Part shown: positions 1 through 54,948 of the stretch, one piece after another
Layout of the letters: the number at the start of each line of letters is the position of its first letter
How positions within the stretch are numbered: position 1 is the stretch's first letter
Assembly: GCA_030529945.1 (NCBI GenBank)
Contig: JAUMVX010000012.1
Coordinates: 1-54,948, forward strand
DNA: 54,948 nt
Source: Bacteroidia bacterium
Lineage (GTDB): Bacteria > Bacteroidota > Bacteroidia > Bacteroidales > UBA932
Direction: 5' to 3'
Program-made: the position numbers and the translations under genes
The notes under the pieces: model-generated
The model's database searches: none
Told to the model about the DNA's origin: nothing
The model's input: the letters and a program-made list of their open reading frames with translations, nothing else

Positions 1-378
1 CTGGGCATCTGGAAACAGAGCGTGAGCGAGCAGTTCTACCCTTACATACGCCCTCAGGAGAACGGAGGGAAGAGCGATGTGCGCTGGTGGATGCTGGGCG
101 ACGAGTCGGGCTTCGGTATTATGGTACGTGCCGAGAAGCCTTTCTACGCCTCCGCCCTGCACTATAGCATAGAGTCGCTCGACGAGGGGATGGCGAAGCA
201 TCAGTCGCATTCGCAGGAGGTGGAGAAGGCTCCGCTGACGAACCTGCTGCTGGACAGCGCGCAGATGGGACTGGGCTGCGTGGATTCCTGGGGAGCGAGG
301 CCTTATGAGCAGTACAGGCTCCCTTACACAGACTATGTCTTCCACCTGACCCTCACCCCGACGGTTAAACTCCTCTGA
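1..378 (+). CDS. GH2 beta-galactosidase, C-terminal end (partial)
   Basis: The frame is open from the first base, so the gene starts outside the window; about 125 codons remain. They match the beta-galactosidase small-chain domain that closes LacZ-type GH2 enzymes: the block PQENGGKSDVRWW, then FYASALHYS, and QMGLGCVDSWGA near the end. In full-length LacZ this domain contributes to the active-site pocket; the catalytic glutamates lie upstream and are not visible here. The enzyme would release terminal beta-galactosides. No signal sequence can be judged. The gene converges on the susD gene at 470, with a shared hairpin region between them, so it may belong to a carbohydrate locus to the left. 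The family call is firm; substrate is unknown. Confidence 0.9.
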   Translation: MGIWKQSVSEQFYPYIRPQENGGKSDVRWWMLGDESGFGIMVRAEKPFYASALHYSIESLDEGMAKHQSHSQEVEKAPLTNLLLDSAQMGLGCVDSWGARPYEQYRLPYTDYVFHLTLTPTVKLL

Positions 379-390
379 AACAAAAACCCC

Positions 391-465
391 CGCCGGAAGA
401 CTCCGGCGAGGAAAAAACAATAGAGCCTGCTGAGAAGCTGTCCCGATTACAGTCGGGACGGCTTC
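391..465. terminator. Paired hairpins between convergent GH2 and susD genes
   Basis: Two hairpins fill the gap. The first has arms CGCCGGA/TCCGGCG at 391-397 and 402-408; read on the minus strand it is followed by GGGGGTTTTTG, fitting termination of susD. The second (433-465) pairs AGAAGC...TCCCGA with TCGGGA...GCTTCT and on the plus strand runs into TGCTTATTT, fitting termination of the GH2 gene. Together they look like a convergent terminator region. Function is inferred from shape only. Confidence 0.6.
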
Positions 466-469
466 TTGC

Positions 470-2329
470 TTATTTGGTATCCCACCAGATGCGGCCTTCG
501 GTCTTGTCGGTGTCGGTTCCGTACTTGGCATCCGACTTCAGAGCGGTGATGGCTGCATTGTAGTTGTCGATGTTCAGGGTGTTCGGCGTTCCGAGAGAGT
601 TTCTTCTCGGGATTACCAGAACATTCTCAGCTTCCCTGATCTCCTCGAGGACAGCTACGCCGCCGACAGGGTCCGGTGTGGCCTTGAACGCAGGGAGTCC
701 CGTACGCTTCCAGGTGGCCCACATCTCTTCCGGCTGCATGTAATAGTTCACCCACTGCTGCGAGATGATCTTCTCCAGAGTGATGGTGGAGAACTCGGAG
801 CGGGCGAGATAAGCGGTAATCTTATCATCGGTGAGCGGGGAGTAGTTTGCGGCAGTCTCGGCCGTCTGGGCTACCACGTACATATTCGCGGCCCAGTCAC
901 GATACTGCTCCATAGATGCGCGGACTCCCGCCTGGAACCAGCCCTTGGCATCCTTGCCCGCCACGGAGCCGCCTTTCTTGACAGCTATTTCGGCAAGCAT
1001 CAGACAAGTCTCAGGATAGGTTATGAGTGGAGTGAACGTGTGCATCTTGTCCTGGTTGATATAGTAATCCTCTCCCTCGATGGCTCTGGCCGGCATATTG
1101 TTGTTGCCGATGATGCCGCCGTTCTTGATGTAGTAACGGCTCTCGATCTGGGAGTGCATACGGATTTCCATATTGGCCTCCGTGCCGTCCTCCTTGTGAT
1201 AAGGGACGGTGAGGTAGGCGTTCTTCTGATAGGCGGAAGAAGAGCTGTCAGGATTTGCCGACATACCCGAGTAGCGGTCGATGAAGCGCGGCCAGCGGGT
1301 GGCATAATCAGGATACTCTTTCTTCAGGGTCTCGAACCACTGGTCGTTCTGGGAGTTGTTGTTGCCGTCGCCGAAGCCGTTGCGTCTCACAAGTATAGGC
1401 AGGCGAGGGTCCTCGGTGGACTTCAGGAAGTTGACGAAGGCCGCGGAGGCGACATAGTTCGAGGTGATGTCCTGGATGTCGTCGGTGTTGTTGTTGTACT
1501 CGTTCGTGTGATGGTAGATGCAGGACTCGGTGTTGCTTGCGATCAGATTCGAAGCGGAGGTGAGAACCTCGTTCACCACGCTGTTATAGAACGCCGCGTC
1601 AGCATTTTCGAGTCTCTGGGCCATCTTGACTCTGAGAGTGTTTCCGAACTTTATCCATTTCGCCACGTCACCGCCGTAGAAGAAGTCGTTAGTGCCCAGA
1701 GCGGCCTGGCTGTCGTTCGAAGCCTTGAGGAGCTCGACGGCGGCCTTTACCTCGGCATCTATCTTCTTGTACATAGGGGTCCCGTCGATACCCTGCTGAT
1801 AGAGGTCATAGCGCGGGGTGCGGATACCGTCCGACTGGGCGCGGAACGCCTCCGTGATAGGGGCTGCGCCGTAAGTGTCCAGAATCCTCCACTGCTCGTA
1901 GTTGAGCAGTATCTGCGCTATCGCCTTCAGATCGTTGAACTTCTCCGGGGCGTCATTTTTCGGGATGACAGTGTTGATCAGGTAATCCAGTCTGAGGCCA
2001 TACGCGGCGTTCCCCGAATAGTAGTCGTTATATGACGGCATATACGGTTCCGGGTGGTTATTCGGCTTCTCGGTAGATACATAGTAGCCGCTCGATGCTC
2101 CACTCGCAGATACGAGATACTGCATATAGATCATCACTCCGCTGTATTTGGCGGTCAGGTGAGAACGGGAGTTGTTGTTGAAATTCATCGTAGCGCCGGT
2201 GAACACATTGCGCGGGTCCGTCGTTCCCAGCTGCTCCGGATCGGTATTCAGTTCCTGGAACTTGGACAGACAGCCGCTGAGCATCAGGACTGTGCAGAGT
2301 CCCGCAAAGAGATATTTCAGTGTTTTCAT
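470..2329 (-). CDS. SusD/RagB-family outer-membrane nutrient-binding lipoprotein
   Basis: Predicted 619-residue surface lipoprotein that forms the lid on the SusC channel encoded just upstream and captures glycan or peptide ligand. The signal peptide MKTLKYLFAGLCTVLMLSGC carries a lipobox (LSGC) near residue 20. The sequence FQELNTDPEQLGTT shortly after the lipidated Cys, and the helical TPR-like body with YEQWRILDTYG, match the SusD-like branch found beside SusC receptors. I place the start at 2329 rather than the in-frame ATG 12 bases upstream, because GGAAGAAAAG sits directly before this ATG and the signal peptide begins there. The gene lies 14 bases after the susC stop and is surely co-transcribed with it. 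The ligand cannot be deduced: no enzyme gene follows in the operon. Confidence 0.92.
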   Translation of the reverse strand: MKTLKYLFAGLCTVLMLSGCLSKFQELNTDPEQLGTTDPRNVFTGATMNFNNNSRSHLTAKYSGVMIYMQYLVSASGASSGYYVSTEKPNNHPEPYMPSYNDYYSGNAAYGLRLDYLINTVIPKNDAPEKFNDLKAIAQILLNYEQWRILDTYGAAPITEAFRAQSDGIRTPRYDLYQQGIDGTPMYKKIDAEVKAAVELLKASNDSQAALGTNDFFYGGDVAKWIKFGNTLRVKMAQRLENADAAFYNSVVNEVLTSASNLIASNTESCIYHHTNEYNNNTDDIQDITSNYVASAAFVNFLKSTEDPRLPILVRRNGFGDGNNNSQNDQWFETLKKEYPDYATRWPRFIDRYSGMSANPDSSSSAYQKNAYLTVPYHKEDGTEANMEIRMHSQIESRYYIKNGGIIGNNNMPARAIEGEDYYINQDKMHTFTPLITYPETCLMLAEIAVKKGGSVAGKDAKGWFQAGVRASMEQYRDWAANMYVVAQTAETAANYSPLTDDKITAYLARSEFSTITLEKIISQQWVNYYMQPEEMWATWKRTGLPAFKATPDPVGGVAVLEEIREAENVLVIPRRNSLGTPNTLNIDNYNAAITALKSDAKYGTDTDKTEGRIWWDTK

Positions 2330-2343
2330 CTTTTCTTCCATTT

Positions 2344-5300
2344 TTAGAATCTGACGGTCAGGTTGAAGGCATAGGTGCGGTAGAACGGCACGGCACCGAT
2401 GTCCATCGGCTGCAGAGGGTTGTTGCTTGAGATGGATGCAGGGTTGAGACCGTCCGTGAGCTTGTTGATGATGTAGCAGATGTTACGGGCGGTGAAGCCG
2501 AGACGCAGGTAGTTCGTGCCGAACTTCTTGCAGATGTGGCCCGGGAGACGGTAACCCAGCGATACCTCGCGCAGGGAGAACCAGGTGTTGTCCTGGATGG
2601 AACCCTGCATAGCAGGCATACCCCAGCCATAGTTGAACATATACCACATACCTGTAGTTACAGGACGGATGTTCTTCTGCTCCACGGCATCCTTGTAGGT
2701 CATACCGCCCACATCCACCAGCTCTCCGACAGTACCGTCGGCGTTCTGGGTCGGAGCCTTGGACCCTTCGGCGAATACGGCGTCGAGCATAAGTCCGTCA
2801 TAGGTGGTCTCGCCCTTGTAGTTTATGCGGGCGATACCTCCGTGCTCTTTGTCACGGCCTTCGAGAGTGGACTCCAGAGTTCCTCTCGGCACGCAGTATT
2901 TCCACATGTTCGAGAAGAAGTTGCCGCCGAAGCGTCCGTCCGCCTGTACATAGAGATCGAGATTCTTCCACGACAGGGAGGTGTTGAGGCTGAGGGTGAA
3001 GTCAGGCTCCACCTTGCCGAGGATGTGGCGGTCTCTGTCACCTTCTTCGTTGCGGTCGTACAGAGTCAGCGGATAGTAGGCCGAAACTGAATTCGGGCTG
3101 CCGTATTCGGCATAGTACTCGATGATCATCTTTCCGTTACGAGGATCTCCGGCTTCTCCTTCCCAGGTCAGGAGAGGAGACATATAGGAGCCGTTCTTAT
3201 AGGAAGTCAGGACACCGAACGCGCCGCCTTCGTAGGCCCAGATCTCAGGAGCGGCATCGTAACCGCCCATCAGCTGCCATTCCTTGACCTCGTCGTCGAG
3301 CTTGACTACCTTGCCCCGGTTGCGGGCGAAGGTTCCGCCGACGGTCCAGCGCCAGTCGCGGTTACGGATAGGAGTGACGTCGAACTGAATCTCGATACCC
3401 TTGTTCTGGATGTTACCGGCGTTGATCAGCTTGGTGCTGGCTCCCGACTCGGCGACGGAGCCGACGGACATGATCTGGTTGAAGGTGTTGCTCTTGTACC
3501 AGGCGAAGTCGATGTTCACCCTCTCGTCGAAGAATCTCGCGTCGAAACCGAGCTCTATGGACTGCTGGATTTCCGGCTTGAGGTCAGAGTTGTAGGCTGT
3601 TCCGAGGTTAGGATAAGCCGACAGGACCGAGCCGCTCTTGTCAGGAGTGTAGATGGACTCCTGGCTGAATACGCCGTAGCCCCGGCTTGTGGCATAGGCC
3701 GATGTGCCCATACCCACGCGGGCGATGGAAGCGCGGATCTTTCCGAAGGAGAACCACTCAGGAAGCGCCTGTCTGAACGTGTCGGTCGCCACCCAGGAGA
3801 GGTTTGCTGACGGATAGAATACGGAGTAGTTGTTCTCGCCTATCATATAGGACGGGTATGTCAGCGTGGACAGCCAGTCGTTGCGGGCGGTGAGCTCGAG
3901 GAAGATCTGGTCACGCCATCCGAGGTTCAGAATGCCGGAGAGACCGAAGGTCTGCTGGTTGCGCGGAGTATAGCTGAACCAAGGATCTATCTTGTTCACG
4001 GAGTTCGAGAACGAGAACACGCCCGGAACCACCAGACCGCCGTTCGTCTGCTTGCCCCACGAATGGCTCTCGGTGTTGCCGTAGAGTTCGGCTGCGAGTA
4101 TCGCAGCGACGGTGAAGTCGCCGGAGCCGGTCTTGATGGTGCGCTCAGGCATCTGAAGCATTCCCATCACGTTATAGCCGCCGGAAATGCTGCCGGTGCG
4201 GCCGTAGCCGCCGGAGCCGGAAGGTCCGCCGTTCTCGCCGGTGCCGACCCAGGTGCTCTTGGTGCTGATGCCGTAGTAGTTATGGTTAGCCTTGAGGCTT
4301 GCCTTGAGCCACGGGGCGATGGAAGCGTGCAGAGTGATGTCAGAGAGGATGGAATTCTCGCTGCGCATCTGTACCTGAGTGTCGCGGGTATGGAAGTAGC
4401 CGCGCAGCGATCCCCAGGCGGAGGTGCTCTCCACGGCCTGAGTCTCAGGATCCCTGTACTGCTTGTAGAATGAGGCGATGTCGATGTTTCGCGGCAGGTA
4501 GTAGGCCGTCATCATACCGACATTGTTGCCCCAGTCCCAGCCGCCCTGGCTGGCGCCGTTCTTGGCGGAGGAGAATGCGTATTTCACACCGAATTCCAGG
4601 GAGAAGATGTGGTTCAGCTCGGTATTGCCTCTGAAGGAGATGTTGTGACGGGTGAAGTCGTTGTTTATGAACACACCCAGATTCTTGGTGAAACCGTAGG
4701 AGAGGCGGAATGAGGATTTCTCGCCGCCGCCGCTGATGGCCACGTTCGTGGTGTTGTTCATTCCGGTCTGATAGAATTCCTTCCAGTTGTTCGGATGGGC
4801 CACGTAAGGAGTGCTCTCGCCGTTAGGCATATACTGGTTCCTCATGCTGCCGTCCATTTTCGGACCCCAGCTGTTCGAGGTGCGGTCCAGAGAGCCGTCC
4901 GGCTGATAATCACCCTGATAGCCGTTGTACGTATAGCCCTGTCCGTATATGTTCTGGAGGGCCACAGGCGACTTGTAGACATCCGTCCACTCCGTGGTCT
5001 GGTTCACTTCGACACCGAGACCCTGCTTGCCGTACTGGCCTCCCTTGGAGACGATTACGATGGCGCCGTTAGCTCCTCTGGAGCCGTAGAGCGCCGTGGC
5101 GGCCGCTCCCTTGAGGACGGTCACGCTCTCGTAGTCGGCAGGGTTCAGGTTCTTCAGCTGGGAGCCCCAGTCGGTACCGCTGAGGTTGCCGGTGATAGGC
5201 TCCTGGATGATCATACCGTCGATGACGAAGATAGGAGAGTTGTTCTTGTCCACTGACTTGGCGCCGCGGATGGTGATGGCGGACGAAGATGTGACACCGG

Positions 5301-5844
5301 AAGCGCCGCCCGCATCGATCTGCAGACCGGCGACCTTACCCTGAAGGGCGTTTACCGGGTTGATCACGTTCGCGCGTTCGATTTCGTCAGTAGATACGCG
5401 GGCTGTGGCGTAACCTACCTGCTTAGCCTGCTTAGGCAGACCGAGGGCGGTCACCACCACTTCTCCGAGCATAAGGGAGTCTTCCTCGAGGACTACCCTC
5501 AGAGTGGCTCCGGTGACGGTGACATTCTGCGTGACGAATCCGATGAATGATACTTCCAGGACATCGCCGCGCTTGGCTTTGATTTCGAAGCGACCGTCAA
5601 AGTCGGTGGCCGTGCCGGTGGTCGTGCCGGCTATGATTACGGATACGCCGGCAAGCGGCTCTCCGGTTTCATCGACAACGGTTCCGCGAACTACGTTGTC
5701 CTGCTGCTCGGCCTGTACCGGAGCGCTCTCGTCTGCAGTGGCCTCAAAAGCGTTCCCCGTGAAAGGGAGGAGCATCAGGAGCATCAGGACAGCAGCTGCG
5801 GAGCTCTTCGGATGAGCGTTGGGTAAAAGTGTAAAGATGTTCAT
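2344..5844 (-). CDS. SusC/RagA-family TonB-dependent outer-membrane transporter
   Basis: A 1166-residue TonB-dependent receptor. After a signal peptide (about 1-33) comes a CarboxypepD_reg-like beta-sandwich (about 50-125: VRGTVVDETGEPLAGVSVII...GRFEI), then the plug domain (about 130-265) with VINPVNALQGKVAGLQID and the SusC signature SVTVLKGAAATALYGSRGANGAIVIVSK, and a 22-strand barrel ending in the expected C-terminal aromatic (LTVRF). It imports oligomers handed over by the SusD partner using TonB energy. The gene heads a two-gene operon with susD. A hairpin sits about ten bases before the start codon, and a roughly 300-nt leader separates it from the promoter at 6141-6170, suggesting post-transcriptional control. 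Ligand unknown. Confidence 0.95.
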   Translation of the reverse strand: MNIFTLLPNAHPKSSAAAVLMLLMLLPFTGNAFEATADESAPVQAEQQDNVVRGTVVDETGEPLAGVSVIIAGTTTGTATDFDGRFEIKAKRGDVLEVSFIGFVTQNVTVTGATLRVVLEEDSLMLGEVVVTALGLPKQAKQVGYATARVSTDEIERANVINPVNALQGKVAGLQIDAGGASGVTSSSAITIRGAKSVDKNNSPIFVIDGMIIQEPITGNLSGTDWGSQLKNLNPADYESVTVLKGAAATALYGSRGANGAIVIVSKGGQYGKQGLGVEVNQTTEWTDVYKSPVALQNIYGQGYTYNGYQGDYQPDGSLDRTSNSWGPKMDGSMRNQYMPNGESTPYVAHPNNWKEFYQTGMNNTTNVAISGGGEKSSFRLSYGFTKNLGVFINNDFTRHNISFRGNTELNHIFSLEFGVKYAFSSAKNGASQGGWDWGNNVGMMTAYYLPRNIDIASFYKQYRDPETQAVESTSAWGSLRGYFHTRDTQVQMRSENSILSDITLHASIAPWLKASLKANHNYYGISTKSTWVGTGENGGPSGSGGYGRTGSISGGYNVMGMLQMPERTIKTGSGDFTVAAILAAELYGNTESHSWGKQTNGGLVVPGVFSFSNSVNKIDPWFSYTPRNQQTFGLSGILNLGWRDQIFLELTARNDWLSTLTYPSYMIGENNYSVFYPSANLSWVATDTFRQALPEWFSFGKIRASIARVGMGTSAYATSRGYGVFSQESIYTPDKSGSVLSAYPNLGTAYNSDLKPEIQQSIELGFDARFFDERVNIDFAWYKSNTFNQIMSVGSVAESGASTKLINAGNIQNKGIEIQFDVTPIRNRDWRWTVGGTFARNRGKVVKLDDEVKEWQLMGGYDAAPEIWAYEGGAFGVLTSYKNGSYMSPLLTWEGEAGDPRNGKMIIEYYAEYGSPNSVSAYYPLTLYDRNEEGDRDRHILGKVEPDFTLSLNTSLSWKNLDLYVQADGRFGGNFFSNMWKYCVPRGTLESTLEGRDKEHGGIARINYKGETTYDGLMLDAVFAEGSKAPTQNADGTVGELVDVGGMTYKDAVEQKNIRPVTTGMWYMFNYGWGMPAMQGSIQDNTWFSLREVSLGYRLPGHICKKFGTNYLRLGFTARNICYIINKLTDGLNPASISSNNPLQPMDIGAVPFYRTYAFNLTVRF

Positions 5845-6140
5845 AATTCTTTTGCCGGGAGCTCGACGCTCCCAATAGATTAAATAGGTTAAACATTAGA
5901 AGCTGTTCAAGTGACTCTTAAGTCCTTATCAAACAGTTTCTTACTGAATAGTTGCAGTACAAGAGGTCAGCCTTGGAGATAGTCCGGTACAGGTGGCCTC
6001 CGATAGGTAGAAAAAATACAGGTTAAAGGTTAAATCTTATCGGCTATTCAGGAACCGGCGCCGTGGCAGCGGCCGTGTTCCGTCGGTCAGAGTACCCTAT
6101 GAAGACATAGGTCAATCGGTTATTGTTTTTTCAAGTCTTG
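5845..6140 (-). promoter_or_regulatory. Long structured 5-prime leader of susC
   Basis: No gene is visible between 5845 and the mrp stop at 6331. On the minus strand the susC transcript would carry an untranslated leader of roughly 290 nt. It contains a hairpin with arms CCTATG/CATAGG near its 5-prime end (about 6096-6110) and a GC-rich segment around 6050-6090. At the 3-prime end, arms GGGAGC (5868-5873) and GCTCCC (5857-5862) with loop GTCGA end 12 bases before the ATG. Leaders of susC genes are known sites of small-RNA and antisense control in Bacteroides; that this one is regulatory is inference. Confidence 0.5.
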
Positions 6141-6170
6141 CAAAGATATATATTTTTTTATTATATCCAA
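6141..6170 (-). promoter_or_regulatory. Bacteroidota promoter for susCD
   Basis: Read on the minus strand: TTG (6170-6168), a 19-base spacer that is almost all A/T, then TATCTTTG (6148-6141), matching the Bacteroidota consensus TTG-N19-TAnnTTTG. Transcription would start about six bases further on, near 6134. Confidence 0.75.
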
Positions 6171-6330
6171 TACTTGTATTGCAGCTTACCAAGAATCATT
6201 CTAAAAACTTCCTGCCTCATAGCCCTCCCCTACGCGGCGGAAGGTGGCGGGCCAGGGGATACGGAAAGCCGCAGCGGGCAGGGGCCCACTGCGGCAGTTA
6301 TTGTATTCAGACTATATCTGAACAGAGGGT

Positions 6331-7392
6331 CTATACCTTCTCGACCAGAGTGCGTGCGAGGTCTATGAAGGCGAGGGAGTCGGGACGGGAGGAAAGTGCG
6401 GCAGGCTCTCCGATGTCGCCGCTCTCACGTATCCTCTGCACCAGAGGAATCTGTCCCAGAAGCTCAAGCCCGAGGGACGAGGCCATCTTCACTCCGCCGT
6501 CACGTCCGAAGATATAGTACTTCTCGTCCGGATGCTCCTCGGGAGTGAACCAGGCCATATTCTCCACCAGGCCGAAAATCTTCCGCTTTATGGACGGGTT
6601 CCGGAACATATTCACTCCCTTCTCCACATCGGAGAGCGCCACGTTCTGAGGTGTGGTGACAATGACCGCGCCCTCCATCGGAATCTCCTGGACCAGGGAT
6701 ATATGGATGTCTCCGGTCCCCGGAGGCATATCTATGAGGAGAAAGTCCAGCACATCCCATTTTACCTGCAATATCATCTGCTTCAGCGAATTGCAGGCCA
6801 TAGGGCCGCGCCAGATGAGGGCCTGTTCCCTCGGGGCGAAATAGCCTATGCTCATCCATTTCACGCCGTATTTCTCTATCGGAACTATGAGCTCCGGCAT
6901 ATCCTCCGAGAGCTTCACCGCTTCGGGAACCAGTCCCTCGGTACCGGTCATAAGCGGGACGGAAGGCCCGTACACATCAGCGTCAGCGAGCCCCACGCGG
7001 TATCCCAGACGGGCGAGCGCGACGGCGAGATTCACCGCTACGGTGCTCTTGCCCACGCCTCCCTTGCCGGAGGCTATCCCGATGATGTGGCGGACATTTG
7101 TCAGCTGTTCCAGTCCGAGTTTCGGCTGCTGCTGCTTGCGCGGGGCTTCGTCCACTACCTGAGTGTTCACCTCCACGGCAGTCCCCTGCGGAAGCGAGCG
7201 TATCAGGGCCGCACGGGCTGCTCCGACCAGATATTCGGTCAGGGGATCGCGGCGGCGCGGAAAGCCCAGCATAACGGATGCCTTGCCTTGCGAGAGTTCC
7301 GCCTGCGTGACCATCCCCAGTTCCACTATGCTCCTGTCCCCCTGTCCGGGATGCCGGACAGAGGAGAGAATCTTCAGCAATTCCTCGTTCAT
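6331..7392 (-). CDS. mrp: Mrp/ApbC/NBP35-family P-loop iron-sulfur carrier ATPase
   Basis: A 353-residue protein with the two-part Mrp layout: an N-terminal FeS-assembly (DUF59/MIP18) domain of about 90 residues (LLKILSSVRHPG...SIVELGMV), a linker, then a ParA/MinD-type ATPase with deviant Walker A GKGGVGKS near residue 110 and the DMPPGTGD motif. The family is thought to hold and transfer Fe-S clusters. The CxxC of many Mrp proteins is not visible: the only Cys I find in the ATPase part is in MACNSL; VENMAWFTPEEHPDEKYYIFG replaces the usual Cys-bearing loop. I choose the ATG at 7392, which overlaps the peptidase stop (ATGA) and gives a normal N-terminus. Last gene of a three-gene operon. Confidence 0.92.
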   Translation of the reverse strand: MNEELLKILSSVRHPGQGDRSIVELGMVTQAELSQGKASVMLGFPRRRDPLTEYLVGAARAALIRSLPQGTAVEVNTQVVDEAPRKQQQPKLGLEQLTNVRHIIGIASGKGGVGKSTVAVNLAVALARLGYRVGLADADVYGPSVPLMTGTEGLVPEAVKLSEDMPELIVPIEKYGVKWMSIGYFAPREQALIWRGPMACNSLKQMILQVKWDVLDFLLIDMPPGTGDIHISLVQEIPMEGAVIVTTPQNVALSDVEKGVNMFRNPSIKRKIFGLVENMAWFTPEEHPDEKYYIFGRDGGVKMASSLGLELLGQIPLVQRIRESGDIGEPAALSSRPDSLAFIDLARTLVEKV

Positions 7393-9536
7393 TTCACGAT
7401 GTCCATTTCGTCCAGAAGATAGCCGGCTCCTCCGAACTTGTCCATAAGCAGGAGCACGTAGCGGATATCCACGCAGATGCATCTCTGCAGGTTAGGCTCG
7501 AACATCACGTCGCTGCTCATCGCTTCCCAGTTCCCGTCGAAGGCGAGGCCGGTCAGGCAGCCGTCAGCGTCCAGCACCGGAGAGCCGGAATTGCCGCCGG
7601 TGATGTCGCAGTTTATGAGGAAGCAGGTCGGGAGCTCTCCGGAGGCGTCGGCATACTGTCCGTAATCGCGGGTGCGGTAGATTTCCTTCAGACGCTCCGG
7701 CACGATGAATTCGTAACTCGTCGGGTCTTCCTTCTCCATCACGCCCTTCAGGGTGGTGTAGTGCTTGTAGATGACTCCGTCCTTGGGAGAGTAGGACTTC
7801 ACATTGCCGTAGGTAAGGCGCATAGTGCTGTTCGCGTCCGGGTAGGACGGCTCTCCCTTCTTCCATTCGAGCTGTCCGGCGGTGAACGCCTTCGAGGCTG
7901 CGGCCACTTCAGAATCGGACGCCTGAAGGGCGGCCGAGAAGTTTCTCGCGGCATCACCCAGAGCGGAGTAGAAGATGGCGGCGGGGTCGGAGAGCACCTG
8001 ACTGAAATCGCTGATGGAGTTCATCTTCTCGGCACTGCAGAAGCGAGTGCCTCCGAACATCCAGTCCACGAACGCGTCCACATCCTCGAGCGGATGCCCC
8101 TCGATGCTTATCCTGTCCTCGGGCTTCACGCCGGCGAGGTAGAACTCGATGAGCGCCTTGGCCTCGCGGCGGTCAAGCGCCTCGTCATAGTCTTTGTATT
8201 CGCCTGCGTACAGGGCCTTGACGGCTTTGAGGGCCTTCGCGGAGTCCAGATCCTGCCTCGACACCTCGCGGTAGGTAGAGCGGAACATCGCGGCGAAGCG
8301 GGAAACTTCGATGCGGCCGAGGGTCTCCACTATGAGGGTATAGGCCTCGTACGGCTCCGTGCCGCGCTCTACGGCTGCGGCTATCCGCCCTATCGCGTCT
8401 CCGTACGCCTGCTTGCGGCTGTTTTTTGCGTTCACCCAGGCGGTGAACTCTTCTTCGCGCTGCTTCTCTCTGCCGATGATGTCCAGATTCGCGAACGCCT
8501 CCTTCATTCCGATCCACTTCTTCCAGCCGTTCGAGGACGAAGCGTATTTGCTCGCGTATTGCAGATTCACCTTTTCGTCAGCCATACGGGCTTCCCACAT
8601 TATGTCCTGACGGACGGTGCGGGCGGCGATGCGGATGTCGTTCAGATCGAGCATCTGCTGAAGCTGTGCGGCGGTCTGGAATCTCTGCGTGCGTCCCGGG
8701 TAGCCCAGGATCATCGCGAAGTCCCCGTCGTCCACGCCCCGCAGCGATACTTTCAGGGAGTTTTTCGGCTGCAGAGGCTTGTTCTCGGGCGAATAGTCCG
8801 CAGGCTCGCCGTCCGCTCCCGCATAGACTCTCCACATAGAGAAGTCGCAGGTGTGTCGCGGCCACATCCAGTTGTCGGTATCGCCTCCGAATTTTCCGCT
8901 GGAGCGCGGCGGAGCGCCCACGAAGCGCACGTCCGTATAGGTCTTGTTCACTATCAGATAGTAAACGTTGTCATTATAGAAAGAGGTCACGCTCGCCCGG
9001 CAGTGCGGATTGTCCTTCTCGGCCCGGTCGCGCAGCTGCTCTTTCGCCTCATTCACGGCGGCGCGCGCCTTCTCGGCGGCATCGGAAGCCTTCCTGTTCT
9101 GTTTCAGAGCCTTGTCATAGACCTTCTGAAGATAGTCGGTGACATCGGTCATACTCTGGAGGAAAGTCACGGCAAGTCCCTCCGCGTGCATCTCCTCGCC
9201 GCTGTTCATAGCCCACCAGCCGTTCTCGAGATAGTTGTGCTCCGGGGTCGAAAGGGCCTGGATGTAGCTGTAGCCGCAATGGTGATTCGTCACTATGAGC
9301 CCCCTGTCAGAAATGATCTCTGCTGTGCAGCCGCCGCCGAAATGCACGACGGCATCCTTAAGGGAAGTATTGTTGATGCTGTATATCTGCTCCGGAGTGA
9401 GGCGGCAGCCCCTTTCCTTCATCGCTTCCGCATTCATCTCACGGATGAGGGGGAGAAGCCACATCCCCTCGTCGGCCCGCAGCCCCGCAGCGCTCAGCAG
9501 CAGGACGCAGATGGAAACACATAATCCTTTCTTCAT
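7389..9536 (-). CDS. S46 dipeptidyl-peptidase, DPP7-like
   Basis: A 715-residue exported serine peptidase that removes dipeptides from the N-terminus of peptides, typical of asaccharolytic and protein-using Bacteroidota. It has a signal peptide (cleavage near ADEGMW, about residue 21), the catalytic His in NHHCGY (about 85-86), the catalytic Asp region NWMWPRHTCDFS, and the catalytic Ser in GGNSGSP (about 650). The S1 subsite residue 18 positions after the Ser is Gly (FDGNWE); in Porphyromonas gingivalis Gly here marks DPP7 (hydrophobic P1), whereas Arg marks DPP11 (Asp/Glu P1). So a DPP7-like preference is likely, by analogy. The gene follows the barrel-protein gene by nine bases and overlaps mrp by four. 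Confidence 0.93.
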   Translation of the reverse strand: MKKGLCVSICVLLLSAAGLRADEGMWLLPLIREMNAEAMKERGCRLTPEQIYSINNTSLKDAVVHFGGGCTAEIISDRGLIVTNHHCGYSYIQALSTPEHNYLENGWWAMNSGEEMHAEGLAVTFLQSMTDVTDYLQKVYDKALKQNRKASDAAEKARAAVNEAKEQLRDRAEKDNPHCRASVTSFYNDNVYYLIVNKTYTDVRFVGAPPRSSGKFGGDTDNWMWPRHTCDFSMWRVYAGADGEPADYSPENKPLQPKNSLKVSLRGVDDGDFAMILGYPGRTQRFQTAAQLQQMLDLNDIRIAARTVRQDIMWEARMADEKVNLQYASKYASSSNGWKKWIGMKEAFANLDIIGREKQREEEFTAWVNAKNSRKQAYGDAIGRIAAAVERGTEPYEAYTLIVETLGRIEVSRFAAMFRSTYREVSRQDLDSAKALKAVKALYAGEYKDYDEALDRREAKALIEFYLAGVKPEDRISIEGHPLEDVDAFVDWMFGGTRFCSAEKMNSISDFSQVLSDPAAIFYSALGDAARNFSAALQASDSEVAAASKAFTAGQLEWKKGEPSYPDANSTMRLTYGNVKSYSPKDGVIYKHYTTLKGVMEKEDPTSYEFIVPERLKEIYRTRDYGQYADASGELPTCFLINCDITGGNSGSPVLDADGCLTGLAFDGNWEAMSSDVMFEPNLQRCICVDIRYVLLLMDKFGGAGYLLDEMDIVK

Positions 9537-9545
9537 ATTTTCGGT

Positions 9546-10214
9546 TTAAAATTTCAGTCCTATATGCAGCGACAGGGCGTTGAAATAGTTGCTTCTTGTA
9601 AAATCCTCCACGAGAGTCTGCTTGCCGTAATTCTTGTCCGTCGCAATCAGCGTTCCGCTCACCGCCACGGCATACTGCGTATATGCCTGCATCATAAAGC
9701 CGAGTCCCACATACAGATGCTCCGACAGGCTGAGGCCGATCTGCGGCTCCATATACAGTCCGCCGGCGCGTCCCTCGTAGTTCAGAGGCATACCGCACTT
9801 GTCACCGTCCTTTATCGGAATGGAGTAGCCGTGAGCCTTCTGCCCGCCGACATTGAAGCTGTAGCCGCCGTCCACGAGCACATACGGGGCGAGGTTCAGC
9901 TTGCTGAACGTATATTTCACCCGCAAAAAGACAGGCAGCAGGTATTCTGTCTGATAGACGAAGGTTTCGCTGCCGTCCGTAGTGCTGTACCATCTTCCGG
10001 CGAGCACGGAATCGTAGTTGAGGCCCGTGCCGGCCGCAATCATCAGTCCGCCCCACTGCACGCCGGCGGCCCCTTTCAGCTGTGCGCCGTACTGACTGCC
10101 CTGCATCTTGTCCATCCCGAGACTCCCCGAGACTTCCACATCCCAGGCGAACCTCTGCGCCGACAGCGTCACTCCGGTCAGCGCCAGTGCCATAATCACC
10201 AGTAATTTCTTCAT
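9546..10214 (-). CDS. Outer-membrane beta-barrel protein (small porin-like)
   Basis: A 222-residue protein with a signal peptide (MKKLLVIMALALTGVTLSAQ) followed by alternating polar/hydrophobic strands separated by Gly/Asn turns and ending LSLHIGLKF, a standard outer-membrane barrel end. It resembles the OMP_b-brl (PorT-like) class, likely eight strands. Function unknown; its position as first gene of an operon with the S46 peptidase suggests a role at the cell surface. A TATATTTG -7 box lies at 10313-10306, and the 162-bp inverted-repeat element begins only a few bases upstream of it, so the -33 region of this promoter is supplied by that element. Confidence 0.8.
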   Translation of the reverse strand: MKKLLVIMALALTGVTLSAQRFAWDVEVSGSLGMDKMQGSQYGAQLKGAAGVQWGGLMIAAGTGLNYDSVLAGRWYSTTDGSETFVYQTEYLLPVFLRVKYTFSKLNLAPYVLVDGGYSFNVGGQKAHGYSIPIKDGDKCGMPLNYEGRAGGLYMEPQIGLSLSEHLYVGLGFMMQAYTQYAVAVSGTLIATDKNYGKQTLVEDFTRSNYFNALSLHIGLKF

Positions 10215-10316
10215 AATCTTCTTTATTTTACGGCCTTAGTGCTTTCTGCGAAATCACTTGCGGCCAATCCTGCAAGTCCCGCCGTCCCCGCCGGGGTCGG
10301 CCCTGCAAATATAACA

Positions 10317-10478
10317 TTAGTGATGATGAAAAAATAAGTTGGTAAGTTTTTGTGAAGGATTTTTGTGGATAAATTTGTTTGTGAAGAAGGAGTGTACCGG
10401 GGTACACGACTGATGAACAAATGAATTTAGACCAAAAAAACGAGCAAAAGCACCAAGTTATTTTTTAGGAATCACTTA
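10317..10478 (+). mobile_element. 162-bp MITE-like inverted-repeat element, copy A
   Basis: The unit is bounded by TTA on both sides. Its ends are imperfect terminal inverted repeats: left GTGATGATGAAAAAATAAG (10320 on), right the complement form GTGATTCCTAAAAAATAAC read from 10475 backwards, both continuing to TTGGT. The centre is the perfect 16-base palindrome GTGTACCGGGGTACAC (10392-10407), flanked by further partial pairing so the whole unit can fold as one long hairpin. Copy B (48924-49085) has the same length and differs at one base. It encodes no transposase. The final TTA is the complement of the rsmA stop codon. I infer a non-autonomous mobile element; a structured RNA is the alternative. 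Confidence 0.7.
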
Positions 10479-11273
10479 TTCCTTCAAGCCCTCGAACATC
10501 AGAGTCAGCCGGACGAAATCTTCCACAGACAGTCTTTCCGCACGAAGCTCGAATATCGGGTCCGCGAGAAAGGACGGAGAGGTGCCGGCAGCGGCGTACA
10601 GAGGCTTGAGAGCATTGCGGAGTGTCTTTCGGCGCTGATTGAACGCGGTCTTCACCACCTGGCGGAAAAGTTTCTCGTCGCAGCCCAGCGACTCGCGCGA
10701 GTTCCTCTTCAGACGTATCACCGCAGACTTCACCTTAGGAGGCGGAGCGAAGGCCCCGGGACCCACAGAAAGCACATACTCTATGTCATACCACGCCTGA
10801 AGCAGCACGGAGAGGATGCCGTAGGTCTTCGTCCCCGGGCCTTCCGCGATTCTGTCCGCGACCTCTTTCTGGATCATACACACCACCTCCGGAACGCGGT
10901 CCTTATCCTCCAGAATCTTGAAGAAAATCTGCGAGGAGATGTTGTAGGGGAAATTTCCGATGACGCGGTAAGGTCCCGGAAATATCCTGCTCATATCCAG
11001 ACGCAGGTAGTCCCCCTCCATAAGGCGGCCGGGCATACCGTTGAAATGCGTGAGGAGATAGTTCACCGACTCGGAGTCTATCTCTATCATCTTGAGGTCT
11101 ATGTCCTCGCGCTGCAGAAGATGCTGCGTGAGCACTCCCATACCGGGGCCGATTTCCAGCACATCGCGAGGCAGGGTTTCATCGCAGCGCAGAGCTTTCA
11201 CTATCGTCTCCGCCACGCTCCGGTCAGTCAGAAAATGCTGACCCAGAGCCTTTTTCGCTCTCACCTCCATCAT
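10476..11273 (-). CDS. rsmA: 16S rRNA (adenine1518-N6/adenine1519-N6) dimethyltransferase
   Basis: RsmA/KsgA, 265 residues, which dimethylates the two adjacent adenines in helix 45 of 16S rRNA. Visible motifs: the N-terminal KKALGQHFL, SAM-binding motif I VLEIGPGMGVLT (about 40-51), and the catalytic NFPYNISSQI (about 107). The C-terminal domain includes FNQRRKTLRNAL. Two adjacent ATGs (11273 and 11270) could start it; the first overlaps the stop of the preceding YfhO gene. It is the third gene of the mutS-yfhO-rsmA operon. Its TAA stop is formed by the last three bases of repeat copy A. Confidence 0.96.
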   Translation of the reverse strand: MMEVRAKKALGQHFLTDRSVAETIVKALRCDETLPRDVLEIGPGMGVLTQHLLQREDIDLKMIEIDSESVNYLLTHFNGMPGRLMEGDYLRLDMSRIFPGPYRVIGNFPYNISSQIFFKILEDKDRVPEVVCMIQKEVADRIAEGPGTKTYGILSVLLQAWYDIEYVLSVGPGAFAPPPKVKSAVIRLKRNSRESLGCDEKLFRQVVKTAFNQRRKTLRNALKPLYAAAGTSPSFLADPIFELRAERLSVEDFVRLTLMFEGLKE

Positions 11274-13927
11274 ACGCGCCTACGTTTGAACTCTGCAGCT
11301 GTTCCGGCCAATACAAGCAGCAGCAACACTATGAGTCCCGCGGACGAGGCTCTCGAAACCGCCACGCTGCCGCGTATGGTCTGCGGCTCGAAGCGCATCG
11401 TCAGCTCGTGGCTCCCCTCGGGCAGCACCGCTGCGCGCAGCACCCAGTCGGCCCGGAATACATCCACGCTCCGGGAAGGGTCGCCGTCCAGCCAGGCGTC
11501 CCAGCCCTCCGGGTAGAAGACCTCGCTGAACACCGCCAGAGCGTCCCCGGTGAGATTATAGCGGTAGCGAAGCTCGTTGGGGCTGTAATAAATGAGTTCT
11601 ATGGTGTCCGGAGAATCCGAAAGGCTTTCCTCGGCACCTGAAAGCGCCATCCTCTCTGCGTTCTCGGACCCCGTGCCGGAGAGCGTCTTCTCCTCAACGG
11701 CTCCGTACTCCACGCCAGATGCCTGTGCCTGCTCTCCGCATACCGCAGCGGCTTTCCCTATATAGTCCGCCCCCACTACGGCCGAGCGGCGCAGATCCGT
11801 GCTGCCCAGAAGGTCAAGTTCTTCCGAAGGCGAGGCGGCCGGAATCACTTCCGAAACGAACCAGGCGTTGCCGAAGGCCCCCGCGTTTCGGGCCGGGGCG
11901 ATGGCGCCGTCGATTATTATATAGCGGGTGTTCAGCGCGGAAAGCAGCGGCAGATGCGGCATCGAAGCCTCAAGCTCAGAAACCGTGGCCACTCCCCGCA
12001 TCGAAGAGGCGAGGGTGTTTATTTCCCTCTGCAGGTACTTCTCTATCAGGTCCTGGTATCTCTGAAGCTTGGCCGGAGAATAGCCGCCCACATTCTTATG
12101 CCACCAGGAAGGGTGAGAGTCGTTGAAAGTGTTCACGGACAGGTCCAGAACCCTGTAGGAAGGGTCGGCATCCTTCAGTATTTCGCTGTCCGCCGCCCTC
12201 AGAGCGAACTGACTTTCGAAACTCCTCGGGGAGACGAAATCGTCGGAGTTCAGATAGCGTCTGCTGACCATAAAGAGGTCTGCAAGAACCAGAATGCAGA
12301 CCAGCAGCGCGGCTACGCGCTGTCGGCGGAGCCGTCTGAGGGAATCCCCCGTGAAATATGACCAGAGCAGAAGCAGGAAAGCCGAGCCGACCAGAAGCAG
12401 CGAGCGGAGCGAGTCACTGACCAGAAGGGCCCGTCTGTCTTCGCGGAAAGCCTCCACGAGCACGTCCGGCTGCCCCTGGTCTGCAGCGCCGCTGAAGTCG
12501 CCCGCAAGGCTCGGGATGAGTACGAGCAGCAGCGCGAAGCCGGCTGAAATGCCTGCGGCGACGCCGCCTTTCAGACGGAATTCCTCGAAACTCACCTTTC
12601 CGCGCGCTATCCTGTCGAGGGCGGCGAAAGCGAGCATCGGAAGGGTGAACTGCAGCACTACCAGAGCCATCGAGACGGTTCTGAACTTGCTGTAGAACGG
12701 CGCCCAATCATAGAAAAACTTCGTGAACCAGAGCAGATGGCTCCCCAGGGCGAGCAGCACCGCGAGCAGCGTGGCGGCCACCAGAGTCCATTTCTTCCAG
12801 CCCCGGCACAGCATCAGTCCCAGAATGAAGAGGAAGACCGTTATCGCTCCCATATACATAGGCCCCGCAGTGAAAGGCTGCGGCCCCCAATACATCGGCA
12901 GAGCCTTGGCGACTTCGCGCACGTTCGTCTGACCGGCTCGGCGCAGCAGATCCACCGTCGCGGACTTGTCAGGATTCACGGCAGCGGCGGAAGAGCCTCC
13001 GTTATAGTTCGGAATGAAGAGATTAGGCAGTTCCGCCCAGCCATAAGACCAAGCCGTGGCGTAATCGATGCTCACGCCTTTAGCGGCCTTCTCCCCGTCA
13101 GCGAGTTCGGAGCCTCCGCGGATGGAGTAAGGAGCGTATTTATATACGGGGACAAGCTTGTTCGCATTCGTCGCGATGCCCGCCGCTCCCAGCACCAGAA
13201 GCAGGGCGGAAGCCGCGAAGAAGCGTCCGAGCGCCTCCCTGCGTCTGAGCAGGCAGTGCAGAAGAAGTGCTGCAGCGAAGATGAAAATCATCAGAGCCAG
13301 ATAGTAGGTGATCTGCTGGTGGTTCGCCTTCACCTGGAAGCTCAGCGCGAAAGCGAAGAGCAAAGCCCCGAGAGCCATCTTTAAAAACCTGCCGCGCCGC
13401 GACATCTCCTTTTCGCCCAATGCGCTCCGATAGGTGTATATCAGCGCGGCGAGCACCCAGGGCAGGAACGCGAGAGCCTGCATCTTGGTGTTGTGCCCGA
13501 CCTGGATAATCTGGAAATTGTACGAGCAGAATGTCACCGCGACCGCTCCGCCCACCGCGACAGGCAGACTCAGCCCGAGCGAAAGCATCAGCAGGAAAGC
13601 TCCGAGCAGCGAGACGAGAAGGTAGCTCGCCGGCCGCTTGCCAGAGAGCAGCAGATTATATATGGACTGCGTCCAATCCCCCTCTCCGCTTGCGGTAATC
13701 ACCGTGGTCGGCATTCCCGAAAACATCGAGCCCGTCCAATATGCCGGGTCTGAAGGGTGCTCCCTGTTCCACTCGTTCGTCTCGTGAGCCATACCCTGAT
13801 AGCCGGATATGTCGCTCTGGTTCACTATCTTGCCGCTCAGCACCTGAGGCACGGTCGCATAGGCGAGCACTATGAAAAAAAGCACCGCGCCCACATAGGC
13901 GATTATTTTCTTAAAGCTTCTGTCCAT
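11270..13927 (-). CDS. YfhO-family multispanning membrane protein
   Basis: An 885-residue integral membrane protein with a first membrane segment at about residues 8-26, a large cluster of segments in the N-terminal two thirds, a soluble extracytoplasmic stretch in the last third (FNDSHPSWWHKNVGGYSPAKLQRYQ), and a final membrane helix before a basic tail. This is the layout of YfhO (PF09586), a GT-C-fold family linked in Gram-positives to glycosylation of lipoteichoic acid; in Bacteroidota the role is unknown, though transfer of a sugar from a lipid carrier to a surface polymer is plausible. The gene begins 24 bases after mutS and overlaps rsmA by four. Confidence 0.85.
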   Translation of the reverse strand: MDRSFKKIIAYVGAVLFFIVLAYATVPQVLSGKIVNQSDISGYQGMAHETNEWNREHPSDPAYWTGSMFSGMPTTVITASGEGDWTQSIYNLLLSGKRPASYLLVSLLGAFLLMLSLGLSLPVAVGGAVAVTFCSYNFQIIQVGHNTKMQALAFLPWVLAALIYTYRSALGEKEMSRRGRFLKMALGALLFAFALSFQVKANHQQITYYLALMIFIFAAALLLHCLLRRREALGRFFAASALLLVLGAAGIATNANKLVPVYKYAPYSIRGGSELADGEKAAKGVSIDYATAWSYGWAELPNLFIPNYNGGSSAAAVNPDKSATVDLLRRAGQTNVREVAKALPMYWGPQPFTAGPMYMGAITVFLFILGLMLCRGWKKWTLVAATLLAVLLALGSHLLWFTKFFYDWAPFYSKFRTVSMALVVLQFTLPMLAFAALDRIARGKVSFEEFRLKGGVAAGISAGFALLLVLIPSLAGDFSGAADQGQPDVLVEAFREDRRALLVSDSLRSLLLVGSAFLLLLWSYFTGDSLRRLRRQRVAALLVCILVLADLFMVSRRYLNSDDFVSPRSFESQFALRAADSEILKDADPSYRVLDLSVNTFNDSHPSWWHKNVGGYSPAKLQRYQDLIEKYLQREINTLASSMRGVATVSELEASMPHLPLLSALNTRYIIIDGAIAPARNAGAFGNAWFVSEVIPAASPSEELDLLGSTDLRRSAVVGADYIGKAAAVCGEQAQASGVEYGAVEEKTLSGTGSENAERMALSGAEESLSDSPDTIELIYYSPNELRYRYNLTGDALAVFSEVFYPEGWDAWLDGDPSRSVDVFRADWVLRAAVLPEGSHELTMRFEPQTIRGSVAVSRASSAGLIVLLLLVLAGTAAEFKRRRV

Positions 13928-13951
13928 AAATGAGAAGTCGTTGTTTCATTT

Positions 13952-16600
13952 TCATTTCTCCAGTCCCAGTTCCTGTTTCATCGAGCGGAGCAGGTCGAAG
14001 GCCTGAAGAGGAGTCATATTGTCCAGGTCCGACTCGTTCAGTCTGTCCCGGATCGAACTCAGCGTAGGGTCGTCCAGCTGGAAGAGTGAAAGCTGACAGC
14101 CCTCGGAGGAGGCGGGATTGGACGCGGAAGCGGCCATAGGAAGTGTCTGCAGAGGCTGACGGCTGCCGCTTTCGAGCTGCTCGAGGGTGCGCTGCGCCGA
14201 CTCGATGATCTCTTTCGGCATTCCCGCCATTCTCGCGACGTGGATGCCGAAGCTGTGCGCGACTCCCCCTTCGCGGAGTTTGCGCAGGAAGATGATGTCC
14301 TTGCCGGATTCCTTCACGGCTATGTGGAAATTCTTCACGCGGGGGTAGATGCTCTCCAGGTCGTTCAGTTCGTGATAATGGGTCGCGAACAGGGTCTTCG
14401 CCCCGTGCCCCTTCTGATGGATGTATTCCACCAGGGCGCGGGCTATGGACATCCCGTCGTAGGTCGAAGTGCCTCTGCCGATCTCGTCGAGAAGCACGAG
14501 AGAACGGGCGGAGAGATTATGCATAATCATCGAAGTCTCAAGCATTTCTACCATAAATGTGGACTCGCCCCGGGAGATGTTGTCGGTGGCTCCGACTCGG
14601 GTGAAAATCTTGTCGAACCAGCCGATGGACGCGCTCGTGGCCGGCACGAACGAGCCGGTCTGTGCCATCAGGACTATGAGGGCTGTCTGGCGCAGAAGGG
14701 CCGACTTGCCCGCCATATTGGGACCCGTGAGGATTATGATCTGCTGCTGAGCGGAGTCCAGATAGATGTCGTTCGGGACGTATTCTTCGCCCCGTGGCAG
14801 CATCTTCTCGATGACAGGATGCCGTCCGCCCCGGATGTCCAGAACCGTGCTATCATCCACGGTCGGGCGGCAGTAGCCGCTGTCGGAAGCGAGCCTCGCG
14901 AAGCCTGCGAGTACGTCCAGACGCGCGATGATGCGGGAATTGTTCTGAATCTCGCGGATCTTCTCCCGTATCGCGTCCACAAGGCCGGCATAGATCCGGG
15001 ATTCTATCTCGAGGATGCGTCCCTCGGCCGTGAGTATCTTCTCCTCGTATTCTTTGAGTTCCTCGGTGATGTAGCGTTCGGAGTTCACGAGAGTCTGCTT
15101 GCGTATCCACTCCGGCGGAACCTTGTCGCGGGAGGAGTTGCGGACTTCGATATAGTAGCCGAAGACGTTGTTGTAACTGATTTTCAGGGTGCTGATGCCG
15201 GTGCGCTCCATTTCGCGCTTCTGCATATCCAGAAGGTACTGCTTGCCTCCCCGGGATATGCCGCGCAGCTCGTCGAGTTCCGCCTCCACACCGGAGGCGA
15301 TCACGTCGCCCTTGCCCACCTGGGCCGCACAGTCGGGAAGAAGGGTCTTGAGGATGCGCTCCTTCAGGGTGCCGCAGGCGCAGATTCCCTCCATAAGAGA
15401 GGTGAGCGCCGGGCAGCCGAAGCCCTCGCACAGAGTCTTTATTTCCTCCACGCGGGCGATGCTCTGCGCGAGCATCAGGGTCTCGCGGGGCATTATCTTT
15501 CCCGTAGCGGCTCTGGAAACTATGCGTTCGAGATCGCCGACTCCGCCGAGAAGGTTCTCGACGGCTTCGAGCCTTTCTCCCTCGTCCACGAAAGCCTGCA
15601 CCACATCGTAGCGGCTCTCCAGTTCCCCGCGGTCCATTACCGGCATCGCCACCCAGCTGCGCAGCAGCCTGGAGCCCATAGCGGTGGAGCAGCGGTCCAT
15701 AACATCCACGAGGCAGGTCCCGTCGCGGCCGGACGCGGTGGAGAAAAGTTCCAGATTATGCATAGTGAAGCGGTCCATCCACACGAAGCCGTCACGGTCG
15801 ATACGCGAAATGGAGCATATGTTCTTAAGGCCGGTATGGTGGGTCTGTTCGAGATAGACCAGAAGGGCTCCGGCGGAGCAGACTCCCAGAGGCTGGGTAT
15901 CTACCGCGAAGCCTTTCAGGGTGTTCACTCCCAGCTGCTTGCGGAGTTTCTCCGCTGTAGCGTCGGGCACGAAGGCCCATTCTTCGAGACTTGTCAGATA
16001 GTATCCGTCCCCGAGAAGTTCGCGTATCTGCTTCTCGCTCCCCCTCTGCACCACAAGTTCCTTGGGACGGAAAGACGAGACGAGGGTGGACACATATTCG
16101 GGGCTTCCCTGTGCGGTGCGGAAGGTTCCGGTGGAAACATCCAGGAACGCGACCCCGCAGGTCCCCGCCGCCGAGGAGGAGAGACTGCGGCCGAAGGTGA
16201 TGCCGGCGAGGAAGTTATTCTCTTTCTGAGTCAGCATCTGGTCGCCGAAGGCGATGCCGGGAGTGACTATCTCCGTCACTCCGCGCTTCACTATGTTCTT
16301 CGCGAGTTTCGGGTCTTCGAGCTGGTCGCAGATGGCCACCTTGTATCCCGCACGGATGAGTTTCGGCAGATAAGTGTCTATGGCGTGGTAAGGCACTCCC
16401 GCCATCGGGATCGCCTCCGCCATCGCGCTGGAGCGTCTGGTCAGGACTATGCCCAGAACCTTGCTCGCCGTCACGGCATCATCCCCGTAAGTCTCGTAGA
16501 AGTCTCCGCAGCGGAACAGCAGCAGGGCTTCGGGGCACTGCGCCTTGAAGTCGTAGTACTGCTTCATCATCGGAGTCATCGCGTTATTCTCTTTAGCCAT
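13952..16600 (-). CDS. mutS: DNA mismatch repair ATPase MutS
   Basis: An 882-residue MutS. The N-terminal mismatch-binding domain shows TPMMKQYYDFKAQCPEALLLFRCGDFYE, containing the usual F-x-E of the mispair wedge in a slightly variant context (GDFYETYGDDA). The C-terminal ATPase has Walker A GPNMAGKS at about residue 624, the STFMVEM signature and DEIGRGTSTYDG Walker B. It recognises mispaired bases and recruits MutL (encoded at 40737). I take the ATG at 16600, which gives the conserved MAKENNAMTPMM start, rather than the in-frame codon 99 bases upstream that reads through the promoter leader. A TAACTTTG -7 box lies at 16706-16699. Confidence 0.97.
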   Translation of the reverse strand: MAKENNAMTPMMKQYYDFKAQCPEALLLFRCGDFYETYGDDAVTASKVLGIVLTRRSSAMAEAIPMAGVPYHAIDTYLPKLIRAGYKVAICDQLEDPKLAKNIVKRGVTEIVTPGIAFGDQMLTQKENNFLAGITFGRSLSSSAAGTCGVAFLDVSTGTFRTAQGSPEYVSTLVSSFRPKELVVQRGSEKQIRELLGDGYYLTSLEEWAFVPDATAEKLRKQLGVNTLKGFAVDTQPLGVCSAGALLVYLEQTHHTGLKNICSISRIDRDGFVWMDRFTMHNLELFSTASGRDGTCLVDVMDRCSTAMGSRLLRSWVAMPVMDRGELESRYDVVQAFVDEGERLEAVENLLGGVGDLERIVSRAATGKIMPRETLMLAQSIARVEEIKTLCEGFGCPALTSLMEGICACGTLKERILKTLLPDCAAQVGKGDVIASGVEAELDELRGISRGGKQYLLDMQKREMERTGISTLKISYNNVFGYYIEVRNSSRDKVPPEWIRKQTLVNSERYITEELKEYEEKILTAEGRILEIESRIYAGLVDAIREKIREIQNNSRIIARLDVLAGFARLASDSGYCRPTVDDSTVLDIRGGRHPVIEKMLPRGEEYVPNDIYLDSAQQQIIILTGPNMAGKSALLRQTALIVLMAQTGSFVPATSASIGWFDKIFTRVGATDNISRGESTFMVEMLETSMIMHNLSARSLVLLDEIGRGTSTYDGMSIARALVEYIHQKGHGAKTLFATHYHELNDLESIYPRVKNFHIAVKESGKDIIFLRKLREGGVAHSFGIHVARMAGMPKEIIESAQRTLEQLESGSRQPLQTLPMAASASNPASSEGCQLSLFQLDDPTLSSIRDRLNESDLDNMTPLQAFDLLRSMKQELGLEK

Positions 16601-16966
16601 ATCCTTGTGTGAGTCAGAGAAGCTGCCGAGTGATTCCCGAAAAAACTTACCCGCTTTTTTTCTCATCACTATGCGAAAACAACTTGCTTCTGAACCCACA
16701 AAGTTAGTGATTCGCCCCCGTTAAAAAAAGTGCTTCCCGGCCCGAGGGGCGAAAAAAGCTTACTCGCTTTTCCCGGCGTGCAAGGTTTTCGGGAATCGCT
16801 CAGAAAGCTTCAGAGAATAACCAGCTTCTTGGTGATGATGAAAAGTTCACTGAGCTCCCCTATTCGCCCGTCCGTCCCGAAAAACCGTCACGCCGGCGTG
16901 AATTGTTTGAGATATGTCGGAAGAATTGCTATATTGTCGTCCCCGCTGCAAAGGGCGGGAAACGCG
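16601..16966. repeat. Intergenic region with degenerate ends of the 162-bp element family
   Basis: No gene is supported here; it holds the divergent starts of mutS and the glycosyltransferase. Pieces resembling the terminal repeats of the 162-bp element are scattered through it: GTGATTCCCGAAAAAACTTA at 16630, an inverted partner TTTTTTTCTCATCAC at 16655-16669, TTAGTGATTC at 16704, GGAATCGCTC at 16792, and GTGATGATGAAAAGTT at 16832. Each is short and individually weak; their number in 220 bases argues for remains of one or more old insertions. Confidence 0.4.
16906..16937 (+). promoter_or_regulatory. Probable promoter of the glycosyltransferase gene
   Basis: TTTG at 16906-16909, a 20-base spacer, then TATATTGT at 16930-16937, close to TAnnTTTG with one mismatch. 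Transcription would start near 16944, leaving a leader of about 23 nt. Confidence 0.45.
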
Positions 16967-18295
16967 ATGAAAAGAGTACTTGTGATAGCCTACTATTGGC
17001 CGCCTTCCGGCGGCTCGGGCGTGCAGAGATGGGTGAAGTTCGTCAAGTATCTGCCCGCGAACGGCTGGCAGCCGGTGGTCTGCACTCCGCTGAATCCGGA
17101 GTACAGCTCGAAGGATGAGACGCTCGCGCACGACATTCCGCCCGAGGCGGAGGTCATACGCCTGCGCATCACCGAGCCGTACGGGATTTACCGCGCTCTG
17201 ATGGGAAGAGGCAGCTCCACGGATATGAAAAGTCTCGTCTCCGCCGGCGGTGGGGACAGCGGAGAGGCGAATCCTATCAGCGCGGAGCATAAGAGTCTGA
17301 AACAGAGGATTTCGCTATGGATAAGGGCGAATCTTTTCATCCCGGACCCGCGCATCTGGTGGCTGGGCCCCTGCTCGCGGAAGCTGGAAAAGTATCTGAA
17401 GGAGCATCCCGTGAATGTGATCGTGACCACGGGACCTCCGCAGTCTATGCATCTTATCGGCCGGCGGCTGTCGAAGGCTATGGGCATTCCGTGGGTGGCG
17501 GATTTTCGGGATCCCTGGACGAAGATGTTCTATTTCAAGCATCTGCCGCTTACGGCCCGCTCTCTGAAGAAGCATCGGCGGCTCGAAAAGGCGGTGCTGG
17601 ACGACGCTTCCGCCATCATCGCGGTCTCTCCTCTGGTGCAGAAGGAGTTTCAGGAAATGACCTCCACTCCGGTGCATCTCATAACGAACGGCTTCGATGA
17701 GGACGATTTCCGTATGGAGCCTTCCGGCGGGCGGGCCGGGGATGAGAGAAAGTTCAGGGTGGTGCAGACCGGGCTTTTCACCGCAGACGGCAATCCGCAC
17801 GCGCTCTGGGATGTGCTCGCGGAGCTATGCCGGGACGAGGGTTTCCGAAAGCGCCTGGAAATCAGGCTTGCGGGTCAGGTGGACGAGGCCGTGACGGAGG
17901 CGATACGCAGCCGTGGGCTGGGGGATCGTCTGGTTCTGGTCGGCTATGTGAGCCACGAAAGAGCCATCGCGGAGCAGCGGGATGCCGACCTGCTTCTGCT
18001 GCCGCTGCGCAAGGAACCCGAGGGCAAGGGCGTGCTTCCGGGGAAGATTTTCGAGTATCTGGCTGCGCGGCGGCCGGTGCTGGGTTTCGGACAGACGGAC
18101 GGGGCTTCGGCGCAGGTGCTGAAGGATTCCGGGGCGGGGGTTATGCGCGACTGGGACGATGCGGAAGGCATCCGCGAGACGGTTCTGCTCGCTGCCGAAG
18201 GCCGTATGGGGCCCGACGGCGGAGCGGATCTGGAGAAATATACGCGCAGGGCTCTCACGGGGCAGCTCGCGAAGCTGCTGCGGGAATTGAGCTGA
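16967..18295 (+). CDS. Family 4 (GT-B) glycosyltransferase
   Basis: A 442-residue soluble GT-B enzyme. The N-terminus MKRVLVIAYYWPPSGGSGVQRWVKF has the acceptor-domain glycine-rich loop typical of GT4 enzymes; the middle WVADFRDPWTKM is the conserved aspartate region; the C-terminal donor domain has VVQTGLFT, LLLLPLRKEPEGKGVLPGKIFEYLAARRPVL with the E-x7-E-like nucleotide-sugar site. It would add a sugar to a surface glycan or glycolipid. I choose the start at 16967 because the conserved fold begins there; the longer upstream reading frame runs through the promoter. Donor and acceptor cannot be told. It is followed after 84 bases by malQ and could share its transcript. Confidence 0.85.
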   Translation: MKRVLVIAYYWPPSGGSGVQRWVKFVKYLPANGWQPVVCTPLNPEYSSKDETLAHDIPPEAEVIRLRITEPYGIYRALMGRGSSTDMKSLVSAGGGDSGEANPISAEHKSLKQRISLWIRANLFIPDPRIWWLGPCSRKLEKYLKEHPVNVIVTTGPPQSMHLIGRRLSKAMGIPWVADFRDPWTKMFYFKHLPLTARSLKKHRRLEKAVLDDASAIIAVSPLVQKEFQEMTSTPVHLITNGFDEDDFRMEPSGGRAGDERKFRVVQTGLFTADGNPHALWDVLAELCRDEGFRKRLEIRLAGQVDEAVTEAIRSRGLGDRLVLVGYVSHERAIAEQRDADLLLLPLRKEPEGKGVLPGKIFEYLAARRPVLGFGQTDGASAQVLKDSGAGVMRDWDDAEGIRETVLLAAEGRMGPDGGADLEKYTRRALTGQLAKLLRELS

Positions 18296-18319
18296 GCATT
18301 CTTGAAAGTTTCTTCGCCC

Positions 18320-18364
18320 GCAAAGACGAGCTGAAGCACCGAATTATTTTTTAGGAATCACTTA
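18320..18364 (+). repeat. Relic E: right-end fragment of the 162-bp element
   Basis: Forty-five bases between the glycosyltransferase and malQ match the right end of copies A and B: CAAAGACGAGC, then GCACC, then TTATTTTTTAGGAATCAC and the terminal TTA at 18362-18364. The left part of the element is absent. Confidence 0.65.
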
Positions 18365-18379
18365 GAAACAATAACCGAT

Positions 18380-20431
18380 ATGACCATTACTTTCAGTATC
18401 GAATACAAGACCCGCTGGGGCGAGAATCTCTCTCTGGTGAGCGGGGCGCGGCGCTTCCCGATGAGCTGGAGCGAAGGCGGAATATGGAGCGTGGAAATCC
18501 GCGGAGCCGAAAAGCTCGCGGGCGGCTACTGCTATGAACTGAGCGATGCTACGGGAACACTGAGGCGGGAATGGAACCTGCACCGCCTCGAAGTGCCGAA
18601 GGGCCGCAAGGCACTTCAGATCAGGGACTACTGGATCGACCCTCCGCAGGGCTGTCCTTTCCTTCACAGGCACTCTTCGCCTGTTTTCGACGCTCCGGGC
18701 TTCCGGGGCGCGGGCACGGCAGTTCCCGTATTCGCGCTTCGCGGCGCGGATGATTTCGGCATCGGAGAGTTCCTCGACCTCAAAGGGCTTGTGGACTGGG
18801 CGGCGGCGACCGGGCAGATAATCATACAGCTGCTTCCTATTAACGACACCACCATCCGAGGCGACTGGACGGACTCCTATCCTTACACTTCCTGCTCGTC
18901 CTTCGCGCTTCATCCCCAGTTCATAAACCTTCCGGCCGCCGGACTCCGCAGAAGTGCCGGATACAAGGCTCTGCAGGCGGAGCTGAACGCTCTTCCGCAG
19001 ATAGACTATGTCCGGGTGAATTCCGAGAAGAACGCTCTTCTGCATAAACTTTTCGCGCAGAAAGGGGCGGCAGTTCTGGAAAGCTCGGATTACAAGGATT
19101 TCTGCGAGCGCAACAAGTTCTGGCTCAAGCCTTACGCCGTTTTCTGCGCCCTGCGTGACAGTCTCGGCACAGCAGATTTCAGCAAGTGGGGCGACTATGC
19201 CCGCTACAGCGAGAGGAAAGCCGATGCGTACCGCGAGGCGCACCTCTCTGAGGTGGATTACCACTGCTATGTGCAGTATCTCGCCGACTCACAGATGAAG
19301 GAAGTCTGCGCCTACGCCCGCGCGAAAGGGATATATTTCAAGGGCGATCTTCCTATCGGAGTCGGGCGCTTCAGCGCCGAGGCCTGGATGTACCCGAAGC
19401 TCTTCAATATGGATTCCCAATGCGGAGCTCCGCCGGACGCTTTCGCGGCCGACGGTCAGAACTGGGGCTTCCCGACGTACAATTGGGACGAGATGGCCCG
19501 GGACGATTACGCCTGGTGGAAGGCGCGTCTTCGCAAGATGGCGGAATATTTCGACGCTTTCCGCATAGACCACATTCTCGGATTCTTCCGTATATGGGAG
19601 ATTCCCGTGCCCGAGAAGAGCGGCCTTCTGGGGCATTTCAGCCCTGCGCTGCCGTACAGCGGGGAGGAGCTTCGCTCGAGGGGGCTGCCGATTGAAGGGC
19701 TTTTCGTGGAGGACCCGAGGAAGAAGGACTATTGGCATCCGCGCATAGCCGTGCAGTTCTCGGAAAGCTATCAGCGTCTGAACGACTGGCAGAAATGGTC
19801 GTTCAACGAGCTGTATGATGATTTCTTCTATCATCGCCACAACGCTTTCTGGAAGGAATGCGCTATGAAGAAGATTCCTTCGCTGCTCGGAGCCACGGGA
19901 ATGCTCGCCTGCGGTGAGGATCTGGGTATGATTCCGGCCTGCGTACCGGAAGTGATGTCCTCCCTGAGGATATTGTCTCTGGAGATACAGAGGATGCCGA
20001 AAGACCCCGCTCAGACTTTCGCAAGGCCTTCGGAGTATCCGTACCTGAGCGTCTGCACTACTTCGACCCACGATATGTCGCCGCTGCGCGGATGGTGGCA
20101 CGAAGAGGACAGGGGCCTGATTCAGAGGTATTACAATGAGATTCTGGGTCGCCCGGGCGAGGCCCCCGCCGACTGCGGGGCTGACATCTGCGAGCAGATA
20201 GTCCGTGACCATCTGCAGTCGCCTTCGATGCTGACCATCCTCCCGGTGCAGGACTGGCTGTCTATGGACGAGCAGCTCCGGCTTGCGGACCCTATGGGCG
20301 AGAGAATCAACGTCCCCGCCATCTGTCCGTACTACTGGCGCTACCGTATGCACCTGAGCGTGGAGCAGCTTCTCTCCGCCGACGCCTTCAACGGACGGCT
20401 ATCGCGGCTGATCGCAGAATCCGGCAGATAG
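18380..20431 (+). CDS. malQ: 4-alpha-glucanotransferase (GH77), DPE2-like
   Basis: A 683-residue amylomaltase that transfers alpha-1,4-glucan segments in maltodextrin or glycogen metabolism. The first 95 or so residues form one starch-binding CBM20-like domain (TITFSIEYKTRWGENLSLV...GIWSVEI). The GH77 barrel follows, with an insertion as in plant DPE2: nucleophile Asp in FDAFRIDHILGFFRIWE, acid/base Glu in ACGEDLGMIP, and transition-state Asp in TSTHDMSPLRGWW. Relatives in Bacteroides usually carry two CBM20 modules and near 890 residues, so this copy appears to have a single one. No signal peptide, so cytoplasmic. A fragment of the 162-bp repeat family ends 15 bases before the ATG. Confidence 0.93.
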   Translation: MTITFSIEYKTRWGENLSLVSGARRFPMSWSEGGIWSVEIRGAEKLAGGYCYELSDATGTLRREWNLHRLEVPKGRKALQIRDYWIDPPQGCPFLHRHSSPVFDAPGFRGAGTAVPVFALRGADDFGIGEFLDLKGLVDWAAATGQIIIQLLPINDTTIRGDWTDSYPYTSCSSFALHPQFINLPAAGLRRSAGYKALQAELNALPQIDYVRVNSEKNALLHKLFAQKGAAVLESSDYKDFCERNKFWLKPYAVFCALRDSLGTADFSKWGDYARYSERKADAYREAHLSEVDYHCYVQYLADSQMKEVCAYARAKGIYFKGDLPIGVGRFSAEAWMYPKLFNMDSQCGAPPDAFAADGQNWGFPTYNWDEMARDDYAWWKARLRKMAEYFDAFRIDHILGFFRIWEIPVPEKSGLLGHFSPALPYSGEELRSRGLPIEGLFVEDPRKKDYWHPRIAVQFSESYQRLNDWQKWSFNELYDDFFYHRHNAFWKECAMKKIPSLLGATGMLACGEDLGMIPACVPEVMSSLRILSLEIQRMPKDPAQTFARPSEYPYLSVCTTSTHDMSPLRGWWHEEDRGLIQRYYNEILGRPGEAPADCGADICEQIVRDHLQSPSMLTILPVQDWLSMDEQLRLADPMGERINVPAICPYYWRYRMHLSVEQLLSADAFNGRLSRLIAESGR

Positions 20432-20466
20432 CCGGCGCGAGAAACGGGGAATAAAATCCTCGGCAA

Positions 20467-20511
20467 CCCTCCGGCAGGCAGACTCCGGAGGGCTCATTGC
20501 CTGCCGGAGGG
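20467..20511. repeat. Perfect 14-bp inverted repeat after malQ
   Basis: Arms CCCTCCGGCAGGCA (20467-20480) and TGCCTGCCGGAGGG (20498-20511) with a 17-base spacer. No T-run follows, so it is more REP-like than a classical terminator, though it could stop transcripts from malQ. Confidence 0.55.
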
Positions 20512-20516
20512 CTCGT

Positions 20517-20542
20517 CATTGCCGGCTCCGACCGGCAATCCC
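20517..20542. repeat. REP-like palindrome (ATTGCCGG family)
   Basis: ATTGCCGG, a short spacer, CCGGCAAT. The same core occurs at 24837, 25285 and 50152, always in intergenic sequence. Confidence 0.6.
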
Positions 20543-20570
20543 GTTGTTCGTCCACTTTGGAGGGTTCTCC

Positions 20571-20655
20571 GTGCATCGAAATGTACAAAATAGGAGGCAA
20601 ACGCACATCTCGATGTACTTTTATGCATCGAGATGTACAGTTAAAACGTTCTTCG
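20571..20655 (+). repeat. Second repeat family, copy 1 (CATCGAGATGTAC type)
   Basis: About 85 bases that recur at 25142-25227 with roughly four in five bases the same. They include the hairpin arms CATCTCGATG and CATCGAGATG around TACTTTTATG, and end with TAAAACGTT. The core CATCGNNATGTAC occurs several times within the unit. Confidence 0.65.
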
Positions 20656-20715
20656 TTCACCCGATTGACTTCTGACTCCTACCTCAACGCTGAGACGCTT
20701 CCCTAAGATTCCGCC

Positions 20716-21900
20716 CTATCGGTTCCCTTTGGCGCGGTTATGCGTTTTGCATAGCATCTGGCAGTTCCGGATGCCGGTGGAGCCGCCCTTCGACCAGGCG
20801 GTAACGTGGTCGGCATCCATCTCGTCGAGTTTCCAGATACGGGTGCGGCCCGCTTCGTGCCCGATGGCGCAGAGGGGGCAGTTCGAAAGACCCTCAGCCT
20901 TTGCTTTTTCGGTCTGGGCATCATAGACCTTGCGCATAGTGGGCTTGTCGAAGAGGCGCACGTTAAGGAGTTTAGTGTCCCGGCAGCCGCCGAGGACGTA
21001 CTCGAAGATTCCTTTGCGGTTGGTGATGAAATCATCGTGCATCAATTCCCGTACTTTCGCCGAGAGGGCGGTATGGTCGTAGGCCCTGAAGTGGAAACGC
21101 TCGTAGAGTTCACCCCAATCGATGCCCTGCATTTCGGGATAGACATCATCGAACTTACTGTCCACCCAGTCGATTACGGTATTGAAGTAGGTCTTGATCT
21201 CCTGTATGTCGGTATCTCGGCGGTGTTTGCTCATATATGCGCTCACCCTATCCTGCGCGTCCAGATCTCTGCTCACCCATTCGAGAGCCGTGGCGAGGAA
21301 CTGCTGGCGGTTGGCGGGACCTTTGACATAGCTTTCCCAACGCTGGATATTGGCGTTCCGGGAGTTGCTGAATTCTGCCTTGCAGGCGGAGACGAAAGGG
21401 CCAGAATAGACGGCGTTCAGCTCTTCCTGCCGATTGAGGGGGATGCCGGCTATGTTTATGGTCTTGAACCACTCCTTGATTTCATCCTCTGCCCGTTCAC
21501 CTTCTCCCTCACAAACCCAGACGAGAAGTCTGGTCTGGAGGATTTTCTGCTGCAAGCCGTCGTTGAGGCTGTCAAAGTTCTGTTGCAGACCGTCAATCTT
21601 TACGGCGAACTTGTTTCTCAGGAAGCGGCCGAGCGATGTGATGCGCTGCTGGCCGTCGAGAACTTCGAGGCGTCCGCCATCGACTTTGTTGAAGTAGATA
21701 AGACCCAGCGGATAGCCTTTCAGCACGGACTCAATGACGGCTACGTCACGCTTGCCGTCTGCGTAGATGTAATTGCGCTGGTATTCGGGCTGGATGGTCA
21801 GGCGACCGGCAAGACCGTACAGGCCTTTACCTTCCAGTTCGTTGTACTCGAAGCCGTCGCACATCTGGGCTACGGTGTATGTTTCAAGTTTTGTTATCAT
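20716..21900 (-). CDS. DUF262 (GmrSD/SspE-like) protein with C-terminal HNH nuclease
   Basis: A 394-residue protein. The N-terminal DUF262 domain shows [11 protein letters not shown] (about 35-45) and the diagnostic [13 protein letters not shown] (about 78-90), the ParB-like nucleotide-binding motif of GmrS, SspE and BrxU. The C-terminal end has an HNH fold: CPLC, then [30 protein letters not shown]. Proteins of this build cut DNA and are widespread in anti-phage defence. Its ATG overlaps the stop of the adenine methyltransferase by four bases, so the two are co-translated. No canonical restriction enzyme is present, so this protein is the natural candidate for the nuclease partner. Whether it cuts unmodified or modified DNA is not known. 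Confidence 0.88.
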
Positions 21901-23048
21901 TGCGCCTGCTTTTTTCGGATGAGAATTCGGCGATACGGGAGTTCGGGCTTCCCTTCGTCATTCAAGTAGTAGAGGTCGCCGTCGCGAAGGCCCTTGTTCT
22001 GATATTTCAGTTCACGGGGGAAAGGTTTCAAACCCAATTCGAGGCCATAATCTCCGTGAGGGTGGCCGATGATTTCGAACTGTTCGGGGCAATATTTATC
22101 CAGAAATGTCAACGGAACTCCCATTGCACCATCGTAGTCCGAAGGAATGGCATCGGTATAGGGAATTTCGATGGCATCGTAATTCTCATAATGGATATAA
22201 GCTGTCCGGCCCCGGATGTCCTTGTGCTTGCTATGCTTGAAGTTGTCGGCCATTGTCATAAGCTGAAGGGGTTGGTGCCGCCTGCCATGATCAACATTGG
22301 TAAACCAACAAGAGTTGCCCAATCGAGTAAAGTTTCCCTTGTATCCAAGCCGTTCAGCCTTTGCTTTATCACTCTCCTTTACTATGGTTCCATCTGGAAC
22401 TCCAAAAACCATATCTGTCACATATCCTGTCGCTCCAAGCCACAGTCGGTTTTCCTTAATGAGAGGAAAAACCTCCTTATACGAAATTGCGTTCAAGTTC
22501 CCTATAACCATAAACTCCTTCCGGGATTCCATCAGCCATACCACGAATTCGCGAAACAATGAGAACGGTGGATTTGTCACAACCATATCCGCCTCGTCGA
22601 GCAGCGCACGTATCTCCTTGCTGCGAAAATCTCCGTCACCCTCGAGATATTGCCATTCGAGATCGTTGATGTCGATGCGCCCCTCGCCGGTCCGGTCGCA
22701 TTCCAGGACGAATATCTTGCCGCTAATCTTGCTCTTGTCGATGTCGAACCATGGCCGGGAGGTCTCGAAGAGCGTGGGTTCCCAAGGCATTTTGTATTTC
22801 TTGCTCTCGGGTGCGTAGCTCGTGGAAATGAGCTTTTTCAGGCCGAGCAGCTGGAAGTTCAGGGCGAAGAACTTGGTGAAGTTGCTCCACTCGGGGTCAT
22901 CGCAGGGAAGCAACACGGTCTTGCCCCGGAAAGTGTCGGGGTTGAAGTCCAGATAGGCATTGATTTCCTTCTGGATATCGGCATATTGGGTGTAGAACTC
23001 ATCGTTTTTGGCCGCTTTGGCCGCTCCGAGATTGTCGTTTTTCGCCAT
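21897..23048 (-). CDS. EcoRI-family adenine-specific DNA methyltransferase
   Basis: A 383-residue N6-adenine methyltransferase of the M.EcoRI type (PF13651). Motifs: [20 protein letters not shown] at the N-terminus, typical of this family; [13 protein letters not shown] as the SAM-binding region; and [14 protein letters not shown] as catalytic motif IV (NPPF). It would protect host DNA by methylating a specific site; M.EcoRI targets GAATTC, but family members differ. I choose ATG 23048 ([19 protein letters not shown]). A TATATTTG -7 box lies at 23088-23081. Part of the gene (about 22290-22560) is noticeably richer in A/T than neighbouring core genes, consistent with horizontal acquisition. 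It is the first gene of a two-gene unit with the DUF262-HNH protein. Confidence 0.9.
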
Positions 23049-23188
23049 ATTGTCTCCGTCAGCTATTTGTACGTAACACACAAATATAAGGCATTTCCTT
23101 GATATTGACCGCAGAAAATGTGCTGAATCGCAGCGAGAGTCTCTTCACTGTCGTCCTTCAAGCTAAAAACAAGTCTTGACAATAATTC

Positions 23189-23218
23189 TTGCAGAATCGA
23201 TTTTTTGTCGTACCTTTG
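23189..23218 (+). promoter_or_regulatory. Promoter of tRNA-Ser
   Basis: TTG at 23189-23191, a 19-base spacer, TACCTTTG at 23211-23218, the Bacteroidota consensus. It lies 23 bases before the tRNA. Confidence 0.7.
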
Positions 23219-23241
23219 TCTTCCCGCTCCCGGGAAGCACT

Positions 23242-23330
23242 GGAGAGGTGGGTGAGTGGCTGAAACCACCGGTTTGCTAAACCGACGTACGGGTCATTCC
23301 GTACCACGAGTTCGAATCTCGTCCTCTCCG
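23242..23330 (+). tRNA. tRNA-Ser (GCT)
   Basis: Acceptor arms GGAGAGG (23242-23248) and CCTCTCC (23323-23329), discriminator G. Anticodon loop TTGCTAA gives anticodon GCT, reading AGC/AGU. A long variable arm pairs GTACGG with CCGTAC, as required for serine. T-loop TTCGAAT is normal. CCA is not encoded. The gene borders the methyltransferase/DUF262 unit. Confidence 0.97.
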
Positions 23331-23340
23331 CGCTACTTAA

Positions 23341-23386
23341 GATGGCGACTGTCAAGCCGTAAGGCCTTGAGGTCGCCATCATTCGT
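23341..23386. terminator. Terminator hairpin between tRNA-Ser and the acyltransferase gene
   Basis: Arms GATGGCGAC (23341-23349) and GTCGCCATC (23372-23380) with inner pairing CAAG/CTTG, followed on the plus strand by ATTCGTTTTC. It suits termination of the tRNA and may also serve the converging gene that ends at 23389. Confidence 0.6.
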
Positions 23387-23388
23387 TT

Positions 23389-24576
23389 TCAGATTTTCAG
23401 CTTGACTCCCATCTTCACGAAAAGCTGCGCCATCCAGATGCACAGCAGCGAGAAGAGGGCGCATTTAAGCACGCCCACCCAGCCGCTCAGCCACTGCGGA
23501 ATCGAAGGCGACACCACAATCCACAGAACGAGGAAGATATACGGCATCATATAGACCGTCAGCGTCGCATTCCCAGCAGGCCGGAAAGGCGCGAACCAGC
23601 GCGTAATCCCGTGCTCCTCGAGCAGGCGCAGCAGCGTGTACAGAGCCACGGAAAGCGCCGTCACATAGAAGCACCACGGAAGGGTGCCGAGATTCTTCGA
23701 AGTAATCCACCACCGATGCGAAAGAAACGCGAAAGCCGCGACCAGTCCCAATACCGCCCTCTGCCACCCGGAACGGGAACGAAGGCGCATATCGCAGAGC
23801 GAGAGCAGCATACCGCCCATCGCCATCAGCGGCCCGGACCCTTCGCCGAGATGCAGGGCCCCGGCGAAATTCGTGATGATATTGTCCGGAGCGATGAGGG
23901 TCGAGCCGTCACGCAGCCCGCTTGTCACGGCATTCACCACCACCAGCGACAGCCACACCAGAGGCAGCGCCAGCAGCCTCCTGCGGCAGAAAACATAGAG
24001 CGTCGCGCAGAAAAGGTACGCCCAGCCTATCAGCCCCAGAATCCCCCACCAGCTCGCGTGAAGCAGACCTCCGTCCTTCGTGCGATAGGTCAGGGCGAGG
24101 AACACGAGGCAGGCCGCGCCGAGCGCGACCAATCCTTTTTTCCACCTGAAGTCCTTCGGGTACTGATTCCATATCAGGAAGAAGCCGAGGAGCATTATCA
24201 GATAATACACCGCCCGGCCGTAGCCCAATACGGGCGCGAAATTGCTTCCTCCGTTCACGGTGAACACTCCCATCACCAGCAGCGCGAAACTCCTGGATAT
24301 GATGTGTCCCAGAGTGGATTCCCCGCTCAGTCCCTTGGCGTAGCGGCGCTCGATGGCATAGGGAATAGACATTCCCATCGCGAAGAGGAACATCGGGAAC
24401 ACGATGTCCGAGAGTCCCATCCCGTCCTCGTACGTCTCCGTATGGCACAGCCAATGCGGAACATCGAGTACGGTCCAGAATTCATTGACTGCCACCATAA
24501 GGAACATCGTCATCCCCCGCAGCATATCGATGGCGCCGTTGCGGCCGCCCGAGAAATCAGCATTCATTTTCTGCAA
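23389..24576 (-). CDS. NagX/HGSNAT-like membrane acyltransferase (DUF5009 type)
   Basis: A 395-residue inner-membrane protein with about ten or eleven hydrophobic segments. The start NGAIDMLRGMTMFLMVAVNE and SDIVFPMFLFAMGMSIPYA match the family related to human heparan-alpha-glucosaminide N-acetyltransferase and bacterial NagX, which move acyl groups from cytoplasmic acyl-CoA to sugars across the membrane. The usual family His-Asp context near the first loop is replaced by FWTVLDVPHWLCH. Substrate unknown; modification of amino sugars is the best guess. It stands alone on the minus strand. A second, different member is encoded at 37301-38458. Confidence 0.75.
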   Translation of the reverse strand: MQKMNADFSGGRNGAIDMLRGMTMFLMVAVNEFWTVLDVPHWLCHTETYEDGMGLSDIVFPMFLFAMGMSIPYAIERRYAKGLSGESTLGHIISRSFALLVMGVFTVNGGSNFAPVLGYGRAVYYLIMLLGFFLIWNQYPKDFRWKKGLVALGAACLVFLALTYRTKDGGLLHASWWGILGLIGWAYLFCATLYVFCRRRLLALPLVWLSLVVVNAVTSGLRDGSTLIAPDNIITNFAGALHLGEGSGPLMAMGGMLLSLCDMRLRSRSGWQRAVLGLVAAFAFLSHRWWITSKNLGTLPWCFYVTALSVALYTLLRLLEEHGITRWFAPFRPAGNATLTVYMMPYIFLVLWIVVSPSIPQWLSGWVGVLKCALFSLLCIWMAQLFVKMGVKLKI

Positions 24577-24662
24577 ATCTTTTCCGCAAAGGTATAAAAA
24601 TCCCCCCTGCCATCATCCGGCTGTTTTACAATATCGACAAAAAGAAATACCGATAAATGCCG

Positions 24663-24837
24663 TCACAACTCTATCCGATAGCTGAAACTCGGCATTATGG
24701 GAATGAGAGAGACTTTCTTCCACTCCTTCGTGTCGGGAGAGTAGGTGAGCATAAAAGGATTGTGCCGGTTGGTGAGATTATATACACCCAGATTGAGAGT
24801 CTGCTTGACGCGCCTTCCGGTGAAGCGGAAGACGAGA
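24663..24837 (-). pseudogene. Remnant: C-terminal end of a TonB-dependent receptor
   Basis: Read on the minus strand, roughly 57 codons encode a typical TonB-receptor C-terminus: QTLNLGVYNLTNRHNPF, then WKKVSLIPIMPSFSYRIEL and a stop. The phrase NLxNRxNPF followed by a last strand with alternating aromatics is characteristic. Upstream of about 24837 the frame runs straight into REP-like palindromes, so no plug or barrel body is present and no start can be real. A deletion associated with repeat insertion probably removed the rest. Confidence 0.75.
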
Positions 24838-24906
24838 TTGCCGGTCGGGGCCGGCAATGACGTATAAGTCGAGGTCGGCAATGACGTGAAAGTCGAGCCG
24901 ACAATG
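24834..24906. repeat. REP-like palindrome cluster
   Basis: ATTGCCGG and CCGGCAATGACG around TCGGG, followed by two shortened repeats of TCGAG...CGGCAATGACG type. They replace the missing body of the TonB receptor gene. Confidence 0.6.
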
Positions 24907-24975
24907 AAAAATGGATGCGCGGTCGTAGCCGATTATGAATGGAAACTGTCCGTGCTCATTGGACTGTGCCGGTAC

Positions 24976-25059
24976 GGTGGGAAGGCAAGGGTCGCGGGCC
25001 GCATTGGACGCGGAGCGGCCGAGGAGAAGATTGCGGCCACTGACCCTTGCCTCCCCACC
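24976..25059. repeat. Long imperfect inverted repeat
   Basis: Arms of 18 bases, GGTGGGAAGGCAAGGGTC (24976-24993) and its near-perfect complement ending at 25059 (one mismatch). Pairing continues inside with GGCCGCA and TGCGGCC. The structure is about 84 bases and noncoding. Confidence 0.65.
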
Positions 25060-25141
25060 GCTGTCCGGGTTTCAAGTAAGGAGTAAAAATGGCGGAAAAC
25101 GCTCCCTACCGGGCAGGACGGAGGCCGCAGAGAGAGGCGGA

Positions 25142-25227
25142 GTGCATCGAGATGTTCAAAACGCAGGCAAAGCGTACATCCCGATGTACTTTTATACATC
25201 GATGTGTACAGATAAAACGTTTTCCGC
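25142..25227 (+). repeat. Second repeat family, copy 2
   Basis: Aligns with 20571-20655: GTGCATCGA, AGGCAAA, CGATGTACTTTTAT, CATCGA, GTACAG, TAAAACGTT in the same order. The hairpin arms are less perfect than in copy 1. Confidence 0.65.
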
Positions 25228-25282
25228 ACATATCGATGCACAGGCTGACTTGCTGTGGGCTGTAAAGACCGGCGGCAAGACG

Positions 25283-25345
25283 AGATTGCCGGTCGAGCCG
25301 GCAATGACGAGAAAGATCGTGCCGATAATGACGAGGCCGGTGTAT
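25283..25345. repeat. REP-like palindrome (ATTGCCGG family)
   Basis: GATTGCCGGTCGAGCCGGCAAT at its core is the same palindrome as at 20517 and 50149, followed by a degraded second half GTGCCGATAATGACGAGG. Confidence 0.6.
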
Positions 25346-25347
25346 TG

Positions 25348-25399
25348 AAGGCCACGTTTTTGCCCCAAAACGTGGCCTTCGATGTATTAAAGTACATCG
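25348..25399. repeat. Two adjacent perfect hairpins
   Basis: Arms AAGGCCACGTTTT (25348-25360) and AAAACGTGGCCTT (25367-25379), loop TGCCCC; then CGATGTA and TACATCG around TTAAAG (25380-25399). The second shares the CGATGTA core with the repeat family at 20571 and 25142. Confidence 0.6.
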
Positions 25400-25548
25400 A
25401 AGGGATAAGATAAAACGTTTTTTCGTGGCCGTCACTGCCCCCCCCTGTTTTTCACATCGGAACACCCAAAATGACAAATTTTTCAGAAAATCAACATTGA
25501 TTATCAACCGTTTACAAAATTGACCCCAAGAAGCGCGGAAAACAGGAA

Positions 25549-25582
25549 GGGTGTATTCCTTGGAAAATCTTGGAATACACCC
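25549..25582 (-). terminator. Terminator of aspS
   Basis: Arms GGGTGTATTCC (25549-25559) and GGAATACACCC (25572-25582), perfectly complementary, 27 bases after the aspS stop on the minus strand. The downstream side reads TTCCTGTTTTCC, only moderately T-rich. Confidence 0.65.
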
Positions 25583-25608
25583 TCGCTTGATGAATCGGTC
25601 CGCTGCGC

Positions 25609-27372
25609 CTACTGCTGCTTCCGGATGTCCAGATGGAGTTCGTCGAGCTGGGAGGCGTCGATGCAGGAAGGTGAGTCGATCATCACGTCGCGGCCCTGGT
25701 TATTCTTCGGGAAGGCGATGTAGTCGCGGATGGTCTCCTGGCCTCCGAAGAGGGCGCATACGCGGTCGAATCCGAACGCGAGGCCTCCGTGAGGCGGAGC
25801 TCCGAACTTGAAAGCGTTTATGATGAAGCCGAACTTGTACTCGGCCTCCTCTTCACCGATGCCGAGTACCTCGAACATACGTTTCTGCATCTCCGCGTTA
25901 TGGATACGGATGGAGCCGCCGCCGAGCTCGGTGCCGTTCAGCACGAAATCATAGGCATTCGCACATACCCTCTCCAGATCCTCTTTCCTGTCGGAATAGA
26001 ACCACTGCTCGTGTTCCGGCTTAGGGGCCGTGAACGGATGGTGCATAGCATAGAAACGTCCGTCCTCCTCGCTCCATTCCAGCAGAGGGAAGTCCACGAT
26101 CCACAGCGGAGCGAAGACCTTGGGGTCACGGAAGCCCAGACGGCCGCCCATCTCTATGCGGAGCACGCCGAGCTGCGTCTGAGTCTTACGCTTCGGGCCG
26201 CAGAGAAGCAGAATGAGGTCTCCCTCACGTGCCGAAACCCCTTCGGCTATGGAGGAGAGGTCCTGCTGCGAGTAGAACTTGTCCACCGAAGACTTGAACG
26301 TGCCGTCGGCAAGGCACTTGACATATACAAGGCCCTTGGCCCCCACCTGAGGGCGCTTCACCCATTCGGTGAGTTCGTCCGTCTGCTTGCGCGTGTATTC
26401 CGCGCAGCCGGGAACCGCTATGGCTCCCACGTAGGCGGCGGAGTCGAAGACACTGAAACCGTGTCCCTTCACAAGCTCCGTGACCTCGTGAATCTTCATT
26501 CCGAAACGCACGTCCGGCTTGTCGGAACCGTAGCTGTCCATCGCCTCATACCAGGTCATACGCGGAAGCGGGGACGGAATCTCCACGCCGAGAGCGTTGC
26601 GGAACATCTCGCGCATCATCCCCTCGAACATATTCAGCACGTCCTCCTGCTCCACGAACGACATCTCGCAGTCGATCTGAGTGAACTCCGGCTGACGGTC
26701 GGCCCTCAGGTCCTCGTCACGGAAGCAGCGCACGATCTGGAAATAGCGGTCGTAGCCCGCCACCATCAGAAGCTGCTTGAAAGTCTGCGGAGACTGCGGC
26801 AGAGCGTAGAACTGGCCCGGATTCATACGGGAAGGCACGACGAAGTCGCGAGCGCCCTCCGGAGTGCTCTTTATCAGATACGGAGTTTCTATCTCCATAA
26901 ATCCGTTGCGGTCCAGATAGCCGCGCACCTCCTGTGCGAGACGGTGGCGCAGAGCCAGAGCCCTCTGGAGAGGCGGACGGCGCAGGTCCAGATAACGGTA
27001 CTTGGCGCGCAGGTCCTCGCCGCCGTCACTGACTTCCTCGATGGTGAAAGGAGGAGTCACGGACTTGTTCAGAACCGTGACGGACTCGAGCCTGATCTCG
27101 ACCTCGCCCGTGTCCATCTTCGCGTTCTTGCTCTGACGCTCGATGACTTCGCCTTCCGCCTGTATGACGAACTCGCGTCCGAGAGCGGAGACGGTCTCCT
27201 GGAGAGCCGCATCGGATGCGTCCACCACAAGCTGGGTGATGCCGTAACGGTCTCTCAAATCTATAAAGGTCATACCGCCGAGTCTGCGGGTCTTCTGAAC
27301 CCAGCCGGCCAGAGTTACTTTCTTTCCTTTGTCTGCGATGCGAAGTTCGCCGCAAGTGTGTGTTCTGTACAT
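25609..27372 (-). CDS. aspS: Aspartate--tRNA ligase
   Basis: A 587-residue class II aminoacyl-tRNA synthetase that charges tRNA-Asp. N-terminal OB-fold anticodon-binding domain ([28 protein letters not shown]); motif 2 in [23 protein letters not shown]; the bacterial insertion (GAD) domain; and motif 3 in [13 protein letters not shown]. The length is normal for the bacterial type. I take the ATG at 27372 because [10 protein letters not shown] is the conserved start. It follows the EF-G-like gene after 68 bases that contain a GC-rich hairpin (27392-27417), possibly an attenuator or terminator. Confidence 0.97.
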
Positions 27373-27391
27373 TATTATTGTCCCGTTACCA

Positions 27392-27417
27392 AAGGTGGCC
27401 CCCGGGGAGGCCACCTT
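27392..27417 (-). other. GC-rich hairpin between the EF-G-like gene and aspS
   Basis: Arms AAGGTGGCC and GGCCACCTT flank an eight-base loop. On the minus strand it is followed by TGGTAACGGG, not a T-run, so termination is uncertain; it may weaken read-through into aspS or stabilise an mRNA end. Confidence 0.45.
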
Positions 27418-27440
27418 GAATTCTGTTTTCTGAAAAACGA

Positions 27441-29552
27441 TTAGTCCTCGTCCTTTTCCTGAGCTGCGTAATCTGCAAGCAGCTTGGTCTGGACATCTCC
27501 AGGAACCGGCTGATAGTCAGCAAACTCCATTGTGAAAGTAGCTGAACCGGAAGTGATGGAGCTGAGGGTCGTCGAATAGCGGTAAAGCTCCGCGAGCGGA
27601 ACCCTCGCCCTGAGAACCGAGAAGCCGCCGTCCGCTCCGAGGTCGCCGAGAATGCCGCGGCGGTTCTGGAGGTCGGACATACAGGCTCCCTGATACTCCG
27701 CAGGGGTGAGAACCTCCACGTTGTAGATAGGCTCGAGAATCTTAGGGCCGGCGAGACGGAAGGCCTCCTTGAAGGCGTTGCGGCCCGCGATGATGAAGGC
27801 GATTTCCTTGGAGTCCACCGGGTGCATCTTGCCGTCATAAACGAAGACGCGGATGTCGCGGGCATAGGAGCCTGTCAGAGGTCCCTCGGACATCTTCTCC
27901 TTAATACCCTTGAGGATGGCCGGCATAAAGCCCAGATCGATGGCGCCGCCGACTACGCAGTTATAGAACTCGAGTTTGCCTCCCCATTCCAGCTCGGTGA
28001 TGTCCTGAGTCTTGATGTTCAGCTGTGTGTCCTTGCCGTCGATCTTGAACTTGGTGTTCAGCTCGCCCTCTGCCGGGCATACGAGCAGATGCACTTCACC
28101 GAATTGGCCGGCTCCGCCGGACTGCTTCTTGTGACGGTACTGCGCCGTGGCGACTTTCGTGATGGTCTCGCGGTAAGGCACCTTCGGAGCGAAGAGCTCG
28201 ATCTCGAGGCCGAACTCGTTGTTCAAGCGCCACTTGACGATGTTTATGTGCTGCTCGCCGTTTCCGCTGAGGATGGTCTGGCGGAGCTCCTTCGAATACT
28301 CCACGACTACGGTAGGGTCCTGGAAGGAAATCTTCTTCAGAGCGTCGCCGAGCTTCTGCTCGTCGGTCTGGTTCTTCGCCTTGATGGCGCAGCGGTATTT
28401 CGATGCCGGGTATTCGATCTTGTCGTAAACGAGACCGGAGCCGATGGCCGAGAGGGTCACGTTCACCTTTCCGTTCTTCAGCTTGACCACGCAGCCGAAA
28501 TCGCCCGCGTGAAGCTTGGTGACGGCCTCCTTCTTCTGGCCCGCGACAGCGTAGATGGCGGAGAAACGCTCCTTGTTTCCTGTGGCGGCATCTTCATAAT
28601 CCACACCGGTGGTGACGATTCCGCTCATAACCTTGAAGAACGAAACTTCTCCGAGGTGCTGCTCCACGTCGCTCTTGTAGATGAAGAGGGATGCCGGATC
28701 GCTTTCCTTTCCCGAAGGGGCCGGAGCCATATCCTTGATGAACTCGAGGAGTCTCTTGATGCCCACGTCCTTCTTCGCTGAAGTGCAGAATACCGGATAA
28801 GCCTGGCCGGAAGTGTAGCCGGCGGCGAGGCCCTTCACTATCTCCTCGGCGGAAAGGTCGCCCGCCTCGAAGTATTTCTCCATCAGTGCCTCATCGTACT
28901 CGGCAGCCTTCTCCACGAGTTCGGCGTGCATTTCCTCGGCCTGGGCGGCATACTCCGCGGGGATGTCCATCTCCTCGCGTGTGCCGTTCTGGTCCTTATA
29001 GTGATAGTACTTCATAGTGAGCACGTCCACGAAGGAGTCGAAGGCGGTACCCGGGTTCACAGGGAACTGTATGAAGACTGGCTTGGCTCCGAAAGTCTCC
29101 TTCAGGGAATGCTGGATGACATCCCAGTCGGCCTTTTCGCTGTCGAGCTGGTTCACCACGAGGATCAGAGGAAGCTTGGCCTTGGCGGCATAGCGGTGGA
29201 AGATTTCCGTTCCCACCTCGACACCCTGCTGAGCGTTTATCACGAGGAGGCCGTTCTCGCACACCCTGAACGCGGAGAATGCGCCGCCGCAGAAGTCGTC
29301 GGCACCCGGAGCGTCTATGATATTGATCTTGGTCCCGGCGAACTCGGCATAGAGCGGAACCGCATAGACGGACCTCTGGTTAATCTTCTCGATCTCTTCG
29401 TAATCGGAAACCGTGTTCTTGTCTTCTACAGTGCCTCTGCGGTCGATGACTTTACCTTCGTAAAGCATAGCTTCAGCCAACGTGGTCTTACCGGACTTAG
29501 TGCTGCCGATAAGGACCACGTTGCGGATGTCTTTGGTTGAGTATTCTTTCAT
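27441..29552 (-). CDS. EF-G-like translational GTPase paralogue
   Basis: A 703-residue protein with the five-domain EF-G plan. G1 is GSTKSGKTT (about 15-23), G3 DAPGADDF in place of DTPGH, and G4 NQLD in place of NKxD; these deviations mark it as an EF-G paralogue (FusA2-like), not the main elongation factor. Domain IV to V include [28 protein letters not shown], typical of EF-G-like proteins. The cellular role of this branch is not established. I start at ATG 29552 ([16 protein letters not shown]); the longer frame runs through the promoter. A strong promoter lies at 29601-29632. Divergent from rnhB. Confidence 0.88.
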
Positions 29553-29600
29553 TGCGTTATTAATTTGATAATTTCTTTCCGGTAAAATTGCAATAGCTCG

Positions 29601-29632
29601 CGAAGTTATGCATTTTCTCATCGAAACGCAAA
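29601..29632 (-). promoter_or_regulatory. Promoter of the EF-G-like gene
   Basis: On the minus strand TTTG (29632-29629), a 20-base spacer, TAACTTCG (29608-29601), one mismatch from TAnnTTTG. The predicted start is about 40 nt before the ATG. Confidence 0.6.
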
Positions 29633-29665
29633 AGCTGATGCCCAAAAATGATTACTTTTGTAACG

Positions 29666-30274
29666 ATGAAAGAAATCAGACTGCTCGGCCCTATGCACGA
29701 GGGGGTCCCTGAGGCCGGCTGCGATGAAGCCGGAAGGGGACCTCTCGCGGGTCCCGTATTCGCCGCAGCGGTGATTCTGCCGCCGGACTTCAGCCATCCC
29801 AAGCTGAACGATTCGAAAAAGATGAACGCCCGCGACCGCTCCGAACTCCGGGACATCATCAAGCGGGAGGCCATAAGCTGGGCGGTGGCATCCCTGAGCG
29901 CGGAGGAGATAGACCGGCTGAACATCCTCAACGCTTCTATCGAGGGGATGTGGAGGGCCGTGGCGAAACTCGACGTGCAGCCCGGCTTCCTGCTGATAGA
30001 CGGCAACCGCTTCAAGCCGACCGGACAGATTCCATACACGACGGTGGTGCACGGAGACGCCATCTACGCCAGCATCGCGGCGGCCTCCGTACTTGCGAAG
30101 ACCGCACGCGACGAATATATGCTGCGCCTTGCGGAGAAATACCCGCAGTACGGCTGGGAGCGCAATATGGGCTACCCCACCCCGGAGCACATCGAGGCGA
30201 TCCGCCGCTACGGCTACACCCCCGAGCACCGCAGGTCTTTCCACCCCAAGCAGCTGGAGCCTACGCTTTTCTGA
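29666..30274 (+). CDS. rnhB: Ribonuclease HII
   Basis: RNase HII, about 202 residues, which removes RNA from RNA/DNA hybrids and single ribonucleotides from DNA. Catalytic residues are visible in GCDEAGRGPLAGPV (Asp-Glu), DSKK region (LNDSKKMNA), and LLIDGN; ASVLAKTARDEYM is the conserved C-terminal block. Two starts are possible: ATG 29666 or ATG 29693 (MHEGVPEAGCDEAG). A TACTTTTG -7 box at 29653-29660 predicts transcription from about 29667, so the start at 29693 may be the real one unless the mRNA is leaderless. The gene converges on the TolC gene with only six bases between stops. Confidence 0.94.
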   Translation: MKEIRLLGPMHEGVPEAGCDEAGRGPLAGPVFAAAVILPPDFSHPKLNDSKKMNARDRSELRDIIKREAISWAVASLSAEEIDRLNILNASIEGMWRAVAKLDVQPGFLLIDGNRFKPTGQIPYTTVVHGDAIYASIAAASVLAKTARDEYMLRLAEKYPQYGWERNMGYPTPEHIEAIRRYGYTPEHRRSFHPKQLEPTLF

Positions 30275-30280
30275 AAACTG

Positions 30281-31621
30281 TCAGAAGACTATCTCTTCGC
30301 CCCTGTAGAAATCGAGCAGACGCGAGGTGAGCAGGTACTCATAACGCGCCTTCACCAGATCCGACCCGGCGGACAGCAGGCGGGTCTTCGACTCGTTGAA
30401 CTCCGTGACGCCGGCTTTGCCGTTCTCGTATTTGGCCTTCATCAGGGCGAAAGCATCCTCCGCGCTCCGCTTCGCCGCTTCGCTGCTGCGCAGCTTCTCC
30501 TGCGCATTCACAGCATTGAGGTACGCCTGCTGAATCTCCTTATACAGAGACTTTTTCGTGCTTTCTATCCGCAGCTCCTGCGCGGAGCGGTTCAGTTTCG
30601 CCAGCTTCAGCTGATTGCGCGTGGAGAACTGCGAGAAGATCGGGATGTTCATACTGAGTCCGACGTATTGGCTGAAATTGTTCGAAAGCTGATTGTAGAA
30701 GCCGTCGTTGGAACGGCCGCTGGAAGTATAGTAGTTAGTCCCCAGACCGCCGCTCAGCGACAGCGTAGGCAGGAACGCCCCCTTCGCGACGGCGATATTC
30801 GCGTCCATATAGTCCAGCATCAGCTCCTGCGAGGCCACGGCCGGACGTATCCGCACCGCGTCAGCATAAATCTCCTCGGGCTTCAGCAGCGGTTTCGGCT
30901 CCAGACTCCCGGCCTGCGGACGCACTATGGCGAAACCCTCGGGGTCAGGCAGTTCCAGCAGCTGAGTAAGTTCCAGAACCGCTGTCGCGAGATTCCCCTC
31001 CGCCTGCGTGAGCGTGAGGTAGCTCTGGGCGAGAGTCGCCTGCTGCGCCGACACCTCCGCACCGCTTGCCTTGCCGTTTCGTCTCATATCCTCCAGACGC
31101 ACCACCTGCAGCGAATCGATCGTTATCTGACTCTTCGCCACTTCCAGAATCTCGTAATTATACAGCACCTGCGCGTAAGCCTGCGCCACGCCCACACGGA
31201 TATCATCGCGAGCCTTCTCGAGATCGGCCGCCGCACTCTTCAGCGAAACCTCGCCCAGAATGACATTGTTCCTGACTCTGAACCCCTGGAACAGAGAAAG
31301 CTGACCTCCGAGACTGAACGAGGAACTTGTCGTGTTCGTGTTCGAATAGGTGTTGTCCGCAGTCAGACCGCGCCCGAAAGACAGATTCTCCGAGGCGCTC
31401 GCATAGATTTGCGGCAAATGGGCACTACGCGCGGTATTCAGTTCCACTTCCTTCTGCGAAAGCGCATTCTCGCTCTGCCTGACCGTCAGACTGTGCTCCA
31501 GCGCATAGTCCATACACTCGCGAAGAGTCCATTCGCGGCCGGCCAGTTCCTGTCCGGCCAATCCCGTTCCTCCTCCCCACAGGGCCGCCGCAGCGGCCAA
31601 CAGTATTGCCAATCCTTTCAT
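30281..31621 (-). CDS. TolC-family outer-membrane efflux channel
   Basis: A 446-residue outer-membrane factor with a signal peptide (MKGLAILLAAAAALWGGGTGLA) and the duplicated long-helix layout of TolC: the repeat start WTLRECMDYALEHSLTVRQSENAL and a second at AVRIRPAVASQELMLDYMDANIAVAKGAFLPTLSLSGGLG. Coiled-coil helices (about 330-430) form the periplasmic tunnel. It completes the transport route with the adaptor and ABC permeases encoded immediately upstream in the same operon and exports a drug, peptide or lipid; substrate unknown. Confidence 0.92.
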   Translation of the reverse strand: MKGLAILLAAAAALWGGGTGLAGQELAGREWTLRECMDYALEHSLTVRQSENALSQKEVELNTARSAHLPQIYASASENLSFGRGLTADNTYSNTNTTSSSFSLGGQLSLFQGFRVRNNVILGEVSLKSAAADLEKARDDIRVGVAQAYAQVLYNYEILEVAKSQITIDSLQVVRLEDMRRNGKASGAEVSAQQATLAQSYLTLTQAEGNLATAVLELTQLLELPDPEGFAIVRPQAGSLEPKPLLKPEEIYADAVRIRPAVASQELMLDYMDANIAVAKGAFLPTLSLSGGLGTNYYTSSGRSNDGFYNQLSNNFSQYVGLSMNIPIFSQFSTRNQLKLAKLNRSAQELRIESTKKSLYKEIQQAYLNAVNAQEKLRSSEAAKRSAEDAFALMKAKYENGKAGVTEFNESKTRLLSAGSDLVKARYEYLLTSRLLDFYRGEEIVF

Positions 31622-31638
31622 AATCTCCGCCTCCGGTG

Positions 31639-32751
31639 TTAATTGATTATTCTCGACCCTCTCACCACATCGCCCTCCTTCAGACCTTCCTTCACCTCGA
31701 TGGTCACGCCGTCGCTGAGTCCGGTCTGCACGAGAGTGCGGGTGAAGCCCCCGTCAGCATTCTTCAGGTAGACGTAAGTGTCCTCGCCCTCGAACTCCAG
31801 CGCACTTTCCGGCACCGAGAGGACCTGTGTGGCGCTCTCCAGGACGATCTCGGCATTGGCACTGTAGCCGGAACGGATCATCTTGTCCGCCTGTACGGAG
31901 ACGGCCGCCTTGATTTCGAACTGGTTCGCTCCGTTGTTCAGCACGGCCTTGGGCGAAATGTACTCCAGGGTAGCGTCGAAACGGTAATTCTGCATAGCTC
32001 CGATGGTGATGATGACCGGCATCCCTATCTCCAGTGTGCCCACCTCCGTCTCATCCACGTTGCCGTCGAAAATCAGGTCGGACATATCCGCGACAGTGGC
32101 GACGGTCGTGCCGTCGTTCATAGTGTTCGCCTGTATCACCGAGTTTCCGACCTTCACGGGCACATCCAGGATAAGCCCGGTGATGGTGGAGCGGACCAGA
32201 GTGGATGAGGATGTGGCGTTCGAAGAGGACACGCCGTCGCGGATGACCTCCAGAACATCATTGGCCGAGGCCAACTCCTCCTTCGCCTGATTCAGGCTCT
32301 GCAGGACTTTGTCGTAGTCCTCCGCACTCACGAGATCCTTGTCGAAGAGCGCCTTCTGGCGGCCGTAGTCGACCTCCGCCTGCCTGAGGTTCAGCTCGGC
32401 GAGCCTCACGCGGCTCTGCGCGGAGCTGAGCGACTGCATATCCGGGATGACTTTGAGCCGGGCGATGACCTCGTCCTTGGCCACCTGCTGGCCGGCCTCC
32501 TTGTAGAGAACATCGATGATGCCGTTTATCTGGGGCTTGATGTTCACTTCGTTGCGCGGCTCTATCTTGCCCGTGACTATGGTCGTGCGGCTGATGTCCG
32601 CAGGGGCGACGGTGATCTCTCTGTAGATGACCGGCTCCGGACGGGACTTGATGTACAGGTACACGAAAGTTCCGATGAAGAGCACCGCTATGAGTGCGTA
32701 GAAGATGTACTTGGTAATTCTTTTCATATCTGTCGTTTTTTGTTTTTTCAT
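31639..32751 (-). CDS. MacA/HlyD-type periplasmic adaptor protein
   Basis: A 370-residue adaptor with one N-terminal membrane anchor (TKYIFYALIAVLFIGTFVYLYI, about residues 13-34 with the basic lead), split biotinyl-lipoyl domain (VNIKPQINGIIDVLYKEAGQQVAKDEVIARL and STITGLILDVPVKVGNSV), an alpha-hairpin between them (about 95-165), and beta-barrel and membrane-proximal domains. It links the inner-membrane MacB-like permeases to the TolC channel. The ATG at 32751 overlaps the permease stop (ATGA); an internal ATG at 32727 is an alternative. Confidence 0.92.
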   Translation of the reverse strand: MKKQKTTDMKRITKYIFYALIAVLFIGTFVYLYIKSRPEPVIYREITVAPADISRTTIVTGKIEPRNEVNIKPQINGIIDVLYKEAGQQVAKDEVIARLKVIPDMQSLSSAQSRVRLAELNLRQAEVDYGRQKALFDKDLVSAEDYDKVLQSLNQAKEELASANDVLEVIRDGVSSSNATSSSTLVRSTITGLILDVPVKVGNSVIQANTMNDGTTVATVADMSDLIFDGNVDETEVGTLEIGMPVIITIGAMQNYRFDATLEYISPKAVLNNGANQFEIKAAVSVQADKMIRSGYSANAEIVLESATQVLSVPESALEFEGEDTYVYLKNADGGFTRTLVQTGLSDGVTIEVKEGLKEGDVVRGSRIIN

Positions 32752-33983
32752 TCATCACGCATCGCGTCCACAGGCTTGATGCTCATAGCTCTGCGGGCCG
32801 GAGCGAGTCCGGCGGCCGCTCCGAGCAGCGCCAGCAGGGCTGCGGCGGCCATAGCGAGACCGAAACTTATCTGGAAGGACACGCCCTGACTCTGCATAGC
32901 CAAATCCAATGCGCTGAGTATCATCACGGTGAACATTATGCTGAGCATTCCCGCCATAAAGGTCAGGGTTATGCTCTCGGCCATAATCTGGGAGAGAATC
33001 ATTTTCGGGGTCGCCCCTATAGCGCGGCGGATGCCGATCTCGACCGTGCGCTCCTTCACCGTGACTATCATAATGTTGCTCACTCCGATGGCTCCGGCGA
33101 GCAGAGTGCCGAGCCCCACGAGCCAGATGAGCAGATTCACGCCTCTCATAAGGTCGTCCATATAGGTGAAGAGTTCTTCGGTATCGATGATCATCAAGGC
33201 CTGCTCGTCCCCGGGGTCTAAGCTGTGTTCGCGTGAGACCGTCTGTCTTATTTTCCTCTGTATGCCGCTTACCTTTATGCCGCTCTTGCCCGTCATACAG
33301 AGCATATCCACCTCGCCTCCCCTATGGTATATCTGCTGGGCTACCGTGATGGGGATGATGACACTCTGGTCGGCCGTGCCGTTTATGCTCATATTGCCTG
33401 CGCTGAAATCAACTCCGATCACCTGATAGTAGATGGGTCCCACGCGGATGAACTTTCCGCAGGGGTCGCCCCCTCCCGGAAAAAGCTCGTTATAGATTTT
33501 CTTGCCTATGACGCAGACCTTGCGTCCGGCGGTCACGTCCACTATGTTAATGTAGCGTCCGTATTTGAGTTTAGGAGACTCCACATTGGAATAGTCTTCC
33601 TTGACTCCCTTCACGCTGCACTTCGAAGACTTCGCTCCATAGACGGCGTCGCCTCCCCAGATCGCGAGAACCGGGGTCACCACGTCGAGTTCGGGAACCA
33701 TCTGGCGCATACGCTCCACATCTGTCATCGTCAGGCTCCAGGAGCGCCCCTCCCGCAGCCCCTTGTAAGGCTTCGACGTCCTGCCCGGAACGAGGATGGC
33801 AGTGTTCGTGGCGAAACCCTCGAAATTCTTCATAAGCAAGGCCTTGACCCCGTCGCCGCCGCCGAGCATAAAAAGGAGCATAAAAAGTCCCCAGAACACT
33901 CCGAAACCTGTCAGCAGCGTGCGGCTGCGGTTCCTGGTCAGCGTGCCGACTATCTCTCTGAATCCGTCTATATCCACTCTCAT
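32748..33983 (-). CDS. MacB-type ABC transporter permease (second)
   Basis: A 411-residue FtsX/MacB permease: one N-terminal membrane helix (TLLTGFGVFWGLFMLLFMLGGGDGVK), a large periplasmic MacB_PCD domain (about 50-245), then three C-terminal helices separated by the cytoplasmic coupling loop VKERTVEIGIRRAIGATPKMI. It lacks its own ATPase domain, which is supplied by the separate gene at 35256. The closing ALLALLGAAAGLAPARRAMSIKPVDAMRDE is the expected tail. It starts four bases after its sister permease and overlaps the adaptor gene. Confidence 0.92.
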   Translation of the reverse strand: MRVDIDGFREIVGTLTRNRSRTLLTGFGVFWGLFMLLFMLGGGDGVKALLMKNFEGFATNTAILVPGRTSKPYKGLREGRSWSLTMTDVERMRQMVPELDVVTPVLAIWGGDAVYGAKSSKCSVKGVKEDYSNVESPKLKYGRYINIVDVTAGRKVCVIGKKIYNELFPGGGDPCGKFIRVGPIYYQVIGVDFSAGNMSINGTADQSVIIPITVAQQIYHRGGEVDMLCMTGKSGIKVSGIQRKIRQTVSREHSLDPGDEQALMIIDTEELFTYMDDLMRGVNLLIWLVGLGTLLAGAIGVSNIMIVTVKERTVEIGIRRAIGATPKMILSQIMAESITLTFMAGMLSIMFTVMILSALDLAMQSQGVSFQISFGLAMAAAALLALLGAAAGLAPARRAMSIKPVDAMRDE

Positions 33984-33987
33984 AACG

Positions 33988-35259
33988 CTATTCTGCTCTA
34001 AGTGCTTCTATCGGTCTGACTTTCGCGGCACGAAGAGCGGGGATGAGTCCCGCCAGAGTGCCGGCGACGATGAGTACCAGCGTGGCTTCCAGAGCCACGT
34101 CAAGCCCGACGGAATAATCCGACCCGGAAGTGATCTGCACCCCCATCACGCTCTTGGTCTGTCCGCCGAGCTTCAGAGTCATCACCTCGCAGGCTATCAT
34201 CCCGAGGAACATTCCTATGTAGCCCGACACCGCCGTGATGACCACGCTCTCCGAAAGGATAAGCCTGGTGATGCTCCAGGGCTTCGCTCCTATGGCCTTG
34301 CGTATTCCGAACTCGTGAGTGCGCTCCTTCACGGAGATGAGCATAATGTTGCTCACTCCCACGATACCGCTCAGCAGCGTGAACAGGCCGACAATCCACA
34401 GGGCTATATCGGTTATTTTCATAGCTTTGTTCACCTGCAGGCCGGTAGTGAAATTGTTCCAGAGATAGATGGCGGAGTTGTCGTCCGGAGCGGCGCGGTG
34501 CGCCCTGTTGAATATATTCGTGAATCTCTGCTCGAAAGCCTCGTTCTCCTTTTCCGTCTCCAGACCGTGGAAACTGAAATAGAAATAATCCATCTTCTCG
34601 CCCTTGGCGTATATGGACTTCATCGTGTCGTATGGGATATAGGCCGTATGTCCCATCATCGCGCTCCGGGCCTTATATATGCCCACGACCTTGCAGAGAT
34701 AGTTGTTCACCTTTATCTCCTTGCCCACAAGGCTTTCCGGCTCCTCCTCCGACAGGAGCCGCGCCGTATTCGATCCGATGACGATGACCTTGCGCTTCTG
34801 CTCGTCATCGTATCTGTTTATGAAGCGGCCGGCGGTCATCTCGCGTGCGGACTCCACTTTCTCCAGATCGGAAGTGACTCCGTTCAGGCCGGCTGAAACG
34901 TGTCTTCCGCCATAGGCGAGCGTCACCGACTGCTCGGCCTGCAGAATCGGGGCCACGTCATCTATGTGGTCGGCGAAGGTCTCGCTCTTGCTTAGCCTTA
35001 TGTCCTTGTCCGAGAATTCTATGATGCGGCCCCGTTCCAGTCCGTCGTAAGGCTTGCTCGTCTCGCCCGGCCAGACCTGGATGCTGTTCAGGTCCAGCCC
35101 CCGGGTATTAGCCTCATTCGTGCTCTTCAGGCCGTTTCCGGCTCCCAGAAGCACGATGAGCATAAAGATGCCCCAGGCTACCGCGAATCCCGTCAGACAG
35201 GTGCGCAGTCTGTTGCGACGGATGGACACCCAGATTTCAGTAAACAGGTCGTGCATCAC
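33988..35259 (-). CDS. MacB-type ABC transporter permease (first)
   Basis: A 423-residue permease with the same layout as its neighbour: N-terminal helix (TCLTGFAVAWGIFMLIVLLGAGNGLK), periplasmic MacB_PCD domain with VIVIGSNTARLLSEEEPESLVGKEIKVN, and three C-terminal helices with the coupling loop VKERTHEFGIRKAIGAKPWSI. The two sister genes probably form a heterodimeric permease. The start is a GTG at 35259 overlapping the ATPase stop, or an ATG three bases inside. Confidence 0.92.
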   Translation of the reverse strand: MMHDLFTEIWVSIRRNRLRTCLTGFAVAWGIFMLIVLLGAGNGLKSTNEANTRGLDLNSIQVWPGETSKPYDGLERGRIIEFSDKDIRLSKSETFADHIDDVAPILQAEQSVTLAYGGRHVSAGLNGVTSDLEKVESAREMTAGRFINRYDDEQKRKVIVIGSNTARLLSEEEPESLVGKEIKVNNYLCKVVGIYKARSAMMGHTAYIPYDTMKSIYAKGEKMDYFYFSFHGLETEKENEAFEQRFTNIFNRAHRAAPDDNSAIYLWNNFTTGLQVNKAMKITDIALWIVGLFTLLSGIVGVSNIMLISVKERTHEFGIRKAIGAKPWSITRLILSESVVITAVSGYIGMFLGMIACEVMTLKLGGQTKSVMGVQITSGSDYSVGLDVALEATLVLIVAGTLAGLIPALRAAKVRPIEALRAE

Positions 35260-35978
35260 TTCATTATGGTTTTAGTGCCGAACGCCGAGGCGTTATGCAT
35301 CCCGTTCATCTCTATGTTCCCGATGAGACCGTCCTTGATATGGATGATCTTGTCCGTGCAGTTCGCCACGCCGCTTTCGTGGGTGACGACTATGATGGTG
35401 ACGTGCTCGTCCCTGTTCAGCTGCGCGAGCAGTTCCATAACTTCGACCGAGGTCTTCGAGTCGAGGGCTCCCGTAGGTTCGTCGGCCAGCAGAATCTGAG
35501 GCTGAGCTATGAGGGCGCGGGCTATCGCGACTCTCTGCTTCTGGCCTCCGGACATTTCGTTCGGATAGTGCGAGGCCCAGGCGGCCAGTCCCAGCCTTTC
35601 GAGCTGCTCCATCGCGAGGGTTCTGCGGCGGCTGCGCGGGACTCCCCGGTAGAAGAGCGGAAGCTCCACGTTCTCGAGGGCCGTCTTGAAGCCGATGAGA
35701 TTAAACGACTGGAATATGAAGCCGATCATATGATTCCGGTACTCGGCGGCCTTGCTCTCGCTTAGCCCCTTTATGAGACGGCCGTCCAGCAGGTATTCGC
35801 CGCTGTCATAGTCGTCCAGTATCCCGAGGATGTTCAGGAGCGTGGATTTGCCGCTTCCGGAAGCTCCCATAATGGAGACGAACTCGCCCTTGTCTATGCT
35901 CAGGTCTATGCCCTTCAGCACGTGCAGCGGCTGTCCGTTGTCATAAGTCTTGTTAATGTCTTTCAGTTCTATCAGCAT
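35256..35978 (-). CDS. ABC transporter ATP-binding protein (LolD/MacB type)
   Basis: A 240-residue ATPase: Walker A GASGSGKST (about 40-48), Q-loop FQSFNLI, signature MSGGQKQRVAIARAL, Walker B ILLADEPTG, H-loop VTHE. It energises the two MacB-like permeases downstream. I choose ATG 35978 (MLIELKDINKTYDNG), which is the usual start of the family; a codon 27 bases upstream adds only basic residues. First gene of the five-gene export operon. The promoter at 36190-36219 implies a leader of about 200 nt. Confidence 0.93.
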   Translation of the reverse strand: MLIELKDINKTYDNGQPLHVLKGIDLSIDKGEFVSIMGASGSGKSTLLNILGILDDYDSGEYLLDGRLIKGLSESKAAEYRNHMIGFIFQSFNLIGFKTALENVELPLFYRGVPRSRRRTLAMEQLERLGLAAWASHYPNEMSGGQKQRVAIARALIAQPQILLADEPTGALDSKTSVEVMELLAQLNRDEHVTIIVVTHESGVANCTDKIIHIKDGLIGNIEMNGMHNASAFGTKTIMK

Positions 35979-36082
35979 TATCTTCCGATATTTAGAAAAC
36001 TTCAAATAACAAACTGCATCATCAGAAGCAGTTTATTCTTTTTATGTTTCTTACGTTCAGTCCGTACGTTGTCTCCGAATGT

Positions 36083-36106
36083 TTAGTGATTCCTAAAAAA
36101 TAACTT
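36083..36106 (-). repeat. Relic D: reversed right end of the 162-bp element
   Basis: TTA followed by GTGATTCCTAAAAAATAACTT, the exact complement of the right terminus of copies A and B, lying in the leader of the ABC transporter operon. No other part of the element follows in this orientation. Confidence 0.65.
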
Positions 36107-36189
36107 AAGCAAGCACAAAACTATACATAAATATATTAATCACCATCAGCTCACTTGTGTATTAAGTGTTGTAGGAAACTAATACACTG

Positions 36190-36219
36190 CAAAGGTATGC
36201 ACTTCTTTCGATAATGCAA
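36190..36219 (-). promoter_or_regulatory. Promoter of the ABC-adaptor-TolC operon
   Basis: Minus strand: TTG (36219-36217), 19-base spacer, TACCTTTG (36197-36190). It abuts the left end of a diverged element copy. Transcription would begin near 36183. Confidence 0.65.
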
Positions 36220-36375
36220 GTGATTCGGTAAGTTTTTTTGAAGGATTTTTGTGATTTAGTGATGGCGAAAAAATAAGTTGGTACGTTTTTGTGGACACAT
36301 ATGTTTCCGAAGAAGGAGTGTACCGGAGGACACGACTGACGAGCAAATGAATATAGCCCGGAAAGACGGGCAAAT
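36220..36375 (+). repeat. Diverged copy C of the 162-bp element, lacking the right end
   Basis: The left end at 36257 (TTAGTGATGGCGAAAAAATA) and the centre GAAGAAGGAGTGTACCGG...ACACGACTGA and CAAATGAAT (36310-36352) match copies A and B in order, with scattered changes. The right terminal repeat is missing; sequence passes into the lipoprotein terminator. A partial left end (AGTGATTCGGTAAG, then GAAGGATTTTTGTG, 36219-36253) precedes it, as though two left halves lie in tandem. Confidence 0.6.
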
Positions 36376-36401
36376 AAAAAAAGATATTGTTCTTTCGAGC
36401 A
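36376..36401 (-). terminator. Rho-independent terminator of the small lipoprotein gene
   Basis: Minus strand hairpin GATATTGCTC/GAACAATATC with a four-base loop, followed by a run of seven T. Confidence 0.75.
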
Positions 36402-36451
36402 ATATCCCTCCATAATGCACCGCCTCACGCGGTGCTGAGTGATGATTCCGA

Positions 36452-36658
36452 CTACTCGGCGTCCTCGCAGCAAGCGTCAGCGCAGGCCGCAGAGTCGGCG
36501 CAGGCGGTGGAATCGCAGCAGGCGGTGGAATCGCAAGCCGCAACAGCCTCAGTCGCCTCGGACTCGGCTGCCTTCGCAGCCTTCTTGGAGTTGTTACCAC
36601 AGGCAGCTGCAGCGAATACTACTGCAACGACTGCCAAAAACATAAATGCCTTTTTCAT
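36452..36658 (-). CDS. Tiny Cys-rich lipoprotein
   Basis: A 68-residue protein. MKKAFMFLAVVAVVFAAAAC is a clear lipoprotein signal with lipobox AAAC at residue 20. After a Lys/Ala/Glu linker, the last 26 residues contain a repeated hexamer: CDSTAC, CDSTAC, ADSAAC, then ADACCEDAE. The Cys and acidic residues suggest metal binding or disulfide formation in the periplasm, but I know of no assigned function. It has its own consensus promoter and terminator, so it is a real and probably well-expressed single gene, not a chance frame. Confidence 0.85.
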   Translation of the reverse strand: MKKAFMFLAVVAVVFAAAACGNNSKKAAKAAESEATEAVAACDSTACCDSTACADSAACADACCEDAE

Positions 36659-36684
36659 AAGTTATTGAATGTTTATTTTCGCCG

Positions 36685-36715
36685 CAAAAGTATAACTAAA
36701 ATTTTTAAACTCAAA
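36685..36715 (-). promoter_or_regulatory. Promoter of the Cys-rich lipoprotein
   Basis: Minus strand: TTTG (36715-36712), 19-base A/T-rich spacer, TACTTTTG (36692-36685), an excellent match to the Bacteroidota consensus. Confidence 0.8.
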
Positions 36716-36762
36716 GATATATTTAAGAAATCTAAGCTTATATCGTTTTTGCTGTCAGAATG

Positions 36763-37269
36763 TTAGAGGTTCGCGCCGCCGCGCGGGAGTTTGAACACTT
36801 CCATATCGTAAATCCTGCCCTCCCCGATATGGAAGCGCAGGGCCGTCCGGAAAGTCTGCCAGCCCATAAGTCCGGCCGCCCCGGGGTTCAGCGTAAGCAT
36901 CTGATACCGCTCGTCATATATTACTTTCAGTATATGCGAATGCCCGCAGACGAAGACCTCCGGGCGATAACGCTCGATGAGCGCACGCGAGCGGATATCG
37001 TAATGCCCCGGATACCCCCCGATATGCGTCATCAGGACTTTCATCCCTCCGCATTCGAAACACTGATGTCCGGGGTACTCCGAGCGGATATCCTGCCCAT
37101 CGCAATTTCCATAGACAGCCACCAGCGGCTTGAAGTCGGAGAGCGTCTTCGCGAAAGACGCACCGCCGCCGAAATCCCCCGCGTGCCAGAGCTGCTCCAC
37201 CGGCTCCAGAAAATCGCGGAACTCATCAGTGAAGATCCCGTGGGTATCCGAAATCAGTCCTATGTACAT
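36763..37269 (-). CDS. YfcE/MJ0936-type metallophosphoesterase
   Basis: A 168-residue calcineurin-like phosphoesterase. Metal ligands are visible in the order expected: ISDTHG (about 6-11), HAGDFG (about 29-34), YGNCD (about 53-57), THIGGYPGHY (about 81), and FVCGHSH (about 106-112). Members hydrolyse phosphodiesters; cellular substrate unknown. It is the last gene of a run that begins with mutL, 31 bases after the acyltransferase gene. Confidence 0.9.
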   Translation of the reverse strand: MYIGLISDTHGIFTDEFRDFLEPVEQLWHAGDFGGGASFAKTLSDFKPLVAVYGNCDGQDIRSEYPGHQCFECGGMKVLMTHIGGYPGHYDIRSRALIERYRPEVFVCGHSHILKVIYDERYQMLTLNPGAAGLMGWQTFRTALRFHIGEGRIYDMEVFKLPRGGANL

Positions 37270-37300
37270 AACGTCAAAGCGGCTGCTGAAGATTAGCCCA

Positions 37301-38458
37301 TTATAGCCTTATATAGATATTATTCTTATACAGCGGCCAGAGGCAGCAGAATATCACGAGAGCGAAAAGCACTGCGTAAAGCAGGGAGGTAAGCTCGTTC
37401 TGAGAGAAGAACGCGGCTCCCGGCTGGCCGCCTATGAACTGATAGCTCTTCGCGAACACTCCGCTGAGCACGAAAGCCATCAGGGCGTTCGAACCCATCG
37501 CCTTGAAAGGCTCGAATATCCTGTGCGCCCCCAGAATGTCCACGCAGAAAGTCAGGAAAGCGAGCGTCACCATCGCCCAGCCGCCGGCGAAGAACACATA
37601 AGAGGCGCTCCAGAGCGGCTTGTTGATAGGAATCCAGTTGTCCAGAATCTCAGCGGACACGACGGACACTATGCCCCAGAAGAAAATCCTGCATACCATA
37701 TAGCTCTCAGCCGCCTTGGGGTCGGAAGGATTCTCGGCGCGCAGCGCGTTCGTACCTTTTATGAGCTTGCCCACGAGATAGCCGATGAGGCAGGATGCCG
37801 CAGCGGTGAGCGAACCCAGAACCCCCTCGGGATCGAAGGCCGCACGGGTGCCGTCAGCGAAGCGGTAGCCGTGATAGACGTGGTCCTCCCCCAGGAGCGC
37901 CACATCGATTCTGCGCGATACGCAACCCTCCAGAGTGAAAGGCCCCGGCTCGCGTCCGAATATGAGCAATATGCCCGTGAACAGCACGCAGAGCACTCCG
38001 ACGGCTATGCCTACCTTCTTCGGGGTCTTCAGCCAGACGGCGAGCAGACCCGCTATCAGATAGGCCATCGCTATCCTCTGGAGCACGCCGAAAATGCGTT
38101 TGCCGCTCAGCCAGTCCGTCCATTCCTCCCAGCCGAACACCAGATGTCCCCCGCTGGTCGGGAAGAAAGGGTATAGGTTCAGCAGGAAGCCCACGAGAAA
38201 GATGCCTATCGCCCTCTTCACTACCTTCAAGGCTCCCGCGCGGGCATTCCCCTCGTACTTCGAGAAAGAGAAAGCCATCGCGCAGCCCATACAGAATACG
38301 AAGAACGGGTACACGAGGTCCGTCGGGGTGCAGCCGTCCCAGGACGCGTGGCGGAGCATACCGAACTGGTGCGCCCAGGTCCCCGGATTGTTTACGATGC
38401 ACATAAAGGCGACCGTAAGGCCCCTGAGCACATCGAGAGATTCGAAACGCTTTTTCAT
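37301..38458 (-). CDS. NagX/HGSNAT-like membrane acyltransferase
   Basis: A 385-residue inner-membrane protein with about ten membrane segments. The start RFESLDVLRGLTVAFMCIVNNPGTW and HASWDGCTPTDLVYPFFVFCMGCAMAFSF contain the conserved His-Asp region of heparan-alpha-glucosaminide N-acetyltransferase relatives (DUF5009/NagX). It probably acetylates an amino sugar, perhaps in a recycling or capsule pathway; no substrate can be read. It follows rsmE by 13 bases. Unlike the paralogue at 23389, it keeps the family WDGCTPTDLVYP motif. Confidence 0.82.
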   Translation of the reverse strand: MKKRFESLDVLRGLTVAFMCIVNNPGTWAHQFGMLRHASWDGCTPTDLVYPFFVFCMGCAMAFSFSKYEGNARAGALKVVKRAIGIFLVGFLLNLYPFFPTSGGHLVFGWEEWTDWLSGKRIFGVLQRIAMAYLIAGLLAVWLKTPKKVGIAVGVLCVLFTGILLIFGREPGPFTLEGCVSRRIDVALLGEDHVYHGYRFADGTRAAFDPEGVLGSLTAAASCLIGYLVGKLIKGTNALRAENPSDPKAAESYMVCRIFFWGIVSVVSAEILDNWIPINKPLWSASYVFFAGGWAMVTLAFLTFCVDILGAHRIFEPFKAMGSNALMAFVLSGVFAKSYQFIGGQPGAAFFSQNELTSLLYAVLFALVIFCCLWPLYKNNIYIRL

Positions 38459-38471
38459 ATGAAATTGAAGA

Positions 38472-39326
38472 TTAATCCATAAAATGCAGATAAACAGCTT
38501 CCGCAGCAGTCAGAGCCGCAGTCTCAGTGCGTAGCCGCGAAGCTCCCAGATGCACCGGAATGAAGCCCGCAGCGAGCGCGGCTTCAGCCTCCCCGCGCGA
38601 GAAATCCCCCTCCGGACCGACCAGAATGACTATTTCCGGCAGCTCTCCCCTGCGGACGCTTTCGCGTCCAATCCCGTCACACCCATCCGCCTCCTCCACT
38701 CCGGTAGCCGCTGAGCCGGCCGCTCCGCAGCCATCCTCCGCCTCCGTGTACCTGCCGCTCCATCTTTCGGCGGGCAGATACCTTCGCAGAGCCTCCTTTA
38801 TGGAAATTCTCGGAGCGGCCTCGTTCTCGAAACAATACGCTATCAGCTTGAGGGCTCCCGAGGGAGCCTTGTCGATGTATTCCTTCACGCTCATCATCCC
38901 GGCTATGTGCGGGACCGCCCCTTTCAGGGACTGCTTGGATGCGGCAAGCAGGATTCTTTCCAGACGCTCCGGCCTGAAGACCTTCCTCTCGGAACGCTCC
39001 CCTATCACGGGAACTATCTCGTCCAGACCCAGTTCCGTACCCTTCTCCGCGAACCATTCGTAACGGTCCGCATTCTTCGTCGGACACACCGCCATAGTAA
39101 GGCGGTAGGGATGCGCTCCCCAGTCCTTCTCGATGCCGAGAATCCGCGCACCCACGGACTTGGGGGACGCGTCCGTAATGACGCAAGTATAGAAAGTACC
39201 CTCGCCGTCGATGACGTGTATTCGCTCACCCTCGCGATGGCGCAGGACTTTCACGCAATGAGCGGATTCCTCCTCGTCCAGGGTGCAGAAACTCCCGTCC
39301 ACCTTTCTGCTGTAGAAGATTTCCAT
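38472..39326 (-). CDS. rsmE: 16S rRNA (uracil1498-N3)-methyltransferase
   Basis: RsmE, 284 residues, a SPOUT methyltransferase acting on U1498 of 16S rRNA. An N-terminal PUA-like domain (FYSRKVDGSFCTLDEEESAHCVKVLRH) precedes the trefoil-knot domain, with ILVGPEGDFS and LGASRLRTETAAL binding SAM. The protein is about 40 residues longer than usual: residues about 185-222 form an Ala/Gly/Glu-rich insertion (YTEAEDGCGAAGSAATGVEE) just before the knot. The ATG overlaps the stop of the Sua5 gene (TAATG). Confidence 0.93.
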   Translation of the reverse strand: MEIFYSRKVDGSFCTLDEEESAHCVKVLRHREGERIHVIDGEGTFYTCVITDASPKSVGARILGIEKDWGAHPYRLTMAVCPTKNADRYEWFAEKGTELGLDEIVPVIGERSERKVFRPERLERILLAASKQSLKGAVPHIAGMMSVKEYIDKAPSGALKLIAYCFENEAAPRISIKEALRRYLPAERWSGRYTEAEDGCGAAGSAATGVEEADGCDGIGRESVRRGELPEIVILVGPEGDFSRGEAEAALAAGFIPVHLGASRLRTETAALTAAEAVYLHFMD

Positions 39327-39961
39327 TACGCCCTGATGATTTTCACCTGTCCGTCCACTTCGACCTTTATGATCTGGGAGGAGACTCCGGTGGCTCCGCT
39401 CTCGAGGGCGGAAGCGACGGTATAGTCCGCCGCCTGAAGAATCTCGGGGCTGATCTGCGCGAAATTCCCGGGAGCGGGTTCTCCCGAAATATTCGCGGAT
39501 GTGGACACTATCGGCTTTCCGAAACGTCTCACCAGCTCCACGCAGAACTCCGACATAGGGATGCGGATGCCCACCGAGCCGTCCGGGGCCACCGTATTGA
39601 ATGCGAGATGATGCCTTTCCCCTTTGGGAAGAGCCTCCCCGGGAGCCGGGGCGGGACCGCAGATGGCTCCGGGATAGATGAGAGTCATCGGCCTGTCATT
39701 GACCTCAACGAGGTCGATGGCTATGTTCGGAATGACTTTTATGTATCTCGCGACCATATCCATATCGGAGGCGAGCAGCACGAGCGACTTGCTGTCGCTG
39801 CGCCTTTTTATCTCATAGATTCTGGCGACGGCGGCCGGGTCGGTCGCGTCACAGCCCAGCCCCCAGACCGTATCCGTCGGATATAGGATGACTCCGCCCG
39901 CTTTCAGGGCTTTCAGTGCCGCATCGGTCTGAGCGGCTACATCGATAATCTTCTTTGCCAT
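39326..39961 (-). CDS. Sua5/YciO/YrdC-family threonylcarbamoyl-AMP synthase
   Basis: A 211-residue YrdC-fold protein making threonylcarbamoyl-AMP for the t6A modification of ANN-decoding tRNAs. The ATP/threonine site is visible in GGVILYPTDTVWGLGCDAT and KRRSDSKSLVLL, and PIVSTSANISGEP is the conserved distal block. It is YrdC-length and lacks the Sua5 C-terminal domain. It precedes rsmE with overlapping stop/start and follows the rhomboid gene by 64 bases. Confidence 0.93.
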   Translation of the reverse strand: MAKKIIDVAAQTDAALKALKAGGVILYPTDTVWGLGCDATDPAAVARIYEIKRRSDSKSLVLLASDMDMVARYIKVIPNIAIDLVEVNDRPMTLIYPGAICGPAPAPGEALPKGERHHLAFNTVAPDGSVGIRIPMSEFCVELVRRFGKPIVSTSANISGEPAPGNFAQISPEILQAADYTVASALESGATGVSSQIIKVEVDGQVKIIRA

Positions 39962-40025
39962 AGTAATATAGAAGTCTTTTCGTGCGCGGCCTTCCGCTTA
40001 TTCCTGAAATGCCGTCACTTGGAAA

Positions 40026-40727
40026 TCATCTGTCGAAAAGCGTTCCTTTCTTCTTCCAGTACCTTATGAGCATCCAGCCGAAAAGCATACCGCCGAGATG
40101 GGCGAAATGGGCCACGCCGTCCGCAGTGCCCGTGACGCCGGTGAAGAGTTCGATGCCCGCGAAGATGATGACCATCCACTTGGCGCTCAGGCTCACAGGA
40201 GGGAAGAGCAGGGTGAGACGGCTCTGTGGGAAGAGCATCGCGTAGGCGAGGATGATGCCGTAGATGGCTCCGGAGGCACCCACGGTAGGGGTCACCTTGA
40301 GTCTTGCGTAACTCTCCGCCGCCTGAAGGGAGCCGTCCGCAAGGGCGTTCATATAGCTTGTGGCCTGGAGATATTCCACTCCCGTATGGAGCGCGGCGGC
40401 TCCGAGGCCGCAGACGAAATAGAAAATGAGGAACTTCCGTGAGCCTATGATCCGCTCCACCACGCAGCCGAAAATCAGCAGGGTGTACATATTGAAGAAA
40501 ATATGCCAGAAGCCTCCGTGCATAAACATATGGGTGATGTACTGCCACCAGTGGAAGTAGGCGGATGTCGGATAGAAGAGCGCAAAACTCTCGAACATAA
40601 ACTGTTTGCGCAGGAGAGTCATCACGAAGACCAGCACGTTTATGATTATGAGGTTCTTGGTGACGGTGGGGAGGCCGCTCAGAAAGCCGCCTGAGGAATT
40701 ACGGTCGTAATAGTAGTAATCTGCCAT
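40026..40727 (-). CDS. Rhomboid-family intramembrane serine protease
   Basis: A 233-residue inner-membrane protease with six membrane helices. The catalytic Ser lies in GASGAIYG (about 150-157) and the catalytic His in FAHLGGMLFGW (about 212). HMFMHGGFWHIFFNMYTLLIFG is the conserved loop and helix preceding them. It cleaves membrane proteins within or near the bilayer; substrate unknown. It starts nine bases after mutL. Confidence 0.93.
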   Translation of the reverse strand: MADYYYYDRNSSGGFLSGLPTVTKNLIIINVLVFVMTLLRKQFMFESFALFYPTSAYFHWWQYITHMFMHGGFWHIFFNMYTLLIFGCVVERIIGSRKFLIFYFVCGLGAAALHTGVEYLQATSYMNALADGSLQAAESYARLKVTPTVGASGAIYGIILAYAMLFPQSRLTLLFPPVSLSAKWMVIIFAGIELFTGVTGTADGVAHFAHLGGMLFGWMLIRYWKKKGTLFDR

Positions 40728-40736
40728 AGAGGAGGA

Positions 40737-42593
40737 TTAAAATTTCTTGTCTAATTCATTGACAGGTAATAAACTGATAACTCTGCGCCCGTTCGGGGTG
40801 TATTCGGGGTTGCCGCAGGCGAAAAGCGCATCGAGCAAATGCTGTGCCTCGAATGGGCTCTTCAGCGGGGCCTCGGACATCGCGCCCAGCAGGGCGAATT
40901 TCTCCGCCAGCGAGTTCTTCATCGCGACGCTCACGGAGTCGGGACCTTCCGAGAGGAGCAGAATCAGGTCGGAAACCATCTTCTCCACTGCCGCCGCATC
41001 GCAGGAATACCCCTCCGGGACTCCGGAAACCACTATCGTATCCGTCCCGAAAGCGGATATGTCGAAGCCCAGCGAGCTCAGCAGGGAGGAGTACTCGTCA
41101 AAGAGGAGCCGGTTCTCCACCCCGACTCTGACCTGTACGGGGAAGAGGGAGGCCTGGGTGACGTGGGTTTCGGAGTCGAGAGAGTCGAGGAATCTCTCGA
41201 AAAGGATTCGTTCCCTTGCCCTGCGGATGCTTACGACCATAAGCCCGGAGCTGCCCGGAGCCACTATATATTTCCCCTGAAGGATGATAAGCTGCGTGGT
41301 AGGGAGGAATTTGTCCTCGAAAAGCGCCCCGTAGTCCCGGCTCTTGTCCACTGCCCCGGAAAAGCCGGAAGCGGGGAAAGAATCGAAGGAGGAGGGGGCG
41401 GAAGGATTGGCCGCGGAGCGGCCGCCGGGATGAGCGCCGGCGTCTTCGGAAAAGGCTTCTTCGGAGCGGCCGAGGTCGAAAGGATTGAAATCCGGGTCCG
41501 TGCCTATGGACGGGGCGGGCGAGCTGCGGAAGCCGTCGAAGTCCCCGCTGAGCTGCGGAAGCTCGACCGAACCTTCAGTGTCGAAGTCTATGCTCGCGCC
41601 GAATGCGTTCTGGCCCAGAGTCTTGCGCACGCTGGCGTAGATTACCTGGAAGATTATGGAATCCTCCTCGAACTTGACTTCGGTTTTAGTCGGGTGGATG
41701 TTCACATCGACGCTCCCGCTCGGGACTTCGAGGAAGAGGAAGTAGGTCGGCGTGAGTCCGGGGGCCATAAATTCCTCGTAGGCTTTCATCACGGCCCTGT
41801 GCAGGTAGGCGCTCCGGAAGTATCGCCCGTTCACGAAGAAGAACTGGCTGCCGGCGGTCTTGCGGGCCGAGTCGGGACGGCCGATGAAGCCGTCGAGTCC
41901 GACTGCGGAACTGCGGGCGTGCAGGTCCACCACCTCGGAGGCAAGGGATCCTCCGAGCAGATCGGTTATCCTGAATTTCAGCGACTTGGCCGGCTTGAGC
42001 ACGTAGATGTCGCGGCCGTTGTGGCTGAGCGAGAATCCGAGTTCGGGACGGGTGAGGGCGATGCGAGTGAACTCCTCCACTATGTGCTTGAACTCGATAT
42101 TGTCGGATTTCAGGAACTTGCGTCGGGCGGGGACGTTGTAGAAGAGGTTGCGGACGGCGAAATTGCAGCCCTTCGGGGCTGCGCACTCCGTGCGGGACTG
42201 CACTGCGGATGCCTGGATGATGACCTCAGTGCCCACTTCGTCCTCCTGTCGGCGGGTTTTCAGGCTGACTTGCGCTACGGCGGCGATGGATGCGAGGGCC
42301 TCGCCCCTGAAACCGTAGGTGCCGATGGCGGAGAGGTCTTCGGCGCTGCTGATTTTCGATGTGGCGTGACGCTCGAAACAGAGCAGAGCGTCGTCGGGGG
42401 ACATTCCGCAGCCGTTGTCTATCACCTGGATGAGCGTGCGCCCGGCATCTGCGATGACGACCGTAACGGAATCCGCTCCGGCATCCACCGCATTCTCCAT
42501 CAGCTCCTTGACGACGGACGCGGGTCTCTGGACGACCTCGCCCGCAGCTATCATATCGGCTATGTTGCCGGGTAGAATCTGCAGTCTGCCCAT
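40737..42593 (-). CDS. mutL: DNA mismatch repair protein MutL
   Basis: MutL, 618 residues. N-terminal GHKL ATPase: VVQRPASVVKELMENAVDAGAD, DNGCGM, TSKISSAEDL, TYGFRGEALASIAAV. A Ser/Pro-rich linker (about 365-425) leads to the C-terminal dimerisation domain. The metal-binding endonuclease motif, normally DQHAxxE, reads SIRRARE at about residue 470 (VVSIRRARERILFERF), so the acidic and His ligands are missing and nicking activity is doubtful. The ATG at 42593 overlaps the preceding stop (TAATG); the longer frame is not credible. Confidence 0.95.
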   Translation of the reverse strand: MGRLQILPGNIADMIAAGEVVQRPASVVKELMENAVDAGADSVTVVIADAGRTLIQVIDNGCGMSPDDALLCFERHATSKISSAEDLSAIGTYGFRGEALASIAAVAQVSLKTRRQEDEVGTEVIIQASAVQSRTECAAPKGCNFAVRNLFYNVPARRKFLKSDNIEFKHIVEEFTRIALTRPELGFSLSHNGRDIYVLKPAKSLKFRITDLLGGSLASEVVDLHARSSAVGLDGFIGRPDSARKTAGSQFFFVNGRYFRSAYLHRAVMKAYEEFMAPGLTPTYFLFLEVPSGSVDVNIHPTKTEVKFEEDSIIFQVIYASVRKTLGQNAFGASIDFDTEGSVELPQLSGDFDGFRSSPAPSIGTDPDFNPFDLGRSEEAFSEDAGAHPGGRSAANPSAPSSFDSFPASGFSGAVDKSRDYGALFEDKFLPTTQLIILQGKYIVAPGSSGLMVVSIRRARERILFERFLDSLDSETHVTQASLFPVQVRVGVENRLLFDEYSSLLSSLGFDISAFGTDTIVVSGVPEGYSCDAAAVEKMVSDLILLLSEGPDSVSVAMKNSLAEKFALLGAMSEAPLKSPFEAQHLLDALFACGNPEYTPNGRRVISLLPVNELDKKF

Positions 42594-42883
42594 TACAGGA
42601 TGGTGAAGAATTTCGCTATGTACACGAGGGTGATGGCCACCAGCAGCAGGCCGATGAGGCCTATGATGTTCTGTGCCTTGCTGGCGGAGGTGCGGCGGCG
42701 GCAATAATTGCCGTCACGCAGGGAACCCTTTATGTATGAACCCGGTACGTAGGTCTCTTTCTTCTGCGACCCGTCCACGGCCCCGAATTTCTGCTTCAGT
42801 GCCTCCTTGTCCTTGTCATAATATCTCGGCTTGTAGTCGAAGACCTTGTGGTCCTGCTCGCCGAACCAGTTGAATATTCCCAT
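42593..42883 (-). CDS. Small membrane protein upstream of MutL
   Basis: A 96-residue protein. The N-terminal part HKVFDYKPRYYDKDKEALKQKFG is a phrase I recognise from short Bacteroidota proteins encoded just before mutL. A basic segment (RRRTSASKAQN) is followed by one C-terminal membrane helix (IIGLIGLLLVAITLVYIAKFF), giving a tail-anchored form. Function unknown. I choose ATG 42883; the upstream in-frame ATG at 42916 lies at or before the predicted transcription start. It is the first gene of the mutL operon. Confidence 0.8.
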   Translation of the reverse strand: MGIFNWFGEQDHKVFDYKPRYYDKDKEALKQKFGAVDGSQKKETYVPGSYIKGSLRDGNYCRRRTSASKAQNIIGLIGLLLVAITLVYIAKFFTIL

Positions 42884-42913
42884 ATCGTCGTAGAATCTTT
42901 TGTCCCGAAAGAG

Positions 42914-42944
42914 CAAAATTATGCATAATCTCTTTCAACTCCAA
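42914..42944 (-). promoter_or_regulatory. Promoter of the mutL operon
   Basis: Minus strand: TTG (42944-42942), 20-base spacer, TAATTTTG (42921-42914). The predicted start near 42907 lies about 24 nt before the ATG at 42883. Confidence 0.65.
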
Positions 42945-42988
42945 GATTTTTAAGGCTGCCGGGGTGAAATAAGCATATTTCCTGCGGA

Positions 42989-43015
42989 TTTATTTTTTAG
43001 GAATTCCTAACTTTG
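42989..43015 (+). promoter_or_regulatory. guaB promoter -7 region overlapping relic F of the repeat
   Basis: TAACTTTG (43008-43015) is a perfect -7 box; guaB would start transcription near 43021 and translation at 43037. Directly upstream TTATTTTTTAGGAAT (42990-43004) equals part of the right end of the 162-bp element, so the spacer of this promoter may derive from it. The -33 element is not clear. Confidence 0.5.
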
Positions 43016-43036
43016 CGCGGTCAAAAACCGTTTACT

Positions 43037-44521
43037 ATGTCTTTTCTCGATTCTAAAGTCACTCAGGAGGGACTCACGTTCGACGATGTACTGCTCGTAC
43101 CCGCATACTCGGAAGTGCTGCCCCGCGAAATCAACCTCAAAAGCCGTTTCTCCAGAAACATCACGCTGAACATACCGATAGTGTCCGCTGCGATGGACAC
43201 CGTCACCGAAGCTCCTATGGCCATCGCCCTGGCCCGCGAAGGAGGCATCGGAGTCATACATAAGAATATGTCCGTCGGCGATCAGGCCGCCCAGGTACGC
43301 AAGGTGAAGCGCGCCGAGAACGGTATGATTCACGACCCGGCTACCATCGGTCCCGAGAAGACGGTGGCGGACGCTCTGATGATGATGAGCGAGCTGCATA
43401 TCGGCGGCATACCGGTGGTGGACGATCAGAACAGGCTCGTGGGCATCGTCACTAACCGTGACCTGCGTTTCCAGGATAACCTCGAAAAGCCCGTCTCCTC
43501 CGTGATGACTTCCGAGAACCTCATCACCATCAGGGATACGGAGTTCTCCAGAGAAAAAACTCTCGAAATCCTCCTTTCGCATAAGATAGAGAAGATTCCG
43601 GTGGTGGACCGGGAAGGACACCTCGTGGGGCTTGTCACCTACAAGGATTTCTTCCGTGAGCAGAACCACCCCAACGCCTGCAAGGATGCTCAGGGCCGCC
43701 TGCGCGTGGCTGCCGGCATAGGAGTCACCGGGAACGCCCTGGAGAGGGTCACCGCACTGGTGAACGAGGGCGTGGACGCTGTCGTGCTGGATTCCGCGCA
43801 CGGACACAGCAAGAGGGTCGTGGACCTTATGAAACTTATAAAGGCCACTTATCCGGGTCTGGACGTGGTCATCGGAAATATCGCCACAGCAGACGCGGCC
43901 CGCTATCTCATCGATGCGGGAGCTGACGGTCTGAAGGTCGGCATAGGCCCGGGTTCCATCTGCACCACCCGCATCGTGGCGGGTGTGGGCGTGCCTCAGC
44001 TGACAGCCATCTTCGATGCCGCGAGCGTGGCCGCTCCGGCCGGAGTCCCCGTAATAGCCGACGGAGGTCTGCGCTATTCGGGCGATATGGTCAAGGCTCT
44101 CGCAGCCGGAGGCGACACGGTGATGTGCGGATCGCTTTTCGCCGGCACCGAGGAAGCCCCGGGGGAGACCATCATCTACAACGGCCGCAAGTTCAAGAGC
44201 TACCGTGGAATGGGTTCCATCGACGCTATGCGAGCGGGTTCTTCCGACCGCTATTTCCAGGACGGCGTGGCGAATACCAGCAAGCTCGTTCCGGAAGGCA
44301 TCGTGGGCCGGGTTCCTTATAAGGGCACTCTTCAGGAAACAGTCTATCAGCTCGTGGGAGGCTTGCGTTCCGGTATGGGTTACTGCGGAGCGCCTGACAT
44401 CGAGCATCTTAAGAAGAATGCCAAGTTCGTCCGCATCACCTCGAACGGTGTCATCGAGAATCATCCGCACGATGTCACCATCACTAAGGAAACTCCTAAC
44501 TATTCCAGAAGAGAGGACTGA
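43037..44521 (+). CDS. guaB: IMP dehydrogenase
   Basis: A 494-residue IMP dehydrogenase, converting IMP to XMP, the committed step of guanine nucleotide synthesis. The barrel begins [21 protein letters not shown]; two CBS domains (about 95-210) interrupt it; the catalytic loop is [20 protein letters not shown] with the active Cys; [10 protein letters not shown] and [11 protein letters not shown] follow. I start at ATG 43037 ([12 protein letters not shown]). Its stop overlaps the guaA start (TGATG), so the two pathway enzymes are translationally coupled. Confidence 0.97.
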
Positions 44522-46140
44522 TGGAACGCATAATCATACTCGACTTCGGCTCCCAGGTCACCCAGCTCATAGGGCGGCGGCTCAGGGAGCTGAACGTATT
44601 CTGTGAAATCTACCCTTACGACAAGATACCCGCGCTCGACGGCAGCGTAAAGGGCGTGATTCTCTCGGGAAGTCCGTTCTCCGTGCGCGATAAAAAGGCT
44701 CCGCACCCGGACCTGTCCGCCATCAGAGGGCATTTCCCGCTGCTTGGCATCTGCTACGGCGCACAGTATCTCGCATATTCGGGCGGGGGCGAGGTCGACG
44801 CCTCGCTCGCCCGCGAATACGGCCGCGCGATGCTCCGGGTCGTGGAGAAGGACTGCCCGCTGCTGAAGGGGGTTTCCGAACGCTCGCAGGTATGGATGTC
44901 ACACGGTGACAGCATCTCACGCCTGCCTCAGGGCGGCGTGGTCATAGCCTCGACCGACGACGTGGCGAATGCCGCGTACCGCATCGCAGGCGAGAGCACC
45001 TACGCGGTGCAATTCCACCCGGAAGTCTTCCACACTGCGGAAGGCTCGCGTATGCTCGCCAATTTTGCTTTCTCCATCTGCGGCTGCCGGGGTGACTGGA
45101 CTCCGGCTTCGTTCATAGAGACCACCCTCGCCGACATCCGCGCACGAGTGGGTGAAGACAAGGTTATCCTCGGCCTTAGCGGCGGCGTGGACTCCACAGT
45201 AGCCGGAGTGCTGCTGCACAGGGCCATAGGCAGCCGTCTGACCTGCATTTTCGTGAATAACGGACTGCTGCGCAAGAACGAGTACGAGGATGTGCTCGCT
45301 TCGTATAAAGATATGGGCCTGAATGTGATAGGTGCGGACGCTTCGGCGGAGTTCCTCTCCGCCCTCGCCGGAGTGACCGAACCGGAGAAGAAGCGCAAGA
45401 TCATCGGCCGCCTCTTCGTGGAGACCTTCGACAAGTACGCGAAAGGCATCGAAGGCGCACGCTTTCTGGCCCAGGGCACCATCTATCCTGACGTGATAGA
45501 GTCTTCCTCGGTGAACGGCCCTTCCTCCACCATCAAGAGCCACCATAATGTGGGCGGTCTGCCCAAGGAGATGAACCTGCAGATCATAGAGCCTCTTCGT
45601 ATGCTGTTCAAGGATGAGGTCCGCCGCGTGGGACGCGCCCTCGGCATAAAGGACGAGCTTATCGGCCGCCATCCTTTCCCGGGCCCGTCGCTCGCCATCC
45701 GCATTCTGGGCGATATCACGGAAGAGAAGCTCTCCGTACTGCGCGAAGCCGATGACATCTTCATCCGCGGTCTGCGCTCGTACGTGCTTGCCGAGCATCC
45801 GGAAGCCGTCAAGGCTCTCGCGGGAGCGGACGCGGGCAGTGTCCGTTCCGCATCTGACCCGTCCATCGAAGCCCGCACGCTGTACGATGCCATCTGGCAG
45901 GCGGGAGTGATACTGCTGCCCGTGAAGAGCGTGGGAGTGATGGGCGACGAGAGGACCTACGAGAGCACCGTGGCGCTGCGTGCCGTCATCTCGACCGACG
46001 CGATGACCGCCGACTGGGTGCATCTCCCGTATGATTTTCTCGCGGAGATATCCAACTCCATCATAAACAGGGTCCGCGGAGTGAACCGCGTAGTTTACGA
46101 TATCTCCTCGAAACCGCCGGCAACGATAGAATGGGAATAA
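44521..46140 (+). CDS. guaA: GMP synthase (glutamine-hydrolysing)
   Basis: A 539-residue GMP synthase, aminating XMP to GMP. Glutamine amidotransferase domain with catalytic Cys in [12 protein letters not shown] (about 77-83) and His/Glu in [10 protein letters not shown]; then the ATP-pyrophosphatase domain with P-loop [11 protein letters not shown] (about 220), and the C-terminal dimerisation domain ending PPATIEWE. A loop of about 20 residues in the C-terminal part ([20 protein letters not shown]) makes it longer than typical enzymes. The last ten bases overlap ispF. Confidence 0.97.
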
Positions 46141-46619
46141 ACGACATACGCATAGGACAGGGCTACGATGTACACGCATTGGCCGAAGGCCTGCCGATGT
46201 GGCTGGGCGGAGTGCGCATCGGGAGCGCTGAAGAAGGCTTCGTGGCGCACTCGGACGGGGATGTGGCCATCCACGCGCTGTGCGATGCTCTGCTCGGAGC
46301 TCTCGCGCTCGGCGACATCGGGAAGCACTTCCCGGACACTTCCGCCGAGTTCGCGGGCATCGACTCGAAGATTCTGCTCGCGCGTGTGCGCGATATGGTT
46401 TCGGAGCGCGGCTGGGCAGTGGCGAACATCGATGTCACCATCGCTCTTCAGCGGCCGAAAATCGGCCAATACGTCACTCAGATGCGTTCCGTCCTCGCTT
46501 CCGTTCTGGGGATAGAACCGGAGCGGGTGAGCGTGAAGGCCACCACGACAGAGCGTCTCGGCTTCGTGGGACGCGGCGAGGGCTGCGAAGTCTGGGCCGT
46601 CGCCCTTCTCTTCCGGTGA
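46131..46619 (+). CDS. ispF: 2-C-methyl-D-erythritol 2,4-cyclodiphosphate synthase
   Basis: IspF, 162 residues, of the MEP isoprenoid pathway. Metal ligands in GQGYDVHAL (Asp-x-His, about 10-12) and His in [20 protein letters not shown]; further conserved blocks are DIGKHFPDT and [19 protein letters not shown]. The ATG lies inside the end of guaA, so the gene is the third member of the guaBA operon. The trimeric enzyme acts in the cytoplasm. Confidence 0.97.
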
Positions 46620-46653
46620 TGCCCGGCAAGTTCCTGTGAAATTATTCAGTTTT

Positions 46654-46685
46654 TTTGGTTAATTCCCAAAACTGTTATAACTTTG
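46654..46685 (+). promoter_or_regulatory. Promoter of the tRNA-Gln/tRNA-Met unit
   Basis: TTTG (46654-46657), 20-base spacer, TAACTTTG (46678-46685). A small hairpin CCCCGAA/TTCGGGG (46690-46706) lies between the promoter and the first tRNA. Confidence 0.75.
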
Positions 46686-46722
46686 CACTCCCCGAATCGT
46701 TCGGGGACTTTGAAATACGCAC

Positions 46723-46793
46723 TGAGATATGGTGTAATGGTAGCACTACAGATTCTGGCTCTGTCAGTGAGGGTTCGAATCCTTCTATCTCAA
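46723..46793 (+). tRNA. tRNA-Gln (CTG)
   Basis: Acceptor arms TGAGATA and TATCTCA, discriminator A. Anticodon stem ACAGA/TCTGT with loop TTCTGGC gives anticodon CTG. T-loop TTCGAAT is normal. 71 bases, no encoded CCA. Confidence 0.95.
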
Positions 46794-46820
46794 CAAGTCT
46801 GCCCCGTCGGGGGTTATGAT

Positions 46821-46894
46821 GGCGGGGTAGCTCAGCTGGTTAGAGCGTCGGATTCATAATCCGGAGGTCGTGGGATCATGCCCCACTCCCGCTA
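46821..46894 (+). tRNA. tRNA-Met (CAT), probably elongator
   Basis: 74 bases. Acceptor GGCGGGG pairs with TCCCGCT (G-T pairs at both ends); D-arm GCTC...GAGC; anticodon stem TCGGA/TCCGG with loop TTCATAA, anticodon CAT; variable loop AGGTC; T-stem GTGGG/CCCAC. The T-loop is ATCATGC instead of the standard TTCRANY, with positions 54 and 58 exchanged (A and T). The missing 1-72 mismatch argues against initiator tRNA. A lysidine-modified tRNA-Ile (CAT) cannot be fully excluded. Confidence 0.88.
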
Positions 46895-46907
46895 CGAGCT
46901 GAACGTG

Positions 46908-46945
46908 AAAAAAGGACGGTCATCAGGACCGTCCTTTTTATTTTT
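46908..46945 (+). terminator. Terminator of the tRNA unit
   Basis: Arms GGACGGTC (46914-46921) and GACCGTCC (46927-46934), loop ATCAG, followed by TTTTTATTTTT and preceded by a run of A. It can act on both strands and may also stop the converging GH5 gene. Confidence 0.9.
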
Positions 46946-47021
46946 GACGCTCTTGCGTGGCCAAGCCTGTCGGAGATTCACTGTCCGCCACAGGCGGCTG
47001 CCCCGGCGTCCGCACGAGGAG

Positions 47022-48842
47022 CTATTTCATCCAGTAGGATTCGGAGACGCCTTCCATTATTCCGTCCAGCATATTCGCATTGAAGACCTTGAGGGAGGCA
47101 CGGGAGAAGATGGTCATACTCGGGTATGAGGTGTAGTTCGTATCCCAGGCCACCGGCACGCAGCCGTTATCTATGGCACACTTGGTCACCGCCTTGTAAT
47201 AGGCCTTTATCGAGGCGTCGTGCGCGGAATCCTTGCCGTCGGCGAAACGCTGGTTCGCCCCGAACTCTCCCACGAGCACAGGATAGCCCTTGTCAGCGAA
47301 ATTCGTCCTCATCTTCTTCATCTGCGAGGACACGTAAGTCTCAGCATATCCGTCGGGACAGATTCTGGAGCTGTCGGAACCCTTGTTCCCCTTGCCCCAA
47401 TAGTAATACACCTTCCCCCAGTCCGCATCCGATTCCATTCCGGTAAACTGCCAAGGGTCATAGAAATGCACCTCCACCATCAGACGGTCCGCCGCACTGT
47501 CCGACAGCTTCGACATATAATCATTGTCGCAGAAATTGTCTATGTTCGTGTTCGGGCCCTGCACGATCAGGGTTCTGCCAGCGTTGTTCCCTCCGGTGGC
47601 GCGGACCGCGTCGATGAAGGCCTGCTCATATACTGCCAGACGCTCCGACATTTGCGTCACGGACACGAGAGAACCTCCATCCGTGTATTTGCCGCCCACG
47701 CCCGGCTCGTTCAGGCCCGCGAATATCAGATGTTCGTCATAATCCCTGAATTCTTCGGCTATCTGGGTCCATATCTTCACAAGCTGGGCTTTCTTGGTCT
47801 CCACATCAGCATTCACGGTAAAGCCGTCGTGCTCCATCCATCCGCCGTCCCAATGCTGATTCAGCACGACATAAAGCCCCTCGGTGATGCAATAGCCCAC
47901 CACCTCTTTCACGCGCTCCATCCACTCCCCGTCTATGGTGCAGGCCTCGGCATCGGTGATATGTCCCATCACCCAGGCGCAAGGGATGCGGACGCTCCGG
48001 AATCCGGCTTCCTTCACCATAGATATGATCTGCTGTGTGGTCTTCGTGGACTGCCAGGAGGTTTCGGAAGATATGCCTATGTTCTTCCAGCTGTTCGAGT
48101 TGCTTCCGCCCTCCATAGTGTTTCCCAGATTCCAGCCGGGATACATCGCGGCGGCGATTTCAGCGGCTGTCTTGTCTATACCGCCAGAGGAGCTGCCCGC
48201 CGCCTGTTTCACTGTGACGGTCTCCGACTTGCCCTCTATGGTGAATGTTATGACCCCTGACCTGGAGGCTGGGGCGGCGTTCGGAGACACGGTGAATTTC
48301 TCGGTATAGTCCGCCATAGAGGCGCGGGTGGAGACGGAAGTAATCCAGGACACACCGATGCTGATGCTGTATCGCACATTGGCTGAAAGCCCTATGCTGA
48401 TCTCCCCGCCTTCCGCAGGCACATCGACGCTTGCGGTTTTCACCGTGAGGCCGGCGGCGGCTTCCTGGGTCACGCTTACGGACTTGGAGTTCTTGCCGTC
48501 GGTGAATGTCACGGTGCAGCTGCGGTCGGAGGTCTCCCGATTCTCCCCCGCCGCAAGCGTGAACGGAGTCACGGACAGCGCCGGAGATGTCGTTCCCTTG
48601 GACACGGAAAGCCAGGTGGCGGAGGCTGTGGCCGATACATCGTTTTTCGACTGCACGGGGATGGTCACCTCTCCGCCCGAGGTGGCGAAGCTTACGCCTT
48701 CGGTGATATACTTTTCGGCTATGGTGATGCCGTCGGGGATGTCCGAGCCTCCTTTTTTATCTCCATTACAAGACCAGATGCCCGCAAGACACACAAGTGC
48801 CGACAGGGCCGATGCGAAAATTCTCAAGAGTGTCATTTTCAA
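47022..48842 (-). CDS. BACON-domain GH5 endoglucanase lipoprotein
   Basis: A 606-residue surface lipoprotein (lipobox WSC, Cys at residue 25). Two BACON beta-sandwich modules (about 45-128 and 130-212, each ending in a TVKQAAG/SVTQEAA strand) carry the catalytic domain away from the membrane. The GH5 barrel (about 225-600) shows GWNLGNTMEG, RIPCAW, VVLNQHWDGGW, the acid/base Glu in FAGLNEPG and the nucleophile Glu in VLVGEFGANQ. The arrangement resembles known surface beta-glucanases and xyloglucanases of Bacteroides (GH5_4-like; subfamily is my estimate). A TATATTTG box at 48873-48866 suggests its own promoter. It belongs with the SusD and lipoproteins at 50240-54948. Confidence 0.92.
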   Translation of the reverse strand: MKMTLLRIFASALSALVCLAGIWSCNGDKKGGSDIPDGITIAEKYITEGVSFATSGGEVTIPVQSKNDVSATASATWLSVSKGTTSPALSVTPFTLAAGENRETSDRSCTVTFTDGKNSKSVSVTQEAAAGLTVKTASVDVPAEGGEISIGLSANVRYSISIGVSWITSVSTRASMADYTEKFTVSPNAAPASRSGVITFTIEGKSETVTVKQAAGSSSGGIDKTAAEIAAAMYPGWNLGNTMEGGSNSNSWKNIGISSETSWQSTKTTQQIISMVKEAGFRSVRIPCAWVMGHITDAEACTIDGEWMERVKEVVGYCITEGLYVVLNQHWDGGWMEHDGFTVNADVETKKAQLVKIWTQIAEEFRDYDEHLIFAGLNEPGVGGKYTDGGSLVSVTQMSERLAVYEQAFIDAVRATGGNNAGRTLIVQGPNTNIDNFCDNDYMSKLSDSAADRLMVEVHFYDPWQFTGMESDADWGKVYYYWGKGNKGSDSSRICPDGYAETYVSSQMKKMRTNFADKGYPVLVGEFGANQRFADGKDSAHDASIKAYYKAVTKCAIDNGCVPVAWDTNYTSYPSMTIFSRASLKVFNANMLDGIMEGVSESYWMK

Positions 48843-48923
48843 ATCCTTGTAAACTAATTAGCTCTCAAATATAATGAAAAATTTGGCCGGCAGCTAAGCG
48901 TGTGGCCGAAATGCTTCCGGTGT

Positions 48924-49085
48924 TTAGTGATGATGAAAAAATAAGTTGGTAAGTTTTTGTGAAGGATTTTTGTGGATAAATTTGTTTGTGAAGAAGGAGT
49001 GTACCGGGGTACACGACTGATGAACAAATGAATTTAGACCAAAAAGACGAGCAAAAGCACCAAGTTATTTTTTAGGAATCACTTA
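48924..49085 (+). mobile_element. 162-bp MITE-like inverted-repeat element, copy B
   Basis: Same length and bounds as copy A (10317-10478), with one base different near the right end. TTA on both sides, matching terminal repeats (GTGATGATG... and ...AGGAATCAC), central palindrome at 48999-49014. Flanking sequence of the two copies is unrelated, so the unit edges are exact. It lies between the GH5 gene and the DUF3990 cassette, and its last TTA forms the stop codon of the 78-residue gene on the minus strand. Confidence 0.7.
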
Positions 49086-49319
49086 AGATAGCTCCGGTGT
49101 TACTTTGTTCTTTGAGAATTCTTCCGTGAGCATCTCATAGACATATACCGGACTTTGGAAATAAAGACCCGTTTGTGGATTCTCGAGCTTACGATAAGTG
49201 TCTGAAAGCAGAAACTTGTCCATCGCTTCGCGGATATCCCACCCATACTCCTTCATCAGCATCAGCGTGACTTCGTTACTGACGCTTTCAATGCAAAACT
49301 GAATATCTTGATTATTCAT
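49083..49319 (-). CDS. Small protein, third gene of the DUF3990 cassette
   Basis: A 78-residue soluble protein with no signal peptide. It begins with a helical part (IQFCIESVSNEVTLMLMKEYGWDIREAMDKFLLS) and ends with TGLYFQSPVYVYEMLTEEF, a phrase I associate with small genes beside DUF3990; I cannot name the family with certainty. Its start overlaps the end of the DUF3990 gene by eight bases, so it is translated together with it, as expected of a cognate antitoxin or accessory protein. The TAA stop is contributed by the terminus of repeat copy B. Confidence 0.75.
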   Translation of the reverse strand: MNNQDIQFCIESVSNEVTLMLMKEYGWDIREAMDKFLLSDTYRKLENPQTGLYFQSPVYVYEMLTEEFSKNKVTPELS

Positions 49320-49824
49320 CTTTGAGAACGAGTTTTTTAACAGCCTTTTCTGTGGCGAAGAAATATTGGATGAACTTCGGCTTGTTTCCTTTCAGCCTCT
49401 GAATGAGGGTATTCTTGTCGATATAACCACGGTTGAACAGAAACAGTTGAGTTCCTACGGAATCATCGGCAATTGGACCTGTTACGATATCATAGTCGTG
49501 GAGATTGACCGAGGTTTTGTTCTGCCGGTTCAAGAGTATGAAGTCAATCCAATCAAGATTATAACTATTAAAGATTCTGACTTTGAGGTCTTTGGAGTCA
49601 AGATTCCTTTCATCGAACTTAAACATCGTGACCGTCGGTACACCCGACTCTTCGCGCTGTGTCACCCTTTCTGCCCAGTCCTTGGCATTTTGAAGACTTG
49701 GGCTGAGATAGAATCCCTTTCCAAAGTCTTTAGCGATCCTGCTTTTAGTAAGATCCATCTGTTCTATTCTCCTGTTTGAGCCGTGATAAAGAGTCGTGAC
49801 AGAGTTCCTCCATTCTTTTGGCAA
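49312..49824 (-). CDS. DUF3990 protein, ADP-ribosyltransferase-like (toxin candidate)
   Basis: A 170-residue protein with the DUF3990 pattern: TLYHGSN near the N-terminus (His), DFGKGFYLSPSLQNAKDWA (Tyr and helix), YDIVTGPIADD, and KFIQYFFATEKAVKKL (Gln near the C-terminus). The order YHGS, GFYLS and a late Q/E resembles ADP-ribosyltransferase folds, so it may modify a cellular target; activity is inferred, not shown. The conserved region begins at TTLYHGSN; the only upstream start in frame is a TTG at 49824, inside the preceding gene, so the exact start is uncertain. Base composition is clearly A/T-rich relative to the PUL genes around it. Confidence 0.82.
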   Translation of the reverse strand: MPKEWRNSVTTLYHGSNRRIEQMDLTKSRIAKDFGKGFYLSPSLQNAKDWAERVTQREESGVPTVTMFKFDERNLDSKDLKVRIFNSYNLDWIDFILLNRQNKTSVNLHDYDIVTGPIADDSVGTQLFLFNRGYIDKNTLIQRLKGNKPKFIQYFFATEKAVKKLVLKDE

Positions 49825-50021
49825 ACGATGGACATATCCTCTACAGCATCTTCAATGGATTGGGTATGTTCCACTTCGTAAAACCTGTCTATGAAGTCAA
49901 GCCCCTTGAAAGTCTTGAGGTAGCGGTATGCCTCAGCATTGCTGATGCAATGCCTGGAAGCAAATGCGCCCAGACAGCAGTAATAATACTCTATTCTATT
50001 TTCTCTCTCTTTCTTGCTCAT
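49764..50021 (-). CDS. DUF3791 protein, first gene of the cassette
   Basis: An 85-residue helical protein. The block GLDFIDRFYEVEHTQSIEDAVEDM matches the DUF3791 pattern (YxxxHTQxxxxxVxDI). I start at ATG 50021 (MSKKERENRIEYYYCC), preceded by a consensus promoter at 50042-50071. It overlaps the DUF3990 gene by about 60 bases in a different frame. DUF3791 and DUF3990 genes commonly occur together, so this is a likely partner, perhaps the antitoxin. Confidence 0.8.
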   Translation of the reverse strand: MSKKERENRIEYYYCCLGAFASRHCISNAEAYRYLKTFKGLDFIDRFYEVEHTQSIEDAVEDMSIVCQKNGGTLSRLFITAQTGE

Positions 50022-50041
50022 TTTTTCTATCTTACTGATTA

Positions 50042-50071
50042 CAAAGATAGTGTATTCGTCTGTATTCTCAA
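50042..50071 (-). promoter_or_regulatory. Promoter of the DUF3791/DUF3990 cassette
   Basis: Minus strand: TTG (50071-50069), 19-base spacer, TATCTTTG (50049-50042), giving a start about 15 nt before the ATG. The cassette therefore has its own transcription unit inside the PUL. Confidence 0.7.
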
Positions 50072-50148
50072 TGAAAAAGGCATCGTTTTCATAGTCACGT
50101 CCATCCTCAGGCCGGCGGAGGGCAGTCAAGGGCGGACGCAGTGGGGAA

Positions 50149-50175
50149 CGGGATTGCCGGGCGAGCCGGCAATGA
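50149..50175. repeat. REP-like palindrome (ATTGCCGG family)
   Basis: GATTGCCGGGCGAGCCGGCAAT at the junction of the cassette and the PUL, the same core as at 20517, 24834 and 25283. Confidence 0.6.
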
Positions 50176-50208
50176 AAAAAAATCGGGCCGGCAGGGATTC
50201 TGCCGGCC
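50174..50208 (-). terminator. Terminator of the PUL surface-lipoprotein operon
   Basis: Minus strand hairpin GGCCGGCAG/CTGCCGGCC (50208-50186) with a five-base loop, then GA and a run of eight T, 32 bases after the stop at 50240. Confidence 0.85.
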
Positions 50209-50239
50209 AGATTTCAGTATTTCATCGGCCTGCGGCCGC

Positions 50240-52846
50240 TCATTTCTTCACCGGCTCCACGGCCACCTCGTCGATGGTGACACTTACCTTAGTCCCGTCC
50301 ACGAGGTCTTTCCACAGGCCATAGAGTTCGATGCACCAGACTACGGCTCCCTCGCAGACTCCGTCACCCATATCGGCGTACACCGTATAGGTCCCGTCGC
50401 CGGTCACTGCGGCAGTGCCTATGCCTCCGCCCCAGTATGAAGGAGACCAGCTCGCCGCAGCATAGCTGAGGTCAGCCTTATAGTCCTTCGACGCGCCATC
50501 CACAAGATTGTCATCGATTCCGGAAACGGTGAAGGTGATGCTCATACGACCGCTGAAATAAATGTCGGACTGGGCTACGCCCGGGTCGGCCTTGGTGTCG
50601 CCGTATTCATTGTATATTTCGATGCGTCCGTCCACTCCGTTGCCGTCCTTGTTGTTGAACAGGACTTTCGAGCTGTCCACAGGGATGGTCTTGCAGAGCT
50701 TGGAGATGTCAGCGTCAGTCACCACGCTGACGATTTCAGCCTTGACGGCGCCCAGGTCCGCCACATCAGCGGCCATACCCTTTATGTCTATGACGAACAC
50801 CATAATGCCCGAAGCTGTCGATGAGGCCGGCATCCATACGGTGTATGTCCCGTCACCCGTCACGAGAGCATCCTGCTTGGCGGTTCCGCCCCAGTAGGAT
50901 ACGCTCCAGTCGCCGCTGGCGTAAGAAAGGGCCGCATTATACTGTCCCGCGGCGCCTTCCTTGAATTCCACTCCGCTGAGCTTGAAGGTGACGGCAAGGC
51001 TCTTCGAGAACGAGAACGAGGACGGGTCCACGCAAGGGTCCGCCTTGCTGGAGCCCCACTCGTTGTAGAGTTCGAGTCTCAGGTTCCCGTTGCTTTCGAT
51101 GTCGCCGTAAACGAGTTTCGACGTGTCGAAAACGGTTTCCTTTCCGTTGCCGCCCACAAGAGACGCGTCGGCATAGTTGTGCACGAGCAGACACTGGCCC
51201 TCGTCGCTGTTGTCGCGGAGCGCCGCTATCTGCAGACCGTCTTCACTCAGGGACATCACCTTGAGTTCAGTGCTCCAGTTAGTCACGAGGACGTCGAAAT
51301 TGTCCAGATGCAGAATCTTGGCCCCGCTCAGGGTAATCGTATGATTCTCGGTGTCCACGGTGAAAGTACCTTCGTACTGAGCGCCGTTGCCCTTATCATC
51401 GACGATCACCTTGCCGTCCTGCGTAAAGGTCATCGTTCCGAAATCCTTAGGGGTGGCGAGCCAGGTGTTCTCCGCATAGACAGGGCACCAGTTCCAGCTG
51501 TCGTGGCCAGGGCCGAGAACATAGCCGTTGGTCACGGTATCCCAGCTGTCATCCGTGCCGTAGTAGTAGAGAGGGCCGTCCCAGACTGCGCACTTGCCCT
51601 GCTCGTCGAGGTCGATGCACCAGGTCTTGTAAAGATACTCGAGCTTCATCGGGCGGTTCGGCGTGCGCACGGCACGTATGGCCAGACCTTCGTAACGGTT
51701 CGCTCCGCTGACTGCGACATTCCCGTCGGAAAGGGTGAGGGCCGATGCGTGGCCGGCATCCACCGCATCCATAGATGATGTCCAGTAGGCTCCGAGAGTC
51801 TGGGCATCGCTGACTTCAGTGCCGGTACGCGTGCCGGTCAGAGGGAGGAAGATGCTGTTCCCATTGGCTGCCGTGAAACGGTAGCCGGCCACTCCGCCAC
51901 TGCTCGTGTACTCGGCTGTGGTGTTGTCCACAAGCTCCTGCATCTGGGTCGCACTCGGAACGAAAGCTCCGAGGATGTACATCTTCGCGATGTCGTAGTC
52001 CGTGCTCCGGATATCCGTGGCGATGTAGTCGTCCGCACTGGTGGAAACGTTGAACAGGGTGTTGTCGCCGTAGCCGTAGAGGCCGCCCGTCTCTTCAGGG
52101 GCGGCAGCGCCCACGTTCACCGTAGCCCACTCCACGGAGAGGCCCAGATCGACGAATTCCACGTCCTGTGCGGCAAGGGTGAAAGACTTCACATCGCCGT
52201 ACTTCTCCTCGGCATTCACCTTGGCGTAGGATACATAATAGTACGTCTTCCCGGGAACGAGACCCGAGACGCCGACGGTGTAGCTGTTGCTTTCCGACTC
52301 AGCCGTGAACAGACGTCCCTGCTTGACGGAAGCCTCGTCCAGGCTGACCTTTATGCCCTTGGTCACCTTGTCGGAAACCGTCGGGATGTTCACCGTGCCG
52401 CCCAGAGTGGCTCCAAGGCCGCTCACGACTGCGTCGGCTGTGGCTATTTCAGCGTCGGTGGTGACGAAAGACTTCACTGCTCCATACTTTGTCAGCTTGT
52501 TCTGGAGCGTGACGAAGGTGCAGTAATAGTAGGTCTGACCTACGGTGAGTCCCGTCAATTCCGTGGTTACCGACCCGCCTTCCGACAGGGTTCCCGTAAC
52601 CTTGCTGCCGCCGGTGGCATCCTGCGAAACGGAATACACGGCGCCTACAGTGTATGATGACGAGGCGGCGGCGCTCAGATCGAGCACCGTACCCGATACC
52701 GTGGCGCTTGTGGCATAGACCGAGGCGTCTCCTGTCTCGACCTCGCTCAAGATGCTTCCGGTATAGGCGATATAGTTCTCCTCGGTACAGCCGACCATAA
52801 GCAGCGCCAGCGATACCGCAATGCCTGATAATATCTTATTCTTCAT
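50240..52846 (-). CDS. Multidomain surface glycan-binding-type lipoprotein
   Basis: An 868-residue lipoprotein (lipobox MVGC, Cys 20). Two fibronectin-III-like modules come first (about 38-130 and 132-225, each with YYYxxF/YYYVSY and YGxVKSF). A FISUMP-type domain follows (about 228-396: VDLGLSVEWATVNVGA, YWTSS, AIRAVR). Next is a beta-rich domain (about 400-560) related to one in the neighbouring lipoprotein. The end holds two tandem, mutually similar modules (about 580-710 and 730-866), sharing LxxYNEWG/IYNEYG, KADP, YWGG and VTGDGTYTV. It probably binds polysaccharide at the cell surface for the SusCD system. It starts 21 bases after the previous gene. Confidence 0.8.
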   Translation of the reverse strand: MKNKILSGIAVSLALLMVGCTEENYIAYTGSILSEVETGDASVYATSATVSGTVLDLSAAASSSYTVGAVYSVSQDATGGSKVTGTLSEGGSVTTELTGLTVGQTYYYCTFVTLQNKLTKYGAVKSFVTTDAEIATADAVVSGLGATLGGTVNIPTVSDKVTKGIKVSLDEASVKQGRLFTAESESNSYTVGVSGLVPGKTYYYVSYAKVNAEEKYGDVKSFTLAAQDVEFVDLGLSVEWATVNVGAAAPEETGGLYGYGDNTLFNVSTSADDYIATDIRSTDYDIAKMYILGAFVPSATQMQELVDNTTAEYTSSGGVAGYRFTAANGNSIFLPLTGTRTGTEVSDAQTLGAYWTSSMDAVDAGHASALTLSDGNVAVSGANRYEGLAIRAVRTPNRPMKLEYLYKTWCIDLDEQGKCAVWDGPLYYYGTDDSWDTVTNGYVLGPGHDSWNWCPVYAENTWLATPKDFGTMTFTQDGKVIVDDKGNGAQYEGTFTVDTENHTITLSGAKILHLDNFDVLVTNWSTELKVMSLSEDGLQIAALRDNSDEGQCLLVHNYADASLVGGNGKETVFDTSKLVYGDIESNGNLRLELYNEWGSSKADPCVDPSSFSFSKSLAVTFKLSGVEFKEGAAGQYNAALSYASGDWSVSYWGGTAKQDALVTGDGTYTVWMPASSTASGIMVFVIDIKGMAADVADLGAVKAEIVSVVTDADISKLCKTIPVDSSKVLFNNKDGNGVDGRIEIYNEYGDTKADPGVAQSDIYFSGRMSITFTVSGIDDNLVDGASKDYKADLSYAAASWSPSYWGGGIGTAAVTGDGTYTVYADMGDGVCEGAVVWCIELYGLWKDLVDGTKVSVTIDEVAVEPVKK

Positions 52847-52867
52847 AATAGTCCAAATATAAGTTCG

Positions 52868-54682
52868 TTACTCTGTAAGGAACGGATTACCGGTATCGAA
52901 GGTGACCTTGATGTCCACCTCCAGCGAAGAAGTGAATCCCAGAACCGCATAGCCGTTCACCATAAAGTAGTTCTCGCTGTTCCACGGATTCAGGATATAG
53001 CGCCGTGCCGTGATAGGGTTCCCGGCGGCATCCGTCTCGTCGCCGCTGCCCCTGTCTATCATCGCATCGTCGAAGGCGATGGAGGCTCCGTCTACGCGCA
53101 TATCCACAATCTCCATATCGAAGTTAGGATACTTGGCGAGCACCTTGACTACATCGAGGTACATTCCGTAAGGGTCGGTGTCGCTGCCGGTGAGCTTGAG
53201 GGTATAGACTCCGTCGCCCGTTATCTTCACCACGTCGCTGTCGGTGAAGGTCCAGCCGGTGTTGAAGAAGTGCAGACCGGCCTTGAAGAATTCCTGCTCC
53301 ACGCCGCCGACGATCTTCGGGATGAAGTGGAAAGCCTGATACTTGTAGCGGTCGCCGTGAATGTCCTTCAGGTCATAGCCGAGCACCAGGTCGGTGATTT
53401 CGCTGCCGTCCATCGTGTAGCTGAGTACGCGCAGGGTATTGTCCTCATTGGAACGGAAGATGGCTCCGTCCTTTCCGGCCGTCACTTCGAGAAGTCCTCC
53501 TTCGAAGGTCAGGAAACCATCGCTGGAGATGGTGTATGCACCTGCAGCCTCATTTCCGTCAGCATCCTTCATAGAATAGGTCATATCCGCAGAGTTCAGC
53601 ACGAGGCTCATTTCAGCGCCCGCGTCCGAAGCGGCCTGTGAACCGCCGTCGAAGATTCCGTAAAGGTCATAGTATGAGGCCGCGTCACCCCCGTCGGTGA
53701 GTACCCATTTTATCTCGCGATAGGAGTTCGGAGACCTGTGCAGGGTAGAGATGTCCTCCATCCAGGTATCCGCAAGGGTAGGCTGAGGGTTGTCGTCCAC
53801 AGGAGGTTCATAACTGTCCGCGAATTCCTTGGAGACATAGTTGAAGGCTTCGAGCCATTCGCCTCCCCAGTCACCCGCCTGACGCAGATAAACTACGCGC
53901 ATATGGTTCTCGTCAAGCTCCACTATCTGGAAATTCTTGCTCCAGTCGGCATAGCGGCCGTCCCAGGAATCCGGATGCATCAGCACTGCATCGGAGAAAC
54001 TCAGAACGTAACTGTCCTCATTCAGGGAGAACAGGCCTGTCTGAGTCGTGCCGGAGGTGGAGTTGTAGAAGCTGTAGCCGGCGCTGCCCTTGAGGCTGAA
54101 AGTCATCGTACTCTCCCACATCGTATCCTCTCCGCAGTGGCCCTTGCCCGGATCCCAGTTCGGAGTGAAGTGACCGAAGCTCAGGTTCGCGTTGTCATCC
54201 GGGCTACCGTAGGTAAGCTCGCCTGCGGCGAAGCCGTATTCACCCGTGTCATAGACCCAGGTCTTCTCCTGATTCACGCCGCCCGAAAGAAGAGTCCACA
54301 CCTCCGCCGTGATGAAGTCGGTGCAGATGTCGCTGATGGTGAAGTTCACAGGCTTTCCGTAAACCGCGCCCGCTCTGGTATCTATGCCGAAAGTCACCTC
54401 GTATGTCCCGGAGAAAGGCATCTTGAGCGTCACCTTGTCGCCCTGGAATCTGCCCTGAGGCGTTTCCCACTGGGCCAGGTAGCTGCTTCCCATCTTGTTC
54501 TCGAGATACACGATGTTCGGATTCGAGGAATCCGGCGTGATGCTGTAGGCCACACCCTCCTGAAGGTCTTCAGAAGTGATGGCGTTCTCGCCGAGGCTGT
54601 GCTTGTCCGGCGTGCACGCAGCCGCCCCCAATATGAGGGTCAAGGCTGCCATAACCGTATATGTTGTATTTTTTATTTTCAT
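52868..54682 (-). CDS. Surface glycan-binding-type lipoprotein following SusD
   Basis: A 604-residue lipoprotein (lipobox AAAC, Cys about 23). It has an N-terminal PKD/Ig-like segment (YSITPDSSNPNIVYLENKMG...MPFSGTYEVTFGIDT), then a beta-rich domain (about 115-280) including W-x-D, GxF and WGGEWLEAFNYVSKEF, similar in pattern to residues 400-560 of the next protein, and a second related half (about 300-470). The C-terminal part has ITGDGVYTLKLTGSD. Position between SusD and the next lipoprotein is that of an SGBP. I choose ATG 54682, the start of the signal peptide, 34 bases after the SusD stop. Confidence 0.78.
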   Translation of the reverse strand: MKIKNTTYTVMAALTLILGAAACTPDKHSLGENAITSEDLQEGVAYSITPDSSNPNIVYLENKMGSSYLAQWETPQGRFQGDKVTLKMPFSGTYEVTFGIDTRAGAVYGKPVNFTISDICTDFITAEVWTLLSGGVNQEKTWVYDTGEYGFAAGELTYGSPDDNANLSFGHFTPNWDPGKGHCGEDTMWESTMTFSLKGSAGYSFYNSTSGTTQTGLFSLNEDSYVLSFSDAVLMHPDSWDGRYADWSKNFQIVELDENHMRVVYLRQAGDWGGEWLEAFNYVSKEFADSYEPPVDDNPQPTLADTWMEDISTLHRSPNSYREIKWVLTDGGDAASYYDLYGIFDGGSQAASDAGAEMSLVLNSADMTYSMKDADGNEAAGAYTISSDGFLTFEGGLLEVTAGKDGAIFRSNEDNTLRVLSYTMDGSEITDLVLGYDLKDIHGDRYKYQAFHFIPKIVGGVEQEFFKAGLHFFNTGWTFTDSDVVKITGDGVYTLKLTGSDTDPYGMYLDVVKVLAKYPNFDMEIVDMRVDGASIAFDDAMIDRGSGDETDAAGNPITARRYILNPWNSENYFMVNGYAVLGFTSSLEVDIKVTFDTGNPFLTE

Positions 54683-54716
54683 AACTATATGATTATTAAG
54701 AAGCTGTCCTGACATT

Positions 54717-54948
54717 TCACCAGCCGGGGTTCTGTTTCAGAACGCCGTTGGAAAGTGTGATCTGAGTGAGAGGAATCTGAATCATTCCGCGCTTGGCCTT
54801 GATGTTCTCGGCATTTATGGTCACGGTGGCTTTCACGCCGCCGTCCAGTACATCCCAGGTGCCCGCTATTTCATTTGCAGCGTGGTCCAGACCCTGACTT
54901 GAACTGAAAAAAGTTGACACTGTACGGGGACAAAAAGTACAGTGTAAT
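54717..54948 (-). CDS. SusD-family protein, C-terminal end (partial)
   Basis: The frame ends in RGMIQIPLTQITLSNGVLKQNPGW, the hallmark SusD/RagB C-terminus. About 65 codons look SusD-like up to DHAANEIAGTWD; beyond about 54895 the codons read SSSQ, FF and so on, from sequence with an inverted repeat that does not look like SusD. So either an element has cut the gene here or this is an assembly edge. The matching SusC lies outside the window. Confidence 0.75.
   Translation of the reverse strand, partial: LHCTFCPRTVSTFFSSSQGLDHAANEIAGTWDVLDGGVKATVTINAENIKAKRGMIQIPLTQITLSNGVLKQNPGW
54895..54948. mobile_element. Possible end of an insertion element at the window edge
   Basis: ACACTGTAC (54917-54925) and GTACAGTGT (54937-54945) form a perfect inverted repeat around GGGGACAAAAA, preceded by GAACTGAAAAAAGTTGAC. 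This resembles the terminal region of an insertion sequence and falls where SusD similarity stops. Too little is visible to name a family. Confidence 0.35.

Follow-up and report, generated by a model that had tools for sequence, protein, structure and literature searches.

What is a 162-bp unit that occurs twice, with a single base of difference, in the 54,948-nucleotide stretch of Bacteroidia DNA analysed here (the window), and does it carry a function beyond its own movement? The two copies and their one-base difference, reported in the original prediction, were found again on re-reading the sequence; both stand, and a decayed third copy that had been missed is added to them. The features are as follows, in window coordinates.

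10317..10478, + strand: MITE copy 1 with its target duplications; the element proper is 10320-10475, 156 bp
10317..10319: left target duplication TTA of copy 1, from flank comparison
10476..10478: right target duplication TTA of copy 1; on the opposite strand it reads TAA and serves as stop codon of a ksgA-like ORF at 10476-11273 (- strand)
10320..10343, + strand: left terminal inverted repeat of copy 1, inner edge approximate
10452..10475, - strand: right terminal inverted repeat of copy 1, inner edge approximate
10357..10442, + strand: match to covariance model R1, 86.1 bits, the sequence itself being among the 55 in the model
10383..10416, + strand: conserved core hairpin of copy 1, GAAGAAGGA-stem-GACTGATGA, with three tandem G.A steps
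48924..49085, + strand: MITE copy 2, 162 bp with target duplications TTA/TTA, from sequence match and flank comparison
48990..49023, + strand: core hairpin of copy 2
36256..36374, + strand: third copy, decayed to 77% identity and without its right end
36085..36106, - strand: fragment of 22 bp, an exact match to positions 139-160 of the 162-bp unit

Copy 2 is adjoined by a DUF3990 gene (49312-49824) with a weak ADP-ribosyltransferase match.

The proposal that the unit is MITE-like and has moved recently is borne out by its own genome (2.28 Mb in 93 contigs, 95.7% complete), where scoring 40 of the 114 candidates from a first look gave 45 matches (best E 2.3e-80), of which 16 are almost complete, at 95-100% identity. 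Several of the remaining copies end at contig edges, some are without one or both ends, and some are decayed. Two others (L068 and L070) are internally deleted, 42-45 bp of joined ends remaining, a shortening of the kind expected of slippage at a hairpin. The flanking trinucleotides are identical on both sides in 15 of 18 placed copies (19 loci were entered and L067 could not be placed), compared with a mean of 6.1 for shuffled partners and none of 20,000 shuffles as high, and they vary together by site (TTA, TAA, ATA, TAT). Because other copies have TAA, ATA or TAT on both sides, the TTA is a 3-bp target duplication, as had been proposed, and the element proper is 156 bp. Flanks that match and change jointly between sites identify the repeat as a MITE: it is short, encodes nothing, exists in many near-identical copies, and has terminal inverted repeats and a target duplication that varies with the site. 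TNA and YTAR targets are those of IS5-family subgroups; the targets are TTA, TAA, ATA and TAT here and CTAG-like in most of the 27 rows from genome G794.

At the centre of the element, where a 16-base palindrome had been described, pairing is indeed present, but as a stem of 7 bp whose arms are separated by GG, inside a predicted fold of the whole + strand (z -8.2 as DNA and -9.7 as RNA, with -5.5 for the other strand as DNA). The core of this fold is the hairpin GAAGAAGGA-stem-GACTGATGA, in which tandem G.A mismatches are spaced by covarying Watson-Crick pairs. With its strands opposed, GA-A-GA-AG-GA faces GA-CT-GA-T-GA, giving three tandem G.A steps between Watson-Crick pairs, and this rod is capped by a variable, covarying apical stem and extended by the arms of the element. 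A longer hairpin is inserted in the apical stem of one Streptomyces core (L501, 1842-1957). Five carriers outside Bacteroidales (L271, L273, L309, L363 and L493) have a second motif, GCAAGGC ... AACGC, around the core, perhaps another internal loop.

Conservation of the fold was assessed in an alignment of 55 sequences, derived from 179 elements by way of 64 non-redundant ones; the nine dropped were four chance hits in other sequence and five with broken or rearranged arms. In this alignment 85.9% of cells are paired (63.0% in shuffles), the covariation score is 0.604 (0.203 shuffled and at most 0.257 in slid controls), and 22 of 25 pairs have two-sided changes (19.4 in shuffles, 3 of 500 as high). 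These statistics are biased for the core and the apical stem, since the search had nearly fixed the core letters and a stem of at least 4 bp was selected. In a wider set, the model was run on 90 loci chosen out of about 500, most of them first found by pattern, and the 95 matches were aligned to it. There the core pair A3-U7 occurs as AU (67), GC (14), CG (3) or UA (1) and is unpaired in 2; A6-U4 occurs as AU (73), GC (12) or GU (4) and is unpaired in 1; G7-C3 occurs as GC (80) or UA (1) and is unpaired in 9. The covariation score of this set is 0.687 versus 0.204 shuffled; the plain count of pairs with two-sided changes (24) was equalled by 83 of 500 shuffles.

Mismatches favour folding of the + strand. 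In the inner arms of 48 elements, GT mismatches on this strand outnumber AC by 58 to 23, where composition alone predicts 83 to 54, and purine-purine mismatches outnumber pyrimidine-pyrimidine by 76 to 15, where it predicts about 141 to 81. This asymmetry, which is partly compositional, is claimed for the whole element only: it is not special to the centre, because an excess in the same direction is seen in the terminal repeats (GT 39, AC 12). A contrast in asymmetry between inner arms and terminal repeats was considered and rejected; a loose count spoke for it, and a stricter one gave p 0.69 for GT versus AC and p 0.06 for purine versus pyrimidine mismatches.

The core is far more widespread than the element of the window. 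Weak whole-element matches were obtained in 3 of 100 sampled relatives; G055 and G061 have the same centre with quite different arms, and G037 is without the core. The pattern GAAGAAGGA N8-34 GACTGATGA is found in 23 of 200 genomes of the genus, at least two of which (G025 and G135) have no apical stem and look like chance, and 24 times in the own genome; a reversed control gave one hit. A wide search of genome contigs by pattern returned at least 116 stretches. Among the matches listed, 89 of 113 distinct hits have an apical stem of 4 bp or more and 24 do not; some of the latter (for example L316, L328, L350 and L302) are members according to the later model search. By record title, the carriers among the matches listed include Muribaculaceae, Prevotella, Prevotellamassilia, Barnesiella, Alloprevotella, Rikenellaceae, Paludibacteraceae, Butyrivibrio, Lachnospiraceae, Sarcina, Nocardiopsis, Nannocystineae, Verrucomicrobiales and Lewinella. 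Many of these records are metagenome bins, of which single taxon assignments may be wrong; those of Sarcina, Nocardiopsis, Alloprevotella and Prevotellamassilia have strain names and no MAG label. In several phyla, and in Streptomyces among others, elements that differ in arms and terminal repeats have this core.

Among plasmids, 11 of the 13 records that match a 55-base core are from Streptomyces; the Embleya and Phenylobacterium matches are partial and look like chance. With the full Streptomyces element as query, 44 Streptomyces records match, and in 13 the match covers 80% or more. In viral contigs (at least 120 stretches), a proper stem occurs in one element type among the matches listed. 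The plasmid search returned nothing for the window element, and the Butyrivibrio core had no match in the phage collection or the E. coli collection. Model R1 matches all 18 genomes chosen as carriers, with 2 to 146 matches each and 29 in the own genome; as 150 candidates were scored per genome, the largest of these numbers may be underestimates. When the order was sampled evenly, under stricter filters, R1 matched 7 of 247 genomes, the own one included, with many copies in G434 and G338, two in G280 and weaker matches only in G365, G407 and G298. Pattern hits at order level (five of eight) and at phylum level outside the order (15 of 296 genomes, including the own one) were judged by eye to be chance-like, with no apical stem, and were set aside. 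Such a patchy distribution is as expected of mobile elements.

The original prediction had assigned the repeat to no known family. This holds for the window's own repeat, whose partner was not found, but sister elements of other species share their ends with IS5-family ISs. The terminal repeat GAAGCTGTTTTGAAATG is common to core-bearing MITEs and IS5-type remnants among these sister elements, and frames of the remnants match PF13340 (DUF4096), one above the cut-off and one below. The IS5 element L453 (901 bp, flanked by TTA on either side) has an open frame of 272 codons that matches PF01609 and DUF4096, and its 16-bp right end is also found in a MITE locus (L043). Neither this open IS nor L452 and L454 has a core, which is therefore not required for IS5 movement. 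In genome G802, three IS copies with the terminal repeat AGAGCCTGTTCCATAATATTTG and pieces of an IS5-type transposase have a core beyond the transposase 3' end, and two of them (L455 and L456) have a second core at the other end, facing inward (model, 30.0 and 22.2 bits). Genome G434 has three 322-bp copies with two inward cores each and with TAA, TTA and TAA, respectively, matching on both sides. Since G802 and G434 have inward cores while L452-L454 have none, the core is best described as an optional inward-facing module of IS5-type ends. No intact autonomous core-bearing element was found, the G802 transposase frames being partial, and the viral-contig search gave no parent IS. In the own genome, at 95.7% completeness over 93 contigs, a search for DUF4096, the transposase family looked for there, gave no match.

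The repeat is thus probably a non-autonomous MITE that relies on an IS5-type DDE transposase for movement and has a strand-specific core hairpin that serves the element. The transposase would act in trans on the terminal inverted repeats and duplicate a 3-bp TNA-like target, and the core module, folded as a single strand, would serve the element itself. We infer, more tentatively and with slightly less than even confidence, that the core acts at the DNA level: as ssDNA or as an extruded hairpin exposed at replication or excision, it might be bound by the transposase or by a host factor, and its binding might raise mobility. A role as ssDNA in transposition seems somewhat more likely than a role as RNA. 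The lack of a replication-strand bias, seen with low power, counts against this account. Whether the core represents a class of structured single-stranded module (ssDNA or RNA) that spans phyla and has so far gone undescribed is, in our estimation, evenly balanced; the stacked tandem G.A rod would then be a portable part of IS5-type elements, and core MITEs would swap terminal repeats among the IS5-type transposases at hand while the rod is kept fixed by a conserved partner.

The most serious alternative is that the core acts as RNA. Transcripts entering the element would fold it, and the fold would block, terminate or process read-through into the transposase, or bind a host protein; read-through transcripts of IS10 and IS50, for example, are disarmed. 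This is a reading to be taken seriously, even if we incline against it. L455 and L456 each have two cores, which point into the element from its two ends; one of these lies upstream of the transposase frame, in the sense of that frame. Tandem G.A pairs are common in RNA, and the first apical pair is more often G.U (31 of 55 sequences) than any other type. On the reverse strand of two loci, L056 with three cores (G029) and L037 with two (G053), the cores lie upstream of tRNA-Val (1381-1458), between this gene and a promoter-like site, as if in the leader of the tRNA transcript. By eye, these cores have a fourth G.A step with two Watson-Crick pairs of its own; the promoter-like site reads TTTG-19 bases-TAnnTTTG, which we take to be the Bacteroidetes promoter consensus. 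It is the G.U pairs and these cores ahead of tRNA-Val that keep an RNA role among the possibilities. On the other side, a MITE has no transposase to protect, nothing in Rfam matches at the element in the sources searched, and insertion is indifferent to the direction of neighbouring genes: among 108 elements, 34 are sense and 29 antisense in the 63 tandem contexts (p 0.61), the other contexts being divergent (29) or convergent (16), as counted with crude longest-ORF gene calls and with many copies from the same genomes. The even split speaks against a role in host transcripts, and a role tied to neighbouring genes was rejected for want of any orientation bias. The original prediction held that mobility would be contradicted by a conserved RNA located upstream of a single class of genes. 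A strongly covarying fold does exist, but copies lie sense and antisense to their neighbours alike, so that it does not refute mobility.

It is improbable that the repeat is a host regulatory RNA or palindromic unit of gene ends, at the 3' ends of mRNAs, that spread secondarily. Some copies do lie on stop codons. The target of copy 1 is the stop codon of the ksgA-like gene (PF00398), and the CTAG target of two Streptomyces elements includes the TAG stop of the adjoining gene (L493, about 2447; L499, about 1801-1804). In copy 1 the duplication restores the stop, and an insertion of this kind may be harmless. However, the neighbouring gene ends are 5' in 121 and 3' in 95 of 216 cases, by the same crude gene calls, and none of the 14 ksgA ends examined in relatives has a core within 400 bases (192 bases in one). 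Gene order differs at these 14 ends, which are not exact empty sites because the next gene is a different one. Some match to the neighbourhood of copy 1 is found in 91 of 100 other genomes of the genus; that of G055 is through the element only.

A passive fossil, that is, one old element spread by horizontal transfer with its centre alike by descent only, is very improbable. The full-length copies of the own genome are near identical, as this would have it, yet arms and terminal repeats have widely diverged among elements in which 16 of 18 core letters are invariant (55 sequences, found with a pattern that had fixed nearly all of those letters). The fossil reading is disfavoured above all because variants outside the pattern change both sides of pairs, as in the all-GC Streptomyces form. 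Equally implausible is an element of the REP/BIME type, mobilised by a RAYT (Y1) transposase that acts on single-stranded DNA. Such an element would account for the small size of the hairpins, their conserved mismatches, the high copy number and the inverted pairs in some elements, but not for 3-bp target duplications with long terminal inverted repeats, nor for the lack of replication-strand bias by GC skew (15 of 34 in G794, 2 of 7 in G434; weak skew, low power).

The usual view is that a MITE requires nothing but its ends. A core that distant phyla have kept almost unchanged, with compensatory substitutions, next to freely varying ends would point to a second functional part, one that surveys of bacterial repeats could miss. 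The conserved core in similar repeats of very distant bacteria suggests an unrecognised functional structure of small mobile elements. The question raised is whether movement of a DDE-type element is controlled by a folded single strand within it, and which partner binds that strand. Further carriers, including some in Streptomyces, where genetics is well developed, are within reach of the covariance model.

Among known structures, those of Rfam 15 found nothing at the element in non-Streptomyces sources (nine with E up to 5 and eight with E up to 2), and the window searched against it at gathering thresholds yielded tRNAs only. In the core of the hammerhead ribozyme, which has three stems and a cleavage site, tandem G.A pairs are set among the letters CTGATGA and GAA. 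The repeat core has the same letters around its tandem G.A pairs, but a hammerhead was rejected, since the predicted folds form one continuous hairpin with no three-way junction and no Rfam hit falls at the element. No description of the core was found in the open-licence literature, and an account elsewhere is possible. The nearest relatives in kind may be the IS5-family MITEs of Porphyromonas gingivalis, MITE239, MITE464 and BrickBuilt (PMC4596501). They are likewise short and non-coding, with IS5-type terminal inverted repeats and Bacteroidales hosts, and BrickBuilt has predicted stem loops; the terminal repeats printed there differ, and the available part of that source describes no tandem-G.A hairpin or cross-phylum core (PMC4596501). 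MITECca01 of Cardinium is also a Bacteroidota MITE whose copies outnumber the parent IS, but it derives from IS982, and its published description does not use the word hairpin (PMC9769881). REP/BIME palindromes and their RAYT resemble the present repeat in having many hairpin copies per genome, sometimes as inverted pairs, as far as the accessible part of the source goes (PMC2817692). The present repeat differs from them in its long terminal inverted repeats, its 3-bp target duplications and, apparently, its DDE transposase.
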